A stretch of 51,477 nucleotides of DNA from Anaerolineae bacterium (lineage in GTDB: Bacteria > Chloroflexota > Anaerolineae > Aggregatilineales > Phototrophicaceae): NCBI GenBank assembly GCA_026645945.1, contig JAPKMO010000019.1, positions 1-51,477 on the forward strand, in the 5' to 3' direction. Made by a program: the position numbers and the translations under genes. The notes beneath the pieces are model-generated. The model saw nothing but the letters and a program-made list of their open reading frames with translations, had not been told where the DNA came from and did not search any database. Each line of letters opens with the position of its first letter. The first letter of the stretch is position 1. Shown here in pieces: positions 1-51,477 of this stretch.

Positions 1-49
1 ACAGGGGGCTTAAGCCCCCTGTCTATCAGGCTCATTCTTTTCTATTTAA
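1..49 (-). repeat. Dispersed two-hairpin repeat, copy A (cut by window edge)
   Basis: Read on the minus strand this carries the same AATGAGCCTGA core and following hairpin as the copies at 28505-28610 and 40354-40462. The perfect palindrome at 1-22 (ACAGGGGGCT with its complement) is the first hairpin; the rest of the element lies outside the window. It abuts the mutS stop codon directly, so in the mutS transcript it is the 3' end structure and may act as a terminator or 3' stabiliser (inference). Confidence 0.75.
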
Positions 50-2680
50 TTATTTGTCGCCCGCCATGCGTTTGAGTTCGTACAGTTTGGTAAGAGCTTC
101 CAGCGGGCTGAGGTTGTCCACTTCGAGCTTACGCAGCGCCTCCAATGCCGGATTGGCCGGTTCAAACAGGCGAAGCTGGCCGGCTTGTTCGCGTTTTTGC
201 TGCCGGGGCGTCAGCGGCGCGGACTCACCGGTAGGCAGTTTAAAGTCGCTGCCCTGGGCTTCCAGGTGGTGCAGCAGTTCGCGCGCGCGTTCGACCACCG
301 GGCGCGGCATCCCGGCTAACTGGGCGACGTGAACGCCGTAGCTGCGGTCTGCGCCGCCCGGCACGACCCGGTGCAGGAACACTATTTCGTCACCTTCTTC
401 CGAAACAGCTACGTTAAAGTTGCGAGTGCGGGGCAGGATGTTGGGCAGTTCGGTCAGTTCGTGGTAGTGAGTGGCGAAAAGCGTCCGGCAGTTGAGGCGG
501 GGATGGTTGTGAATATACTCCACGACGGCGCGCGCAATCGCCAGCCCGTCATAGGTGGATGTGCCGCGCCCAACTTCATCCAGGATAAGCAGGCTGCGGC
601 GCGTGCTGCCGGACAGCAGCCGTGCCGTTTCGACCATTTCCACCATGAAGGTGCTTTGCCCGGCGTGAATTTCGTCCTGCGCGCCGATGCGGGCGAAGAT
701 GCGATCAACCAGGCCGATGGTGGCTTCGTCCGCCGGGATGAAACTGCCGATCTGTGCCATGAGGGTGATGATCGCCACCTGCCGGATATAAGTGGATTTG
801 CCGGACATATTCGGCCCGGTGATGATGTGAATGCGAGACAGGTCATCAAAGTGCGTATCGTTTGGCACGTAGCGAATGCCGCCGTCCAGCAGCCTTTCCA
901 CGACCGGGTGGCGACCATCTTTGATGACCAGCACATCGTCTTCGGTCAGCTTCGGGCGCGTGTACCCCTCGCGGACAGCCACGTCGGCCAGCGAGAGAAA
1001 AACGTCAAGATGGGCGACAGCGCGGGCGGTGTTCAGCAGGCGCGGTGCGGACTGGGCGATTTCGCGGCACAGCGCCTCGAACAGCCGTTTTTCGACGGCC
1101 AGGATTTCCTCTTCCGCGTTTAACACCAGCGTTTCGTATTCTTTGAGTTCCGGCGTGATGTAACGTTCGGCGTTAACCAGGGTTTGTTTGCGGATGTAAT
1201 CAGCCGGCACTTTGTTGGCGTTGGCGTTGCTGACCTCGATGTAATAGCCGAACACCTTGTTAAAACCGACTTTGATGCTGGCAATACCCGTCCGGCGGCG
1301 CTCCACCGATTCGAGATTGGCAATCCACTCGCGGGCGTCGCGGGTCGCGTTCAGAATATCGTCCAGTTCCGGCGAATAACCGGGGCGAATCGCGCCGACG
1401 GTGTTCAGCACGGCCGGCGGTTCGTCGGTGATGGCGCTGGCGATGCGTTCGTTGAGGTCGGCGCAGGCGTCCAATCGTTCGCCCAGCGGCCTGAGCGCCG
1501 GTAGGTCGCCGATCAAACGCTGGATATGCGGAATCATATCCAGGCTGGCACGCAGGCCGAGCAGGTCGCGGGGGCCGGCGCGACCGACCAGCAGGCGGTT
1601 GGTCAGCCGTTCGATGTCCGAAATGCTTTTCAGCGCGGCGCGCAGTTCCGCGCGGCGGTTTTCGTCGCCTGCCAGGGCTTCTACGGCATCCAGGCGGGCA
1701 TTCAGCCGGTGGATGTCCAGCAGCGGCTGGTTGATCCAGGTTCGCAGCAGGCGCGCGCCCATCGCCGTCACGGTGCGGTCGAGGATGCCGAGCAGGCTGC
1801 CTTCTACTTTTCGGCTGCGGATCGTTTCGGTCAGTTCCAGGTTGCGGCGGGTGAAGGGGTCAAGCACCATAAAACTGGCAGTCGAGTAGGCGCGCACGCC
1901 GGTGATCTGCCCCAGGCTGCCGCGCTGTGTATCGCGCACGTAGAGTAAAGTGGCTCCGGCGGCGCAGATGGCGAACGGCATTTCGCCCAGGCCGAAACCG
2001 TCCAGCGTGCGGACGCCGAAGTGTTGAGAAAGCGCCTGCTCTGCCGTACCACGCTCGAAGCGCCAGTCTTGCACCGAGGTCAGATGGATACCCGGCGGTA
2101 GGGATGCCCCGCGTTCGACCCAGCCGGCGGGCATGATGACTTCGCGCGGGGCCAACCGCGCCAGTTCTTCCAGCACCAGGACGCCAGCATTATCGCCTTC
2201 AAGCTGGGTGGCGGCGAATTCGCCGGTGGAGATGTCCACGTAGGCGATGCCGGCTTTGTTCCACCGTCCGGTTTCGGGGTCGCCCACCGGAAGAACGGCC
2301 ATCAGGTAATTGGCCCGGTCTTCGGCCAGCAGTTCCGGTTCGATGATCGTGCCGGGGGTAACGACGCGCGTCACTTCGCGGTCAACGATGCCGCGCCCGT
2401 CCGGTTCGCTCATCTGTTCGCAGACGGCGACATGATAACCTTTTTCGATCAGCCGGGCGATGTAACTATCAATGGCATGGTGAGGGACGCCGGCCATCGG
2501 CACGCGCTCGTTTTTGCTGACCGGACGCCCGGTTAATACCAGATCAAGCTCGCGGGCGGCGATTTCGGCGTCGGCGTCGAAGGTTTCATAAAAATCGCCC
2601 AGACGAAAGAATAAGATACAATCGGGATATTCGCGCTTGATGTCCAGGTACTGCTGGCGAAGCGGCGTCACACGCGACAT
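50..2680 (-). CDS. mutS: DNA mismatch repair protein MutS
   Basis: Recognises base mismatches and small loops and starts methyl-independent mismatch repair with MutL. The 876 residues match the usual MutS length. The N-terminal mismatch-reading motif is present (Phe30-Tyr31-Glu32 in GDFYETF). The C-terminal ABC-type ATPase has Walker A GPNMSGKST at about 620-628 and the Walker B/signature region LDEVGRGTSTYDG near 700, followed by the dimerisation helix-turn-helix and the SPLEAL tail. The ATG is preceded by GTAGGA. The gene is transcribed away from the ROK kinase and ends at repeat copy A. No mutL is visible in the window. All catalytic motifs look intact. Confidence 0.97.
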   Translation of the reverse strand: MSRVTPLRQQYLDIKREYPDCILFFRLGDFYETFDADAEIAARELDLVLTGRPVSKNERVPMAGVPHHAIDSYIARLIEKGYHVAVCEQMSEPDGRGIVDREVTRVVTPGTIIEPELLAEDRANYLMAVLPVGDPETGRWNKAGIAYVDISTGEFAATQLEGDNAGVLVLEELARLAPREVIMPAGWVERGASLPPGIHLTSVQDWRFERGTAEQALSQHFGVRTLDGFGLGEMPFAICAAGATLLYVRDTQRGSLGQITGVRAYSTASFMVLDPFTRRNLELTETIRSRKVEGSLLGILDRTVTAMGARLLRTWINQPLLDIHRLNARLDAVEALAGDENRRAELRAALKSISDIERLTNRLLVGRAGPRDLLGLRASLDMIPHIQRLIGDLPALRPLGERLDACADLNERIASAITDEPPAVLNTVGAIRPGYSPELDDILNATRDAREWIANLESVERRRTGIASIKVGFNKVFGYYIEVSNANANKVPADYIRKQTLVNAERYITPELKEYETLVLNAEEEILAVEKRLFEALCREIAQSAPRLLNTARAVAHLDVFLSLADVAVREGYTRPKLTEDDVLVIKDGRHPVVERLLDGGIRYVPNDTHFDDLSRIHIITGPNMSGKSTYIRQVAIITLMAQIGSFIPADEATIGLVDRIFARIGAQDEIHAGQSTFMVEMVETARLLSGSTRRSLLILDEVGRGTSTYDGLAIARAVVEYIHNHPRLNCRTLFATHYHELTELPNILPRTRNFNVAVSEEGDEIVFLHRVVPGGADRSYGVHVAQLAGMPRPVVERARELLHHLEAQGSDFKLPTGESAPLTPRQQKREQAGQLRLFEPANPALEALRKLEVDNLSPLEALTKLYELKRMAGDK

Positions 2681-2732
2681 AATGCGATTTCCTACTGCGG
2701 AAGTTCAGGAAAATATGTTCGAGTCCGGGTGA

Positions 2733-2761
2733 ATTGTACCAATCACCGGCGGGTCATTCAA
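2733..2761 (-). promoter_or_regulatory. mutS promoter
   Basis: On the minus strand, -35 TTGAAT (2756-2761), a 17-bp spacer and -10 TACAAT (2733-2738) preceded by TGG, i.e. an extended -10. The predicted leader is about 45 nt. A one-mismatch version of GAAC-N4-GTTC (GAAA-ATAT-GTTC) lies in the leader at 2709-2720; by itself it is not significant. Confidence 0.6.
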
Positions 2762-2866
2762 CCGGCAGGGTTAGACGAACGCAAACCGTTAAAACCTGGA
2801 AGTTTCAATTGTAGAGTGCTGCCGTGAGGCGCGCCTGTTTATTTATCTGGAACAAAAGGAATAGCT

Positions 2867-3850
2867 ATGGCTGAAGTCATCATCGGCGTTGATCTGGGCG
2901 GCACGCGCGTTCGGGCGGCGCGGCTCGATCAACAGTTGAATATCCTGGCGCGTGAAGAGACGCTGACGCGGGATGAAGAGGGATTGGCGGCTACCCTGGA
3001 GCGCATCAAAGTATTAATTCAGCGCGTGATGCCCCAGGACGGCGCGCAGGTGGCCGGAATCGGCGTTTCCGCGCCGGGGCCGACCAATCCGGTCACCGGC
3101 GTGGTGGTTGCGCCGCCTAACCTGAAGGGCTGGCATAACGTGCCGCTGGGCGACATCCTGCACGAAACCTTTGGTGTGCCGGTATATGTGGGCAACGACG
3201 CCAACGTGGCCGGTCTGGCCGAGGCGATCCGAGGGGCAGGGCAGGGCTACCGCCATCTGATCTTCACCACCGTCAGCACCGGCATCGGCAGCGGCATCAT
3301 CGTGGATGGGCGAATGCTGCTGGGAAACGTCGGCCTGGCGGCGGAGGCCGGACATATGATAATCCTGGCCGGCGACCGGGTATCCACGCTGGAGAAAGAA
3401 GCCGCCGGGCCGGCGCTGGCGCGCAAGGCGCGCGCGCGCATCGAAAAGGGTGACAAGTCGCTGATGCGCGATTTGGTCGGGGGAGACCTGGACGAGTTGA
3501 GCGGAATGATCGTCGGCCAGGCCGTGCAGCAGGGAGACCCGCTGGCGCTGGACATCGTGCGCGAGGCCGGAACGATCATTGGCCTGGGTATGGTCACGCT
3601 GCTGCACCTCTTTAACCCGGAGATTCTGCTGTTTGGCGGCGGCGTCAGCCAGATCGGCGAACCGCTTTTTGCGCCCATGCGCGAGGCCATCCGCCAACAT
3701 GCTATTGACAGCAGCTACTGGGAAGACTTGCGGATCGAGCCGGTGGCGCTGGGGGAAAACGTGAGCATCGTCGGCGCAGCGGCGCTGGTTCCAACGCGCG
3801 GCGGCGTGGAGGATGTAACCGAGGTCGCGGCCAAGCTGAACAGGGTATAA
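2867..3850 (+). CDS. ROK-family sugar kinase (glucokinase-like)
   Basis: Probably phosphorylates a hexose such as glucose using ATP; substrate cannot be fixed from sequence. The N-terminal phosphate loop is GVDLGGTRVR (residues 7-16), the catalytic aspartate lies in VGNDAN (Asp111), and the ROK glycine-rich segments GIGSGIIV and FGGGVSQ are present. His163 of the ROK AGH motif is conserved, but the zinc-binding CxCGxxGCxE segment that normally follows is absent: the sequence runs GDRVSTLEKEAAG with no cysteine. AAGGAA precedes the ATG. Length 327 is normal for ROK kinases. It could be a regulator-like ROK protein without DNA-binding domain, but the intact catalytic Asp argues for a kinase. 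Confidence 0.85.
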   Translation: MAEVIIGVDLGGTRVRAARLDQQLNILAREETLTRDEEGLAATLERIKVLIQRVMPQDGAQVAGIGVSAPGPTNPVTGVVVAPPNLKGWHNVPLGDILHETFGVPVYVGNDANVAGLAEAIRGAGQGYRHLIFTTVSTGIGSGIIVDGRMLLGNVGLAAEAGHMIILAGDRVSTLEKEAAGPALARKARARIEKGDKSLMRDLVGGDLDELSGMIVGQAVQQGDPLALDIVREAGTIIGLGMVTLLHLFNPEILLFGGGVSQIGEPLFAPMREAIRQHAIDSSYWEDLRIEPVALGENVSIVGAAALVPTRGGVEDVTEVAAKLNRV

Positions 3851-3915
3851 AAGATATTCCCGCGTAAGAAAATCGCAAGAAATTGCGCCGGGTACTTCAT
3901 TCGGCGTATGTGCCG

Positions 3916-3924
3916 TGCTAAAAT
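3916..3924 (+). promoter_or_regulatory. Extended -10 promoter, probably giving a leaderless mRNA
   Basis: TGCTAAAAT sits so that the last base of the -10 is 6 nt before the ATG at 3931. Transcription would start at or next to the A of the start codon, and no Shine-Dalgarno sequence precedes this ATG. Confidence 0.5.
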
Positions 3925-3930
3925 GGCGCT

Positions 3931-5502
3931 ATGTTGATGCTGCCTGATTACCGAGTGCGCCAACGCGATTTTCTGCTGGAAATTTCGCGCGCTATGACGG
4001 CTCAGCTTGACCTGGGGGAAGTGCTGCGCCTGGTGCTTAACGCTTCCATCGTCATGCTGGCGGGGAAAATGGGCATTGTTGCTCTGCGGGATGGCAATGG
4101 GTTCTATCGCATTCGCGCCACGATAGGCATAGAAAACGAACGCATCCCCCAACTCGATCATCTGCTGGACGAGATGGTTTCTTTGTCCGATGCTGACGCC
4201 GACCCGGAGGTGCTGAACACCCGGCTCAGTAAAATGGCGATTACGCTTGACCGGCGGCTGCGGCAGTCGCTTTTTCTGCCGCTGGTGATCGCCGGTGAAC
4301 CGGTCGGGCTGCTGATCGTCTTTCGCACCTACCGGATGGATGCCACCGAAAACGACCTCCAGATTTTGCAGAGTTTTGCCGACCAGGCAGCGATAGCCGT
4401 ACACAACGCGCAGCTTTACGCGCGCATTGACTACGAGCGTAAACGTCTGGCGGCCATCCTGGAATACAGCGCCGACGGTGTGATGATTCTGGACGCGCAT
4501 CTGCATATTGTGGGTTTCAACCGCGCCCTGGAACGTATGAGCGGCTGGCTGAGCCAGGAAGCCCTAGAACGTAACGTGGACGAAGTAATCGTCTGGAAGC
4601 GGGTGGAAAAGGGCGATCTGCGCCAGGCGCTTGAGGAAGGCTGGCCGTTTCGGACGCCCGCCACCGCACCGCCGGAAATTCTGTATGTTGAGGGCGATTT
4701 GCTGCGCCGCGATGGGCTGACGCTGAGCGTGGGCATCACCTACGCGCCGCTGCTGACAGCGGACGGACACCTGTCGAACATCATCGCCAACGTGCGCGAC
4801 ATCACCAACTTCCGGCAGGCGCAGGAGATGCAGAATGTTTTTATTTCCACCGTCTCACACGAACTTAAAACGCCGGTCGCGCTCATCAAGGGTTACGCCG
4901 GGACGCTCAACCGTGAGGACGCCGCCTGGGACCCGCAGGTGATCCGCGAGGGATTGACGGTGATCGAGGACGAAGCCGACCGCCTGACCGAATTGATTGA
5001 AAACCTGCTGGCGACCAGCAAACTTAAAGCCGAGCGGATGCGCCTTGAGATGAGCGATGTCCGTTTAGACCAACTGGCGGCGCAGGTGGTGGAACGCTTC
5101 CGCACGCAGACCCAACAGCATGAGTTGGTGCTAAACTTTCCACCGGATTTTCCCATCATTCAGGGTGACGAAACCCGCCTGCGGCAGGTTCTCGATAACC
5201 TTGTTAGCAACGCCATCAAATATTCGCCAAACGGTGGTATGATAGAAATCGGCGGCGGCGTGGATGATGAAACAGTAACGGTTTTTGTGCGCGACCAGGG
5301 AGTAGGGATACCGGAGCGCGAGCAAGAACGTCTGTTTGAGCGTTTCTACCGGGTGGACGACACCCTCAGCCGCCGAACCAAAGGCACTGGCCTGGGTTTA
5401 TATCTCGCACGGACGATCATCGAGGCGCATGGTGGTCGTATCCGGGTTAAGAGCAAGCCGGGCCAGGGTTCAACATTCTACTTTACGCTGCCGCAGCGTT
5501 AA
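3931..5502 (+). CDS. Soluble sensor histidine kinase (GAF-PAS-HisKA-HATPase)
   Basis: Two-component sensor kinase of 523 residues without membrane segments, so it should sense a cytoplasmic signal. Order: GAF (about 10-165), PAS beginning at the ILEYSADGVMILD segment (about 175-290), HisKA with phospho-acceptor His310 in SHELKTP, then the HATPase with N box (DNLVSNAIKYSPNG), G1 (DQGVGIP), F box (LFERFYRVD) and G2 (GTGLGLYLA). No response regulator gene is adjacent; the nearest is at 12579-13289, so the partner is unknown. The start is taken as the ATG placed 6 nt after an extended -10, implying a leaderless message; Met3 is an alternative start. Confidence 0.92.
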   Translation: MLMLPDYRVRQRDFLLEISRAMTAQLDLGEVLRLVLNASIVMLAGKMGIVALRDGNGFYRIRATIGIENERIPQLDHLLDEMVSLSDADADPEVLNTRLSKMAITLDRRLRQSLFLPLVIAGEPVGLLIVFRTYRMDATENDLQILQSFADQAAIAVHNAQLYARIDYERKRLAAILEYSADGVMILDAHLHIVGFNRALERMSGWLSQEALERNVDEVIVWKRVEKGDLRQALEEGWPFRTPATAPPEILYVEGDLLRRDGLTLSVGITYAPLLTADGHLSNIIANVRDITNFRQAQEMQNVFISTVSHELKTPVALIKGYAGTLNREDAAWDPQVIREGLTVIEDEADRLTELIENLLATSKLKAERMRLEMSDVRLDQLAAQVVERFRTQTQQHELVLNFPPDFPIIQGDETRLRQVLDNLVSNAIKYSPNGGMIEIGGGVDDETVTVFVRDQGVGIPEREQERLFERFYRVDDTLSRRTKGTGLGLYLARTIIEAHGGRIRVKSKPGQGSTFYFTLPQR

Positions 5503-5537
5503 TTTCCCGTCCTGAATTCGATCACTCTGGAGAGCGC

Positions 5538-6893
5538 ATGTCTAAACTGATGCAAACGACCATCCCATGTATTCAATGCCGCCAACCCTTCCGCGCCACG
5601 TTTCAAAACGTGATTGACGCCAAACAAGACCCTCAAGCCAAAATGAAACTGCTGACCGGCCAGCTTAATCTGGCGTTGTGTCCCAACTGCGGCACTCCGA
5701 ACCCCATGCTTACGCCGCTGGTGTATCATGACCCCACTAAAGAGCTGGTTATCACTTTCGTCCCGATGGAGTTGGGGCTGGCGAAGGAAGCGCAGGAAAA
5801 AGCGATTGGCGATCTGATGCGCGAGCTGACTACACAGCTTCCGCAGGGGGCGTTTAAGGGGTATCTGCTTCAGCCGCGACAGGCGCTGACGATGCAGGGC
5901 CTGGTAGATCAGATTTTGCAGGCCGATGGCGTGACGCCGGAGATGATGGAGGCGCAGCGCGCCCGCGTCCGGCTGGTGGAAACGCTGCTGGAAGCCCCGG
6001 ATGAGGAGATTCCTGCGCTGATCGAGCAGAATGACGGCCAGATCGATTCGCAGTTGATGCAGACGGTCACGCTGCTGGCCCAACGGATGCTGCAAGAAGG
6101 GCGGCAGGGCGTGGCCGAACGGCTGCTGATGCTGCAAAACCAGATGGTGGCGTATTCGACGTTCGGCAAGGAGTTGGCCGAACGCTCGCGCGCCCAGGAA
6201 GCCCTTATCGAACAAGCCGCTAACGAGATTAACGCGCTGGGGCCGAATGCTCAGCGGGCCGATTTTATGAATCTGGCAATTCATCATGCCGATTCCATCG
6301 AATATTTGCAGGCTTTGGTCGGGCTGGTGCGGCCTGTATTCGATTATGCTTTCTTCCAGGAACTTCAGGTGCGGATCGGCCAGTCCCCGGCTGCCGAGCG
6401 CCCGAAACTGGAGGCGCTGCGCGAAAACCTGCTTGAACTGACGGCGCAGGCCGACCAGCAGACCCGTATGGCACTCCAGAATGCGGCTGGGCTGCTCCAG
6501 ACCATCCTGAACAGCTCCGACCCGGAGGCTGTCATCGCCGCAAACCTGCCGCTGATTGATTACACGTTTCTTCAGGTGCTTTCGGCCAACCTTCAGGAAG
6601 CCGAGCGCCGGGGGGATGCGAACGCGGGCAGCCGCCTGAAGGCAATCTATAATCTGGTGGTGGCGATGCTGCAAGCCGATATGCCGCCGGAACTCCAGTT
6701 CATTAACGAGGTGCTGGCCGCGAGTTCCGACGAGGATGCGCGGGCTGTCATCGCTCAGCGCATCGGTGAGTTCAACGGCCAGTTGTTGGAAGCAATCGAG
6801 GCGGTTGAGGAGCAGTTGGCCGACCGGAGCGAGCCGGTTTTACTGGAACGTTTGAACTGGCTGCGGGAAGAAGCTATCCAGAGTTTTAGCTGA
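5538..6893 (+). CDS. CpXC-domain zinc-ribbon protein with long helical region
   Basis: Function unknown. The N-terminus is a CpXC domain: Cys11-x2-Cys14 (CIQC) and Cys48-x2-Cys51 (CPNC), followed by the strand-rich TPLVYHDPTKELV segment usual in this family, probably binding one zinc. Residues from about 85 to 451 are almost entirely helical and charged, with no transmembrane segment or signal peptide, so the protein is expected to be cytoplasmic. It starts 35 bp after the histidine kinase with SD GGAG, so the two are probably co-transcribed. CpXC proteins of this long form are, to my knowledge, typical of Chloroflexota; their role is not established. Confidence 0.8.
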   Translation: MSKLMQTTIPCIQCRQPFRATFQNVIDAKQDPQAKMKLLTGQLNLALCPNCGTPNPMLTPLVYHDPTKELVITFVPMELGLAKEAQEKAIGDLMRELTTQLPQGAFKGYLLQPRQALTMQGLVDQILQADGVTPEMMEAQRARVRLVETLLEAPDEEIPALIEQNDGQIDSQLMQTVTLLAQRMLQEGRQGVAERLLMLQNQMVAYSTFGKELAERSRAQEALIEQAANEINALGPNAQRADFMNLAIHHADSIEYLQALVGLVRPVFDYAFFQELQVRIGQSPAAERPKLEALRENLLELTAQADQQTRMALQNAAGLLQTILNSSDPEAVIAANLPLIDYTFLQVLSANLQEAERRGDANAGSRLKAIYNLVVAMLQADMPPELQFINEVLAASSDEDARAVIAQRIGEFNGQLLEAIEAVEEQLADRSEPVLLERLNWLREEAIQSFS

Positions 6894-6912
6894 TAACCGG
6901 TGCAGAAAAACT

Positions 6913-6949
6913 GCCGGGGGATGCGGCAGCACCACGTTCCCCGGCTTTT
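6913..6949 (+). terminator. Intrinsic terminator after the CpXC gene
   Basis: A 9-bp stem (6913-6921 with 6937-6945, one G-T pair) encloses a 15-nt loop and is followed by TTTT. It ends the histidine kinase-CpXC unit. Confidence 0.55.
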
Positions 6950-6994
6950 GGGCTACGTTTAACCTACGTTTTCCTGTAGAAGTGTGGCGCAATT

Positions 6995-7003
6995 TGGTAA
7001 AAT
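6995..7003 (+). promoter_or_regulatory. Extended -10 promoter of the secreted glycosidase-like gene
   Basis: TGGTAAAAT, the same TGn + TAAAAT/TACAAT form seen at 3916, 26000 and 42850. The -35 position holds only a weak match (TGTAGA at 6975-6980). It lies about 80 bp ahead of the ATG at 7086. Confidence 0.45.
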
Positions 7004-7085
7004 CTGAAACTTGTCGTAAGTTTCGCCGGTGCGGCTGCAAAGTTCCCATGCCGGCGAGATGAGAACAATTAAAGAGGATAGTCAA

Positions 7086-8486
7086 ATGCAGCGATTTTTC
7101 CCGAAACCATTGGCCGGTTTGATGATCTGTGCGCTGTTGATGGCGGTTGTGCTGTCGGCAGGCGCGCCGCGTGTCGTGCTGGCTCAAGACGCGCCGACTC
7201 CTACACCGACTGACCCGCTGTGGCGGGCATTTTCGGCGGTGCGTGATGCTATTGAGGAGGAGAAGTCTGTAGACCTGGGTATTGTGCGTTCCTATGAATG
7301 GGAACAATCGGAATGGCAGGGGGGTATTGATGCCTGCCGCACCATCGAAAACCCGGCGGATTACCGCGAGATATACTGGGGTTGGACGTTCACCATCACC
7401 AGCCTGACCGGACAGGTTTTCCAGGGCCGCGTGAGTTTTGACCTGAAAGCCGTTGCGGTGTGCGACCAGGTTGTGACGGCGGCTGCGGCCCCCGCGCCGG
7501 CGGGCGACCCGAACCTGCCGCCGCCGGTAGCGGGCGCGGCAGCGGTCGGCGGTTTTGAGCTGGGCGGCCACGTGCTGGAACTGAGCGGCAACACCGTCAG
7601 CCTGATGAACCGCGCCGGGATGACCTGGGTCAAAAAGCAGCTTGAGTACAAACTGGGCGATGATCCGAGCAAGGCTTCCGGCCTTATCGCGTCGGCCAAA
7701 GGCAGCGGCTTCAAGATTCTGCTGGGCATCAAAGGCGATAAATCCCAGATGGGCGACTTCCAGAATTACATCAATACCTTCGCGCAGTTCCTGGGCGGCG
7801 TGGCCGCTTTGGGCGCGGATGCGATTGAAGTCTGGAACGAACCGAATATTGACCGGGAATGGCCGTTAGGACAGGTCAACGGTGGCAGCTATACCCAGAT
7901 GCTGGCGGCGGCCTTTAATGCCATCAAAACGCGCAACCCGGCCACACTGGTTGTCAGCGCGGCGCCGGCGCCGACCGGCTTCTTTGGGACGGCGGGCTGC
8001 ACCGAAAACGGCTGCAACGACGACGTGTTTATGCAGCAGATGGCGCAGGCCGGCGCGGCGCAGTATCTGGACTGTGTGGGCCTGCACTACAATGAGGGCA
8101 TCATCGCCCCATCAGCCACCACCGGCGACCCGCGTGGTAATTACCCGACTTACTTCTTTGGCTCGATGCTTCAGCGGGGTTACGGTCCGTTTGGCGGCAA
8201 GCAGGTCTGTTTCACCGAACTGGGTTATCTGTCGCCGCAGGGTTTTACCACGCCGCTTCCAGCAAATTTTGCCTGGGCGCAGAATACGACGGTCGCGCAG
8301 CACGCCGCCTGGCTGGCCGAGGCCGTAACCATCGCTGCTCAGAGTGGCAAGGTGCGCCTGATTATCATCTGGAACGTGGATTTCCCATTCTTCACAGCGG
8401 ATGACCCGATGGGTGGTTACGCCATGTTCCGACCGGACGGCACCTGCCCGGCCTGCGATACCCTGGGCGCGGTGATGAAGAAGTGA
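7086..8486 (+). CDS. Secreted glycoside hydrolase-like protein (GH-A clan TIM barrel)
   Basis: Secreted 466-residue protein. The ATG at 7086 follows AAAGAGGATA and gives a classical signal peptide (MQRFFPK, hydrophobic core, cleavage near VLAQD); the frame is open upstream to 7029 but that part has no coding character. A short N-terminal domain (about 20-130) and an Ala/Pro linker precede a TIM-barrel-like domain (about 160-466). The acid/base motif EVWNEPN and the nucleophile-type motif CFTELGY are in the right order for clan GH-A (GH39/GH5-like) retaining glycosidases. The substrate is unknown. Cysteine pairs (GCTENGC, CPAC) suggest disulphides outside the cell. It could be a non-catalytic barrel, but both glutamates are present. 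Confidence 0.8.
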   Translation: MQRFFPKPLAGLMICALLMAVVLSAGAPRVVLAQDAPTPTPTDPLWRAFSAVRDAIEEEKSVDLGIVRSYEWEQSEWQGGIDACRTIENPADYREIYWGWTFTITSLTGQVFQGRVSFDLKAVAVCDQVVTAAAAPAPAGDPNLPPPVAGAAAVGGFELGGHVLELSGNTVSLMNRAGMTWVKKQLEYKLGDDPSKASGLIASAKGSGFKILLGIKGDKSQMGDFQNYINTFAQFLGGVAALGADAIEVWNEPNIDREWPLGQVNGGSYTQMLAAAFNAIKTRNPATLVVSAAPAPTGFFGTAGCTENGCNDDVFMQQMAQAGAAQYLDCVGLHYNEGIIAPSATTGDPRGNYPTYFFGSMLQRGYGPFGGKQVCFTELGYLSPQGFTTPLPANFAWAQNTTVAQHAAWLAEAVTIAAQSGKVRLIIIWNVDFPFFTADDPMGGYAMFRPDGTCPACDTLGAVMKK

Positions 8487-8507
8487 TCTGAGCGCAAGCA
8501 TTTTTCG

Positions 8508-8534
8508 GGGGCGGCTAACAACCGCCCCTTTTTT
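8508..8534 (+). terminator. Intrinsic terminator
   Basis: Stem GGGGCGG/CCGCCCC (8508-8514 and 8522-8528), 7-nt loop, then six T. It follows the glycosidase-like gene by 22 bp. Confidence 0.85.
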
Positions 8535-8562
8535 GTTTATGGGGTCTGCCGGATACAGGGGT

Positions 8563-9489
8563 TTAATCGGCTGCTGTGGCGGCGGTTTGGGATTCAAGGC
8601 CGTACTCGCGCAGCCGTTCGGCGTACTGGCGCAGCACAAAATGGCCGTGATCGTTGAAGTGGCCTTTAACCTGGGAGTCGTCCAGGCGGGCGGAATGATA
8701 GGGCAGGCGGTGGATTTCTGCCGAAAAGCGGCGCTGCTTGCGGCGGGATTCCCACCTTTCCAGGGCATCGCCCAGCCGCCCACCCAGCAGGGCTTCCAGC
8801 AGCCATTTGAGTCCGGCCCCGAACCGCCCAATAGGCTGTTCGTTTTCGGGGCGGAAAACGCCGGCAGCGTTCGGCAGATAGCCGATTACCCAGGTATTGC
8901 GCTCGCGCATTTGTTCGTAAACTGCGCGACCGTAGAGCGGCACCATCTGGGCGACTTCATGGGCGATAAAAATATCCTGGCGCTGCTGCTCTAAATGCGT
9001 TTCCGCCAGCACATAATTGGGGCAGACTTCCACGCCGCGCAGCCGCGCCAGCCGAACCAGGAGGATCGAAAATGCGCGCGCCAGCCAGACACGGCCGGGC
9101 CGCGTCACCAGCAGGTAATCGAGATCGTCGCGGTGATGGCGGGCGTTGTGCATCGCCAGCGCCCCGGTCAGCGCCACCATTCGCACGAACGGCAGGCGCG
9201 CCAACCAGCGCCCGTAGGCTATCGCCAGCGGCCAGAGTTCCCGCGAGACGGCGCAGCGTGTCTGCCGCAGCGCGATCAGGTCTTCGCGCCCGGTGCGGGC
9301 GATGTACTCGTTGGTGATGTGCAGGCAGCCTTGAAGCCGGGTGGAGGTCGCCAGAGTGCGGCGGATTTCGGCTTCGCTGATCGGCTCGTGATGGATAAAA
9401 AAGTGGTGGATTTCCGCAATTGTAAGGGGGAAATTAAATACATCTGCATACAATATGGTTTGTAGAATCGCCGCTTCGATAGGTTCCAT
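8563..9489 (-). CDS. Nucleotidyltransferase-fold protein of unknown role
   Basis: A 308-residue cytoplasmic protein. After an N-terminal helical region resembling a winged helix (residues 1-60, LTIAEIHHFF), residues 105-128 contain a TGALAM segment followed by DDLDYLLVT (Asp122 and Asp124), which matches the G(S/A)...DxD signature of the polymerase-beta nucleotidyltransferase superfamily; the usual serine is alanine here, so activity is uncertain. The rest is helical and basic. It is the last gene of the 12490-to-8563 minus-strand run, 48 bp behind the PPC gene, with AAGGTG before the ATG. Substrate unknown. Confidence 0.65.
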   Translation of the reverse strand: MEPIEAAILQTILYADVFNFPLTIAEIHHFFIHHEPISEAEIRRTLATSTRLQGCLHITNEYIARTGREDLIALRQTRCAVSRELWPLAIAYGRWLARLPFVRMVALTGALAMHNARHHRDDLDYLLVTRPGRVWLARAFSILLVRLARLRGVEVCPNYVLAETHLEQQRQDIFIAHEVAQMVPLYGRAVYEQMRERNTWVIGYLPNAAGVFRPENEQPIGRFGAGLKWLLEALLGGRLGDALERWESRRKQRRFSAEIHRLPYHSARLDDSQVKGHFNDHGHFVLRQYAERLREYGLESQTAATAAD

Positions 9490-9537
9490 TACACCTTACT
9501 CAATAGATGCAGGGGACATTTTTTTATTGGCCGGCTG

Positions 9538-11049
9538 TTATGACCAGCGCCATACCCAGGTGTCTCGAAACTGGCAGGAGGTGTTCACCGGCTCGAAGTT
9601 GACGACCGCATTACCCACTGCGCCGTCCACCGCCGCCATTTCCAGCGTGCCACCATAAACACCATCTACGTAATACAGCACCCGATCTTCGAGAACGACT
9701 ACTAACAGATGATACGCGCTTTTTTCCGGCAGCGGTTTTTCGCCGAACAGCCCTGGCACAAACGAGTCGCCCTGCCGCTGCGAGATGCCGTAACCGCCGG
9801 TGCGGTCGAGGTAAGCCAGCGTATAGTGCGTCTCGTCGGCGGCGGCAAAAATCAGCCCGCAGCCGGTGATGCCCTCCGCGTCAGCCCGCCAGGAGAAGGT
9901 TGTCCCCAGAGCGAAGTTCCGAAACGAGGCCCCGCGCCCCAGCATAAACCGCTCTACCCCTGGGCGGGCCGACCCGATGAAACTTTCGCCGACGGTGAGC
10001 GCCATCTCCCCGCCGGAAGGGATGACATTGCGGCGCTGGAGTTCCTGCGCCATGCCAGCGGGCGCGCCAAGGATGAGTTGGGAAGGCGGAACAGGGCTGC
10101 CGTCAACCAGCACTGGCGTGGTGATTGTCAGGTTGTCGAAGCGAGCCGACATCTGTGCAGTGCGGGAGCTGTCGGTTATAACGGCCAGACCCAGACGCCC
10201 GCCTTCGGAAATGGTGGCATCGGTCAGGCGGCCAATTAAACTATCGTTGTAAAAAAAGTCAAAATTGCTGCCGTTGACCAGCATCGCCAGGGTGAATGTT
10301 TTGCTGCCGGCCAGGATGGCCGGGTGCGGCGTCCAGTCTCGAATCATCCGATCCTGGCCGGAAGTTCGGACAGAAAAACGCCACTGGCCGCGCTCGTTAA
10401 TTGTCAGCAGGTAAAAGGCGCTCGCGCCGGTTTGCCGGGCGGTTAATCCAACCATCCAGTTGGCCTGGGTGGTCGTCACCGTGACCGCAGTGCGGGCAAA
10501 ATAAACCGGCGGGACATTCAGCCCCCGGTCAACAGCCGCGCCGATCTGTTCGGGGCCGTCGAGTGCAAGCGCAAGCTGACCGTCCACCGCCTCGACCTGT
10601 AACGGTTCGGCGGCGGCCTGCCAGCTCAGGCTGCCGTTGAAGTTCTGGCTGGCGCTGACCTGCCCATAACCGGCCAGCATGGACAGGTTATACTCGCCTG
10701 AAGTGCCGCCAAAGCCTGATACCGTCGCCGTGTAAGTATCGGTGCGGGGTATCGTAATCGCCTCAATCAGCGAATCGCCGCTTTCGGGATAATGGTAATC
10801 GTCGTTGCTGATGATGGCCGCGCCCGAGCTGTTAGTGATGCTGATCTGCGGGTCAAGATCGCCGGAGGCGGCCTGGACGACGAACGATAGAAGGCTGCCT
10901 TCGACGGCCTGAAAACGATAGGACTGCTGGCCGCCGGCTTCGATGCGCCCGCTGACCGGCGTGAATAAAACTAGGTCTTGCTGCGCCCGCGCCGGAAAAA
11001 CCAGTGCCAGCAGCAGAATCCCGAACCCGATGAGCGCCAGCTTTTTCAT
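9538..11049 (-). CDS. Secreted protein with pre-peptidase C-terminal (PPC)-like domain
   Basis: Probably exported, 503 residues. The start is taken at 11049 (MKKLALIGFG), which overlaps the upstream stop codon as ATGA and begins a clean signal peptide ending near FPARAQQD. Residues 10-130 show the PPC beta-sandwich pattern (SYRFQAVEGSLLSFVVQ, DPQISITNSSG, YTATVSGFGGTSGEYNL). Two later segments, about 150-310 and 350-500, look like a pair of related concanavalin-like sandwich domains (FSWRADAEGITGCGLIFAA, YLDRTGGYGISQRQG). No catalytic motif is recognised. Likely a surface or secreted binding protein, translationally coupled to the two-TM protein upstream. Confidence 0.7.
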   Translation of the reverse strand: MKKLALIGFGILLLALVFPARAQQDLVLFTPVSGRIEAGGQQSYRFQAVEGSLLSFVVQAASGDLDPQISITNSSGAAIISNDDYHYPESGDSLIEAITIPRTDTYTATVSGFGGTSGEYNLSMLAGYGQVSASQNFNGSLSWQAAAEPLQVEAVDGQLALALDGPEQIGAAVDRGLNVPPVYFARTAVTVTTTQANWMVGLTARQTGASAFYLLTINERGQWRFSVRTSGQDRMIRDWTPHPAILAGSKTFTLAMLVNGSNFDFFYNDSLIGRLTDATISEGGRLGLAVITDSSRTAQMSARFDNLTITTPVLVDGSPVPPSQLILGAPAGMAQELQRRNVIPSGGEMALTVGESFIGSARPGVERFMLGRGASFRNFALGTTFSWRADAEGITGCGLIFAAADETHYTLAYLDRTGGYGISQRQGDSFVPGLFGEKPLPEKSAYHLLVVVLEDRVLYYVDGVYGGTLEMAAVDGAVGNAVVNFEPVNTSCQFRDTWVWRWS

Positions 11050-11729
11050 CGGTCGAGCGGCATCCACTGCGGGAACTGAGTGTGCAGACGGGCGAGGAAC
11101 TGCTCAAAATCCGGTAGGTTAAGCTCCGCGCCGTCCGCCCAGCGGTGGCTTTCGGCCAGCCGCAGGCGGCGCTGCTCGCCGGTCACGCGCAGCGTATCCT
11201 GGCGGGCGTCTTTGGCCTTCAGGTCTTTATCGCTGATGAGGCCGGCAAAACGTGCTTTTTCATTCAACGCTTTGCTCTGCTCCGGCGAAGCCAGCGTATA
11301 AACCGGTAGGTAATAATCATCCTGCTCCAGCGCGCAGGCCAGCACAAACCAGCCCGCCGGGACGCGATTGCGGCGATTTTTGATTCTAAACTGCCACAGC
11401 AGAATACTCATCGGCTCGTGGGCTTTGATTTCAACCTGAACATGGTCACGGCGCGCCAGCCGCACATAGTCGCTCGTGATTTGCAGCACACGCCCGCTCG
11501 GCCAATTTTTTCGCAGAAAGGGTTCGATGATACGCGAGACGAGCAGCGCGGCCAGGCCAAAACCGAACGCTCCGGCGATCAGGTTCAAACCTTCGCTGGG
11601 AATTAGTGTATTGAGAACGGCGTAGCCGATAATCCAGATAGCAAAAAATGACCCGAATACGGCAGAGCGCAGCCCTCCATGTTCGGGGTCTACGGCAAAA
11701 GTCAGCGAGGTATCATGAAGGGTATTCAT
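11046..11729 (-). CDS. Membrane protein of unknown function (two N-terminal TM helices)
   Basis: I do not recognise the family. Two hydrophobic helices (about 25-45 and 50-68) form a hairpin at the N-terminus; the remaining 150 residues are soluble, mixed alpha/beta and rich in Arg/Lys (RLARRDHVQVEIKAHEP, a PH-like strand pattern). The start ATG at 11729 shares one base with the methyltransferase stop (TGATG); a GTG at 11732 is an alternative. The stop overlaps the PPC gene start (ATGA). Three genes are therefore translationally linked. Confidence 0.7.
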   Translation of the reverse strand: MNTLHDTSLTFAVDPEHGGLRSAVFGSFFAIWIIGYAVLNTLIPSEGLNLIAGAFGFGLAALLVSRIIEPFLRKNWPSGRVLQITSDYVRLARRDHVQVEIKAHEPMSILLWQFRIKNRRNRVPAGWFVLACALEQDDYYLPVYTLASPEQSKALNEKARFAGLISDKDLKAKDARQDTLRVTGEQRRLRLAESHRWADGAELNLPDFEQFLARLHTQFPQWMPLDR

Positions 11730-12490
11730 CACTGCGACGGTTTTTCCACCACAAATATCACCCGCGAAGCCTGAGAAACGCCCGGCTCGTAGGGGTCTAA
11801 ATCCAATTGAAAAATGCCGCCCACCTTCAAACCGGCGCGCTGCAATAGGGACGCGACAGCCTGGATCGGAAAACCGCGCAGCACGTGGCGGGCTTCGCTG
11901 CGCTGCCAGCTTTCGCCCTGGCGGCGGAAGATCAGGTAATGCCTGGTCGCCATCTGGCGTTCGTAATCGTATTCATTGGTGACGAACACGCTGAGATGCG
12001 GCTCGTCGGCGACGACGGCATCTGCGCTGCGTCCCTGTTCGGTCAGGCCCTGGATCGTATACATATCGAAAATAAATAACTTCTCCGGCTCCAGCAGGCG
12101 CTGAACCTGGGTAAAAACGACTTCCAGATCGCGCAGGCTGTTTAATTCATTCAGCACGTTAAGCGCCAGAATCATGTCCGCATGGCCGACGGCATTGCCA
12201 AGCTCGCGGATGTCCGCTTCCACCCAGCGGACACTCGCGCCGGAGTCGGCCAGCTTTTGCTGGGCGGCTGCCAGCATCTCCGGCGAGCTGTCCACGCCGG
12301 TGATGGTATACATATAGTTCGATAAATATTCGATGCTTGCGCCCGTGCCGCAGCCCAGCACCACAACGCGGCGGCCAAGCCAATCGCGCTGCTGGGCGAA
12401 ATCAATCAGAACGGGCGTCATACGCCGCGCAAAGTCGGCCAGGCCGATGTCATCGTACACCGGCGCTAAAGCAGTGTAATCTCCGGGCAT
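11729..12490 (-). CDS. Class I SAM-dependent methyltransferase
   Basis: A 253-residue methyltransferase with motif I VVVLGCGTG (42-50), an acidic residue at the end of strand 2 (GVDSS) and motif II/III region DMILALNVLNEL, i.e. a Rossmann SAM-binding domain. The substrate is unknown; the C-terminal strand-rich part resembles small-molecule methyltransferases. The start is set at 12490 because AGGTAAG precedes that ATG; the frame stays open further upstream but lacks coding character and would run over the response regulator gene. First gene of a four-gene minus-strand unit. Confidence 0.85.
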   Translation of the reverse strand: MPGDYTALAPVYDDIGLADFARRMTPVLIDFAQQRDWLGRRVVVLGCGTGASIEYLSNYMYTITGVDSSPEMLAAAQQKLADSGASVRWVEADIRELGNAVGHADMILALNVLNELNSLRDLEVVFTQVQRLLEPEKLFIFDMYTIQGLTEQGRSADAVVADEPHLSVFVTNEYDYERQMATRHYLIFRRQGESWQRSEARHVLRGFPIQAVASLLQRAGLKVGGIFQLDLDPYEPGVSQASRVIFVVEKPSQ

Positions 12491-12578
12491 AGCACTTACC
12501 TCGCCTATGAATGTGCAGATGCGCGATGCCTGAAGGTTAACATAGCACAGATTCGCCAATACGCCAACGGGTGCGAAA

Positions 12579-13289
12579 TTAAAACCGACTGTTGGTGGGC
12601 ATCCGGTAGCCCTGGCCGGGTACGGTGACGATGTAGGTTGGATGGCGCGGATTCTGCTCGATTTTCTGCCGCAGGCGCGAAATGTTGACGCGCAGCACGG
12701 AGTAGTCGCCTTCGTACTGTTCACCCCACACGACTCGCAGCAGTTCGTCGTGGGTGACGACCTGCCCCGCTTTACGCATAATCGTTACCAGCAGGCCATA
12801 TTCGATGGGCGTCAGATGAAGCCGCTGGTTGCGTATAAAAGCTTGGCGGCGTGGAATATCCAGTTCAAGCTGGCGCACGACTAGTTTGGTTTCCGGCTGC
12901 GGCGTCCAATCAATGCGGCGCAGCAGCGCCGCCACGCGGGCGACCAGCTCTTCCGGCGAGAAGGGTTTTGCCATGTAATCGTCGGCCCCCGCTTCCAGGG
13001 CGATGACCTTGTCACGCTCCCGTCCGTAGCCGCTAAGGACGATCATCGGCAGGAAGGACTGTGAACGAACCTGTTTCAGCACTTCCAGGCCGTGAATATC
13101 GGGCAGGTTCAGGTCGAGCAGCACCAGGTCGGGGGAACTGCTGGCAATCTGATACAGCGCGAGATCGCCCCGGTCAACGGCGATGGTCTGGTAGCCGGCT
13201 TCGTTCAGCAGGGTAGAAACCACCTCTGCTGTGTCTTCGTCATCTTCGACAATGAGAATATGCCTGTTTTCGGTTTGTGACATCACCAT
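12579..13289 (-). CDS. OmpR/PhoB-family response regulator
   Basis: A 236-residue two-component transcription regulator. The receiver has the acidic pair Asp16-Asp17, phospho-acceptor Asp59 (LVLLDLNLP), Ser86 and Lys108 (AKPF). The C-terminal winged helix (about 135-232) has the PhoB pattern LTPIEYGLLVTIMRKAGQVV and VNISRLRQKIE. No histidine kinase is adjacent. The N-terminus reads ATG-GTG-ATG; GAGAGAA lies upstream, so Met1 or Met3 are both possible. The gene is followed by the methyltransferase gene with an 88-bp gap. Confidence 0.93.
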   Translation of the reverse strand: MVMSQTENRHILIVEDDEDTAEVVSTLLNEAGYQTIAVDRGDLALYQIASSSPDLVLLDLNLPDIHGLEVLKQVRSQSFLPMIVLSGYGRERDKVIALEAGADDYMAKPFSPEELVARVAALLRRIDWTPQPETKLVVRQLELDIPRRQAFIRNQRLHLTPIEYGLLVTIMRKAGQVVTHDELLRVVWGEQYEGDYSVLRVNISRLRQKIEQNPRHPTYIVTVPGQGYRMPTNSRF

Positions 13290-13353
13290 AGCGGTTCTCT
13301 CGCCGTTACGAATTCCATACCATAGCCCAACGGCTTCTCAACACTTAACCGTA

Positions 13354-13383
13354 ATCATATCCCATTTCGATATAGACTGGCAA
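13354..13383 (-). promoter_or_regulatory. Promoter of the OmpR-type regulator
   Basis: Minus strand: -35 TTGCCA (13378-13383), 18-bp spacer, -10 TATGAT (13354-13359); each is one mismatch from consensus. Confidence 0.55.
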
Positions 13384-13432
13384 TAAAAAGCACCAGCAAT
13401 TCGTCCCGTTCGGGTGAGTAGATAATCGGCCA

Positions 13433-13465
13433 TTAAACAAAAACGCATACCGTTAAGATATGCGT
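13433..13465 (-). terminator. Terminator of the tRNA-Val gene
   Basis: Stem ACGCATA/TATGCGT (13443-13449 and 13459-13465) with a 9-nt loop, followed on the minus strand by TTTTGTTT, 12 bp beyond the mature tRNA 3' end. Confidence 0.7.
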
Positions 13466-13476
13466 CGGCTGTTTTG

Positions 13477-13551
13477 TGGGCGGTACAGGGCTCGAACCTG
13501 TGAAACCTCCTGAATGTAAGTCAGGCGCTCTGCCAACTGAGCTAACCGCCC
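13477..13551 (-). tRNA. tRNA-Val (anticodon TAC)
   Basis: Minus-strand cloverleaf of 75 nt: acceptor GGGCGGT/ACCGCCC with discriminator A, D arm GCTC/GAGC, anticodon stem CCTGA/TCAGG with loop CTTACAT (anticodon TAC, reads GUA and probably other GUN), T arm ACAGG-TTCGAGC-CCTGT. CCA is not encoded. The variable loop is 7 nt (AGGTTTC), longer than the usual 4-5 of a class I tRNA. It has its own promoter and terminator. Confidence 0.95.
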
Positions 13552-13562
13552 TCACTACAACA

Positions 13563-13591
13563 AGTTTACACGAACCGCCGCTTTTTTTCAA
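13563..13591 (-). promoter_or_regulatory. tRNA-Val promoter
   Basis: Minus strand: -35 TTGAAA (13586-13591), 17-bp spacer, -10 TAAACT (13563-13568), 11 bp before the tRNA 5' end. Confidence 0.6.
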
Positions 13592-13747
13592 TCCCGGCGC
13601 AGATCCGAATCGAGCCAGAAAGGCGAAACGATCATTAATAGACGTTCAACCCGCCGCTGTGCAAAGATAACGTTGAGTCAATATCGGTTTAATCCTTTGT
13701 TGCTATCGTCTCATCTTATGCGATGGCTCAGAAAAAGGAGTTTTTGA

Positions 13748-15382
13748 ATGCTTCGTAAACTGTCTGTTCTGGCTGCCTTGATCGTTACTGTTGTGGCGTT
13801 CGGCGTGTCGTCGGCTCAGGATACGTACACCCTGACGATTATGCACACGAACGACACCCATTCGTATCATGAAGCGGATGCCGACGGCAACGGCGGCGTG
13901 GCGATCATGAAAACAGTCGTAGATCAGATTCGCGCCGAAGCGGCCAACTCGCTGCTGCTGGATGCCGGCGACCGTTTTACCGGGACGCTGTTCCACTCGC
14001 AGCATCTCGGCATGGATAACGCCCAGGTGATGAACCTGCTCGGTGTTGATGCCATGACGCTTGGCAATCATGAGTTTGACAACGGCGAACAGGTGTTGGC
14101 CGATTTTATCTCGATGCTCAATTTTCCGGTTGTGTCGGCCAACACGAACGTGGCTGAAGCCTCGCCGCTGGCGGGCAAAATCCTGCCGTCGGTGGTTCTG
14201 GATGTGAACGGTCAGCAGATCGGCGTGATCGGTCTCACGACGCCGGAAACGCGCTTCCTGGCGCGCGTGGGCGAAAACATCACCTTTGGCGAAGATGTCG
14301 CGGCGCTGGTTCAGGAAAACGTGGATGCGCTGACGGCGCAGGGCATTAACAAGATCATCCTGCTGGCGCACCTGTCCTACCAGCTTGAGCAGGAACTTGC
14401 GGCGCAGGTCAGCGGCGTGGACGTGATGATCGGCGCGGACAGCGAGACGTTCCTCAGCAATGTTTTTGCCGCAGCCGGTGGTCGTTATACGGCAGTGGTT
14501 GAAGGGCCGTACCCGACGGTCGTTCGGAGCGCCAGCGACGAGCCGGTGCTGGTTGTTCAGGCTTTTCGTCACAATCGCTACCTGGGCCGCCTGGATGTGA
14601 CCTTTGATGCCAACGGTATTGCGGCAAGCTGGAGCGGTGACGCAATTCTGATGTCGCGTTACATCGCGCCGAATGCCGAAATGCAGGCATTGGTGTCCGA
14701 ACTGGCCGCGCCGCTGGAAGAACTGAAAGCCCAGATCATTGGGCAGACCGGTGTGTATCTGAGCGGCGACCGCGATGAATGCCGCTCGGTTGAGTGCAAC
14801 ATGGGCAATATGATCGCCGACGCGATCCGTTTTGATACCGGCGTTCAGATCGCCATCATGAACGGCGGCGGCATCCGCGCCAGCATTCCCGTTGCCACCG
14901 ACCACCCCGAAGACCTGACTCTGCCGGAGCCGCTGGACGTGACGGTTGGTGATATTCTGACCGTGCTGCCTTTCCGCAACCGTGTTTCGACGTTTGAACT
15001 GAGCGGCGCGGACGTAATCGCGGCGCTGGAAAACGGCGTGGCGCGCGTTGGCTCTGACAGCGGCACGGGGCGCTTCCCGCAGGTTTCGGGCGCGCGGTAC
15101 ACCTGGGATGGCAGCAAGCCGGTCGGCGAACGCATCATCAGCGTGGAAGTGTTAAATGCCGATGGCAGCTACAGCCCGATTGACCCGGCAGCCGTCTACA
15201 CGGTGGCGGCCAACGACTTCATGCGCGCCGGCGGCGACGAATACACCATGTTCCGCGATAACGCCACCAACGCGCGTGACGACGGTAAGGAACTGGACGT
15301 GGTTGTGATTGAGTACATCCGCGCGAACAGCCCGGTGATGCCGCAGGTCGAGGGACGCATTATCCGCGTGGACGCGCAGTAA
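13748..15382 (+). CDS. Secreted 5'-nucleotidase / 2',3'-cyclic phosphodiesterase (UshA family)
   Basis: Hydrolyses extracellular nucleotides to nucleosides and phosphate for scavenging. Signal peptide 1-24 (MLRKL, hydrophobic core, SSAQD). The N-terminal calcineurin-like metallophosphatase has the metal ligands in HTNDTHS (Asp36, His38), LDAGDRF (Asp72) and LGNHEFDNG (Asn107, His108). The C-terminal substrate-binding domain has NMGNMIADAIR, NGGGIRASI and LPFRNRVSTFELSG. At 544 residues the two-domain architecture is complete and there is no sortase motif or C-terminal anchor, so the product is probably released. AAGGAG precedes the ATG. Monocistronic: a tRNA gene upstream and a strong terminator downstream. 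Confidence 0.93.
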   Translation: MLRKLSVLAALIVTVVAFGVSSAQDTYTLTIMHTNDTHSYHEADADGNGGVAIMKTVVDQIRAEAANSLLLDAGDRFTGTLFHSQHLGMDNAQVMNLLGVDAMTLGNHEFDNGEQVLADFISMLNFPVVSANTNVAEASPLAGKILPSVVLDVNGQQIGVIGLTTPETRFLARVGENITFGEDVAALVQENVDALTAQGINKIILLAHLSYQLEQELAAQVSGVDVMIGADSETFLSNVFAAAGGRYTAVVEGPYPTVVRSASDEPVLVVQAFRHNRYLGRLDVTFDANGIAASWSGDAILMSRYIAPNAEMQALVSELAAPLEELKAQIIGQTGVYLSGDRDECRSVECNMGNMIADAIRFDTGVQIAIMNGGGIRASIPVATDHPEDLTLPEPLDVTVGDILTVLPFRNRVSTFELSGADVIAALENGVARVGSDSGTGRFPQVSGARYTWDGSKPVGERIISVEVLNADGSYSPIDPAAVYTVAANDFMRAGGDEYTMFRDNATNARDDGKELDVVVIEYIRANSPVMPQVEGRIIRVDAQ

Positions 15383-15411
15383 AATTCTGCCTTGCAACAG
15401 TCTGAACGAAA

Positions 15412-15449
15412 ATACCGCCCGGCACTCATCAACAAGTGCCGGGCGGTAT
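15412..15449. terminator. Bidirectional intrinsic terminator between convergent genes
   Basis: A perfect 15-bp stem (15412-15426 with 15435-15449) and 8-nt loop. GTTT follows on the plus strand and ATTTTCGTT on the minus strand, so it can serve both the 5'-nucleotidase and dcd. Confidence 0.85.
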
Positions 15450-15487
15450 CGTTTCGAGGTGATGGCCGGTATCGTTCGACAGTCGCT

Positions 15488-16042
15488 TTACAGTCGGGGC
15501 GGCGTGACGCCGGTCTGCCCCTGATATTTGCCTTTTTTGTCGGCATACGAGATTTCACATTCCTCGTCCGCCTCGAAGAACAGCACCTGCGCGATGCCCT
15601 CATTGGCGTAAATTTTGGCCGGCAGGGGCGTAGTATTGCTGATTTCGAGCGTTACGTAACCTTCCCAGGCCGGCTCGAAGGGGGTTATATTCACTATCAG
15701 ACCGCATCTGGCATACGTGCTTTTACCGACACAGATGGTTAACACATTACGCGGTATTCTGAAGTATTCCATCGAACGCGCCAGCACAAACGAGTTGGGA
15801 GGGATGATACAAACCGCACCCTTAAAATCCACAAAAGACTGCGGGGAAAAACTCTTAGGGTCTACAACAGCCGAGTAAACATTGGTGAAGATTTTGAACT
15901 CATCGGCCACGCGCATATCGTAGCCATAGCTCGATACGCCGTAGCTGATAACGCCGTCGCGCACCTGATTTTCGGCGAACGGTTCGATCATGCCGTGTTC
16001 CAGCGCCATCTGGCGAATCCAGCGGTCAGGTTTTAATCCCAT
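15488..16042 (-). CDS. dcd: dCTP deaminase
   Basis: Deaminates dCTP to dUTP, supplying dUMP for thymidylate synthesis. The 184 residues show the trimeric dUTPase-like fold with the family signatures SSYGYDMRV (38-45), GKSTYAR (106-112) and the catalytic Glu133 in YVTLEISN, plus the C-terminal [12 protein letters not shown] tail that closes over the nucleotide. The start at 16042 is supported by AGAAGGAAC; an in-frame upstream extension to 16096 would overlap argS and lacks an SD. It lies 50 bp after argS and is probably in the same transcript. Confidence 0.95.
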
Positions 16043-16092
16043 GTTCCTTCTCTTACAATACAATAACGAGTCAGCTTGTAGACTGGCATCAA

Positions 16093-17838
16093 TCACATTC
16101 TCTCCGGCGCGGACATGCCCATGAGGGTCAGCACGCGCTTAAAAACGACCTGGGCGGCGCGGTAAAAGCGCAGGCGCGCTTTTGCCACATCGGGCGGCAC
16201 GTCGCCGTGCAGGGCGCGCACATTATCGTAAATCGGGTGGAACAGGCTGGCTAATTCCCCGGCATAAAACGCAATCCGGTGCGGCTCGAAAGTTTGCGCC
16301 GAAAGCGCGATAACCTCGCCCAGCTCCATCGCCTTGCGGATAAACCGCAGTTCGTCCGCACCCAGCAGGTTTACGTCCGCGCCGTTGTCGGTCAGGCCGC
16401 GCGCCTCGGCCTCGCGGAAAATGCCGGCGCAGCGCACATGCGCGTTTTGGATGTAATAAACCGGGTTTTCGTTGCTCTGTTTGACGGCCAGATCGAGATC
16501 AAAATTCAGGTGCGAGTCCGGGCTGCGGGCCAGCAGCATATAACGCACCACGTCGGCGCTGGTCTGGTCAATCAGATCGTCCAGGGTATCGTAATCGCCG
16601 CGCCGGGTACTCATGCGGACTTCCTTGCCGTCGCGGATCATCCGCACCAGTTGAATCAGGATGACGTGGATTTTGGACGCATCCAGACCGAGCGCCTGAA
16701 TCCCGTACTTGACGACCCGGTGCTGCGCGCCGTGATCCGCGCCCAGTACGTTGATGAGCAGATCGAAACCGCGATTGATTTTATCAACATGATAGGCGAT
16801 GTCCGGCAGCGTATAGGTTGGCGAACCATCACTTTTAACCAGCACGCGGTCTTTTTCGTCGCCAAAAGCCGTACTTCTGAACCAGACGGCTTCACCTTTA
16901 CCGGCCTCGTCCTCGTCCGGCTGGTCATTGGCGACATTTTCTGGCCGGATGGCCTGGTAAACATGGCCGCGTTCCCGAAGATTGTCCAACGTATGCCAGA
17001 CCGCGCCGGATTCGTACAGGCTGTTTTCGTTGAAGAAAATATCATGCTCGATGTTCACGCGCTTGAGCGTGGCGCGGATGACATCGAACATGCGGCGTTC
17101 GGCATATTCCTTAAACGGCTTCCAGTCTGCGCCGACCAGCGAGTCGCCTTTTTCGGCGACCAGATCGCGGGCGAAATCCTTCAGATATTCACCCTGGTAA
17201 AAGTCCTGCTCCGGGATTTCGACCGGCTGCCCCAGGGCTTCGAGGTAACGAATCCGCAGACTGTTGCCCAGGTCAACCATCTGCTTGCCGGCGTTGTTGA
17301 AGTAATATTCGCGTTCGACCGCGTAACCCGCCGCTTCCAGCAGGCGCGCCATTGTGTCGCCGACCATCGCGCCCCGGCTGCGCCCGACGTGCAGCGGGCC
17401 GGTAGGGTTGGCGCTGACGAACTCCACCTGCGCCCGTTTGCCCGCGCCCAGGTTAAGCTGAAACAGGCTGTCGCCTTCGGCAATGATCTGTTCGACCTGC
17501 GTTTTGAGCCAGGTTTCGTCCAGCCGGAAGTTGATAAACCCTGGTTTGACGACCTCCACCGCGCCGACAAAATCGGCTGGTGGCAGGTGTCTGGTGATGA
17601 TGTTGGCGATGTCGAAGGGATTTATCCCGGCGGGTTTCGCCAGTTGTAAGGCGACCGCCGCCGCGTAATCGCCCTGGTCACTGCGTTTGGGCGGGCGAAT
17701 TTCAACCGGCGGAATGTCGAAAGGGGGTAATTCCCCGGCGGCCTGGGCGCTGTGGATGGCGCTTTCGACCAGCCGGGCGTGTGCGTCCGACAAGAGTTTC
17801 ACAGTGGCGCGTCCCGTTATTGGTTCAGAATGAAACAT
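16093..17838 (-). CDS. argS: Arginyl-tRNA synthetase
   Basis: Class I synthetase that charges tRNA-Arg. 581 residues with the N-terminal Add1 domain (to about 115), the HIGH motif in [11 protein letters not shown] (HVGR 150-153), the NNAGKQ motif (181-186), the KMSK equivalent RMSTRRG (408-414; degenerate, as in many ArgS) and the C-terminal DALR anticodon-binding domain (about 455-581). No strong SD precedes the ATG at 17838; a GTG at codon 13 is a possible alternative. Downstream dcd is probably co-transcribed; polA lies 73 bp upstream on the same strand. Confidence 0.96.
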
Positions 17839-17911
17839 CCCGACGCCGGTGGCTGCCGGTCAGCAGGCATTTTAGCAGATGGCGGCGGGATGAACCAGGG
17901 ACGGTGAATGC

Positions 17912-20674
17912 TCAAACAGGCTCCATATCCCGCCAGTTGAGGCCGACCTGAGCGTTAGCCCGCAGGGGGGCATCCAGCACGTAGGCCGCTTCCATCGTTT
18001 GCACGACCAGGGCGGCAGTGGTTTCGAGTTCGGCATCCGGTACTTCGAGGACGAGTTCATCATGCACTTGCAGGATGATCTGGGCGTTCAGGCGGCGGCG
18101 CTGGAGTTCTGCATACAGGTCAATCATGGCGCGTTTGATGATGTCGGCGGCGCTGCCCTGGATAGGGAAGTTGATGGCGACCCGCTCGTAAGCCTGGATG
18201 ATCTGCCGGTTGGCCGTTTTGCCGCCGGAAAGGATGGGAAACGTGCGGCGGCGGTGAAAGAGCGTTTCCAGACCTTCTTTCGTCCGGGCATTAGCTTTGG
18301 TCTGTTCCAGATAGCGTAAAACGCCGGGCATCCGGGCGAAGTACCGCTGGATAAAACGTTCGGCTTCGGCAAACGACAGGCTGCTTTCACGCGCCAGGCG
18401 GTGCGCGCCCATGCCGTACATCAGGCCGAAGTTAATACGTTTGGCAAAACTGCGCTGTTCGTAGGAAACCTGATCGAGCGGGATGTCGTAGATGGCCGCC
18501 GCCGTCGCGGCGTGGATGTCCTGCCCCTGGGCAAAGGCTTCCAGCAGGGTGCGATCCTGGCTGACATGGGCGAGAATCCGCAGTTCGATCTGGCTGTAGT
18601 CGGCAGAAAGCAGCTTAAAGCCCGGCGGGGCGACGAACGCGCGCCGCACTTTACGGCCTTCGTCGGTGCGGATGGGGATGTTTTGCAGGTTCGGGCTGCT
18701 GCTGCTCAGCCGTCCGGTAGAGGTTCCAGTTTGATTGTAGCTGGTGTGGACGCGCCCGGTATGCGGGTTAATCAAGGCGGGCAGGGCGTCTACATAAGTG
18801 CCTTTCAATTTGGCGATTTCACGGTAATCCAGGATTTTTTCGATGATGGGGTGCTGGCCGCGCAGGCTTTCCAGCACATCGGCGGCGGTGGACTGGCCGT
18901 GAGCCGTCTTGCGGGCTTCCAGGACGCGCAGCCCCAGCTTGCCGAATAACACGTCGTTAAGCTGTTTGGGGCTGTTGATGTTAAACGGGCCATAGCTGCC
19001 GAGCGCGTAAATCTCGTTTTCCAGGGCGGTCAGCCGGACTGTCAGTTCTTCGCTCAGGTTTCGCAAATGGGCCACGTCCAGCGCGACGCCGGCCCGCTCG
19101 ATGGCGGCGATGACGGGAATCAGCGGCATTTCGAGTTCCTCGAACAGCGCCGTGAGCTGCATCTCGTCCAGCCTGGGGCGCAGGTGGCCGGCCAGCCGGT
19201 GCGTGATGGCGGCATCGGCGGCGGCGTAAGGGGCGGCGCGCTCGACCGGCACTTTGTCCATCGTGATCTGTTTTTTGCCCCTGCCGATCAATTCCGCGAT
19301 TTCCGTCATGTGGACGTTCAATTCCTGGCGGGCGAGATTTTTAAGCCCCAGGAATTTGCTTTCAGGGTCGCGCAGCCATTCGGCGATCATCGTATCGAAG
19401 GTGATGGGCGACACGTCCAGGCCGTACCGCTGCATCATAACCAGATCGTAGCTGGCATTGTGGGCGTATTTGGCGATGTGTGGGTTGGTCAGCGGCGGGC
19501 GCAGGGCATCCAGGACGGTTTGCAGGTCAAGCTGCCGGCCTTCCCGGTGGCCGACCGGGATGTAATAGCCGGTTTCGCCGCTGACCGCCAGGGCAATGCC
19601 GACCAGTTCGGCGGCCATCTGGTCGGTGCTGGTGGTTTCGGTATCGAACGTGATGGCCGGGGCAGCGTTTAACACTTCAACCAGGGCGTCCAGTGCGGCA
19701 CGATCACGGACGATGATGGTTTCCGCGATGGGAGGCGCGTCGTCTGCCGGGGGCGAGGCTTCCGGGCTGGCAGCGAACAGAGGAAGCTGCTCTATCTGCT
19801 GCAGTTGGGGCAGGCGGTCGCGCAGGCCGCGAAATTCGAGTTCAGCGAACAACGAATCCACCCGCTGGGCGTCGAAGTCGTGGGCGGCGCAGGCTTTGAT
19901 GTCCAGCTTCACTGGCACATCGCGTTTGATGGCTGCCAGACGCCGGCTCAAAAAAGCGAGTTCGCGGCCATCGGCCAGCTTTTGCCCCAGCGATCCCTTG
20001 ATTTCGCTAACATGCTCGTAAACTTTGTCCAGCGAGCCGTAATCCTGGAGCAGTCTGAGCGCCGTTTTTTCGCCGACGCCTTTCACGCCGGGGATATTGT
20101 CGGAGGCGTCGCCCATCAGGGCTTTGAGGTCTACAAGCTGGTACGGCTCCAGGCCGTATTCCTCGCGGAAGCGCGCCAGGTCGTAGGTGGCATCGTTCAC
20201 GCCCCGTTTGGGGAAAAAAAGTTTAAGCGACACCTGCTCGGTAAGCAGCTGCAGCATGTCGCGGTCGCCGGTGACGATTCGCACGTTGAGGTCTTGCGCC
20301 TCGGCCTGGGTGGTGATCGAGCCGATCACATCGTCGGCTTCGTAACCATCGAGGGCTAAAATGGGGATGTTAAAAGCCTGCACCAGCTGTTCAATCCGCG
20401 TAAGCTGCTGTGCCAGATCATCCGGCATCTTCTCGCGCGTGCCTTTGTATTCGGCGTACAGGTCATCGCGCCCGCTTAAACCGCGATCAAAACTGACGGC
20501 GATATAATCCGGTTTATCCTTCTGAAAAATATCCAGCAGCGCGCGGGCAAAACCGAAGGTCGCGTTGGTCGGCTCGCCACTGCTGGTGCTGAAGCCGAGC
20601 GTTTGCAGGGCGAAAAAGTGTCGGTAAGCGACTGCATGGCCGTCTATAATATAAAACATGGAACGCGCAGGCAT
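17912..20674 (-). CDS. polA: DNA polymerase I with 5' nuclease and proofreading domains
   Basis: Repair and Okazaki-fragment-processing polymerase, 920 residues. The 5' nuclease domain covers 1-290 (GDRDMLQL, DASDNIPGVKGVGEKTA). The 3'-5' exonuclease (315-500) keeps its catalytic set: Asp344 and Glu346 in FDTETT, Asp410 in HNASYD, and Tyr483xxxAsp487; so proofreading should be active. The polymerase domain has motif A SADYSQIELRILAH, motif B RSFAKRINFGLMYG (Phe in the O helix) and motif C QVHDELVLE. The SD AAGGGG lies 6 nt from the ATG and sits within a small ACCC-GAAG-GGGT hairpin, which could limit initiation. A -10 TATAAT is at 20710-20715. Confidence 0.97.
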   Translation of the reverse strand: MPARSMFYIIDGHAVAYRHFFALQTLGFSTSSGEPTNATFGFARALLDIFQKDKPDYIAVSFDRGLSGRDDLYAEYKGTREKMPDDLAQQLTRIEQLVQAFNIPILALDGYEADDVIGSITTQAEAQDLNVRIVTGDRDMLQLLTEQVSLKLFFPKRGVNDATYDLARFREEYGLEPYQLVDLKALMGDASDNIPGVKGVGEKTALRLLQDYGSLDKVYEHVSEIKGSLGQKLADGRELAFLSRRLAAIKRDVPVKLDIKACAAHDFDAQRVDSLFAELEFRGLRDRLPQLQQIEQLPLFAASPEASPPADDAPPIAETIIVRDRAALDALVEVLNAAPAITFDTETTSTDQMAAELVGIALAVSGETGYYIPVGHREGRQLDLQTVLDALRPPLTNPHIAKYAHNASYDLVMMQRYGLDVSPITFDTMIAEWLRDPESKFLGLKNLARQELNVHMTEIAELIGRGKKQITMDKVPVERAAPYAAADAAITHRLAGHLRPRLDEMQLTALFEELEMPLIPVIAAIERAGVALDVAHLRNLSEELTVRLTALENEIYALGSYGPFNINSPKQLNDVLFGKLGLRVLEARKTAHGQSTAADVLESLRGQHPIIEKILDYREIAKLKGTYVDALPALINPHTGRVHTSYNQTGTSTGRLSSSSPNLQNIPIRTDEGRKVRRAFVAPPGFKLLSADYSQIELRILAHVSQDRTLLEAFAQGQDIHAATAAAIYDIPLDQVSYEQRSFAKRINFGLMYGMGAHRLARESSLSFAEAERFIQRYFARMPGVLRYLEQTKANARTKEGLETLFHRRRTFPILSGGKTANRQIIQAYERVAINFPIQGSAADIIKRAMIDLYAELQRRRLNAQIILQVHDELVLEVPDAELETTAALVVQTMEAAYVLDAPLRANAQVGLNWRDMEPV

Positions 20675-20709
20675 AAAAACCCCTTCGGGTGGTTGAACAT
20701 TTGTGCTTA

Positions 20710-20715
20710 ATTATA
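20710..20715 (-). promoter_or_regulatory. polA -10 element
   Basis: Exact TATAAT on the minus strand about 35 bp before the ATG. At 17 bp further upstream lies only TTTTTT, the U-tract of the preceding terminator. A near match to GAAC-N4-GTTC (GAAC-ATTT-GTGC, 20695-20706) falls on the predicted start site. Confidence 0.5.
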
Positions 20716-20732
20716 GCTGGAGCGAGAGGAAT

Positions 20733-20757
20733 AAAAAAGTGCGCCGGCAAACGGCGC
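20733..20757 (-). terminator. Terminator of the 976-residue receiver-like gene
   Basis: Minus strand: stem GCGCCG/CGGCGC (20752-20757 with 20741-20746), 5-nt loop, then TTTTTT (20733-20738). It begins just past the stop codon and separates this gene from polA. Confidence 0.75.
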
Positions 20758-20758
20758 G

Positions 20759-23689
20759 TTAAAGCATTCGCTGGAAGTTGATAAATTCCAGGATTTCCTC
20801 GGTTTGCAGATCGCGCCCCGGCGTGAGGATATAGTAGCTGTCTGCCCATAACATCTGTGGCGTCAGATCAGCCGCCTGGGTATGGGCGATTTCCGCCGAA
20901 CGGCGGCGCAGGTCGCGGATGATCTCGTGGGGCGGTTTTTCGCCGGGGACATCGGCCAGCAGGTAGATAAAATCTTCATGCACCTGAAGGTTGTGAATTT
21001 TCCAGTTCTGCTCCTGGAGCTGGATGGTCAGCCCGGCGATGATGGCTTGTGCCACTGCATCGCTCAGGCGATCTTGCGGGTCGCGCAGCAGCCACACGCA
21101 GGCATAAGTATTGTAGGTGATGGTTTCGACCGGGACTAACGGGGCTGGCTCCTGTACGGGTTCCTCCGGAGCCGGCTCCGGCACGGACTCCAGCGCCCGC
21201 GCCAGGCGCTGCGCCTGGTGGCGGATGACACGCAGCGGCGTTGCGCCGGCGAAAATCATGGACAGCGTGAGTTCGCCGGTCGTCTGGATGGAATAGAGCA
21301 TGTAGTCTTTGCCGCTGCTGGGCAGGCGGATGAAGCGGAAGCGCGCGCCGTCGGAGTTTGACTGCCAGTCATTGGCGACCACATCCCGCAGTTCGAGGAT
21401 GTCCTCCGGGGACAGGTGGCCGGCGAAGGCCATAATTTCGCTGCCGCGCGTCAGGATCGTGCCTTCGGCGGTCAGTTCCAGCGAAACCTGGGTCAGATTC
21501 AGCGCCAGTTGGGCGATATACGGATCGTCCGATTCGTCAGCGACGACATCCTCGGCGGGGGGCATATCGGGCAGCGGCGGCCAGCTTTCCAAAACTTCTT
21601 CTGCTGCATCCTGGACTGCAGCGGCGCTTTCAGGCTCGTTTTCGGCCTCCGCCTCCTCCTCAACAAACGGCCATTCTTCCTCGGCTTCCAGATCGAACCC
21701 GATAAAAACGGATGACTGGTCGTTTAGATTGGCAGGCGGCGCGGCTTCGGTAACGGGCGCGGCGTCAAACTCCGGCAGCCACTCCGGGTTTATCGCGGCG
21801 GCAGGCCTGGCCGGCGGGGGCGGCTCGTCTGGCGTGACCGCTTTCGACGGCACGGTATCTTCCAGGTAGCCGGTGTCGAGGGCCGTGTCTCCTTCCAGCG
21901 TGGGCGGCACAAACTCCTCCTGGACAGCGGTCGAAGGGCGGGTCGTGCGGCTGCTGGCGTCAGAAGGTGGTTCTTCAGGCGCTTCGGGGGGTGCATCTTC
22001 GGGCAAATGCAGCGGCACTTTTGGGGCGCGGCGCGGCCTGGGGCGGGCTGCGGCAGACGGCAGAGTTTCGCCGGGCGGCAGTTCCTCCGGCAGAAAGTCC
22101 GGTTCGGATACACCGGTGTCGCTGACGGCGCGAAAGGCTGATGTGTCCATGTTCCATGACGGAAGCGGCCTGATTCTGAGTTTGTGAGACGCCAGGCGGC
22201 TCTCGATCTCGCTCATCACTTCATCAAGCGGCATAGCCTCCGGCTGGTCAAGGGTGGTTCTAAGGACGACGTGCGCGACCGATTCTTCGTCGGCATCACT
22301 CTGATCGGGAAAATCAAAGCCCCACCAGTCCGGGCCGGGTTCGGGACGCGCCCCCGGCGGCGGCACAGAGCGAATCTGCGCCGCGTCTTCGGCTTCTTCC
22401 GGCAGCACTTCGCGGCCTGTAAAGGCGCCGGCGAAATCATCCGGCGCTTCTGGCGGGGCTGGCGCGCGCTCGTGGACAGCCTGGCTTTCCTCGACTTCTT
22501 CGCCGCGCAGCATCGCCAGCACGCTGTAGAAACCTCTGTCGCCGATGCCAACCATCAGATCGCTGACCGTGCCGCTTTGCTCCAAGGTGGGCATGGGCGG
22601 TTCTTCTTCGGCCAGTTTTTGGAAGGCGGCGTCAGGTTTTGGCGGCGGCTCTTTTAAGGGGCCAGTTTTCGCCTTTTCGATTTCTTTAAGGACGGCATCC
22701 ATACCCGATGTCAGGATGAAGTCGAGTGACTGCTGCTGGCGTTCGGGCAGCGGTGTATGAGGCGCGTCGCCCCGCATCGAGGCGACCAGTTCTTCAAAAT
22801 CAGCCTGGCGGCCACTTTTAGGCGGCGCGGGTTGGCCTGGCTCGATTGCGCCCAGGATTTCGTCGAAAGTGTGCGGCGCTGCGTCCGGCGAAGTTGCAAG
22901 ATACTGGCGCACCGCGTCCGAATCGCGTTCCGGCACTGCTGGGGTATCTTCTTCGCCGGCCAGCGGCTCAAAATCGAAACTCTTGAGGACATCATCCAGG
23001 GGCGAAAACTCCGGCAGGCCGGGTGGCGGCGCAGGGGTGTCGTCACCCAGGGTGCGGGTCTGCGCCGGGGGCAGCTCATCATCCAGCGTGCGGGTCTGCG
23101 CCGGCGAAACGGCGGGAGGTTTTTCGTCCTGGTCGTCGTCATCAAAAATGCGCGTTTTGCCGACCGGCTGGGCAGGTTCCGGCTCATCCTCAAAAATGCG
23201 CGTCTGGCCGGAGGACTCAGCCTTTTTTTCATCGACTCGACGGGTGGGAGGCGGTGGTTTGGGTTCTTTTTCCCCCAGGACGCGGGTTCGGTTTTCGACA
23301 GCGCGACGAGTTTGCGGCAGCGCGGGGGGCGCTTCGCCGCCGGTCAGTTCGACGGCCTGCTGGATTACCGGGATGAGGTCGCGGGCGGTGAAAGGCATAT
23401 CAATCGCGCCCTGGATGTCCAGCAGGTCGGCATCCAGCTGATCGGGCGTGGCGATAACGGCGATGTCGGGCTGAATGTCTCGAAGCTGCTGGACGATCTG
23501 CGCCCCCGGTTTGCCGGGCAGGGTGAAATCCACCAGCGCGACATCCTGGGGATGATCGCGCAGGTAGTCAAAAGCGGCATCGGCGGTCGTAAACGGGTGA
23601 ACGTCAAACACGCCGGTTTGTTCGAGGGCTTGTTTGATCGTTACGGCGAAGACCAGCTGCCGGTGGATAATCAACAGTCGTGTTGCCAT
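20759..23689 (-). CDS. Pseudo-receiver / disordered linker / inactive Y1 (IS200-like) transposase-fold protein
   Basis: A 976-residue cytoplasmic protein of unknown function. Residues 1-115 form a CheY-like receiver: Asp54 (LVDFTLP) and Thr81 remain, but the acidic pair is His9-Arg10 and the Lys is Met98 (DMPF), so normal Mg-dependent phosphorylation is doubtful. Residues 120-720 are acidic and proline-rich, with six TR(I/T/V/R)(F/L/V) motifs between 134 and 217. Residues 722-834 look like a roadblock/profilin-like domain (tentative). Residues 854-976 follow the IS200/IS605 TnpA fold: HIHILAD of TnpA corresponds to FIYLLAD (Phe907, Tyr909 replace both HUH histidines), LWxxSxFI-TxG to LWADSYYILTPG, and the catalytic Tyr in YIENQ is Phe969 in FINFQ. 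So no nuclease activity is expected. The promoter spacing predicts a leaderless mRNA. Confidence 0.8.
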   Translation of the reverse strand: MATRLLIIHRQLVFAVTIKQALEQTGVFDVHPFTTADAAFDYLRDHPQDVALVDFTLPGKPGAQIVQQLRDIQPDIAVIATPDQLDADLLDIQGAIDMPFTARDLIPVIQQAVELTGGEAPPALPQTRRAVENRTRVLGEKEPKPPPPTRRVDEKKAESSGQTRIFEDEPEPAQPVGKTRIFDDDDQDEKPPAVSPAQTRTLDDELPPAQTRTLGDDTPAPPPGLPEFSPLDDVLKSFDFEPLAGEEDTPAVPERDSDAVRQYLATSPDAAPHTFDEILGAIEPGQPAPPKSGRQADFEELVASMRGDAPHTPLPERQQQSLDFILTSGMDAVLKEIEKAKTGPLKEPPPKPDAAFQKLAEEEPPMPTLEQSGTVSDLMVGIGDRGFYSVLAMLRGEEVEESQAVHERAPAPPEAPDDFAGAFTGREVLPEEAEDAAQIRSVPPPGARPEPGPDWWGFDFPDQSDADEESVAHVVLRTTLDQPEAMPLDEVMSEIESRLASHKLRIRPLPSWNMDTSAFRAVSDTGVSEPDFLPEELPPGETLPSAAARPRPRRAPKVPLHLPEDAPPEAPEEPPSDASSRTTRPSTAVQEEFVPPTLEGDTALDTGYLEDTVPSKAVTPDEPPPPARPAAAINPEWLPEFDAAPVTEAAPPANLNDQSSVFIGFDLEAEEEWPFVEEEAEAENEPESAAAVQDAAEEVLESWPPLPDMPPAEDVVADESDDPYIAQLALNLTQVSLELTAEGTILTRGSEIMAFAGHLSPEDILELRDVVANDWQSNSDGARFRFIRLPSSGKDYMLYSIQTTGELTLSMIFAGATPLRVIRHQAQRLARALESVPEPAPEEPVQEPAPLVPVETITYNTYACVWLLRDPQDRLSDAVAQAIIAGLTIQLQEQNWKIHNLQVHEDFIYLLADVPGEKPPHEIIRDLRRRSAEIAHTQAADLTPQMLWADSYYILTPGRDLQTEEILEFINFQRML

Positions 23690-23695
23690 AAACGA

Positions 23696-23724
23696 ATTTT
23701 ATAACCGAGCGGAATTTGGGGCAA
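23696..23724 (-). promoter_or_regulatory. Promoter of the 976-residue gene (leaderless geometry)
   Basis: Minus strand: TTGCCC (23719-23724), 17-bp spacer, TAAAAT (23696-23701), then 6 nt to the ATG at 23689, with no SD. The -35 lies inside the terminator-like hairpin of the upstream lipoprotein gene. Confidence 0.5.
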
Positions 23725-23747
23725 GTCGCAGCGCGGCCTGCCCCAAA
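23715..23747 (-). terminator. Hairpin after the lipoprotein gene
   Basis: Perfect 9-bp stem TTTGGGGCA/TGCCCCAAA (23739-23747 with 23715-23723), 15-nt loop, 10 bp past the lipoprotein stop. No T-run follows, so termination may be weak. Confidence 0.5.
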
Positions 23748-23757
23748 CGATGATGAT

Positions 23758-24936
23758 TTATGGGCCGGTGACGGTAATGGAAAGGATGCCGATGTTGTTC
23801 ACTTCGCTGACTTCGGTCACGTTGTTGTCGGAGTCGGCTATTGCCCGAATTTCATAGTTTCCGGCGGCATTAAAGGTCGCGTTCACCGTCAGCACGATGC
23901 TCGTTCCCGCGTCCAGGCCGGAAACAGCGCCCAGATCAGCCTCCAGGCCGCCGGGCAGGATCACCTTATTGTTAAACGGCCCGGTAGACCGGCTGCCGGG
24001 TAACGTGTTATTCGTGATGGTGATCGCATACTGCCGGACAACTTCGGTTGACCCTGGTGGGATGGTGACGCTGGTTTCGCCGCTGATGCTGGTGATAACC
24101 AGATCGGGCAGGCCAGGCGTGGCCGACGGTAACGGCGTGTTGGTCGGTCCCGGTGTGAACGTCCAGGTGGGGAAGGGCGTCAGCGAAGGCTGCGGTGTGG
24201 CCGTTGCCGGCGGGGCGATGATCGGCACATTGGAGCAGATGCCGTACAGCGCGACGTATTTTTCGTTGGGGTTAGAGGGATTCTGGGCTGCAACCCAACC
24301 GACACGCGAACCGAACTGGATTTGATACCAGTCATTCGCGCCGGTGCGACCGATGATCGGCGCGACCGTGCCGGCGTTCAGGACGGTGATCTGCGGGAAA
24401 TTCACCCCCGCGCCCTCCCGCAGCCGCAGGCCGACGTTGGTGAGCAGGCGGCAGGTGGGATCGTTGGGGTCAATGATCGGTACATTGGGCTGCTGGACGG
24501 CGGTCGCCGTCACCTGGGTTTGACTGGCGCGAATGTTGACCGTTACTTCGGCGGGGTCGCTGGCGATAGCACCGCGATAAGCGACGATCTGAAGGGTAAC
24601 ATCGCCTTCCTGTCGCGGAGTGTAGTCCAGCAGGACTTCAAAATTGGTTTGCCCGGAAGCGGATTCCGACGAGGTGGTTTTTACAATCTGGTCATTGGCG
24701 ATCAACTGCACCCGCGTAACGCCGACCGCATCGCGGGCATTGGCGGTCACGAAGATTTGTTCGTTGACAACGAACTCGTCCCCTTCTTCGGGAGACGTGA
24801 TGCTGACCACCGGTTTTCCGCCGGGGTTGATGGTCGGCACGTCAAGCGGCTCGCCGGTGGGCGGCTGCGTGGACAGGTTGCAGGCGGCCAGAATGACGAC
24901 TAACAGGCCGAATAATAAACGCGAATAGGCGCGCAT
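23758..24936 (-). CDS. Lipoprotein with Ig-like, SH3b and CARDB-like domains
   Basis: Surface-anchored protein of 392 residues. The signal sequence ends in the lipobox LAAC (Cys19), so it is lipid-modified. Residues 40-135 are an Ig-like/cadherin-type domain (VVSITSPEEGDEFVVNEQIFV). Residues 160-235 form a bacterial SH3 domain (LRLREGAGVNFPQITVLNAG, GRVGWVAA), which typically binds peptidoglycan or peptides. A Thr/Pro spacer (240-285) leads to a CARDB-like beta-sandwich (286-390, PDLVITSISGE, NVTEVSEVNN). No enzyme motif is seen. Probably a cell-surface binding or scaffold protein; partners unknown. Confidence 0.85.
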   Translation of the reverse strand: MRAYSRLLFGLLVVILAACNLSTQPPTGEPLDVPTINPGGKPVVSITSPEEGDEFVVNEQIFVTANARDAVGVTRVQLIANDQIVKTTSSESASGQTNFEVLLDYTPRQEGDVTLQIVAYRGAIASDPAEVTVNIRASQTQVTATAVQQPNVPIIDPNDPTCRLLTNVGLRLREGAGVNFPQITVLNAGTVAPIIGRTGANDWYQIQFGSRVGWVAAQNPSNPNEKYVALYGICSNVPIIAPPATATPQPSLTPFPTWTFTPGPTNTPLPSATPGLPDLVITSISGETSVTIPPGSTEVVRQYAITITNNTLPGSRSTGPFNNKVILPGGLEADLGAVSGLDAGTSIVLTVNATFNAAGNYEIRAIADSDNNVTEVSEVNNIGILSITVTGP

Positions 24937-24965
24937 GATCTCTCCCCGGATATAGACTGGAAGAT

Positions 24966-24989
24966 ATGACGTTATGTACTTTATGTCAT
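24966..24989 (-). promoter_or_regulatory. Imperfect dyad upstream of the lipoprotein gene
   Basis: A 24-bp inverted repeat centred on GTAC (9 of 12 positions pair; outer arms ATGAC/GTCAT), 30 bp before the lipoprotein ATG, around where a -35 would lie. It could be an operator; the binding protein is unknown. Confidence 0.35.
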
Positions 24990-25059
24990 TCTAGCATTGG
25001 CGGCAGAATGGGGCAACGCGCGTTCGCCGGGTGATTGCCCCACCGGAGACAGGCGATCT

Positions 25060-25088
25060 AAACGAAACAAGCCCCAGAAGCCTGGGGC
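25060..25088 (-). terminator. Terminator of the V4R-domain gene
   Basis: Minus strand: stem GCCCCAG/CTGGGGC (25082-25088 with 25071-25077), tetraloop GCTT, followed by TTGTTTCGTT. About 40 bp past the stop. Confidence 0.7.
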
Positions 25089-25127
25089 GAGGGGCTTATT
25101 GAAGTGAAAACCGGATGGCTGTGCTGC

Positions 25128-25775
25128 TCAGTCAATCGGCTCTTTGTAGATGATGTAACGACCCATGTCGTCACCCTTGCCGATGCAGGTACTCAAATCC
25201 ACCTTGAACTCCCGCCCACCGGATACCCAGCGCAAGCCCTCTTGCAGCAAGCCCTGACCGACGAAACACACCGCCCGGTCGGTCTTGCGCCCCCAGCACA
25301 TCGGGCAGCGTTCCAGGGTGTAGATCAGCCGGTCGTCGCCCTCCTCGAAGACGTTGGAAATCTGATCGGAGAACTGGGAGAAGATGTTCGCCATCGCCGG
25401 CACGCCGACCTTGAGCTTGGCCGACATGGGCAGCACCTTGAAGGCCAGGTCACCCACACCGGCCAGGGCGCCGAAGCCGCGCAGCGCGTCGGCGAAGAGG
25501 GTGCGTCCGACCCGCAGCGCCAGGCCGCGTCCGCCGCGCGGGCCGTACATCTCCTCCAGCGCCACGCACAGGGCGGTGAAGTCGGCGAAGTCGAAGGCTT
25601 TCTCCAGGTTGTCGGGCGGGTAGTTATCAATCAGGTTATCCAGGCCAGCCAGGTGGAGGACGGCGTTGAGGCCGTTCTTCCCCATCACTTCTTCCATGGC
25701 GTCCAGGAAGATGCGGGCGAACTTGTTGGGATAGTAGTATCCGCTTTTTTCAGGCGGCATAAAGAAGTCCTCCAT
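25128..25775 (-). CDS. V4R-domain (4-vinyl reductase-like) protein
   Basis: A 215-residue cytoplasmic protein whose C-terminal half fits the V4R/hydrocarbon-binding fold: the CPMC pair, then VCFVGQGLLQEGLRWVSGG, then DLSTCIGKGDDMGRYIIY, with four cysteines placed as expected for a metal site. V4R domains are small-molecule-binding modules found in BchJ and in sensor proteins; no photosynthesis gene is nearby, so a bacteriochlorophyll role is not supported. The N-terminal 100 residues are helical. The gene stands alone and diverges from the ABC ATPase gene. Confidence 0.7.
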   Translation of the reverse strand: MEDFFMPPEKSGYYYPNKFARIFLDAMEEVMGKNGLNAVLHLAGLDNLIDNYPPDNLEKAFDFADFTALCVALEEMYGPRGGRGLALRVGRTLFADALRGFGALAGVGDLAFKVLPMSAKLKVGVPAMANIFSQFSDQISNVFEEGDDRLIYTLERCPMCWGRKTDRAVCFVGQGLLQEGLRWVSGGREFKVDLSTCIGKGDDMGRYIIYKEPID

Positions 25776-25934
25776 AAATCAGGCCCCTGAAACCCCCTTT
25801 TCGGCCAGGGACGCTATGGTATCATGATGTGAAAACATTCAAACACAAGTCTAACACAATTAACATGCCCTCGCAGTAGGTTTCTTTCACAATTATCTTT
25901 ATCCTGAATTTTTCGGTAAGGCGGCTGTCTTAAG

Positions 25935-26008
25935 TTCACTTCAAATGGCCGTGGGTTACAATTATTATGAAATGCTCACGTGATTCATGCCTGCTTGTAT
26001 GTTACAAT
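25935..26008 (+). promoter_or_regulatory. Two tandem promoters upstream of the ABC ATPase gene
   Basis: P1: TTCACT (25935-25940), 16-bp spacer, TACAAT (25957-25962). P2: extended -10 TGTTACAAT (26000-26008). P2 would give a leader of about 30 nt to the ATG at 26045. The 190-bp divergent region contains nothing else I recognise. Confidence 0.45.
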
Positions 26009-26044
26009 TCGCTGCGGGGACGGGAACTACACTTGAAAGCGACG

Positions 26045-26773
26045 ATGACAATTCAGCCCAACACCATTCTCCAAATACGCGGTCTGAGCAAAACTTACCG
26101 GGAGGCCGGGCGGTCGCGTAAGGTGCTGGACGATGTAAATCTCGATATTCAGGCTGGGGAGTTTTTCGTCCTGCTCGGTAAAAGCGGCAGTGGTAAGAGT
26201 ACGCTGCTGAACCTCATCAGTGGGATAGACAAGCCGGATTCTGGGCATATCTTGATCGGCGATACCGAAATCACAACCCTGGACGAGCGCCGCCAGACAT
26301 TGTTCCGGCGCGACCATATCGGCATTGTTTTTCAGTTTTTTAACCTCATCCCCACTTTAACGGTTCTTGAAAATATCACTTTGCCTGGTGAGCTGCGGGG
26401 AGAGCCGCGCCGCGAGATACAGAAGCGCGGGATGGCGCTGTTGGAACGGGTCGGTTTAGCCGACCGCGCCGGCGATTTCCCCGACCAGTTAAGCGGCGGC
26501 GAGCAGCAGCGGGTGGCGATTGCGCGGGCGCTCTCGCGCGAGCCGATGCTGGTGCTGGCCGATGAACCCACCGGCAACCTGGATGAAGAAACCGGCGTCA
26601 GCGTGATGAAACTGCTGCTGGACCTGACCCGCGCCGCCGGTAAAACGCTGTTGATGGCGACCCACAACCCGGAGGTTGTGCCGCTGGCAGACCGGGTGTG
26701 CCGCATTCACGACGGCCAGCTTGTCATCACGCGCGGCGCGCTGGTTAGCGCCCTGCAAGGCCGTACTGCCTAA
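26045..26773 (+). CDS. ABC transporter ATP-binding protein (LolD/MacB-type)
   Basis: ATPase subunit of an ABC transporter of the lipoprotein/macrolide-export group, 242 residues. Walker [10 protein letters not shown] (45-53), Q-loop in [17 protein letters not shown], signature [15 protein letters not shown], Walker [12 protein letters not shown] and the switch His in ATHNPEV are all present. The NLIPTLTV segment is typical of the LolD/FtsE/MacB branch. No FtsX/MacB-like permease is adjacent, so the partner is encoded elsewhere. The start at 26045 follows promoter P2; the frame is open to an ATG at 25967 next to P1, which would add 26 residues without homology-like character. Confidence 0.9.
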
Positions 26774-26838
26774 TATTAACTGAAGATTTTCCTGTTCTTT
26801 GCTGATCTAACATTGAAAGATTTGAAAGGTCATCAGCA

Positions 26839-27252
26839 ATGGCAGACCCCGACCCCAAAATCATGAAGCAGCTTCTGGCCGATTTACGCGGCTTTGATAA
26901 ACAGAAGCGGCGTACGGCTGTGATGAAACTGGGCATGGTGGGCGGCGACGAGGCCGTCCGCGCCCTCATCATGACGGTCAGGAACGATCACGAGGATTTA
27001 ATCGCCAGGGGGCGGGCGGCATTCATGCTTGGGCAGCTGCGCGATCAGCGGGCCGTCGAACCGCTGATTCAGGCTCTAACCGCTCCAGGCCACCAGACGC
27101 CGGTTTTCGCCGCCCAGGCGCTTGGCAAAATCGGCGACCGGCGGGCGATTATGCCGCTGCTGGTGCTGCTGGACTCCGACAACGAAGCCTTCCGCGAGGC
27201 CGCGCTGGATGCACTGAGCCGCCTGGGTTACGAGCTTCGCCAGCCGGAGTAG
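26839..27252 (+). CDS. HEAT-repeat (PBS lyase-type) protein
   Basis: A 137-residue all-helical protein built of about four HEAT/PBS-lyase repeats (RRTAVMKLGMVGGDEAVRALI, ARGRAAFMLGQLRDQRAVEPL, AAQALGKIGDRRAIMPLL, REAALDALSRLG). Such scaffolds bind other proteins; the phycobilin lyase link of the family name is not relevant here. GAAAGG precedes the ATG. It lies 65 bp after the ABC ATPase and may be co-transcribed. A second protein with the same repeat type, fused to a membrane anchor, is at 32217-33146. Confidence 0.8.
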   Translation: MADPDPKIMKQLLADLRGFDKQKRRTAVMKLGMVGGDEAVRALIMTVRNDHEDLIARGRAAFMLGQLRDQRAVEPLIQALTAPGHQTPVFAAQALGKIGDRRAIMPLLVLLDSDNEAFREAALDALSRLGYELRQPE

Positions 27253-27327
27253 ACGGTTTCGCCAGCGGCAAACGCTGTTCACTATCCAGCCCAGGGGGAT
27301 TATCCTGGCCCATAAGGACGCTGCGCC

Positions 27328-28494
27328 ATGATAACGATTGATATACCCCTGACGACAGCCTATCTGAAAGAAATGGTTCAGATCAACTCGGTTAACCCTG
27401 GCCTTTCTCCGGGCGGCGCGGGCGAGGGAGAAATCGCCGGCTGGCTGGCGCGCACCTGCAAGGAATTAGGGCTGGACGTTCGGCTGCAAGAAACTGCGCC
27501 GGGACGCCCCAACGTGCTGGCGCGCTGGCCGGGGATGGGCGGCGGCAAAAGCCTGCTGCTCACCGGGCATATGGACGTGGTTGGTGTCGAAAATATGCCG
27601 GGCAGCCCGTTTGATGCGCGCGTTGAGGATGGACGCCTGTACGGGCGCGGCGCGCTGGATATGAAAGGCGGCCTGGCAGCCATCCTAGGCGCTGTGGCGG
27701 CGCTGCGCTCGTCCGCCTTCCAGCCGGCGGGCGACCTGTGGTTGGGTTTCGTCACCGATGAAGAATATATGAGCGCCGGGGCAGAACTGCTGGTTCAGGA
27801 GATTCGCCCGGACGCCGCAGTCCTTACCGAGCCGACCGGTCTGGACATCTGCATCGCCCACAAGGGTTTCGCCTGGCTGACGTTAACGACGCTAGGAAGG
27901 TCGGCGCACGGCAGCTTGTATGACGAGGGTATAGACGCTGTCGCTCATATGGGGCGGCTGCTCAATCGCCTGGAATGTCTGGAGCGGGATTACGCGATGC
28001 GCCGCGAACATCCTCTGCTGGGGCGGCCTTCCGTCCACGCCAGTGTTATCAGCGGCGGCGTAGGGTGGAGTACCTACCCTGACCGCTGCGCGCTGCGTAT
28101 CGAACACCGCCTGCTGCCGGACGAAAGTGCCGAGTCCGTCCTGGCTTGGTGGCAGGCTGCGCTGGCGGAACTTTCTGCCGCCGACCCGCAGTTCCAGGCC
28201 GAGGTTCAGCTTGATTTTGTTCGCCCCGGTTACGAGACAACGCGGGATGCGCCGGTCGCGCGGGCGCTGGCGGCTGCTTACAGCCGGGTGATCGGGAAGA
28301 TGCCGGTTTATATGGGTATGTTCGCCTGGCTGGACTCGGCCGTTCTGGGACGGGCGGGTATTCCGACGGTTATCTTTGGGCCGGGGGGCGAAGGAGCGCA
28401 CGCCGCAGTCGAATACGTGAATCTAGATGAGGTGTTCCGCTGCGCGGCTGTCCTGGCGGAGGTGACTGTAGATTGGACAGGCGCCCCCGCCTGA
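27328..28494 (+). CDS. M20-family metallopeptidase (ArgE/DapE/ACY1-like)
   Basis: Zinc-dependent amidohydrolase/peptidase, 388 residues; substrate could be an N-acyl amino acid, succinyl-diaminopimelate or a dipeptide. The di-zinc ligands are in place: His81 in TGHMDVV with general-base partner Asp83, Asp111 in GALDMKGG, Glu145-Glu146 in TDEEYMSAG, the Glu in LTEPTG, and His358 in EGAHAAVEYV. The dimerisation lid begins at IAHKGFAWLTL. AAGGA precedes the ATG. The stop codon is followed within 12 bp by repeat copy B and then a strong terminator. Confidence 0.9.
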   Translation: MITIDIPLTTAYLKEMVQINSVNPGLSPGGAGEGEIAGWLARTCKELGLDVRLQETAPGRPNVLARWPGMGGGKSLLLTGHMDVVGVENMPGSPFDARVEDGRLYGRGALDMKGGLAAILGAVAALRSSAFQPAGDLWLGFVTDEEYMSAGAELLVQEIRPDAAVLTEPTGLDICIAHKGFAWLTLTTLGRSAHGSLYDEGIDAVAHMGRLLNRLECLERDYAMRREHPLLGRPSVHASVISGGVGWSTYPDRCALRIEHRLLPDESAESVLAWWQAALAELSAADPQFQAEVQLDFVRPGYETTRDAPVARALAAAYSRVIGKMPVYMGMFAWLDSAVLGRAGIPTVIFGPGGEGAHAAVEYVNLDEVFRCAAVLAEVTVDWTGAPA

Positions 28495-28504
28495 GTGATT
28501 TAAT

Positions 28505-28610
28505 AGATAAACGGAAAAAATGAGCCTGAGACAGTGGGCTTCAGCCCACTGGCAACGGGCTGAAGCCCGCTGTCTACTCAAGATCAGGCACGGTCTGATT
28601 GGTTTATCCG
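28505..28610 (+). repeat. Dispersed two-hairpin repeat, copy B
   Basis: About 106 bp bounded by short inverted ends (GATAAAC at 28506 and GTTTATC ending at 28608). It holds two hairpins: CAGTGGGCT/AGCCCACTG at 28532-28551 and CGGGCT/AGCCCG at 28556-28569. The copy at 40354-40462 is the reverse complement, near identical over the ends and second hairpin and differing mainly in compensating or loop positions of the first. MITE/BIME-like; no coding capacity. Confidence 0.85.
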
Positions 28611-28624
28611 TAGGCCTTCAACTT

Positions 28625-28652
28625 AAAGGGGCAGGATTTCCTGCCCCTTTTT
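28625..28652. terminator. Strong intrinsic terminator
   Basis: Stem AAAGGGGCAGG/CCTGCCCCTTT (28625-28635 and 28640-28650), 4-nt loop, continuing into TTTGTGTTTT on the plus strand. Lies between the convergent M20 peptidase and Cys-rich genes and can act for both. Confidence 0.85.
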
Positions 28653-28657
28653 GTGTT

Positions 28658-28972
28658 TTAAGACGCTGTTTCTTTAGCCGGAACCGGCTCTTTGACCGGC
28701 TGCTCCGGCTTCCGGTACATCGGTACGGGGAAGTCCACGAAATAAGCCCAACCTTCGCCAGCCAGCAGGCGGCGCTGGTTGCCGTCCAGTTCGAGTACGA
28801 CATCATGATCGCCGGAATGCAGTTCAATCGTCAGAATATCGCTGCCGTCGTCCTCTAATTCTTCAAAACAACGCCGTTCATATCCCATCGGATACTGTAA
28901 AAAACGGCCCAGGCACCGCTCGCAGAAAGCGAGATGCGCGTCGCACAGATCACGATTAATCTTCACCCGCAT
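28658..28972 (-). CDS. Small Cys-rich protein of unknown function
   Basis: I do not recognise this 104-residue protein. Its N-terminal third has four cysteines (Cys10, Cys17, Cys20, Cys35; LCDAHLAFCERCLGRF) that could hold a zinc or iron site. The middle is strand-rich and acidic (LTIELHSGDHDVVLEL) and the tail is Pro/Lys/Glu-rich. No signal peptide or TM segment. It stands alone on the minus strand. Coding character is supported by the conserved-looking Cys spacing and by a terminator directly downstream. Related short proteins probably occur in other Chloroflexota. Confidence 0.65.
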   Translation of the reverse strand: MRVKINRDLCDAHLAFCERCLGRFLQYPMGYERRCFEELEDDGSDILTIELHSGDHDVVLELDGNQRRLLAGEGWAYFVDFPVPMYRKPEQPVKEPVPAKETAS

Positions 28973-29074
28973 GATACCATCTCCACTCCACCTTTCTCAC
29001 ATTTACGCTCAAAACGAGCGCCAGGGGAAGTGTCGAATGTCACTTGCCAGCGGTATACCCCGTACTGGAATTTA

Positions 29075-29100
29075 ACAGAGGCTTAATAAAAAGCCTCTGT
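29075..29100 (-). terminator. Hairpin after the 221-residue SdrD-B-like gene
   Basis: Perfect 10-bp stem ACAGAGGCTT/AAGCCTCTGT with a 6-nt loop, 10 bp past the stop codon at 29111. The following minus-strand bases (TAAATTCC) are only moderately T-rich. Confidence 0.6.
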
Positions 29101-29110
29101 CAGCCTAACT

Positions 29111-29776
29111 TCAAAAAGGCGGATCGTCCTGTTTAGAGGGCGGCGGTCGGGTTTCCGGCAGGTCGCGCGTGCGTCGCAGCTCGCCGGTATCGCGGATTGC
29201 CGGTATCGAGCTGGTTGTGCGGCGCGAATCGGCGGGCAGTGCGCGCCGGGCAAACGCAAAAACGTAGATGATGACGCCCAGCAGCGCCATAAAAACCAGC
29301 GCAACCAACGCGCCGATGCCCGAAATCAAAAGGCGCGTCATGTCCAGCGATGGGGCGGCGGAAGCCGGGGTGTCGGCGACAGTCTCCGGCAGGGCTGCCC
29401 GCTGCGCGCCGAACTCAACGACGGTCGGTAGGCCCCCATCGCTGACGCTGGTTGTGATGGTATCGGGGGATGTGGCGGTGTAAGCCGCGCTGGTGATGAC
29501 AATGGTATACTGCCCGGCGGGCAAAAACTGGAAACAGACCACCCCCTGGGCCGCCGTTGGTGACGAATCCATGAGGGCGCTGGCAATGGTCACGCCGCCG
29601 GCATCGAGCAGGTTAACGCCCACGTCGCGCCGGATGAACTGCTCACCGGGGTCGTAGCGCCCATTGCCATCATCGTCCTCAAAAGCCCGCACGCAAAGCT
29701 GGCTGCCGCTCTGGGCAGCGGCCAGGCCGGAGATGGCCGCCAGCGCCAGCACAAAAAGCCCTAAACGCTTGAACAT
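29111..29776 (-). CDS. Exported SdrD-B-like protein with C-terminal membrane anchor
   Basis: A 221-residue surface protein. Start at 29776 (MFKRLGLFVLALAAISG) because AGGAG lies 9 nt upstream and a signal peptide begins there; the open frame further upstream runs into the LysM gene. Residues 25-125 form an SdrD-B/prealbumin-like beta-sandwich with the calcium-type loop EDDDGNGRYDPGE. A membrane helix spans about 150-175 (LLISGIGALVALVFMALLG), followed by a basic/Pro-rich cytoplasmic tail of about 45 residues. It follows the LysM protein, which has a related domain, by 61 bp, so the two probably form one transcript and may work together. Confidence 0.8.
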   Translation of the reverse strand: MFKRLGLFVLALAAISGLAAAQSGSQLCVRAFEDDDGNGRYDPGEQFIRRDVGVNLLDAGGVTIASALMDSSPTAAQGVVCFQFLPAGQYTIVITSAAYTATSPDTITTSVSDGGLPTVVEFGAQRAALPETVADTPASAAPSLDMTRLLISGIGALVALVFMALLGVIIYVFAFARRALPADSRRTTSSIPAIRDTGELRRTRDLPETRPPPSKQDDPPF

Positions 29777-29837
29777 CCCGGTGGCTCCTAAAAATATTCC
29801 ACTCGCCGGCAGCGGTAGGCCGCGATTCGCCTCGACA

Positions 29838-31478
29838 TCAGCGCCGCCGCAGAGCGAAAGCAACGCCCAAGCCGCCGAGCAGGACAATCCCCGCCAGCCC
29901 CAGCACGATAAATCCGCTGATTGAAAGCAGTTGGTTGGTTAACGACTGGGTATCAGGTTCTTTTTCAGCGGTTTCGCTCACCAGCCCGCCGACATCCGCA
30001 GGCGGCGGGGCTGCCGGCTGCAAGCCCTGGGCCGCGCCAAAAGCTAGGCTGATCCGCGCGCTGGGGCCAAGCTGCAAGCGGAACTGGTTTGAAGTAGTCA
30101 GGCCGTATCCCTGCGGCGGGGTGGCAACCGCCACGTAATCGCCAGCGGCCAGATCGCCGAAGCAGTAGGGTTCAGATACCCCGTCGGTCTGGTAGCTGCC
30201 GACCGCTGTCGCGCCCTGATTCAGAATGATGCCGCCGCCGGGCAGCAGATTTTCACCGCTCTCCTGGATACGGTTCTGGTTGCGGTCTTCAAAAATGAAC
30301 ACGCACACCGAACCGCTGGTAGCCGCCGGATTGACGATATTGGAGGCCACTTCAGTCACCGGGGCGGGCGCAGGAGGTTGTGTTGGCTCCGGTGCGGTAG
30401 TCGGCGCGGGAGGTGGTTCCTCGGCAGCCGGTGGTTGTTCTTCAGCGGGTGGCGCTTCCTGGACAGCCGGCGGCTGTTCCCCGGCGGGCGGCGCTTCCTC
30501 CGGTGTGCTCAGCGCATCGGCGCCGGCACCAGCGCCCGGCTCCGGCGTTTTGACGATGAGCTTCTGGCCGGGGGTGATGTAACGCGGCGAAGCCAGGTTG
30601 TTCAGTTCCAGGATTTGCGTGCGCGTGACGCCGTAAGCAAAGGCGATGCTGTCCACCGTATCGCCTGGCTGTACCACATGAACAATCGAGCCGTCACCCT
30701 GGGCGGCCTGTGGCACGACAAAAGCCACTACCGGCGGGGGGGTAGGGGTGGGCGTGGCCGCGCTGGGTACAGCACCGCCCCCGCCGCCGACGGTCAGCGA
30801 AGCCGAGTCCCAGTAGGTGATGTTAATGTCCGAAAAGTTCGTCTGGGTCGAATACATAAAAAAGGTGACGGCATTTCCGGTGGCGGTGGCGTCTACGGTC
30901 ATTTGCTGCCAGCCGCCCTGTTCGTGCGGCGAAATAAAAGCCGACCACACAATTTCGGGGGCGTTCGGGTCGGTGCCGCCGTCCGGGTCAATGCCAACGC
31001 GGGTGCGCGCGCCGGACTCGACCGCCGAGCCGCATTCGCCGGTTGGTTTGCCTTCTTTATCGCGCGGCAGGTTGCAGGTTTTGACCTGCGCCCAGGCAAA
31101 CGCGCGCACGTTCGTGCCGGGGGTGATGTTGGTGGAAACGGTCTGGAAAACGGCGACAGTACAGCTCACAAAGCCGCAGTCCACGCTCAGGGCGCGGATA
31201 CCTTCCAGGGGCTTGGGAAAACCACTTTCAGGGTGCGGGTTGATCGTCACACGGTCGGAGCGATCATAAAAATCCCCGCGCGGTGTGCCGGGCAGCCAAT
31301 AGTCCCAACCGCCGCTGGGCATATAAATGGCTTTTTCGCCGCCCCGCTTCTGGACATACGGGCCGAAACTGCCCTCTTCCATGCTGGGATTATTGAGCAG
31401 ATTATCCTGTGCCTGCACCCCTGTCAATCCAACGATCAGGCATAAAACCGCAGCAATCGCAAGCCTGATTAATCGCAT
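29838..31478 (-). CDS. Exported LysM / SdrD-B-like protein with C-terminal membrane anchor
   Basis: A 546-residue cell-wall-associated protein. Signal peptide 1-23 (MRLIRLAIAAVL, cleavage near VQAQD). Residues 25-235 form a carbohydrate-binding-type beta-sandwich (NLLNNPSMEEGSF, typical start of such modules). A LysM domain (about 264-311, VVQPGDTVDSIAFAYGV and TPGQKLIV) should bind peptidoglycan. A long Pro/Glu/Ala linker (315-385) precedes an SdrD-B-like domain (about 395-490, EDRNQNRIQESGENLLPGGG). The C-terminus is a TM helix ending in RRR. The exact-consensus promoter at 31536-31563 suggests high expression. CGGAG precedes the ATG. Confidence 0.88.
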   Translation of the reverse strand: MRLIRLAIAAVLCLIVGLTGVQAQDNLLNNPSMEEGSFGPYVQKRGGEKAIYMPSGGWDYWLPGTPRGDFYDRSDRVTINPHPESGFPKPLEGIRALSVDCGFVSCTVAVFQTVSTNITPGTNVRAFAWAQVKTCNLPRDKEGKPTGECGSAVESGARTRVGIDPDGGTDPNAPEIVWSAFISPHEQGGWQQMTVDATATGNAVTFFMYSTQTNFSDINITYWDSASLTVGGGGGAVPSAATPTPTPPPVVAFVVPQAAQGDGSIVHVVQPGDTVDSIAFAYGVTRTQILELNNLASPRYITPGQKLIVKTPEPGAGAGADALSTPEEAPPAGEQPPAVQEAPPAEEQPPAAEEPPPAPTTAPEPTQPPAPAPVTEVASNIVNPAATSGSVCVFIFEDRNQNRIQESGENLLPGGGIILNQGATAVGSYQTDGVSEPYCFGDLAAGDYVAVATPPQGYGLTTSNQFRLQLGPSARISLAFGAAQGLQPAAPPPADVGGLVSETAEKEPDTQSLTNQLLSISGFIVLGLAGIVLLGGLGVAFALRRR

Positions 31479-31511
31479 TTCGGTAAACTCCGAATCTTAA
31501 GACACCATGCT

Positions 31512-31563
31512 CGCTGGCTTAATCCAGCGGCGCGGATTATAACACGGGGGGGCGGGGTGTCAA
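31512..31563 (-). promoter_or_regulatory. Exact-consensus promoter and start-site hairpin of the LysM gene
   Basis: Minus strand: -35 TTGACA (31558-31563), 16-bp spacer made almost only of G/C, -10 TATAAT (31536-31541). The predicted start is near 31529, where a CGCTGG/CCAGCG hairpin (31512-31529, 6-nt loop) would form the very 5' end of the mRNA, a placement known to protect messages such as ompA. Confidence 0.8.
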
Positions 31564-31614
31564 CGGTACGGCTTTCCCCGTCTCTGGCACGTGGGCAAAA
31601 CGGAGGGAAAGAAG

Positions 31615-32220
31615 ATGGATGTGTTGATTGGAACCAGTAACGCCGGAAAGCTGAACGAATACCGGATGCTGCTGACCGGCGTGCCGGTCAAACTGTTCGA
31701 TTTGTTTGACGTGGGGCTGGCCGGCTTGGAAGTGGACGAAAACGGCGAAACGGTGGAGGCCAACGCGCGCCTTAAAGCGCGGGTTTATGCCGAAGCCGGC
31801 GGCCTGCTGACGCTGGCGGACGATACCGGCCTGTTTGTGGATGCTCTGGACGGCGCGCCAGGTGTGTATCCGGCGCGCTACGGCGGCCCCGGCCTGACGA
31901 TGGCGCAGCGCCGGGCAAAGCTGTTGTCGGAACTGGCGGGCGTGCCGGCGGCGCTGCGGCGCGCGCGTTTTGTCTGCGTGATTGCGGCAGCCAACCCCCA
32001 GACCGGCGAAGTAACCAGTTTCGAGGGGGTTTGCGAGGGACACATTGCGATAGATGAAAGCGAAGGCGAATACGGTTTTGGCTACGACGCGATTTTTATC
32101 CCCCAGGGTTACAACCAGCCCTGGAGTCATATGCCGATGGCGCAGAAGAATCAGATCAGCCACCGGGGACAGGCCACGCGGCGGCTGATGCCTTACCTGT
32201 TGGGGCTGCTGGAAGTTTAG
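31615..32220 (+). CDS. rdgB: Non-canonical purine NTP pyrophosphatase (RdgB/HAM1)
   Basis: Hydrolyses dITP, XTP and similar damaged purine nucleotides to monophosphates, keeping them out of DNA. 201 residues, the usual length. Family signatures: IGTSNAGKLNEY at the N-terminus, LADDTGLFVDALDGAPGVYPARYGG, FEGVCEG and the Mg/nucleotide loop GFGYDAIFIP, ending with SHRGQATRRL. The ATG at 31615 has GGAGGG 7 nt upstream; a GTG at 31591 is in frame but lies before the SD. The stop codon overlaps that of the convergent HEAT-repeat gene. Confidence 0.95.
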   Translation: MDVLIGTSNAGKLNEYRMLLTGVPVKLFDLFDVGLAGLEVDENGETVEANARLKARVYAEAGGLLTLADDTGLFVDALDGAPGVYPARYGGPGLTMAQRRAKLLSELAGVPAALRRARFVCVIAAANPQTGEVTSFEGVCEGHIAIDESEGEYGFGYDAIFIPQGYNQPWSHMPMAQKNQISHRGQATRRLMPYLLGLLEV

Positions 32221-33146
32221 TCCCGCAGCGCGGCGAGTAAGTTAGCCGCCTGCGTAAAAGCTTCGGCGATGGCGCTGGCGCGCGGCAGCCAGTCCTGCGC
32301 GGCGACACCGGGTGCCCCGCTGGCACAGGCGGCTGTGAATGCCGCCACGCCTTCACGCATTCCTTTCAACCCTGTGTTTACCAGATCAGCGGCCAGTTTC
32401 AGGTCTGGCAGCCCGGCGGCAATTTCCGGCGGCAGCGTATAGTCGGCTGCGATGGTCGGCGGGGACTGCCGCCATTCTTGGCAGCCTGCCGTCGCGCCGG
32501 TGGACTGCGCTTCCGTCCAGAATTGAATCAACAGTGTAGTCGGCCCGCGAAAAGCCGTCATGTCGTCTATGATTCGTTGTAGAGCATCCACGTGCTGGCG
32601 GGAAGGCAGCGGCGTGGGCGATAGGCCTGCTTCGGTGGGTATTTCGGTCGGCGCGATGCTTTCCGGCGTGGGCGTAACGTCGGTGATTGTCTGGCTGGGA
32701 TCAGGTATGTCGGTGGCCGGCAGGGGGCGATCTTCGACAACCGACCTGCCCTCGGGTTGAAGCAGCCCGGATAGTGACAGCCCGGCTACCACCGCCGCCG
32801 AAATGAGCAGGGCAATGGTGGCTTTCACCAGGCCTCGCGCAGGAATCCGCGCGCGTCGGCCCATTTTACCCTTCAGCGCCACATCTTCGAGCAGCTGACC
32901 GACGCGCTCCTGGTCGTCGTTCCAGGCTTCTTCCAGGGCGCGGAACATGCCGAGTGCGTAGCGGGCGTTTTCGCGCACGCCGGCATCCTGGTCGTTTTTG
33001 TAAGCCTGCACCAGCGCCGTGATGGCGGTGGGGTCGCCCGCTTCGCCCAGCCAGGCAGCGGCCTTTCGGCGCGTCCGCGTATCTTTCGATGAGAGCAGTT
33101 TGATATTTTTTTTGACTTCGGCCTCGAAAGTTTCCAGATCAGGCAT
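32217..33146 (-). CDS. HEAT-repeat membrane protein with extracytoplasmic helical domain
   Basis: A 309-residue protein. Residues 1-95 carry two to three HEAT/PBS-lyase repeats (TRRKAAAWLGEAGDPTAITALVQ, VRENARYALGMF) on the cytoplasmic side. A single TM helix spans about 106-130 (VKATIALLISAAVVAGLSLSG), preceded by basic residues, so the C-terminus should be outside. A Pro/Thr-rich stalk (135-185) leads to a helical C-terminal domain with two cysteines (CQEW and ACASG). Function unknown; it could relay an external state to a cytoplasmic partner. Three bases of the stop region are shared with rdgB (convergent overlap), and no terminator lies between them. Confidence 0.75.
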   Translation of the reverse strand: MPDLETFEAEVKKNIKLLSSKDTRTRRKAAAWLGEAGDPTAITALVQAYKNDQDAGVRENARYALGMFRALEEAWNDDQERVGQLLEDVALKGKMGRRARIPARGLVKATIALLISAAVVAGLSLSGLLQPEGRSVVEDRPLPATDIPDPSQTITDVTPTPESIAPTEIPTEAGLSPTPLPSRQHVDALQRIIDDMTAFRGPTTLLIQFWTEAQSTGATAGCQEWRQSPPTIAADYTLPPEIAAGLPDLKLAADLVNTGLKGMREGVAAFTAACASGAPGVAAQDWLPRASAIAEAFTQAANLLAALRD

Positions 33147-33159
33147 AGAACTACCTTTG

Positions 33160-33202
33160 ACGTTCTTGGACAGACCATGTTTCTATGATACGGCAAGAAC
33201 GT
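33160..33202. promoter_or_regulatory. 9-bp inverted repeat in a divergent intergenic region
   Basis: ACGTTCTTG (33160-33168) and CAAGAACGT (33194-33202) are perfect inverted copies 25 bp apart, just upstream of the HEAT-repeat membrane gene. It could be an operator pair or a leader hairpin; no T-run follows. Confidence 0.35.
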
Positions 33203-33327
33203 ACCGGGCGAAAGCCGCGCAATTTTAAACCGACCTCTAAAAGTTGGACATCCACAAAAGAGAGCTAAACTGGGACATTGCCGCCTAAGTGTGCCGGCTT
33301 ACCCGCCAAAGACAGGAACAAAAAACG

Positions 33328-34743
33328 ATGACACAAACCAGAAGCCTCCCGGACAAGCTGCTGCTCGCTGTTACCCGGCTGACCTCTAAAACATGGCCCG
33401 TTGCCAGGCATATTTTCCCGGAAAAGCTGGAGATTGACGATAACCGGGCGCTGTGGGTGAGCCAGACGCCCGACTATCGGCCCGGCGCGCCGCTTCGCGC
33501 CAATATCAGCGCCGACCTGGTGATTATCGGCGGCGGGTTTACCGGTGTCTCGACCGCTTACCATTTCAGCCGCCGCTATCCCGAAAAGCGTGTTGTTTTG
33601 CTGGAGGCGAAATCGCTGGCAAATGGGGCCAGCGGGCGCAACGGCGGTATGCTGCTTAACTGGCTGCCCAGTATGTACGGGTATGATCTCGAAATGACCC
33701 GGCGTATTTATCAGATGACCCATGCCGGTATTCAAATGATTGCGGACATCATCCAGCGCCATCAGCTCCCGGTGAGCTATCGAATAGACGGCACCTTGGC
33801 CGTTTATACCGATCCGCGCCGCGCCCAAGCCGCACAGCAGGAAACCGAACTGCACCGTCAAATCGGCATTCCCACGTGCTTTCTTGATACAAGTGATTTA
33901 AAACAAAAACTGGATTTGCAGGGCGTGTATGGGGCCGTTTTTGACCCCAACTCCGGCCAGATCAACGGGGCGCAGTTGGTTCGTTCGCTCCGCCCTGTGC
34001 TTCAGGAACAGGGTGTGGAAATTTACGAACAAACGCCTGTACTGGCGATTCAGGAAGGCGCGGCGCTGACGCTGAAAACGCCGGATGCCGAGGTCAAAAC
34101 AAAAGCGGTTGTTCTGGCAACCAATGGGTATACCGGCAAACTGGGGTATTTTCAGGATGCCGTTTTCCCGCTGCACGCGCATATTTTCGCTACAGCGCCT
34201 TTGAACCCGGCGCAGTTGGAGCGGCTGGGCTGGCGAGAAACTGCCGGTTATTCGGACGATCTGGATCGTATCGCCTATTCAAGCCTGACCCGTGAGGGGC
34301 ATATCGTCTTTGGGGGTGGAAGCAATCAGGCGTACACCTATCTTTTCAGGAATCGTACCAGCTGCCCTAATACGCTTTATTCTACGAAAACCACTTTCGA
34401 CAAACTCGCGCGGACGATGCAGGGTTATCTGCCGGACAGCGTAAATCTGCCCATTGCACATCGCTGGACGGGGACGTTAGGGCTGACGCTCGACCGTAAG
34501 CCGCTTATCGGCGTGCGCGGCGAACGGCGTAATATCTACTACGCCGTCGGTTACAGTGGGCATGGGATCACACTGGCAAATGTCGCCGGGCAGATTTTGA
34601 CCGATTTATATTCAGGCGATGACGAACGCTGGCGCGGTTTTCCTTTCTATCAGGCGGCGCCCATACCTATCCCACCGGAGCCTTTCCGCTGGCTTGGGTA
34701 TCACCTGTTTGTGCGTTTAACCGGGCGCTCGCCGAGACTGTAA
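33328..34743 (+). CDS. FAD-dependent amine/amino-acid oxidoreductase (DAO family)
   Basis: Flavoprotein of 471 residues, similar in layout to gamma-glutamylputrescine oxidase (PuuB) and other DAO-family enzymes; oxidises a secondary or primary amine with release of an aldehyde or keto acid. FAD dinucleotide fold: VIIGGGFTGVSTAYHFSRR (GGGFTG 68-73) with the acidic end of strand 2 in VVLLEAKS and the DAO motif NGASGRNGGMLLNW. The C-terminal FAD closure is YYAVGYSGHGITLANVAG. No signal peptide or TM segment. AGGA precedes the ATG. The substrate is unknown; the neighbouring minus-strand dehydrogenase at 35702 also fits amino-acid or polyamine breakdown. Confidence 0.85.
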   Translation: MTQTRSLPDKLLLAVTRLTSKTWPVARHIFPEKLEIDDNRALWVSQTPDYRPGAPLRANISADLVIIGGGFTGVSTAYHFSRRYPEKRVVLLEAKSLANGASGRNGGMLLNWLPSMYGYDLEMTRRIYQMTHAGIQMIADIIQRHQLPVSYRIDGTLAVYTDPRRAQAAQQETELHRQIGIPTCFLDTSDLKQKLDLQGVYGAVFDPNSGQINGAQLVRSLRPVLQEQGVEIYEQTPVLAIQEGAALTLKTPDAEVKTKAVVLATNGYTGKLGYFQDAVFPLHAHIFATAPLNPAQLERLGWRETAGYSDDLDRIAYSSLTREGHIVFGGGSNQAYTYLFRNRTSCPNTLYSTKTTFDKLARTMQGYLPDSVNLPIAHRWTGTLGLTLDRKPLIGVRGERRNIYYAVGYSGHGITLANVAGQILTDLYSGDDERWRGFPFYQAAPIPIPPEPFRWLGYHLFVRLTGRSPRL

Positions 34744-34751
34744 CCAGAAAC

Positions 34752-34780
34752 CTGCCCGGCGTGAGCGCAGCGCCGGGCAG
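34752..34780. terminator. Hairpin between convergent genes
   Basis: Perfect 10-bp stem CTGCCCGGCG/CGCCGGGCAG with a 9-nt loop, lying 5-8 bp from both stop codons. No good T-run on either side. Confidence 0.5.
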
Positions 34781-34785
34781 AAAAC

Positions 34786-35211
34786 TTACGAATTTTGCGA
34801 GGCCGCGTAACCCCCCAGCGGTTTAATACGCGGCCAGATCAAAACAGCGAACAGCACGACAGCCCCCAGCATTAACAGTCGCCCGATGAGCATCGGCGCT
34901 GCCAGCACGAACCATCCGCCCAGGCCGGTCAACACAACACCGCTGTTCAGCAGGGCGAAACTCCACCAGCCTAAATGCGCCCGGCCATAACGGTTCTTGC
35001 CGCTAAAACGCGGCAGTATCCAGAAGGCGATACCCATTACAAACTGTATTGTCCAGCCGAAGATCATCAATTCGATGTGCGGGTTGAACAGCTTCCATGT
35101 CCAGTCATAAATCGGGATGCCTTTGTGGTGCAAAATCAACGCGCCGAACAAAAACCCGATCCCCATGTGAGCGAGCGAAGCGCGCACCAGCCAGACACTC
35201 AATTTAGGCAT
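34786..35211 (-). CDS. Four-helix membrane protein, haem-copper oxidase subunit I-like (second of pair)
   Basis: A 141-residue protein made of four TM helices. The segment PHIELMIFGWTIQFVMGIAFWILPRFS between helices 2 and 3 (given here in parts: PHIELMIFGWT, QFVMGIAFWILPRFS) resembles the haem-ligand helices of cbb3/NorB oxidase subunit I and NnrS, with His in HIELM. It lacks the full 12-helix core, so it is not an oxidase by itself. It starts 2 bp after the stop of the homologous gene at 35214, and both have the H(x4-5)GW...QxxMGxxxWxxP pattern. Likely function: haem binding or partner of an oxidase (inference). Confidence 0.7.
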   Translation of the reverse strand: MPKLSVWLVRASLAHMGIGFLFGALILHHKGIPIYDWTWKLFNPHIELMIFGWTIQFVMGIAFWILPRFSGKNRYGRAHLGWWSFALLNSGVVLTGLGGWFVLAAPMLIGRLLMLGAVVLFAVLIWPRIKPLGGYAASQNS

Positions 35212-35213
35212 GA

Positions 35214-35633
35214 TTATCGTTCCTTAATTCGCCCCCAGGTGTTGATGATGAAGCCCCAGCCCGCCAGCAGCAGAAACAGCGAAGCCGCTGCCAGCATCCA
35301 GCCGAGGCCCGCCTGCGGCGCGAGAACCACTGCCGGTTCGCCGACGGCGCGTAAAACCATTCCGATGTTGAGCAGAACCAACACCGCCCAACCGAGCCAT
35401 TCCCTGCCGCGCGGTTTTTCCTTCGAGTATTTGGGGAACATCCAGTAACCCACACCCATGATGATTTGTGTCACCCAGCCGATGAACAGAAAGTGCAGGT
35501 ACACCGGGCGCAGCACTTGCAGGCTGGCCGACCAACCCATAACGGGCTGGGCCAGCAGCAGTGCCGCCATCGTCAGGCCGCCGACGAAGTACAGCATTCC
35601 AAGTTTGATGAACCAGCGTGACAGTGTTGGCAT
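35214..35633 (-). CDS. Four-helix membrane protein, haem-copper oxidase subunit I-like (first of pair)
   Basis: A 139-residue, four-TM paralogue of the next gene. The shared core reads HFLFIGWVTQIIMGVGYWMFPKYS, here split as HFLFIGWVTQ and IIMGVGYWMFPKYS, followed by a basic KEKPRGRE loop. A conserved His and the Trp/Pro positions match the partner. A GGAGG lies 14 nt before the ATG, longer than ideal spacing. It begins 68 bp after the dehydrogenase gene at 35702, so the three may be co-transcribed. The pair probably forms a heterodimer equivalent to part of a longer membrane protein. Confidence 0.7.
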   Translation of the reverse strand: MPTLSRWFIKLGMLYFVGGLTMAALLLAQPVMGWSASLQVLRPVYLHFLFIGWVTQIIMGVGYWMFPKYSKEKPRGREWLGWAVLVLLNIGMVLRAVGEPAVVLAPQAGLGWMLAAASLFLLLAGWGFIINTWGRIKER

Positions 35634-35701
35634 TTACGAATTAAAATCCTCCCTGGTTATGATATTTGCCGGCAGCTGCCAGGAATACCGGGCCGGTTTG
35701 C

Positions 35702-36907
35702 TCAGGCGGGCGGCGCCGCAGCCGCCTCTCCCCACTGTTCCGTGAGGTGGAAACCCCGCCGGCGCACTTCTTCCAGAAAGCGCGTCGCCGAAACAGCTTT
35801 TTCCAGCGGCCACACGCCGGGCGGAATCGCGCCCTGGGCGATGAACTGGGCCATGATGGCTGCGTGCCAGCCGGTTAGCCGTTCCATCGCCGTAAAGCCG
35901 GTTTCCGCGTCGTAGCGGTCAACCAGATCAATTGTCAGCGAAAGGTCTTTGCCGTCCTTTTCGCCTGTGCCTTTAGCCCGCATCACGCAGATGTCAATCA
36001 CGCGCTTGACCTCGATGCCTGGCGCCAGCAGGGCATGATACACCTGGCGCGGGTTGACGGTCAGGCCGGGTGCGACCGTTAGCGGCTCCTCACGGAACAG
36101 GCCCAGGTCTTTGAAGGCTTTAAACTGGCGGTAATGGCCCGGATACCGCAGCGTTTTGTTTTCGTAGACCTGCAAGACCCCCTCGTAGGTATAAGGCACG
36201 GTGGATGTGCCGCCAGATGTAACGAATGCCTCCAGTGTGCCGATGCCCTCGAATTCCAGAAATTCCGGTTCGGTCAGGGCATCCACCGGCGTGACCACGC
36301 CACCGCGCAGAACCAGCGCCTGGCCGTCGTACTCGTTGGTCAGGCCGTTGATGTGGAAAGAACACTGATACCCCCAGGGTTCGGGTGGGTTTTGGGGCAG
36401 GCCGCCGTCCCACAGCCGCACTTCGCGCGGGACTGCGCCGCGCGCCTGAAGCTGCTCGATGGCGTAAACTCCGAGCGTGTTGTTCATACCCGGCCCCATG
36501 CCGCAGTCGGGGACAACCGTGATGCCGGCAGCGCGCGCTTCATCGCTCATGCTGATCTGCTTGAGCGTCGTGCCGGTGTGGCCGCCCAGGTCAACCATGC
36601 TGGCGCGCGCCTCGATGGCCGCCCGCATACAGTCGAGGATGAACACAAACGGCACAGCGCACAGGAACACATCAACCGATTTGAGCTGTTCGACCAGCGC
36701 ATGGTGGTCGCGCACGTCAACCTGTGCGGCGGTCGCCGATTCGCGCCCGATCAGGTGGTTGATGCGTTGGGCAGCCTGTACGGCTGCTTCATGATTCGCA
36801 TCCATCAGCAGAATACCGGCAGCGTTTCCCCACCTCGCCATGTCATAGGCCGCAGCCACGCCCTGGCGTCCTGCCCCAACGACGGCATATTGATATTGTT
36901 CGGTCAT
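35702..36907 (-). CDS. Saccharopine dehydrogenase-family oxidoreductase (lysine 6-dehydrogenase-like)
   Basis: NAD(P)-dependent enzyme of amino-acid metabolism, 401 residues. The N-terminal Rossmann fold has VVGAGRQGVAAAYDMA (9-24) and a family-typical VDVRDHHALVEQLKSVDVFLCAVPF. The central motif VDLGGHTG and CGMGPGMNNTLGVYAIE are characteristic of the saccharopine/lysine 6-dehydrogenase group, and the substrate domain has EYDGQALVLRGG. It may convert lysine to the semialdehyde or reverse a related reductive amination; the exact substrate cannot be read. The leader contains a tandem direct repeat and a 20-bp dyad, suggesting specific regulation. AAAGGA precedes the ATG. Confidence 0.85.
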   Translation of the reverse strand: MTEQYQYAVVGAGRQGVAAAYDMARWGNAAGILLMDANHEAAVQAAQRINHLIGRESATAAQVDVRDHHALVEQLKSVDVFLCAVPFVFILDCMRAAIEARASMVDLGGHTGTTLKQISMSDEARAAGITVVPDCGMGPGMNNTLGVYAIEQLQARGAVPREVRLWDGGLPQNPPEPWGYQCSFHINGLTNEYDGQALVLRGGVVTPVDALTEPEFLEFEGIGTLEAFVTSGGTSTVPYTYEGVLQVYENKTLRYPGHYRQFKAFKDLGLFREEPLTVAPGLTVNPRQVYHALLAPGIEVKRVIDICVMRAKGTGEKDGKDLSLTIDLVDRYDAETGFTAMERLTGWHAAIMAQFIAQGAIPPGVWPLEKAVSATRFLEEVRRRGFHLTEQWGEAAAAPPA

Positions 36908-36917
36908 TGAATAATCC

Positions 36918-36976
36918 TTTGGTGTTAAAAATTATCTCGCTTTGGTGCGCGTTAAAGATTATCTGCACAGATGATC
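36918..36976 (-). promoter_or_regulatory. Tandem direct repeat and dyad in the leader of the dehydrogenase gene
   Basis: GTTAAAAATTATCT (36924-36937) and GTTAAAGATTATCT (36951-36964) are 13/14 identical with a 27-bp period, each flanked by CTTTGGTG. Overlapping the second is an inverted repeat at 36957-36976, GAT-n-ATCTG-n2-CAGAT-n-ATC (8 of 10 pairs). The arrangement suits a cooperative DNA-binding regulator. Confidence 0.45.
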
Positions 36977-37023
36977 GCTAACTCCGGCGTTTCGATCTTT
37001 GTCGGGTATTTTAAACCAGTAGG

Positions 37024-37281
37024 TCATGCGGCGGCACTGCCGATGCGGTGAAATACCTCCTCGTCGTCGGTCGCGTCACCATAGACGACAATCGCGGCTT
37101 TGAGGCCGCAGCGGGTACACAGGTCGTTAACCGGGATAACATGACTTGTTTCCGGTGTCAAGCAATTTTCACAAACCGCCAGTCCAACAAAAGGCCGAGT
37201 TTGTCCCCATCGTTCGGCAGGCGTGGATTCGGTCTTTCGTTCGTTGTTCCTGATGTCGTTTAGCCGGACAATCTTAAACAT
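37024..37281 (-). CDS. Small zinc-ribbon protein
   Basis: An 85-residue protein with two knuckles, Cys37-x2-Cys40 (CENC) and Cys55-x2-Cys58 (CTRC), 14 residues apart, matching a rubredoxin-like zinc ribbon. The C-terminal part (AAIVVYGDATDDEEVFHRI) is short and mixed. No other domain. It diverges from the berberine-bridge-type gene with only 27 bp between start codons. It may be a regulator or adaptor; small size and lack of a clear SD make it less certain than its neighbours. Confidence 0.6.
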   Translation of the reverse strand: MFKIVRLNDIRNNERKTESTPAERWGQTRPFVGLAVCENCLTPETSHVIPVNDLCTRCGLKAAIVVYGDATDDEEVFHRIGSAAA

Positions 37282-37308
37282 GCTTCGACAGTCAAGGAGA
37301 GGGCAAAC

Positions 37309-38718
37309 ATGTCACTCGTAAACGGCAGTTTCATTGGGACCCACGCTCTGCCGCAGAACCTATCCATCCCGCAGCTGCGCGCCGATATGAAGGGGCGGGT
37401 CATCACACCGGAGGACGCCGATTACGATGCCGTGCGAATCGGCCTGAGCCGTGATGCTGTACGCCGCCCGGCGCTGATTGTTCGTCCTGTGGATGCTTTC
37501 GACGTATCGCGGGTTGTATCGCTGGCGCGCGAGACGGGTATGGAACTGGCGATTCGCAGCGGCGGCCACAGCCTGGCGGGATTCAGCACCTCGGAAGGCG
37601 GCATTGTGCTGGACCTTTCGTTGATGAAGGGTCTGGAAATTAACGTTGAGGAGCGTACCGCATGGGCCGAGGCCGGTTTAACTGCGGGCGAATACACCTT
37701 CGCGGCGGCAAAATACGGCCTGGCAACCGGCTTCGGTGATGCGGCGTCGGTCGGCCTCGGCGGGCTGACCACCGGCGGCGGTATCGGCTATCTTGTCCGC
37801 AAGTACGGTCTGACCATTGACAGTCTGCTGGCCGCCAGGGTGGTAACTGCCGACGGCGAAATTCGCTACACAGATGCGGAAACTCATCCTGACCTATTCT
37901 GGGCGATTCGGGGCGGCGGCGGCAACTTTGGCGTGGTGACGCATTTCAAGTTCCGCCTGCATGAAGTGGATACCATCGTCGGCGGGATGCTCATTCTACC
38001 CGCAGCACCGGAAGTTATCTCCTCGTTTGCTGCCAAAGCCGAGGCCGCACCAGACGAACTTTCGACCATCGCCAACATCATGCCTGCGCCGCCGATGCCC
38101 TTCATCCCGGCGGAATATCACGGGCAAATGGTCGTGCTGGCGATGATGGTCTACACGGGTGATGTGGATGAAGGTCTGCGCGTGGTTGCGCCCTTCCGCG
38201 AACTGGCCGAACCCATCGTAGACATGATCGGGCCAATGCCTTATCCCCAAATTTACCTGCCTGAAGACCCCAACTATCAACCGGCAGCGGCGGTGCGTTC
38301 AAAGTTCATTGATAATCTCGACGAACGCGCAGCGCAGATTATGCTGGATCACCTCCGCGCTTCAACCGCACCGATGTCTATCGTGCAGTTCCGCGTGCTG
38401 GGCGGCGCGATGGCCCGCGTACCCGCCGACGCGACTGCATTCGCGCATCGTTCGGGCCGCATTATGGTGACTTTCATCATTGAGTATGTAAACCGCGACG
38501 AGGCCGCCACTCATAATGCCTGGGTCGCCGGCGCTATGGCCGATCTTGCTCAGGGCGATGGCTCGGTGTATGTCAACTTTTTGGCGGACGAAGGGGAAGC
38601 GCGCGTGCGTGATGCTTATCCCAATGTAACCTGGGAGCGGCTGGCGGCGATCAAAGCGAAGTACGACCCAACCAACCTTTTCCGCCGCAATCAGAACATC
38701 GCGCCGAAGGCCGAATAA
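37309..38718 (+). CDS. FAD-linked oxidase of the berberine bridge enzyme family
   Basis: Flavin oxidase of 469 residues (PCMH-type FAD domain plus C-terminal BBE segment). His87 in RSGGHSLAG is the residue that carries the covalent 8-alpha-histidyl FAD. The cysteine used for the second (6-S-cysteinyl) link in bicovalent members is not present in the GDAASVGLGGLTTGGG segment, so a mono-covalent flavin is expected. The BBE tail is RLAAIKAKYDPTNLFRRNQNI (given in part: KYDPTNLFRRNQNI). No signal peptide, so cytoplasmic. The substrate could be an oligosaccharide, alcohol or secondary metabolite. GGAGAGG precedes the ATG. Confidence 0.88.
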   Translation: MSLVNGSFIGTHALPQNLSIPQLRADMKGRVITPEDADYDAVRIGLSRDAVRRPALIVRPVDAFDVSRVVSLARETGMELAIRSGGHSLAGFSTSEGGIVLDLSLMKGLEINVEERTAWAEAGLTAGEYTFAAAKYGLATGFGDAASVGLGGLTTGGGIGYLVRKYGLTIDSLLAARVVTADGEIRYTDAETHPDLFWAIRGGGGNFGVVTHFKFRLHEVDTIVGGMLILPAAPEVISSFAAKAEAAPDELSTIANIMPAPPMPFIPAEYHGQMVVLAMMVYTGDVDEGLRVVAPFRELAEPIVDMIGPMPYPQIYLPEDPNYQPAAAVRSKFIDNLDERAAQIMLDHLRASTAPMSIVQFRVLGGAMARVPADATAFAHRSGRIMVTFIIEYVNRDEAATHNAWVAGAMADLAQGDGSVYVNFLADEGEARVRDAYPNVTWERLAAIKAKYDPTNLFRRNQNIAPKAE

Positions 38719-38823
38719 ACCTCAGCAAGCAGGCGGGCAGGGCTTATCGCGCCTTGCTCGCCATTGCGATTCACCGGAATGCGGCGAAAAGGCGAACGTT
38801 CAGAACGGAGATTGTTCTCTCAC

Positions 38824-38875
38824 TTGACAGAATTCAGAAGGAGTGATAAATTGATTATGATGCTAACGATTAGCA
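38824..38875 (+). promoter_or_regulatory. marR promoter with overlapping palindromic operator
   Basis: -35 TTGACA (38824-38829, exact), 17-bp spacer, -10 TAAATT (38847-38852). The predicted start, near 38859, is covered by the perfect palindrome TGCTAA-CGA-TTAGCA (38861-38875), 13 bp before the marR start codon. MarR-family proteins usually bind such sites at their own promoters. Confidence 0.75.
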
Positions 38876-38887
38876 AGCGAATGAACG

Positions 38888-39322
38888 ATGACCGATAGAG
38901 TCAGTTTAGACGATTGGCAGCTTCTCGCGCAGGTCAGCCAGGTATTTCGCAGCGTTTCCGATGCTTTTACCGATCAGGTTGATATACCGCGCGGACAGGC
39001 GGCCGTGTTGTGTGTGATTGCCAGAGAGGATGGCCTAACGCAGTCGGAAATCGCCGAAAGGCTCTCGGTGCAGGGTGCGACTGTTACCAACATGCTGCAG
39101 CGGCTAGAGGAAGCGGGGCTGGTGATTCGCCGGCGCGACCCGGAAGATAACCGTCTGGTGCGCGTCTACCTGACGGAAGCCGGACTTGAGAAAGAACTTT
39201 CGCTTAACGCGCAGCTTGGCAGTATGCAGGAATTGATTTTTAAAGGTATCGGCGAAACAGAGCGCGCCGTTCTGCGGCGGCAGCTGCAGCAGATCATCGA
39301 AAATATAACCGGCAAAAACTGA
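38888..39322 (+). CDS. MarR-family transcriptional regulator
   Basis: A 144-residue dimeric winged-helix repressor. The DNA-binding region is LTQSEIAERLSVQGATVTNMLQRLEEAGLVIRRRDPEDNRLVRVYLT, here noted as the helix pair LTQSEIAERLSVQG and ATVTNMLQRLEEAGL (about 50-80) with wing DPEDNRLVRVYLT (84-96). N- and C-terminal helices form the dimer interface. No cysteine near the N-terminus of the YodB/CatR type is evident. The perfect palindrome upstream suggests autorepression, and the dioxygenase-like gene 115 bp downstream is the likely co-regulated target. MarR regulators next to CatE-like enzymes are known from quinone/catechol response systems such as Bacillus MhqR/YodB. Confidence 0.9.
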   Translation: MTDRVSLDDWQLLAQVSQVFRSVSDAFTDQVDIPRGQAAVLCVIAREDGLTQSEIAERLSVQGATVTNMLQRLEEAGLVIRRRDPEDNRLVRVYLTEAGLEKELSLNAQLGSMQELIFKGIGETERAVLRRQLQQIIENITGKN

Positions 39323-39437
39323 TTTTTTACCCGGTTCGCGGATGCGCTGGTCAATGAATTTGGGGAGATGCTGTTTTTTAATCGCTGCTTTATTGGAAGA
39401 AGTGGTCAGCCTGGAGGGATGTTAGAAAGGATAATCT

Positions 39438-40340
39438 ATGTCAACCTCGATACAACCGGAAACAACTGTAACCCCGACTATCCATCCGGCGACACGGCTC
39501 GGCCACGTTCACTACACCGCCGCTAATCTTGACCGCCAGATCGCTTTCTACCGGGATATCCTGGGCTTCAAGCTGCATTGGCGTGAGGGCGCGTCGGCGG
39601 GTTTAGGCGCCGGAAATGAAGATTTGCTCCGGCTGACGGAACTGCCCAGTGCGCGGCGGGCGAGGGGGACAACCGGCCTCTACCACACCGCTTTCCTCGT
39701 ACCCACCCGATGGGAACTGGCGCACCTGCTTAAACGCATTGCCGAGACGCAAACACCCATCCAGGGCATGACCAATCATGGCACGCATTATGCGATTTAT
39801 TTGCCTGATGCCGAGGGCAACGGCATCGAATTGGCCTGGGATTTTCCGAAGGATCGCTGGCCGAAAACCCTCGCCGAGATGCTGCAAAACCATCGCGGTT
39901 TGTATCCGCAGGAGGTATTTCGCGCGTTAGATGAAAATTCTGCGCCGTGGGAAGGCCTGAGCGTAGATACAAAGGTGGGGCATGTGCATCTGCACGTCTC
40001 GCGGCTTGGCCCGACCGATCATTTTTACCGGGAGGTTCTTGGTTTTGAGATTCCCTGGGACCTTACCGGGGCGCCCCGCGAGTTTGCGGAGACGGCCATC
40101 TTTTTTGCTGCCGGCGGCTACCATCATCACATTGGCACGAATGTATGGCATGGTGTTGGCGCGCCGCCTCCGCCTGCCGACGCGACAGGGCTGCGATATT
40201 ACACGATCCTTCTGCCCGATGAAGATGCGCTGGCACAGGTCGTCAACCGCCTGACCCAGGCCGGCATTGCAGCCGAACGCCAGGGCGCCGGCGTGCTGGT
40301 GCATGATCCCGCCCGGAATGGGGTGCTGCTGACATATTAA
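39438..40340 (+). CDS. Two-domain VOC dioxygenase (catechol 2,3-dioxygenase CatE-like)
   Basis: A 300-residue metalloenzyme with two vicinal-oxygen-chelate domains (19-135 and 168-300). Repeated motifs: LGHVHYTAANLDRQIAFYRD and VGHVHLHVSRLGPTDHFYRE open the domains, and metal-ligand positions include the His of GHVH, the Glu of NGIELAWD and the YHHHIGTNVW segment. This layout matches Bacillus CatE (ring-cleaving, thiol-dependent quinone/catechol detoxification). GAAAGGA precedes the ATG. Together with MarR it is likely to respond to an aromatic or quinone stress (inference). A ring-cleavage substrate cannot be named. Confidence 0.85.
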   Translation: MSTSIQPETTVTPTIHPATRLGHVHYTAANLDRQIAFYRDILGFKLHWREGASAGLGAGNEDLLRLTELPSARRARGTTGLYHTAFLVPTRWELAHLLKRIAETQTPIQGMTNHGTHYAIYLPDAEGNGIELAWDFPKDRWPKTLAEMLQNHRGLYPQEVFRALDENSAPWEGLSVDTKVGHVHLHVSRLGPTDHFYREVLGFEIPWDLTGAPREFAETAIFFAAGGYHHHIGTNVWHGVGAPPPPADATGLRYYTILLPDEDALAQVVNRLTQAGIAAERQGAGVLVHDPARNGVLLTY

Positions 40341-40353
40341 TTGAAATATTAAT

Positions 40354-40462
40354 GGATAAACCCATCAGACTGTGCCTGACTCTGAGTGGACAGCGGGCTT
40401 CAGCCCGCTGCCAGTGCGCTAAAGCCTCACTGTCTCTCAGGCTCATTTTTTTCCGTTTATCC
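40354..40462 (-). repeat. Dispersed two-hairpin repeat, copy C
   Basis: 109 bp with inverted ends TGGATAAAC/GTTTATCCA (counting one base outside each boundary). It is the reverse complement of copy B, including the AATGAGCCTGAG core and the GCGGGCT/AGCCCGC hairpin at 40392-40409; the second hairpin (CAGTGCGCT region) is partly decayed. It begins 14 bp after the stop of the dioxygenase gene. Confidence 0.85.
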
Positions 40463-40494
40463 ATAAGTTCGGACGCAAGTGCAGCCGCGTGACA

Positions 40495-40525
40495 AAAAGG
40501 CCGCCGAATTTTCCGGCGGCCTTTT
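40495..40525. terminator. Bidirectional intrinsic terminator
   Basis: Stem GGCCGCCG/CGGCGGCC (40499-40506 and 40514-40521) with a 7-nt loop, flanked by AAAA and TTTT so that both strands end in a U-run. It terminates the BNR-moaD operon from the right and anything passing repeat copy C from the left. Confidence 0.85.
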
Positions 40526-40550
40526 GCTCATTTATGCCTGACAGCGCGGT

Positions 40551-40847
40551 TTACCCACCCGCCATCGCGCCGATAATACGAAAAGGCTGTTTGCCGGCTG
40601 CGACATCCGGCGGCACAGGTACGTCCGCCGGTTCGTGGGAAAGATCCTCTCCGCAAGCGAAAAAGCGGATAAAGGGGCGGCGCTCCCTGGTCGCTGCATC
40701 GCGGATCGTGCCGCGCAGCATGGGATAAGCCGCCTCTAACGCATCCAGAATCGCGCGCTGGGTGATTGGTTCATCCACCTGTAGTTCAACTGGGCCGGCC
40801 ACTTGAGCCAGCACGCGCAGGTGTGTGGGCAGCGTCACCTGGATCAT
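40551..40847 (-). CDS. MoaD/ThiS-like ubiquitin-fold protein
   Basis: A 98-residue beta-grasp protein ending in Gly-Gly (GAMAGG), the residue pair that MoaD/ThiS proteins use for adenylation and thiocarboxylation. The internal pattern [23 protein letters not shown] and [10 protein letters not shown] fits MoaD. The start at 40847 overlaps the BNR gene stop codon (ATGA), so translation is coupled. No moaE, thiF or other molybdopterin/thiamine gene is nearby; a link with the BNR protein is indicated only by the coupling. It could act as a sulfur carrier or as a protein modifier. Confidence 0.85.
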
Positions 40848-41959
40848 GGCAGAATTTGCACCTCGACCGAAAGCACAGGCGGCAGGTCGCGGACAATGGG
40901 CATCCAATTGTCGCCCGAATCGGCGGAAACGTACACCTGCCCACCCGTAGTGCCAAAATAAATGCCGCACGAGTCCAGCGAGTCCACAGCCAGGGCGTTT
41001 CGCAGAACATTGACATAACAATGGCTTTGCGGCAGCCCGTTAGTCAGCGCCTCCCATTCATCGCCTCCTGAGCGGCTGCGATAAACGCGCAGCTTGCCAT
41101 CGGGCGGAAAATGATGAGAGTCACTCGTGATCGGGACGACGTAAATCGTATTCGGTTCGTGGGCATGAACGGCGATTGGAAAGCCAAAATCGCTGGGCAG
41201 GTTGCCGCTGACTTCGTGCCACGAGTCGCCGGCGTTATCCGAGCGCATCACATCCCAATGCTTCTGCATGAACAAGGTGTTCGGGCGCGACGGGTGCATA
41301 GTGATGCTGTGAACACAGTGTCCGACTTCGGCGGTGGCATCCGGCAGTTCGAATTCCGATTTCAGCCCTTGATTGACCGGACGCCAGGTTGTGCCACCAT
41401 CGTCGGTGCGGAAAGCCCCGGCGGCGGAGATCGCCACGAATATACGCTTGGGGTCATCGGGACTTAGCAGGATGGTATGCAGGCACATGCCGCCCGCGCC
41501 GGGCTGCCACAGGTTTCCCTTGACATCGCGCAAACCGGGCAGTTCGCGCCAGGTTTTGCCGCCGTCGTTCGAGTGAAACAGAGCAGCATCCTCAACGCCT
41601 GCATAAATGGAGTCCGGGTCTGTCGGCGAGGGTTCAAGATGCCAGACACGCTTGAATTCCCAGGGGTGCTGCGAGCCATCGTACCATTGGTGGGTCCCCG
41701 GCACGCCGTCGTAAACGAACTCGTTGCTAACGGTCTCCCATGTTTTGCCGCCGTCATCAGAACGCTGTATAACCTGGCCGAACCACCCGTCAGACTGCGA
41801 CACGTACAGGCGGTTGGGGGCGGCCGACGTTCCGGTAATGTGATAAATCTCCCAGCCGGGGAAATGCGGTCCTTCCACCGTCCAGTCTTTGCGCTGCTCG
41901 TTCGAACGCAGAACGAACGCGCCTTTGCGCGTACCAACAAGAACACGAACTTCACTCAT
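40844..41959 (-). CDS. BNR/Asp-box beta-propeller protein (sialidase/VPS10-like)
   Basis: A 371-residue beta-propeller without signal peptide. Six Asp-box type motifs are visible ([48 protein letters not shown]), one per blade. The sialidase arginine triad is not recognisable, so a hydrolase activity is unsupported; these proteins are commonly annotated as glycosyl hydrolases by the propeller alone. It begins [13 protein letters not shown], a typical start for the cytoplasmic group. AGAAGGGATT precedes the ATG. First gene of a two-gene operon with the MoaD-like gene. Confidence 0.85.
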
Positions 41960-41998
41960 ACTCTAAATCCCTTCTACATACGCAATCAGGCTCACTCA

Positions 41999-42027
41999 AG
42001 AATAGAACTTTTGTTCATTTAAGTCAA
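41999..42027 (-). promoter_or_regulatory. BNR-moaD promoter with LexA-type palindrome in the spacer
   Basis: Minus strand: -35 TTGACT (42022-42027), 17-bp spacer, -10 TATTCT (41999-42004). The spacer contains GAAC-TTTT-GTTC (42005-42016), an exact match to the GAAC-N4-GTTC core of Gram-positive-type LexA boxes. One such match is expected by chance in about 65 kb, so location is the main argument. Confidence 0.5.
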
Positions 42028-42050
42028 GTGGGACGAATATCCTCGCGCGG

Positions 42051-42655
42051 TGTACTGACCCCCTTGAATTGGACACAGGGCTAAATGAAGTATCCTAGCA
42101 CGCCCGGACGCGATCTGGGTGGTGGACATCACTTGCGTGCGCCTGGAACACGGCTTTGTGTATCTGACGGTGCTGATGGATGTCTTCACCTGTGCTGTGC
42201 GCGGCTAGCACCTGAGCCGGTCGCTGGATCATCACCTGACGCTCAAGGTGCTGAAGCGGGCGCTGGCGAGTGGACACCGCCCGCGCATTCATCACAGCGA
42301 CCAGGGGCCTCAGTATGCCTGTCAGGACTACACCGACCTGCTGAAAGAAGAACATGTCCACATCAGCATAGCGGCAGCCGGCAAATCGCAAAACAATGGC
42401 TATGCGGAGCGGCTGATGCGGACGATTACGATTAAATGAAGAGGAAGTCGATCTGAGCGAGTACGCCGACTTTCACGACGCCTGCCGGCGGATCGGGCGC
42501 TTTTTGGAAGATGTGTATACCCGCAAGCGCATTCACTCGGCGTTGGGCTATCTCATGCCTGCTGAACTTGAGGCAAACTGGTCGCTACAGCAGTCAGAAC
42601 CGGTGCTAAAATAAACACTGGCACTTTCGTGTCCAACTTTTTTGGGGTCACTACA
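42051..42655 (+). mobile_element. Decayed IS3-family insertion sequence (605 bp remnant)
   Basis: Ends are imperfect inverted repeats: TGTACTGACCCCC... at 42051 and, on the minus strand from 42655, TGTAGTGACCCC..., both running into TTGGACAC at about positions 19-26. Between them only the C-terminal part of the orfB transposase remains; orfA and the orfB start are deleted. No target-site duplication is visible. Not mobile by itself. Confidence 0.85.
42104..42614 (+). pseudogene. IS3-family transposase orfB fragment (rve integrase core)
   Basis: The DDE residues can still be read: Asp in WVVDITCV (42125), Asp in HHSDQGPQY and Glu in GYAERLMRTI. An in-frame TAG at 42206-42208 replaces the Trp of the usual RGWHLSRSLD, and a small insertion near 42430-42440 shifts the frame so that KEEEVDLSEYADFHDACRR is in another phase; the C-terminus (KRIHSALGYLMPAELE) continues to a stop at 42612. 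The N-terminal half is missing. Confidence 0.85.
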
Positions 42656-42849
42656 CTGCAAAGATATTCGCCGTTTTGGACAATGGCTTCTACTTTTCAA
42701 AGCTTGCAAGCCTACCCATGCAGGAGTTGATGCATCTATTCTGACACAGAGGGGTATTCTATCCCAAAGTCGCCCCCATTATTGAAATGCACCCAAACCA
42801 GAATCAAACCGCGCGCAAAGTAAACCCAATAGTTGCGGTTTTGATACTA

Positions 42850-42858
42850 TGCTACAAT
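42850..42858 (+). promoter_or_regulatory. Extended -10 promoter of the 1412-residue kinase gene
   Basis: TGCTACAAT, with GGGAG about 12 nt before the ATG at 42891. The -35 region is weak. The 235 bp between the IS3 remnant and this gene contains nothing else I recognise. Confidence 0.5.
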
Positions 42859-42890
42859 GAAACAATGGGCTATGGGAGAGTGCTGTTTTC

Positions 42891-45800
42891 ATGAGCGCGG
42901 CATCCGAAACAACCTCTAAAATCGGCGTTGGCAGCACACGCGCGCGTGTTTTCCCGCTTACCATCGCGCCCGATCAACGCGCCGGATTTATATTTACCCT
43001 GCTGGTCTGCGGTATCGCTGCCGCTGCTCTGGTCATTTTCCTAGTGGCAGCGCTGGAGGCGCGCAATCGTCCGTTTTTCGGCGCGATGCTCACCCCTTAC
43101 CTGGTAGTGGATGGCAGCGAGTCCATCACCACCACCCGTTGGGCAGGCTGGAGCGCCGGGCTGCAGCGCCTCGACCGCATCACCGGCATCAACGGTGAGC
43201 CGCTGTTTGACGGCTCCGGCGATTATGCCGCTGCGCGCCAGAAATACCAGGACATCCTTGCACATCTGGTGGTTGGCGACCGGATTGAGGTGGACTTTGA
43301 GCGGCCTGCCGACAGCACGACGGAGCTGCCGCCCACGATACCCTGCCGCAGAAGCGGGATGGATGCCCTGACCTGTCGGGCCAGCTACACATTAACGAAC
43401 CTGCCAGGTAACGATTTTCTGGCCTACTTCGTCATTCCTTACCTCACGGGGCTTCTTAGCCTGGCAGTGGGGTTGGCCGTGCTGTTTTTGCGCCCCAACC
43501 AGCCTACTGCCCGGCTGGTGACTTTGTTCTGTGTAGTATTCGCCGTTTTTATGGGCGGCGGTTATAACGTCAACAACACATACCGACTTATCCCCGTATG
43601 GCTGGCTGCGGTCAACAACATCGGCGGGCTGACCGCCACGCTGGCGCTGGTTTTCCCGATCAAAATTATGATGGCCTACCGGCGTCCATCGCTGATTTAT
43701 GTGCCGCTGGCGCTTGGCGCGGCGCAGGCTGCCGTCATGCTGGCGCTTTATTTCAATCCGCCGTCACCCTGGTGGTTCCCGGTGGTGTGGCAGTCCGGCA
43801 TTTTCGCCGGGGCGGTGGCGCTGGTTTTGCTCATCATCAACCTCATCCGCCGCCGCCGGCTGGCGACCACCGCCACCATCCGCGATCAGTGTAATACGGC
43901 GCTCATCGGTGTGGCTCTGACCATCGCCCCGATTGCCTTCTGGGTTATGAATACCCTGGCGCAAGGTTTAACCGGCAGCGTGCTGGTTTCATTTAATACT
44001 TCGGCCATCATGCCGTTTTTCATCATGCCGCCGGTCAGTTTTGCCTACGCCATCTTGCAGTACCGCACTTTTGACACCGATCAGGTTATCAGCAGAGGCA
44101 TCACGTATGTTCTGCTGCTGGTGGCGCTGGTGACGAGTTATTTCCTGGTGGTGTTTGGCAGCAGCCTGATTACCCGCGAGGCGCTGCAAATCCGGGCCAG
44201 CGACCCGCTGTTGATTGCTCTGACGGTGTTTTTCATGGCAATCCTCTTTATGCCCGCCCGGACATTTTTACAGGATCGCATTGACCGGATTTACTTCCGA
44301 ATGCGGACGAACTACCAGGAACGACTGGAGACATTCACCCGCACGTTAACCAATCTGGCGGACATCAACCAGATTATCCAGGCTTTCCATAAACAGCTTG
44401 ACGAGTCGCTGGCGCCGTCCAGCCTGTTCGTGTTTTTGCCGGACCGGCAAAGCGGCGATTATGTCGCCTTCCGTCATCCTGAAACGTCCGTCCAGACCGA
44501 CATCCGTTTTAGCGGCGGCAGCGGCGTGGTTACTTTACTGGACGACCCGACGCAGGAAGACCTGATTTACCTGGAAGCGGGCCGTCCCTGGCCGATGGCG
44601 CTGCGCTCGGAACGCGCCCGGTTGAGCATTCTTAAAACCCTGGTTATCGCCCGGCTGCGAGGCCGGCAGGCGTTGATCGGATTTGTGTGCATCGGCCCGC
44701 CGCTGTCCGGGGTTGGGGTGTATAACTTTGAACAACTGCGTTTTGTTCAAAGCCTGACCAGCCAGATCGCTATCGCCGTCGAACGCGCCCAGGTGGTGGA
44801 ATCGCTGGAGCGCCGTGTGCGGGAACTGGACATCCTCAGCCAGGTCAGCCAAGCGGTCAACTTCACTATTGAATATGATGACCTGCTGGAGCTTATCAGC
44901 ACGCAGGCCAGCAAGCTGATTGACGCGCCACATTTTTACATCGTTCTGCGCGACGGCTCGACCGACCGGCTGTATTTTGCCTTTTTCTCCGAAGATTATG
45001 ATCGCTACCGGGAGCGCGAAAACCGGCGTTGGGTGCTGGGGCGCGACCTGTTCAGCGAAGTCGTGCGTGACGGCCAGCCGCTGCGGGTTAGCGATTACGC
45101 GGCAGCCATGCGCCAGCGCCATGCTGAGATGCATCTGGTCGCCTCGGACATCAAAGCCTGGATGGGTGTGCCGATGATCGTCGGGCCGAACACCATCGGC
45201 CTGCTGGCGCTGGGCAGTTCTGACCCCGACGCCGCCTACACTGCCGACCAACTGCGTATTTTTGGCGACATCGGCGCGCTGGCGGCCACATCCATCGAAA
45301 AAGCCCGCCTGTTTGACGAAACCAACCTGCGCGCCCGCCAGCTTTCGGTACTCAATAACATCAGCCGCCAGATGGCTTCCGAACTGCACGTCGAAAGCCT
45401 GCTGGAACTCATCACCCGCAGCGCGGTGGAAATCCTCAATGCCGAGGCCGGGTCGCTGCTGCTGACACTGGATGACTCTTCCGGCGATCTTGAATTCCGG
45501 GTGGCGGTCGGCAGCAGCGGACATGAACTGGTCGGCCAGCGGTTTCCTGCCGGGCGCGGGCTGGTAGGTGAGGTTGCCAGCAGCGGTAAGGCCGTTATCG
45601 TCAATGACGCCGCCCATGACCCGCGCTGGGGCGGCGAGGTCGCCCAGGGTAGTTTCATCACGACCGCCGTTCTGGCTGTGCCGCTCGTCGCGCAGAATCG
45701 AGTCGTCGGCGTGCTGGAGGTGCTGAACCGGAAAGATGGCAGCATTTACGTCCAGGAAGATCTCGACCTGCTCACCACCTTCGCGGGGCAGGCGGCCATC

Positions 45801-47129
45801 GCCATCGAAACGGCGCGCCGGTTTGAAGTGACCGACTTGCAGCTTCGCCAGCGCGTGGACGAACTGCAAGCCATGGAGCGCATTGACGCGGAACTCAACC
45901 GTTCTCTCGACCTGCGAAAAGTGGCGGACGCGACCATGCGCTGGGCTATCGCCCATACGGGCGCGACCGCCGGCGTGCTAGGGCTGGTGCTGGAAGGCGA
46001 CCCGCCGCAGTTGCAGATCATCTCCAGCTACGGCTACCGGGATGAGGATGAGCCGGAAGGCGCTGAAGGCAAACTGTGGCCGCTGGACAAAGGCGTCGTC
46101 AGCCGCGTGATGCGTACCCGGCAGGCCGACCTCGTGACCGACGTGCGTATTGACCCCGACTACGTACCCAGCCTCAAGGGCGCAAAAAGTCAGCTTACCA
46201 TCCCCATGCTGTCGGCGGGGGAAATCCATGCGTTGCTGGTGCTGGAAAAAGACACCGACCCGCGCCTGAACCTGCTGGACATGAGCTTCGCCCAACGGTT
46301 GGCGGAACATGCCATCATCGCCATCACCAACGCCCAGTTTTATGATGAACTGACCCGCGCCAACCAGTCAAAGAGCGAGTTTGTTAGCTTCGTGGCGCAC
46401 GAACTGAAAACGCCGATGACCTCCATCAAGGGGTATACCGAACTGCTGTTGAGCGGCGTAACCGGCGGGATGAACGACCAGCAGAATACCTTTCTGAGTA
46501 CGATCCGCTCCAACATCGAGCGTATGAGTACGTTGGTCAGCGACCTGAACGACGTAACCAAGCTGCAAACGAATAACCTGCATATGGAGTTTTCGGCGGT
46601 GGATTTCCGCAACGTCATCACCGAGACACTGCGCCCGCTGCACCGCCAGATCGAAGAAAAGCAGCAGCAGTTGGTCATTAACACGCCAAAGAATATGCCC
46701 AACATCTGGGCCGATCAGAACCGTCTGATACAGGTGTTGACCAATCTGGTTAGCAACGCCCACAAATATACACCGCCGGAAGGCACGATCACGATCAGCG
46801 CCCAAGTGATCGAAGCAGTCTACGACAATAAAAATCGCAGCCTCGGCCCATTTCTACAGATCAGTGTTAGTGATACCGGCATCGGGATGAGCGAAGAAGA
46901 CCTGATAAAGCTGTTTACGCCTTACTTCCGCAGCGAAAACCCGCAGGCGCGCGAGCAGCCCGGCACGGGCTTGGGCCTGACGATCACACATGGTATCGTG
47001 CAGCGGCACGGCGGCAAAATCTGGGTTGAAAGTATACTCAACCAGGGGACAACCTTCTTTTTCACCGTACCGCTGGCGGCTGAACCGGCAGTCGAGGAAC
47101 TGGAGGAGGCCACCCAGCCGCTTAAATAA
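42891..47129 (+). CDS. Giant membrane sensor histidine kinase with four GAF domains
   Basis: A 1412-residue sensor. TM1 (about 33-55) is followed by an extracytoplasmic PDZ-like segment (LDRITGINGEPL to VGDRIEVDFE, about 95-145) and about seven further TM helices (170-445). Then come four GAF domains (about 480-640, 645-815, 820-980, 990-1150), a HisKA with His1170 in VAHELKTPM, and the HATPase with NLVSNAHKYTPP, DTGIGMS and GTGLGLTITHG. The kinase core is complete. No receiver domain is fused and no response regulator is adjacent. The multi-GAF array suggests integration of several cytoplasmic ligands with one membrane or external signal. A strong terminator follows; monocistronic. Confidence 0.93.
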   Translation: MSAASETTSKIGVGSTRARVFPLTIAPDQRAGFIFTLLVCGIAAAALVIFLVAALEARNRPFFGAMLTPYLVVDGSESITTTRWAGWSAGLQRLDRITGINGEPLFDGSGDYAAARQKYQDILAHLVVGDRIEVDFERPADSTTELPPTIPCRRSGMDALTCRASYTLTNLPGNDFLAYFVIPYLTGLLSLAVGLAVLFLRPNQPTARLVTLFCVVFAVFMGGGYNVNNTYRLIPVWLAAVNNIGGLTATLALVFPIKIMMAYRRPSLIYVPLALGAAQAAVMLALYFNPPSPWWFPVVWQSGIFAGAVALVLLIINLIRRRRLATTATIRDQCNTALIGVALTIAPIAFWVMNTLAQGLTGSVLVSFNTSAIMPFFIMPPVSFAYAILQYRTFDTDQVISRGITYVLLLVALVTSYFLVVFGSSLITREALQIRASDPLLIALTVFFMAILFMPARTFLQDRIDRIYFRMRTNYQERLETFTRTLTNLADINQIIQAFHKQLDESLAPSSLFVFLPDRQSGDYVAFRHPETSVQTDIRFSGGSGVVTLLDDPTQEDLIYLEAGRPWPMALRSERARLSILKTLVIARLRGRQALIGFVCIGPPLSGVGVYNFEQLRFVQSLTSQIAIAVERAQVVESLERRVRELDILSQVSQAVNFTIEYDDLLELISTQASKLIDAPHFYIVLRDGSTDRLYFAFFSEDYDRYRERENRRWVLGRDLFSEVVRDGQPLRVSDYAAAMRQRHAEMHLVASDIKAWMGVPMIVGPNTIGLLALGSSDPDAAYTADQLRIFGDIGALAATSIEKARLFDETNLRARQLSVLNNISRQMASELHVESLLELITRSAVEILNAEAGSLLLTLDDSSGDLEFRVAVGSSGHELVGQRFPAGRGLVGEVASSGKAVIVNDAAHDPRWGGEVAQGSFITTAVLAVPLVAQNRVVGVLEVLNRKDGSIYVQEDLDLLTTFAGQAAIAIETARRFEVTDLQLRQRVDELQAMERIDAELNRSLDLRKVADATMRWAIAHTGATAGVLGLVLEGDPPQLQIISSYGYRDEDEPEGAEGKLWPLDKGVVSRVMRTRQADLVTDVRIDPDYVPSLKGAKSQLTIPMLSAGEIHALLVLEKDTDPRLNLLDMSFAQRLAEHAIIAITNAQFYDELTRANQSKSEFVSFVAHELKTPMTSIKGYTELLLSGVTGGMNDQQNTFLSTIRSNIERMSTLVSDLNDVTKLQTNNLHMEFSAVDFRNVITETLRPLHRQIEEKQQQLVINTPKNMPNIWADQNRLIQVLTNLVSNAHKYTPPEGTITISAQVIEAVYDNKNRSLGPFLQISVSDTGIGMSEEDLIKLFTPYFRSENPQAREQPGTGLGLTITHGIVQRHGGKIWVESILNQGTTFFFTVPLAAEPAVEELEEATQPLK

Positions 47130-47144
47130 GCCCGTCAAACACAA

Positions 47145-47180
47145 CGCCCGCCATTACCGGCGGGCGCTTGTTTTGTTTTT
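47145..47180 (+). terminator. Intrinsic terminator after the sensor kinase
   Basis: Stem CGCCCGCC/GGCGGGCG (47145-47152 and 47159-47166), 6-nt loop, then CTTGTTTTGTTTTT. Confidence 0.85.
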
Positions 47181-47203
47181 GTCTGGCGTCTGAAGACTGT
47201 CAA

Positions 47204-47533
47204 CTAGCCCAAATGCGGCACGATTTTATTGGTGATGCGGTCTTTCGGCTGGTAGCCGGTGATGCGCTCTACCGCTTCGCCGTCCTTGAACAGAATTAAC
47301 GTCGGGATACCCAAGATGCCGTAGCGCATCAGGATATTCTGGTTGGCGTCGGCATCCAGTTTGCCCACGCGCAGTTTGCCCTCATACTCCTGGGCGAGTT
47401 GGTCTACAATAGGCGCGATCATTTTGCAGGGGCCGCACCACTCCGCCCAAAAATCTACCAGCACAGGCTGGGATGATTGCAGCACGTCAGTCTCGAAGGT
47501 CTCCTCGGTGACCTCAAATGTATTGGCACTCAT
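47204..47533 (-). CDS. trxA: Thioredoxin
   Basis: Cytoplasmic disulphide reductase, 109 residues. Active site WAEWCGPCKM with Cys33 and Cys36; the cis-proline lies in GIPTLIL; the fold is complete. The unusual Ala in place of Pro/Ser is not present: the WCGPC core is canonical. AGGAG precedes the ATG. It diverges from hrcA; its -10 (TATAAT on the minus strand, 47567-47572) sits inside the shared dyad. Confidence 0.96.
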   Translation of the reverse strand: MSANTFEVTEETFETDVLQSSQPVLVDFWAEWCGPCKMIAPIVDQLAQEYEGKLRVGKLDADANQNILMRYGILGIPTLILFKDGEAVERITGYQPKDRITNKIVPHLG

Positions 47534-47562
47534 GCTTTGCTCCTGATTCTATGCGGGATGAG

Positions 47563-47616
47563 AATGATTATAAACGATCATTTCCGGCTTTGAAACGTGA
47601 ATTTACGTGCTACAAT
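47563..47616. promoter_or_regulatory. Divergent trxA/hrcA control region with dyad
   Basis: For trxA (minus): exact -10 TATAAT at 47567-47572. For hrcA (plus): TTGAAA (47590-47595) and TACAAT (47611-47616, preceded by TGC; spacer 15). The inverted repeat AATGAT-N8-ATCATT (47563-47582) covers the trxA -10 and lies just upstream of the hrcA -35. No CIRCE element is present. Confidence 0.5.
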
Positions 47617-47663
47617 AATGATAAAAGACATGAAACACCGGTTGGTTATTCGTGACCCTATCC

Positions 47664-48773
47664 ATGACTATAGACGACACACAGCTACCTGAACTTACGA
47701 AACGTCAGGAAGAAATTCTATCGCTGATCGTTCGCAGTTACACCCAGTCGCCGGAGCCGATTAGCTCGAAATACCTGGCGGAAAACTTCAATCTGGGCGT
47801 CAGTTCGGCAACGGTACGTAACGAAATGGCTGTGCTGGAAGACCTGGGTTACATCACCGCTCCGCACACTTCTGCCGGACGTATCCCGACCGAAATCGGC
47901 TACCGTTATTTCGTCAAACGCCTGCTGGACGCCAGCGATCTGTCCGCTGCCGAACAGTCGCGCATCACCGAAAAATTCCAGGGCAAAGCATTGGCGACCG
48001 ACCAGTGGATGCGAACGACGGCGACAACACTGGCACGGGCGTCGCGCATTGCCGCGCTGGTGACTGCGCCGATTGCCGAAACGCACCGCTTCAAACACCT
48101 GGAGTTAATCGCCATTCAGGGGCGGCTGATTTTGATGGTGCTGGTGCTGCATGGCGGTTCGGTCAATCAGCAGATGCTCACGCTGGCGGAAGCCGTTCCG
48201 CAGGCGCGGTTGAGTGAAGTCGCCAACCAGATTAACATCCTCTGCCTGGGGCTTAACGCCAACGAAGTGCGGATGAAGGGCGTCAGCATGGGGATGCTGG
48301 AACGCGAAATCGCCGACCTGGCCGCTGACCTGATGGATAAAGCGGATAATAATCAGACGATTTTGATCTACCGCGACGGATTAAGCGAGATCATCAACTC
48401 GTTTGACAATACGGAAGGGGCGCAGCAGGCTGTCCGGGTGTTTGAGGAACGCGCTTTTCTAAATACCATCCTGGCGGAAATTCTGTCGCCGCTGGTCAAC
48501 CGGGTTCAGGTTATTATCGCCGGCGAGGGGCGCTGGGAGGAGCTGAAACACCTCAGCATGGTACTTAGCCGGTACGGGATTCCCGGCCAGATGAGCGGGG
48601 CGGTCGGTGTGCTGGGGCCAACCCGCATTGACTATGGCCGGGCCATCAGCACCGTGCGGTATATCTCCAACCTGATGTCGAATATGATGCTTAACCTCTA
48701 CGAAGGGGACGAGCAGCCGGCTGAGGATTCCGGCGAGACGCCGGAAGATACCTCGCCTGTGAAGCCATCGTGA
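47664..48773 (+). CDS. hrcA: Heat-inducible transcription repressor HrcA
   Basis: Repressor of chaperone genes, normally binding the CIRCE inverted repeat and depending on GroEL for folding. About 369 residues. N-terminal winged helix LTKRQEEILSLIVRSY, then SSATVRNEMAVLEDLGYITAPHTSAGRIPT, quoted in two parts: SSATVRNEMAVLEDLGYI and PHTSAGRIPTEIGYRYFV, both HrcA hallmarks; the remainder is the GAF-like dimer domain ending with GPTRIDYGRAISTVRYIS. The ATG at 47664 is chosen; a GTG at 47652 is in frame, and neither has an SD. First gene of hrcA-grpE-dnaK. The C-terminus is acidic (EGDEQPAEDSGETPED). Confidence 0.95.
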   Translation: MTIDDTQLPELTKRQEEILSLIVRSYTQSPEPISSKYLAENFNLGVSSATVRNEMAVLEDLGYITAPHTSAGRIPTEIGYRYFVKRLLDASDLSAAEQSRITEKFQGKALATDQWMRTTATTLARASRIAALVTAPIAETHRFKHLELIAIQGRLILMVLVLHGGSVNQQMLTLAEAVPQARLSEVANQINILCLGLNANEVRMKGVSMGMLEREIADLAADLMDKADNNQTILIYRDGLSEIINSFDNTEGAQQAVRVFEERAFLNTILAEILSPLVNRVQVIIAGEGRWEELKHLSMVLSRYGIPGQMSGAVGVLGPTRIDYGRAISTVRYISNLMSNMMLNLYEGDEQPAEDSGETPEDTSPVKPS

Positions 48774-48876
48774 CAAGCTAAAGCCGTTCGCTAACGCATT
48801 TCTTATGGGATGTTTGTACACTAGAGCAGATCTTCTGCGCCGGGTATTTGATTGTGTCTGTGCAGGGAGGGACCCA

Positions 48877-49452
48877 GTGAGCCAAGAGGAGACAAAGCCG
48901 ATTAACAACGAAACCAATCACCAGACCGCTGCCGACGAGGCAGCCAGCGCCGAGTCCGTTGAGACTGTCGTGGAGGAAACGGCGGAGCAGCCGCAGCCTT
49001 CCGGCGAGGCGCTTATCCAGGCGCAGAAGCAGGCGCAGGAGTACCTTGAAGGCTGGCAGCGCGAGCGCGCGGAGTTCAGCAATTACCGGAGACGCATGGA
49101 ACAGCAGCTTAAAGAAAGCTACCAGAACGCTTCATTGGAAATGCTCAAAAACATCCTGCCTATTATTGATGATTTTGAGCGGGCAATGTCCAGCGCGCCG
49201 GAAGGATTCGAAGATCAGCCCTGGTTTAGTGGGGTGATGCTGATTTACCGCAAGTTTCAGAAACTTCTCGATGACCAGGGCGTGACGGCGCTGGACCCGG
49301 TTGGTGAAGTGTTCGACCCCAACCGCCACGAGGCGGTCGGTATGGACGACGCGGCAGACGGCCAGAGCGGCCATGTCACCGTAACCCTGCAAAAAGGATA
49401 CGCTCACGGCGACCGAATTCTGCGCCCGGCGGTGGTGCGCGTCGCCAGATAA
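48877..49452 (+). CDS. grpE: Nucleotide exchange factor GrpE
   Basis: Exchanges ADP for ATP on DnaK. 191 residues from the GTG at 48877, which has AGGGAGG 6 nt upstream; the open frame extends to 48805 but without SD. The N-terminal 45 residues are acidic and disordered, followed by the long coiled coil (YLEGWQRERAEFSNYRRRMEQ) and the beta-wing domain with GVTALDPVGEVFDPNRHEAV and LQKGYAHGDRILRPAVVRVA (each cited as a block of 20 or fewer residues). It is 103 bp after hrcA; this gap has a GCAGA-TCT-TCTGC dyad at 48826-48838, so an internal promoter is possible. Confidence 0.95.
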   Translation: MSQEETKPINNETNHQTAADEAASAESVETVVEETAEQPQPSGEALIQAQKQAQEYLEGWQRERAEFSNYRRRMEQQLKESYQNASLEMLKNILPIIDDFERAMSSAPEGFEDQPWFSGVMLIYRKFQKLLDDQGVTALDPVGEVFDPNRHEAVGMDDAADGQSGHVTVTLQKGYAHGDRILRPAVVRVAR

Positions 49453-49517
49453 GTGATTATATCGGTTAACTCATCATGTGCCATACATGTAATTCAGGAT
49501 AGGAGTGATTAAAGTTC

Positions 49518-51413
49518 ATGGGCAGAATCATTGGCATTGACCTGGGAACGACTAACTCGGTTTGCGCTGTCATGGAAGGCGGCCAGCCGGTTGTGATTCC
49601 TTCCGCTGAGGGTGGTAATCTTGTCCCATCAGTAGTGGCGATTAATCCCAAAACCGGCGAGCGGCTGGTGGGTAAGGTGGCGCGGAATCAGGCGGTTATC
49701 AATCCCGAAAACACCATCTTCTCCGTCAAGCGTTTTATGGGGCGCAAATTCAGCGACCCTCAGGTGCAGGAAACACTCAAGCGCGTGCCTTATAAAGTGA
49801 GCGCCGCGCCTAACGGCGACATTCGCGTTCATATGGGTGGTAAGGAATACAGCCCGCCAGAAATTTCGGCTATGATTCTGCAAAAAATCAAGACCGATGC
49901 AGAAGCCTACCTGGGCGAACCGGTTGATCGTGCCGTCATCACCGTGCCGGCTTACTTCAACGACGCGCAGCGCAACGCCACTAAAGATGCCGGGCGCATC
50001 GCCGGCCTGGAAGTGCTGCGAATCATCAACGAGCCGACCGCCTCCAGCCTGGCCTACGGATTGGGCGAGAAAAAGAGCGAAGTGATCGCCGTTTATGACT
50101 TGGGCGGCGGCACATTCGATATTTCCATCCTGGAGGTTGGCGACGGCGTGTTTGAAGTCCGCAGTACCAACGGCGATACTTACCTGGGCGGCGATAACTT
50201 CGACGAAGTGATTATTGACTGGGTGGCTACCGAGTTCAAGAAAGACAGCGGCATTGATCTGCGCCAAGACAGGCAGGCGCTTCAACGCCTGAAGGAAGCC
50301 GCCGAGAAGGCCAAAATCGAACTGTCGACCACGCTCTCGACTGAAATCAACCTGCCGTTCATCACAGCGGACGCCAGCGGGCCGAAACACCTGAATATGT
50401 CTCTGAGCCGTGCCAAGCTGGAGAGCATGGTTGAACATCTAATCAAACGTTCCATTGGCCCATGCGATCAGGCGCTTAAGGATGCCGGTATTTCCGCCGG
50501 CGAGGTGAACTCGATTATCCTGGTGGGCGGTATGACTCGTATGCCCGCCGTACAGGAAGCTGTTCGCAAGTTCTTCGGCAAAGAACCTTATAAGGGCGTC
50601 AACCCGGATGAAGTAGTGGCGCTGGGCGCGGCCATCCAGGCCGGCGTGCTGGGCGGTGATGTGAAGGATATTCTGCTGCTGGACGTGACCCCGCTGACCT
50701 TAAGTGTCGAGACGTTGGGCGGTGTGGCGACCCCGATGATTCAGCGCAACACCACCATCCCGACTAAAAAGAGTCAGGTGTACTCCACCGCTGCCGACGG
50801 GCAGACGCAGGTGGAAATTCATGTGGTGCAGGGCGAGCGCCCGATGGCTGCCGATAATAAATCGCTGGGCCGTTTCATCCTGGACGGCATTCCCCCCGCG
50901 CCGCGCGGCGTGCCGCAGATCGAAGTGACCTTCGACATTGATGCGAACGGCATCCTCAATGTTAGCGCCCAGGACAAAGCCACCGGGCGGCAGCAGAAGA
51001 TCACCATCACCGCCAGCAGCGGCCTGTCGGAGGATGAGATCGAGCGGATGGTAAAGGAAGCCGAAAAATACGCCTCGGCGGACAGCAAACGTAAAGAGGC
51101 TGCCGAAGCGAGAAACCAGGCCGACAGCGCCATCTTCGCTGCCGAAAAAGTGCTGCGCGATTTCGCCGACCGCCTGCCGGATGACGCCAAACGGCAGACG
51201 CAGGAAAAAATTGATGCCGTGCGTAAGGCGCTGGAAGGCGATGATGTCAGCCGCATTCGCGCCGCGACCGACGCGCTTAACCAGCAGGTGCAAACGCTGG
51301 GCGGCAGCATGTACCAGCAGCCGGATGCCGCCGCAGCCGGCGCTCATGCCGACGGCCAGGGGCAGAAGGGCCCGGAAGAAGACGTAGTAGACGCCGACTT
51401 CACCGAGGCATAA
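49518..51413 (+). CDS. dnaK: Molecular chaperone DnaK (Hsp70)
   Basis: ATP-driven chaperone working with GrpE and DnaJ; dnaJ is expected beyond the window edge. 631 residues. ATPase domain: [56 protein letters not shown] and [16 protein letters not shown]; linker [14 protein letters not shown]; substrate-binding domain with [20 protein letters not shown] and a helical lid ending with the acidic EEDVVDADF tail. AGGAG precedes the ATG by 12-13 nt. The 65-bp gap to grpE holds a CATGT-N5-ACATG dyad (49475-49489) but no CIRCE. Confidence 0.97.
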
Positions 51414-51448
51414 AAACCGCCTGCTGCCGCGCATATCATACCAACAAG

Positions 51449-51471
51449 GGGACACGGCATCACCGTGTCCC
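51449..51471 (+). terminator. Probable terminator hairpin after dnaK
   Basis: Stem GGGACACGG/CCGTGTCCC with a 5-nt loop, 35 bp past the dnaK stop. The window ends 6 bp later, so a T-run cannot be confirmed. Confidence 0.5.
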
Positions 51472-51477
51472 TGATTG

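Follow-up and report, generated by a model that had tools for sequence, protein, structure and literature searches.

A catalytically dead Y1 transposase fold at the C-terminus of a receiver protein from Chloroflexota

Architecture of the gene and its product

The window (the whole stretch of 51,477 nt that was analyzed) contains an open reading frame that ends with a TAA stop codon and encodes a protein of 976 aa, in which a receiver, a disordered linker, a predicted Roadblock domain and a catalytically dead Y1 domain follow one another. The gene has the following features:

20759-23689, minus strand: gene encoding the protein with receiver, disordered linker, Roadblock and dead Y1
23351-23680, minus strand: degenerate receiver (REC), residues 4-113
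23045-23287, minus strand: five copies of the motif T-R-x-[LFI]-[DENGS] in the disordered linker
22556-22606, minus strand: conserved linker motif EEPPMPTLEQSGTVSDL, residues 362-378
22154-22171, minus strand: conserved linker motif RPLPSW
22091-22105, minus strand: conserved linker motif EPDFL
21179-21517, minus strand: modelled Roadblock/LC7-like (MglB-like) domain, residues 725-837
20762-21130, minus strand: catalytically dead Y1 (IS200/IS605 TnpA) domain, residues 854-976
20963-20971, minus strand: former HUH motif, now F907-I908-Y909
20783-20785, minus strand: former catalytic tyrosine, now F969

The sequence-only reading of this DNA had proposed a receiver that is joined to a Y1 domain by about 600 disordered residues, and its placement of residue 854 at position 21130 agrees with the reading frame. 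The receiver at the N-terminus was borne out by the Pfam Response_reg profile (31.0 bits versus 30.2) as well as by a family profile. It is degenerate, as Asp54 is kept, but the acidic pair and the Lys are replaced. Among 68 receivers of the family, the Asp is present in 60, the Lys in 35, and a D at one acidic position in 19. Response_reg was above its cut-off in four of eight scanned relatives (L036, L120, L123, L124), below it in three (L118, L129, L130), and without a match in L132. The disordered bridge, in turn, stood only in part: about 610 aa between the receiver and the Y1 domain are indeed of low complexity, but in the structure model a Roadblock/LC7 domain is formed by residues 725-837. 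The linkers contain short conserved motifs. A regular-expression scan revealed 44 copies of T-R-x-[LFI]-[DENGS] in 14 of 68 linkers, compared to 2.5 expected from shuffled sequences. The patterns EEP[PD]xP..GT[VI] (20 of 68 linkers, 0.0 expected in shuffles), P[LP]PSW (24 of 68, 0.04 expected) and EPDFL (23 of 68, 0.22 expected) correspond to the three single motifs listed above.

The joint AlphaFold model of the Roadblock and Y1 domains has a pLDDT of 71.8. Its Roadblock part has the DSSP order H-E-E-H-E-E-E-H and matched MglB structures in a Foldseek search of the PDB (6hjm, 2.2e-5; 6izw, 3.3e-5), and a family profile of this part matches 70 of 71 full-length relatives. A search with Pfam Robl_LC7 (PF03259) at E values of up to 10 found no match to the window protein, and when the genome was searched, the contig of the window was likewise without one. 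Taken together, a model of moderate confidence and the family profile indicate that a Roadblock/LC7-like domain directly precedes the dead Y1 domain.

The search for homologues with the same domain order that had been suggested was carried out, and the order REC-Roadblock-Y1 was found in 68 of the 71 complete relatives. The Y1-domain profile (A1), which has a single match in the genome of the window, matches 140 of the 154 genomes of the order Aggregatilineales. In 134 of the 154 (counted from the listed rows and including one odd protein, L128), the match lies within a long frame of 321-1474 aa. Compact versions of about 500-590 aa are present elsewhere in the class, which also contains a second lineage with the same domain order. 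The dN/dS ratio of the Y1 domain was 0.083 in comparison to each of the two nearest relatives (L032 and L033), and 0.17-0.18 in comparison to L034 and L035, for which dS was near 1.

Fold and lost catalytic residues of the Y1 domain

Pfam Y1_Tnp matches residues 861-971 over positions 6-119 of the 121 profile positions, with 36.4 bits at a cut-off of 23 (E 6.5e-9). The IS200 transposase profile of NCBIfam (NF033573) scored 35.5 bits, which is below its cut-off of 55. In eight scanned relatives, Y1_Tnp was above the cut-off in six, below it in L120, and without a match in L124. When the window protein was compared to PDB sequences with phmmer, the IS200-type transposase 2f4f was found at 8e-5, and with a profile of 26 relatives at 7.4e-21, with transposases filling the first eight matches. 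The AlphaFold model of residues 854-976, built from eight sequences, has a pLDDT of 89.6 and a pTM of 0.83. In a Foldseek search of the PDB with this model, matches 1-30 were all Y1 transposases (29 IS200/IS605-type or putative transposases and one RAYT; best E 7.2e-9), and match 31 was an unrelated chain at 1e-3. Thus, neither a different fold nor a better-matching family emerged, and the profile searches together with the predicted structure confirm the earlier proposal that a Y1 transposase fold forms the C-terminus of a signalling protein.

The same reading had identified the positions of the HUH histidines as Phe907 and Tyr909 and that of the catalytic tyrosine as Phe969, and the residues at these positions are indeed F, Y and F. 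Whether these residues are always lost in homologues was assessed with 95 distinct Y1 domains from frames of at least 300 aa. The histidine pair was retained in none of them, but single residues were: the first His in five, the second His in one, and the Tyr in 25 domains. All three are gone in 65 of the 95. The Tyr is typical of the compact, basic domains of the f32 type, 21 of 24 of which have kept it.

Two alternative explanations bear directly on these results. The domain might be an unrelated ferredoxin-like domain that merely resembles TnpA; this fold class is common, and ACT-type, EF-G and other chains appear in the Foldseek list from E 1e-3 upwards. In view of the profile match to transposase sequences, a Pfam score above the cut-off and the uniform first 30 structural matches, we regard this as extremely improbable. 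It is hardly more probable that catalysis was retained with unusual residues. The remaining Tyr residues, the six domains with one His, and the solved homologue dr_0177 (2fyx), which has Y-V-H at the motif, could be taken as hints in this direction. However, the window domain lacks all three residues, and in none of the 95 domains does the catalytic Tyr occur together with a His at position 2 and a His or Tyr at position 1.

The polA junction and the charge of the Y1 domain

The dead Y1 gene is flanked by the following features:

20741-20757, minus strand: terminator-like hairpin with a T run right after the stop codon
20695-20715, minus strand: promoter-like element, TATAAT plus GCACAAATGTTC, in the gap between the gene and polA
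17912-20674, minus strand: polA (DNA polymerase I), the next gene downstream, separate from the protein
23758-24936, minus strand: Big_7-SH3-CARDB protein (Pfam), the next gene upstream, a neighbor only

The upstream neighbor lies within 1 kb in 25 of 52 loci. The distance from the gene's end to the polA start is at most 710 nt in 36 of the 52 loci, whereas polA is not adjacent in 16 (f4, parts of f1, f2 and f5, and one locus each of f6, f60 and f137). A simple operon with polA was rejected because the gap in the window contains both a promoter-like element and a hairpin that resembles a terminator; only the adjacency was retained. Apparently, polA has its own promoter, and its link to the dead Y1 gene is positional. 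The promoter-like element has the form G[ACT][ACT]CANN[CT]GTTC, which was present in 31 of 48 distinct junctions outside of the f32/f56 set. It resembles what we take to be a LexA-type motif, GAAC-N4-GTTC; LexA-type regulation of polA was considered and set aside, and the 12-mer of the window occurs once in the genome.

In the f32/f56 set, 17 of 24 junctions examined contain a GCAGAG..CTCTGC palindrome, with TATAAT in the loop of 12. The strict form with TATAAT occurs once per genome in seven of ten genomes, always at the junction of the gene and polA. All ten genomes contain the looser form CGCAGAG-N4-24-CTCTGCG, at 1-6 sites each (0-1 for the reversed control). Because of this recurrence, we do not propose that the palindrome at the junction is a dedicated f32 operator. 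The f32/f56-type palindrome is absent from the junction in the window.

Y1 domains from the order of the window are acidic, with a median pI of 4.67 (71 domains not of the f32 type), in contrast to 9.55 for intact HH transposases (nine domains, one of them truncated) and 8.74 for the f32-type domains (24 domains); pI is, however, a crude proxy for DNA binding. The domain had been proposed to be a DNA- or protein-binding module, and for Aggregatilineales the acidity weakens the first half of this proposal and favors protein over hairpin DNA as the predicted ligand. The f32-type domains might still have a role with nucleic acids, because they are basic and most have kept the Tyr. The repeat named in the sequence-only reading is a REP-like hairpin located at 28529-28575, about 5 kb from the dead Y1 gene; it belongs to a dispersed REP-like family. 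A Y1 protein with H-V-H, encoded elsewhere in the genome, adjoins a copy of this repeat. Binding of the hairpin by the dead domain is not favored.

Exaptation and relation to known systems

The results suggest that a transposase fold was recruited into signalling in a group of Chloroflexota. The Y1 fold, the loss of HUH and Tyr, the N-terminal receiver and the exaptation, which had all been proposed from the sequence, are supported by profiles, structure prediction, conservation of a shared architecture and dN/dS. The low dN/dS and the proximity of polA in most loci indicate an old exaptation and not a decaying insertion sequence. In an unrooted tree of the Y1 domain, all 11 intact-type domains were on one side of a branch (support 98/84). 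The tree comprised 126 columns and 81 rows, selected from 117 distinct domains at <75% identity, with one truncated row excluded. It is compatible with one or two captures, since the position of the root is not fixed.

In our estimation, chances are about even that the protein is an atypical response regulator which ends in the anciently exapted dead Y1 domain, works as a scaffold in signalling, and has no part in cutting or joining DNA. Sequence analysis, structure prediction and genome comparison show the exaptation and the domain architecture; the mechanism that follows is inferred. The receiver, which has largely lost the canonical phosphorylation residues, would sense a partner or an atypical signal. 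By analogy to MglB/RomR, the Roadblock domain might dimerize or dock a Ras-like small GTPase of the MglA/CvnD type, and such a GTPase is apparently encoded in the same genome. The genome contains the GTPase open reading frames L203 and L204 as well as a REC protein (L202) with a Roadblock match below the cut-off. L203 and L204 appear to be MglA/CvnD-like, an assignment made by eye because the search with PF00025 was unspecific (also positive in 12 of 14 control genomes). PF00025 had no match on the contig of the window; its matches are on other contigs. The dead Y1 domain could add another dimeric surface for docking, and where it is acidic, as in Aggregatilineales, the docked partners would be proteins. 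The long linker with its conserved short motifs may recruit clients. With these roles, the protein would therefore act as a scaffold without cutting or joining DNA.

Alternatively, the protein could be a DNA-binding response regulator, in which the dead Y1 domain is a classical output domain that recognizes a palindrome or hairpin, e.g., at the polA junction, and regulates polA or its own gene. A receiver with a C-terminal former DNA-binding fold has the layout of a transcriptional regulator, and the usual vicinity of polA, the basic f32-type domains and the f32/f56 palindrome, whose strict form is mostly unique, would fit. However, the domain of the window's order is acidic, the palindrome looks terminator-like and its looser form recurs in all ten genomes, the window junction has a hairpin and a separate promoter-like element instead, and polA is elsewhere in nearly a third of the loci. 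We thus consider this explanation unlikely, albeit worth serious attention. A recently fused, decaying remnant of an insertion sequence without function is, by comparison, highly improbable. The catalytic residues are gone, and the available text of PMC6006769 states that IS200-type genes tend to decay and treats Y1 sequences without core motifs as non-functional. Yet the conservation already refutes such a remnant: long frames throughout most of the order, a nearly invariant architecture, low dN/dS, a confident fold and a second lineage with the same domain order.

The signalling protein shares with IS200/IS605 TnpA (PF01797; 2f4f, 2ec2, ISDra2 2xm3, IS608 2vhg) the full-length fold and profile match, the order of landmarks, the LW..SY and TPG segments and the position of the Tyr helix. 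It differs in that HUH is missing, the Tyr is a Phe, and the domain is acidic and C-terminal in a long protein. Unlike the mobile, multi-copy elements, it is represented by one profile match in the genome and has gene neighbors that are shared across families. A Y1 fold kept by the host is also found in TnpA-REP/RAYT proteins (4er8, Foldseek match 30). In the available text of PMC6006769, these proteins are associated with REP repeats and described as conserved in the HuH and Y motifs, although HuH or Y is missing from five of ten members of class 3. The window domain has neither motif, and the REP-like hairpin at 28529-28575 lies about 5 kb away. In contrast to RAYT-like recruitment, which is described with the catalytic motifs kept, a conserved signalling protein has here preserved the fold without the chemistry. 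Fusions of REC and Robl_LC7 (PMC4316618) likewise have a receiver and a Roadblock domain in one protein; in the accessible part of that paper, neither a Y1 domain nor a polA neighborhood is reported for them. MglB, in contrast, is a stand-alone Roadblock GAP in the accessible descriptions. In the Conservon (Cvn) modules, with the Roadblock protein CvnB and the GTPase CvnD, Roadblock proteins are tied to two-component signalling and Ras-like GTPases, according to the available text of PMC4316618 and PMC13343842. The additional Y1 domain and the contig without a PF00025 match distinguish the present case.

The family clearly exemplifies the conversion of a single-strand transposase to a regulatory module, and it would provide a natural experiment on the abilities of the Y1 fold without catalysis. 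More speculatively, and in our opinion improbably, response regulators in much of the class might use the dead Y1/HUH fold as an output domain of a kind not described before. The fold would still recognize DNA or RNA hairpins in the compact, basic lineage, perhaps at the polA junction, and would have become an acidic protein-docking module in Aggregatilineales. According to the available text, the survey in PMC6006769 required both the HuH and the Y motif and excluded sequences that were unexpectedly long; because of these filters, dead Y1 signalling proteins would have been invisible to it. The relative L129, despite its Roadblock and receiver-like domains, scores 61.8 bits with the NCBIfam profile "IS200/IS605 family transposase" (cut-off 55); such proteins may therefore inflate the counts of mobile elements in Anaerolineae.

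Fold and catalytic residues of the Y1 domain

The two features on which the analysis is centered are as follows.

20759-23689, minus strand: open frame of the 976-aa protein
20762-21130, minus strand: Y1 domain, residues 854-976 (coordinates, profile, and model)

In the translated frame, the Y1 domain was found where the sequence-only reading had placed it, with the residues named there, F907 and Y909 at the HUH positions and F969 at the position of the catalytic tyrosine. Residues 861-971 match Pfam Y1_Tnp with 36.4 bits (E 6.5e-9; cut-off 23 bits; profile positions 6-119 of 121). Among the PDB sequences, a single-sequence search found 2f4f at 8e-5, and a profile of 26 relatives found it at 7.4e-21, the strongest 8 hits all being transposases. 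The AlphaFold model, built from the window sequence and seven relatives, has a pLDDT of 89.6, a pTM of 0.83, and the order E-H-E-E-H-(H)-E-H. Of its best 30 Foldseek hits in the PDB (E 7.2e-9 to 2.1e-5), 29 are chains of IS200/IS605-type or putative transposases and the remaining one is a RAYT; the hit that follows them, at 1e-3, is unrelated. Pfam, the PDB profile, and Foldseek thus agree on the Y1 transposase fold proposed in that reading; neither a different fold nor a better-matching family was found.

Among 95 distinct Y1 domains from frames of at least 300 aa (including the odd protein L128 and frames cut by the locus end), none has both HUH histidines, the first being present in 5 and the second in 1. 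Tyr occupies its catalytic position in 25 domains, none of the three catalytic residues is present in 65, and only L128 combines one His with the Tyr. In the f32 type (f32 being one of the families with a compact version), the motif Y-x-Q occurs in 24/24 domains and the Tyr is retained in 21/24. In both-His domains, the Tyr is also present in 8 of 9, the ninth being cut short. Judged by residue loss, the long-frame Y1 domains are dead in every case. The question whether all three positions are always lost thus has a divided answer: the histidine pair is never kept, but a Tyr persists in 25 domains and a single His in 6.

Short stand-alone dead Y1 proteins of 144-231 aa were also seen in f32 (L138-L143, L146), up to four per genome (G651); L138 and L139 adjoin receiver-domain ORFs. 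By their sequences, these proteins make up another expansion of Y1 domains, likewise non-catalytic.

Architecture, distribution and selection

The N-terminal receiver-like domain of the earlier reading was borne out by a Pfam match of 31.0 bits (cut-off 30.2); Asp54 is present, and the acidic pair and Lys of canonical receivers are missing. The approximately 600 disordered residues thought to connect it to Y1 correspond to a linker of ~610 residues in which Pro, Glu, Ala, and Asp are abundant, but a folded domain directly N-terminal to Y1 had been overlooked. In a model of residues 717-976 (pLDDT 71.8), this domain has the order H-E-E-H-E-E-E-H and matches Myxococcus MglB in Foldseek (2.2e-5); in one relative, the NCBIfam MglB model matches weakly (0.018), and the Pfam Robl_LC7 profile gave no match to the window's domain. 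On the basis of the model, we call it Roadblock-like.

The linker between receiver and Roadblock ranges from 17 to 1101 residues among relatives. Across 68 linkers, the repeated motif T-R-x-[LFI] has 44 copies in 14 linkers (2.5 expected); EEP[PD]xP...GT[VI] occurs in 20 (0.0 expected), P[LP]PSW in 24 (0.04 expected), and EPxFL in 23 (0.22 expected). The carriers are long linkers, and the window linker has all four motifs. With expectations from shuffles, which ignore shared ancestry, these counts show non-random sequence, not independent gains.

The homologs sought by the earlier reading were collected: the order receiver, Roadblock, Y1 was seen in 68 of 71 distinct complete frames with a Y1 domain. 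The exceptions are L046 (430 aa) and L047 (433 aa), in which the receiver was not matched, and L128, which lacks receiver and Roadblock and has Pfam squalene-hopene-cyclase-like repeats. In eight relatives scanned, Pfam Y1_Tnp was above the cut-off in 6, below it in L120, and without a match in L124; the receiver was above in 4, below in 3, and not matched in 1. L128 itself (G785:C112, 1274-3400; 709 aa), with one His and the Tyr in its C-terminal Y1 domain, is a different Y1 fusion.

In the window's order, taken to be Aggregatilineales because the relative L035 comes from a MAG of that order, a profile of the Y1 domain matches 140 of 154 genomes, among the rows listed 134 of them (including G785, the genome of L128) in open frames of 321-1474 aa. 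Three genomes have a shorter frame only (G666, 249 aa; G684, 178 aa; G788, 157 aa), and the weak matches of G146, G786, and G790 lie outside the listed rows. The domain was matched in 25/298 genomes of the class sample, and compact versions of ~500-590 aa occur in two further families of it, f32 and f56. In the phylum sample, 102/400 genomes matched; among the matches listed outside the class, frames are 90-213 aa, the ordinary transposase size, except in G326 (290 aa) and G498 (580 aa, one stop).

In a dead remnant, dN/dS would drift towards 1. For the window versus its relatives L032 and L033, the values were 0.083 each for Y1, 0.211 and 0.10 for the receiver, 0.099 and 0.146 for the linker, and 0.042 and 0.045 for Roadblock; versus L034 and L035, Y1 gave 0.171 and 0.18 (dS near 1). 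Architecture, catalytic residue loss, purifying selection, and wide conservation are matters of observation. The exaptation of a transposase fold in a signaling protein, as first read from the sequence, is upheld by the wide conservation and low dN/dS: the dead Y1 domain is a real, old, and widespread case.

In a tree of 81 domains and 126 columns, 11 intact-type domains form one side of a branch (98/84); the fused domains split into one group from the order and one of the f32 type, and L128 is placed next to the intact domains. Unrooted, with few columns and a bootstrap that had yet to settle, the tree would fit either one capture with later divergence or two captures.

Gene neighborhood and the polA junction

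In 36 of the 52 loci with enough flank (one further locus was too short), the start of polA, the gene for DNA polymerase I, lies no more than 710 nt downstream and on the same strand; 16 are without it. Families showing the adjacency are the window's own, f2, f3, f5, f32, and f56. Six f32 stretches (L129-L134), reaching only ~4 kb on the polA side, have none of the window's other tested neighbors, so that the gene-polA pair looks conserved against changed surroundings.

We also inspected 40 stretches upstream of polA, 4 of them just 0.5-1.5 kb, in genomes that belong to other families or gave no clear match. Receiver plus Roadblock without Y1 lies directly before polA in two (L164, L173), a receiver ORF in three (L158, L165, L179; L165 resembles an ordinary response regulator), a Roadblock ORF in two (L162, L195), and a diverged receiver-Roadblock-Y1 protein 1.6 kb from polA in one (L160); 32 gave no receiver, Roadblock, or Y1 at E 0.01. 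A receiver-Roadblock gene beside polA is not general in the class. Its occurrence without Y1 indicates that it extends beyond the Y1 fusion, and this would fit either a gain of Y1 or its repeated loss.

The window gap contains, in order, a terminator-like hairpin after the stop and TATAAT plus GCACAAATGTTC; a similar element recurs in 31 of the 48 distinct junctions that are not of the f32/f56 set. Hairpin and TATAAT element suggest that polA probably has its own promoter. The gene-polA link is taken here as one of position. In f32/f56, 17 of 24 examined junctions (L131-L134 and others) carry hairpin arms GCAGAG/CTCTGC in the gap, with TATAAT in the loop in 12 of the 17; in 7 of 10 genomes, the strict hairpin form with TATAAT is present at a single site. 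Beside the polA promoter box, GCACAAATGTTC in the window (20695-20706) and, for f3 loci, GAACACCTGTTC or GAACATCTGTTC are putative LexA-type elements, resembling GAAC-N4-GTTC; the junctions noted besides the window's are those of L118, L119, and L152.

Also in the window, 25128-25775 encodes a 215-aa protein for which Pfam gives no match at E 0.01; homologs 76-85% identical lie upstream of the Y1-domain gene in 8 fetched stretches.

Proposed role and the repeat family

The Roadblock and Y1 modules may together make up a dimeric C-terminal platform, on which a small GTPase would be the likely partner of Roadblock. Degeneracy of the receiver favors binding of a partner over a classical phosphorelay. 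On contigs other than the window's, the same genome encodes two GTPases (L203, L204) whose MglA/CvnD likeness was judged by eye, together with L202, a receiver protein that lacks Y1 and has a Roadblock match below the cut-off. Known parallels are MglB-RomR-MglA and the conservons, and REC-Robl_LC7 fusions are reported in PMC4316618. A Y1 survey (PMC6006769) required both the HuH and the Y motif, excluded proteins longer than expected, and lists 5 of 10 class 3 members as lacking HuH or Y; a review of recruited mobile elements (PMC8987985) names IS200/IS605 for TnpB/IscB-derived nucleases. A literature search largely confined to non-subscription papers found no paper that has Y1_Tnp together with Robl_LC7 and none describing a dead Y1 response regulator.

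The median pI is 4.67 for 71 non-f32-type domains (one basic, L019, at 9.51; the rest at most 6.47), 8.74 for 24 f32-type domains, and 9.55 for 9 both-His domains. The low pI of Y1 in the window's order argues against hairpin-DNA binding there; in the compact lineage, whose domains are basic, such binding may occur. Candidate readings of the function are DNA binding and protein docking.

The hairpin at 28529-28575, within the repeat (28505-28610) singled out in the sequence-only reading, is one copy of a dispersed REP-like palindrome family. With at most 2 mismatches allowed, the family has 278 matches per strand across the 4.7-Mb genome, a fully palindromic copy being counted on both strands; the reversed control gave 0. 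The other Y1 match of this genome (L001, G000:C19:11963-13787, at 1501-1760), covering only profile positions 22-86, keeps H-V-H. It is preceded in frame by an MmeI/Eco57I-like N6-methylase whose N-terminus is HsdR-like, and it extends into a copy of this REP-like palindrome; by sequence, L001 resembles a RAYT/REP unit located at a restriction-modification gene close to a contig end.
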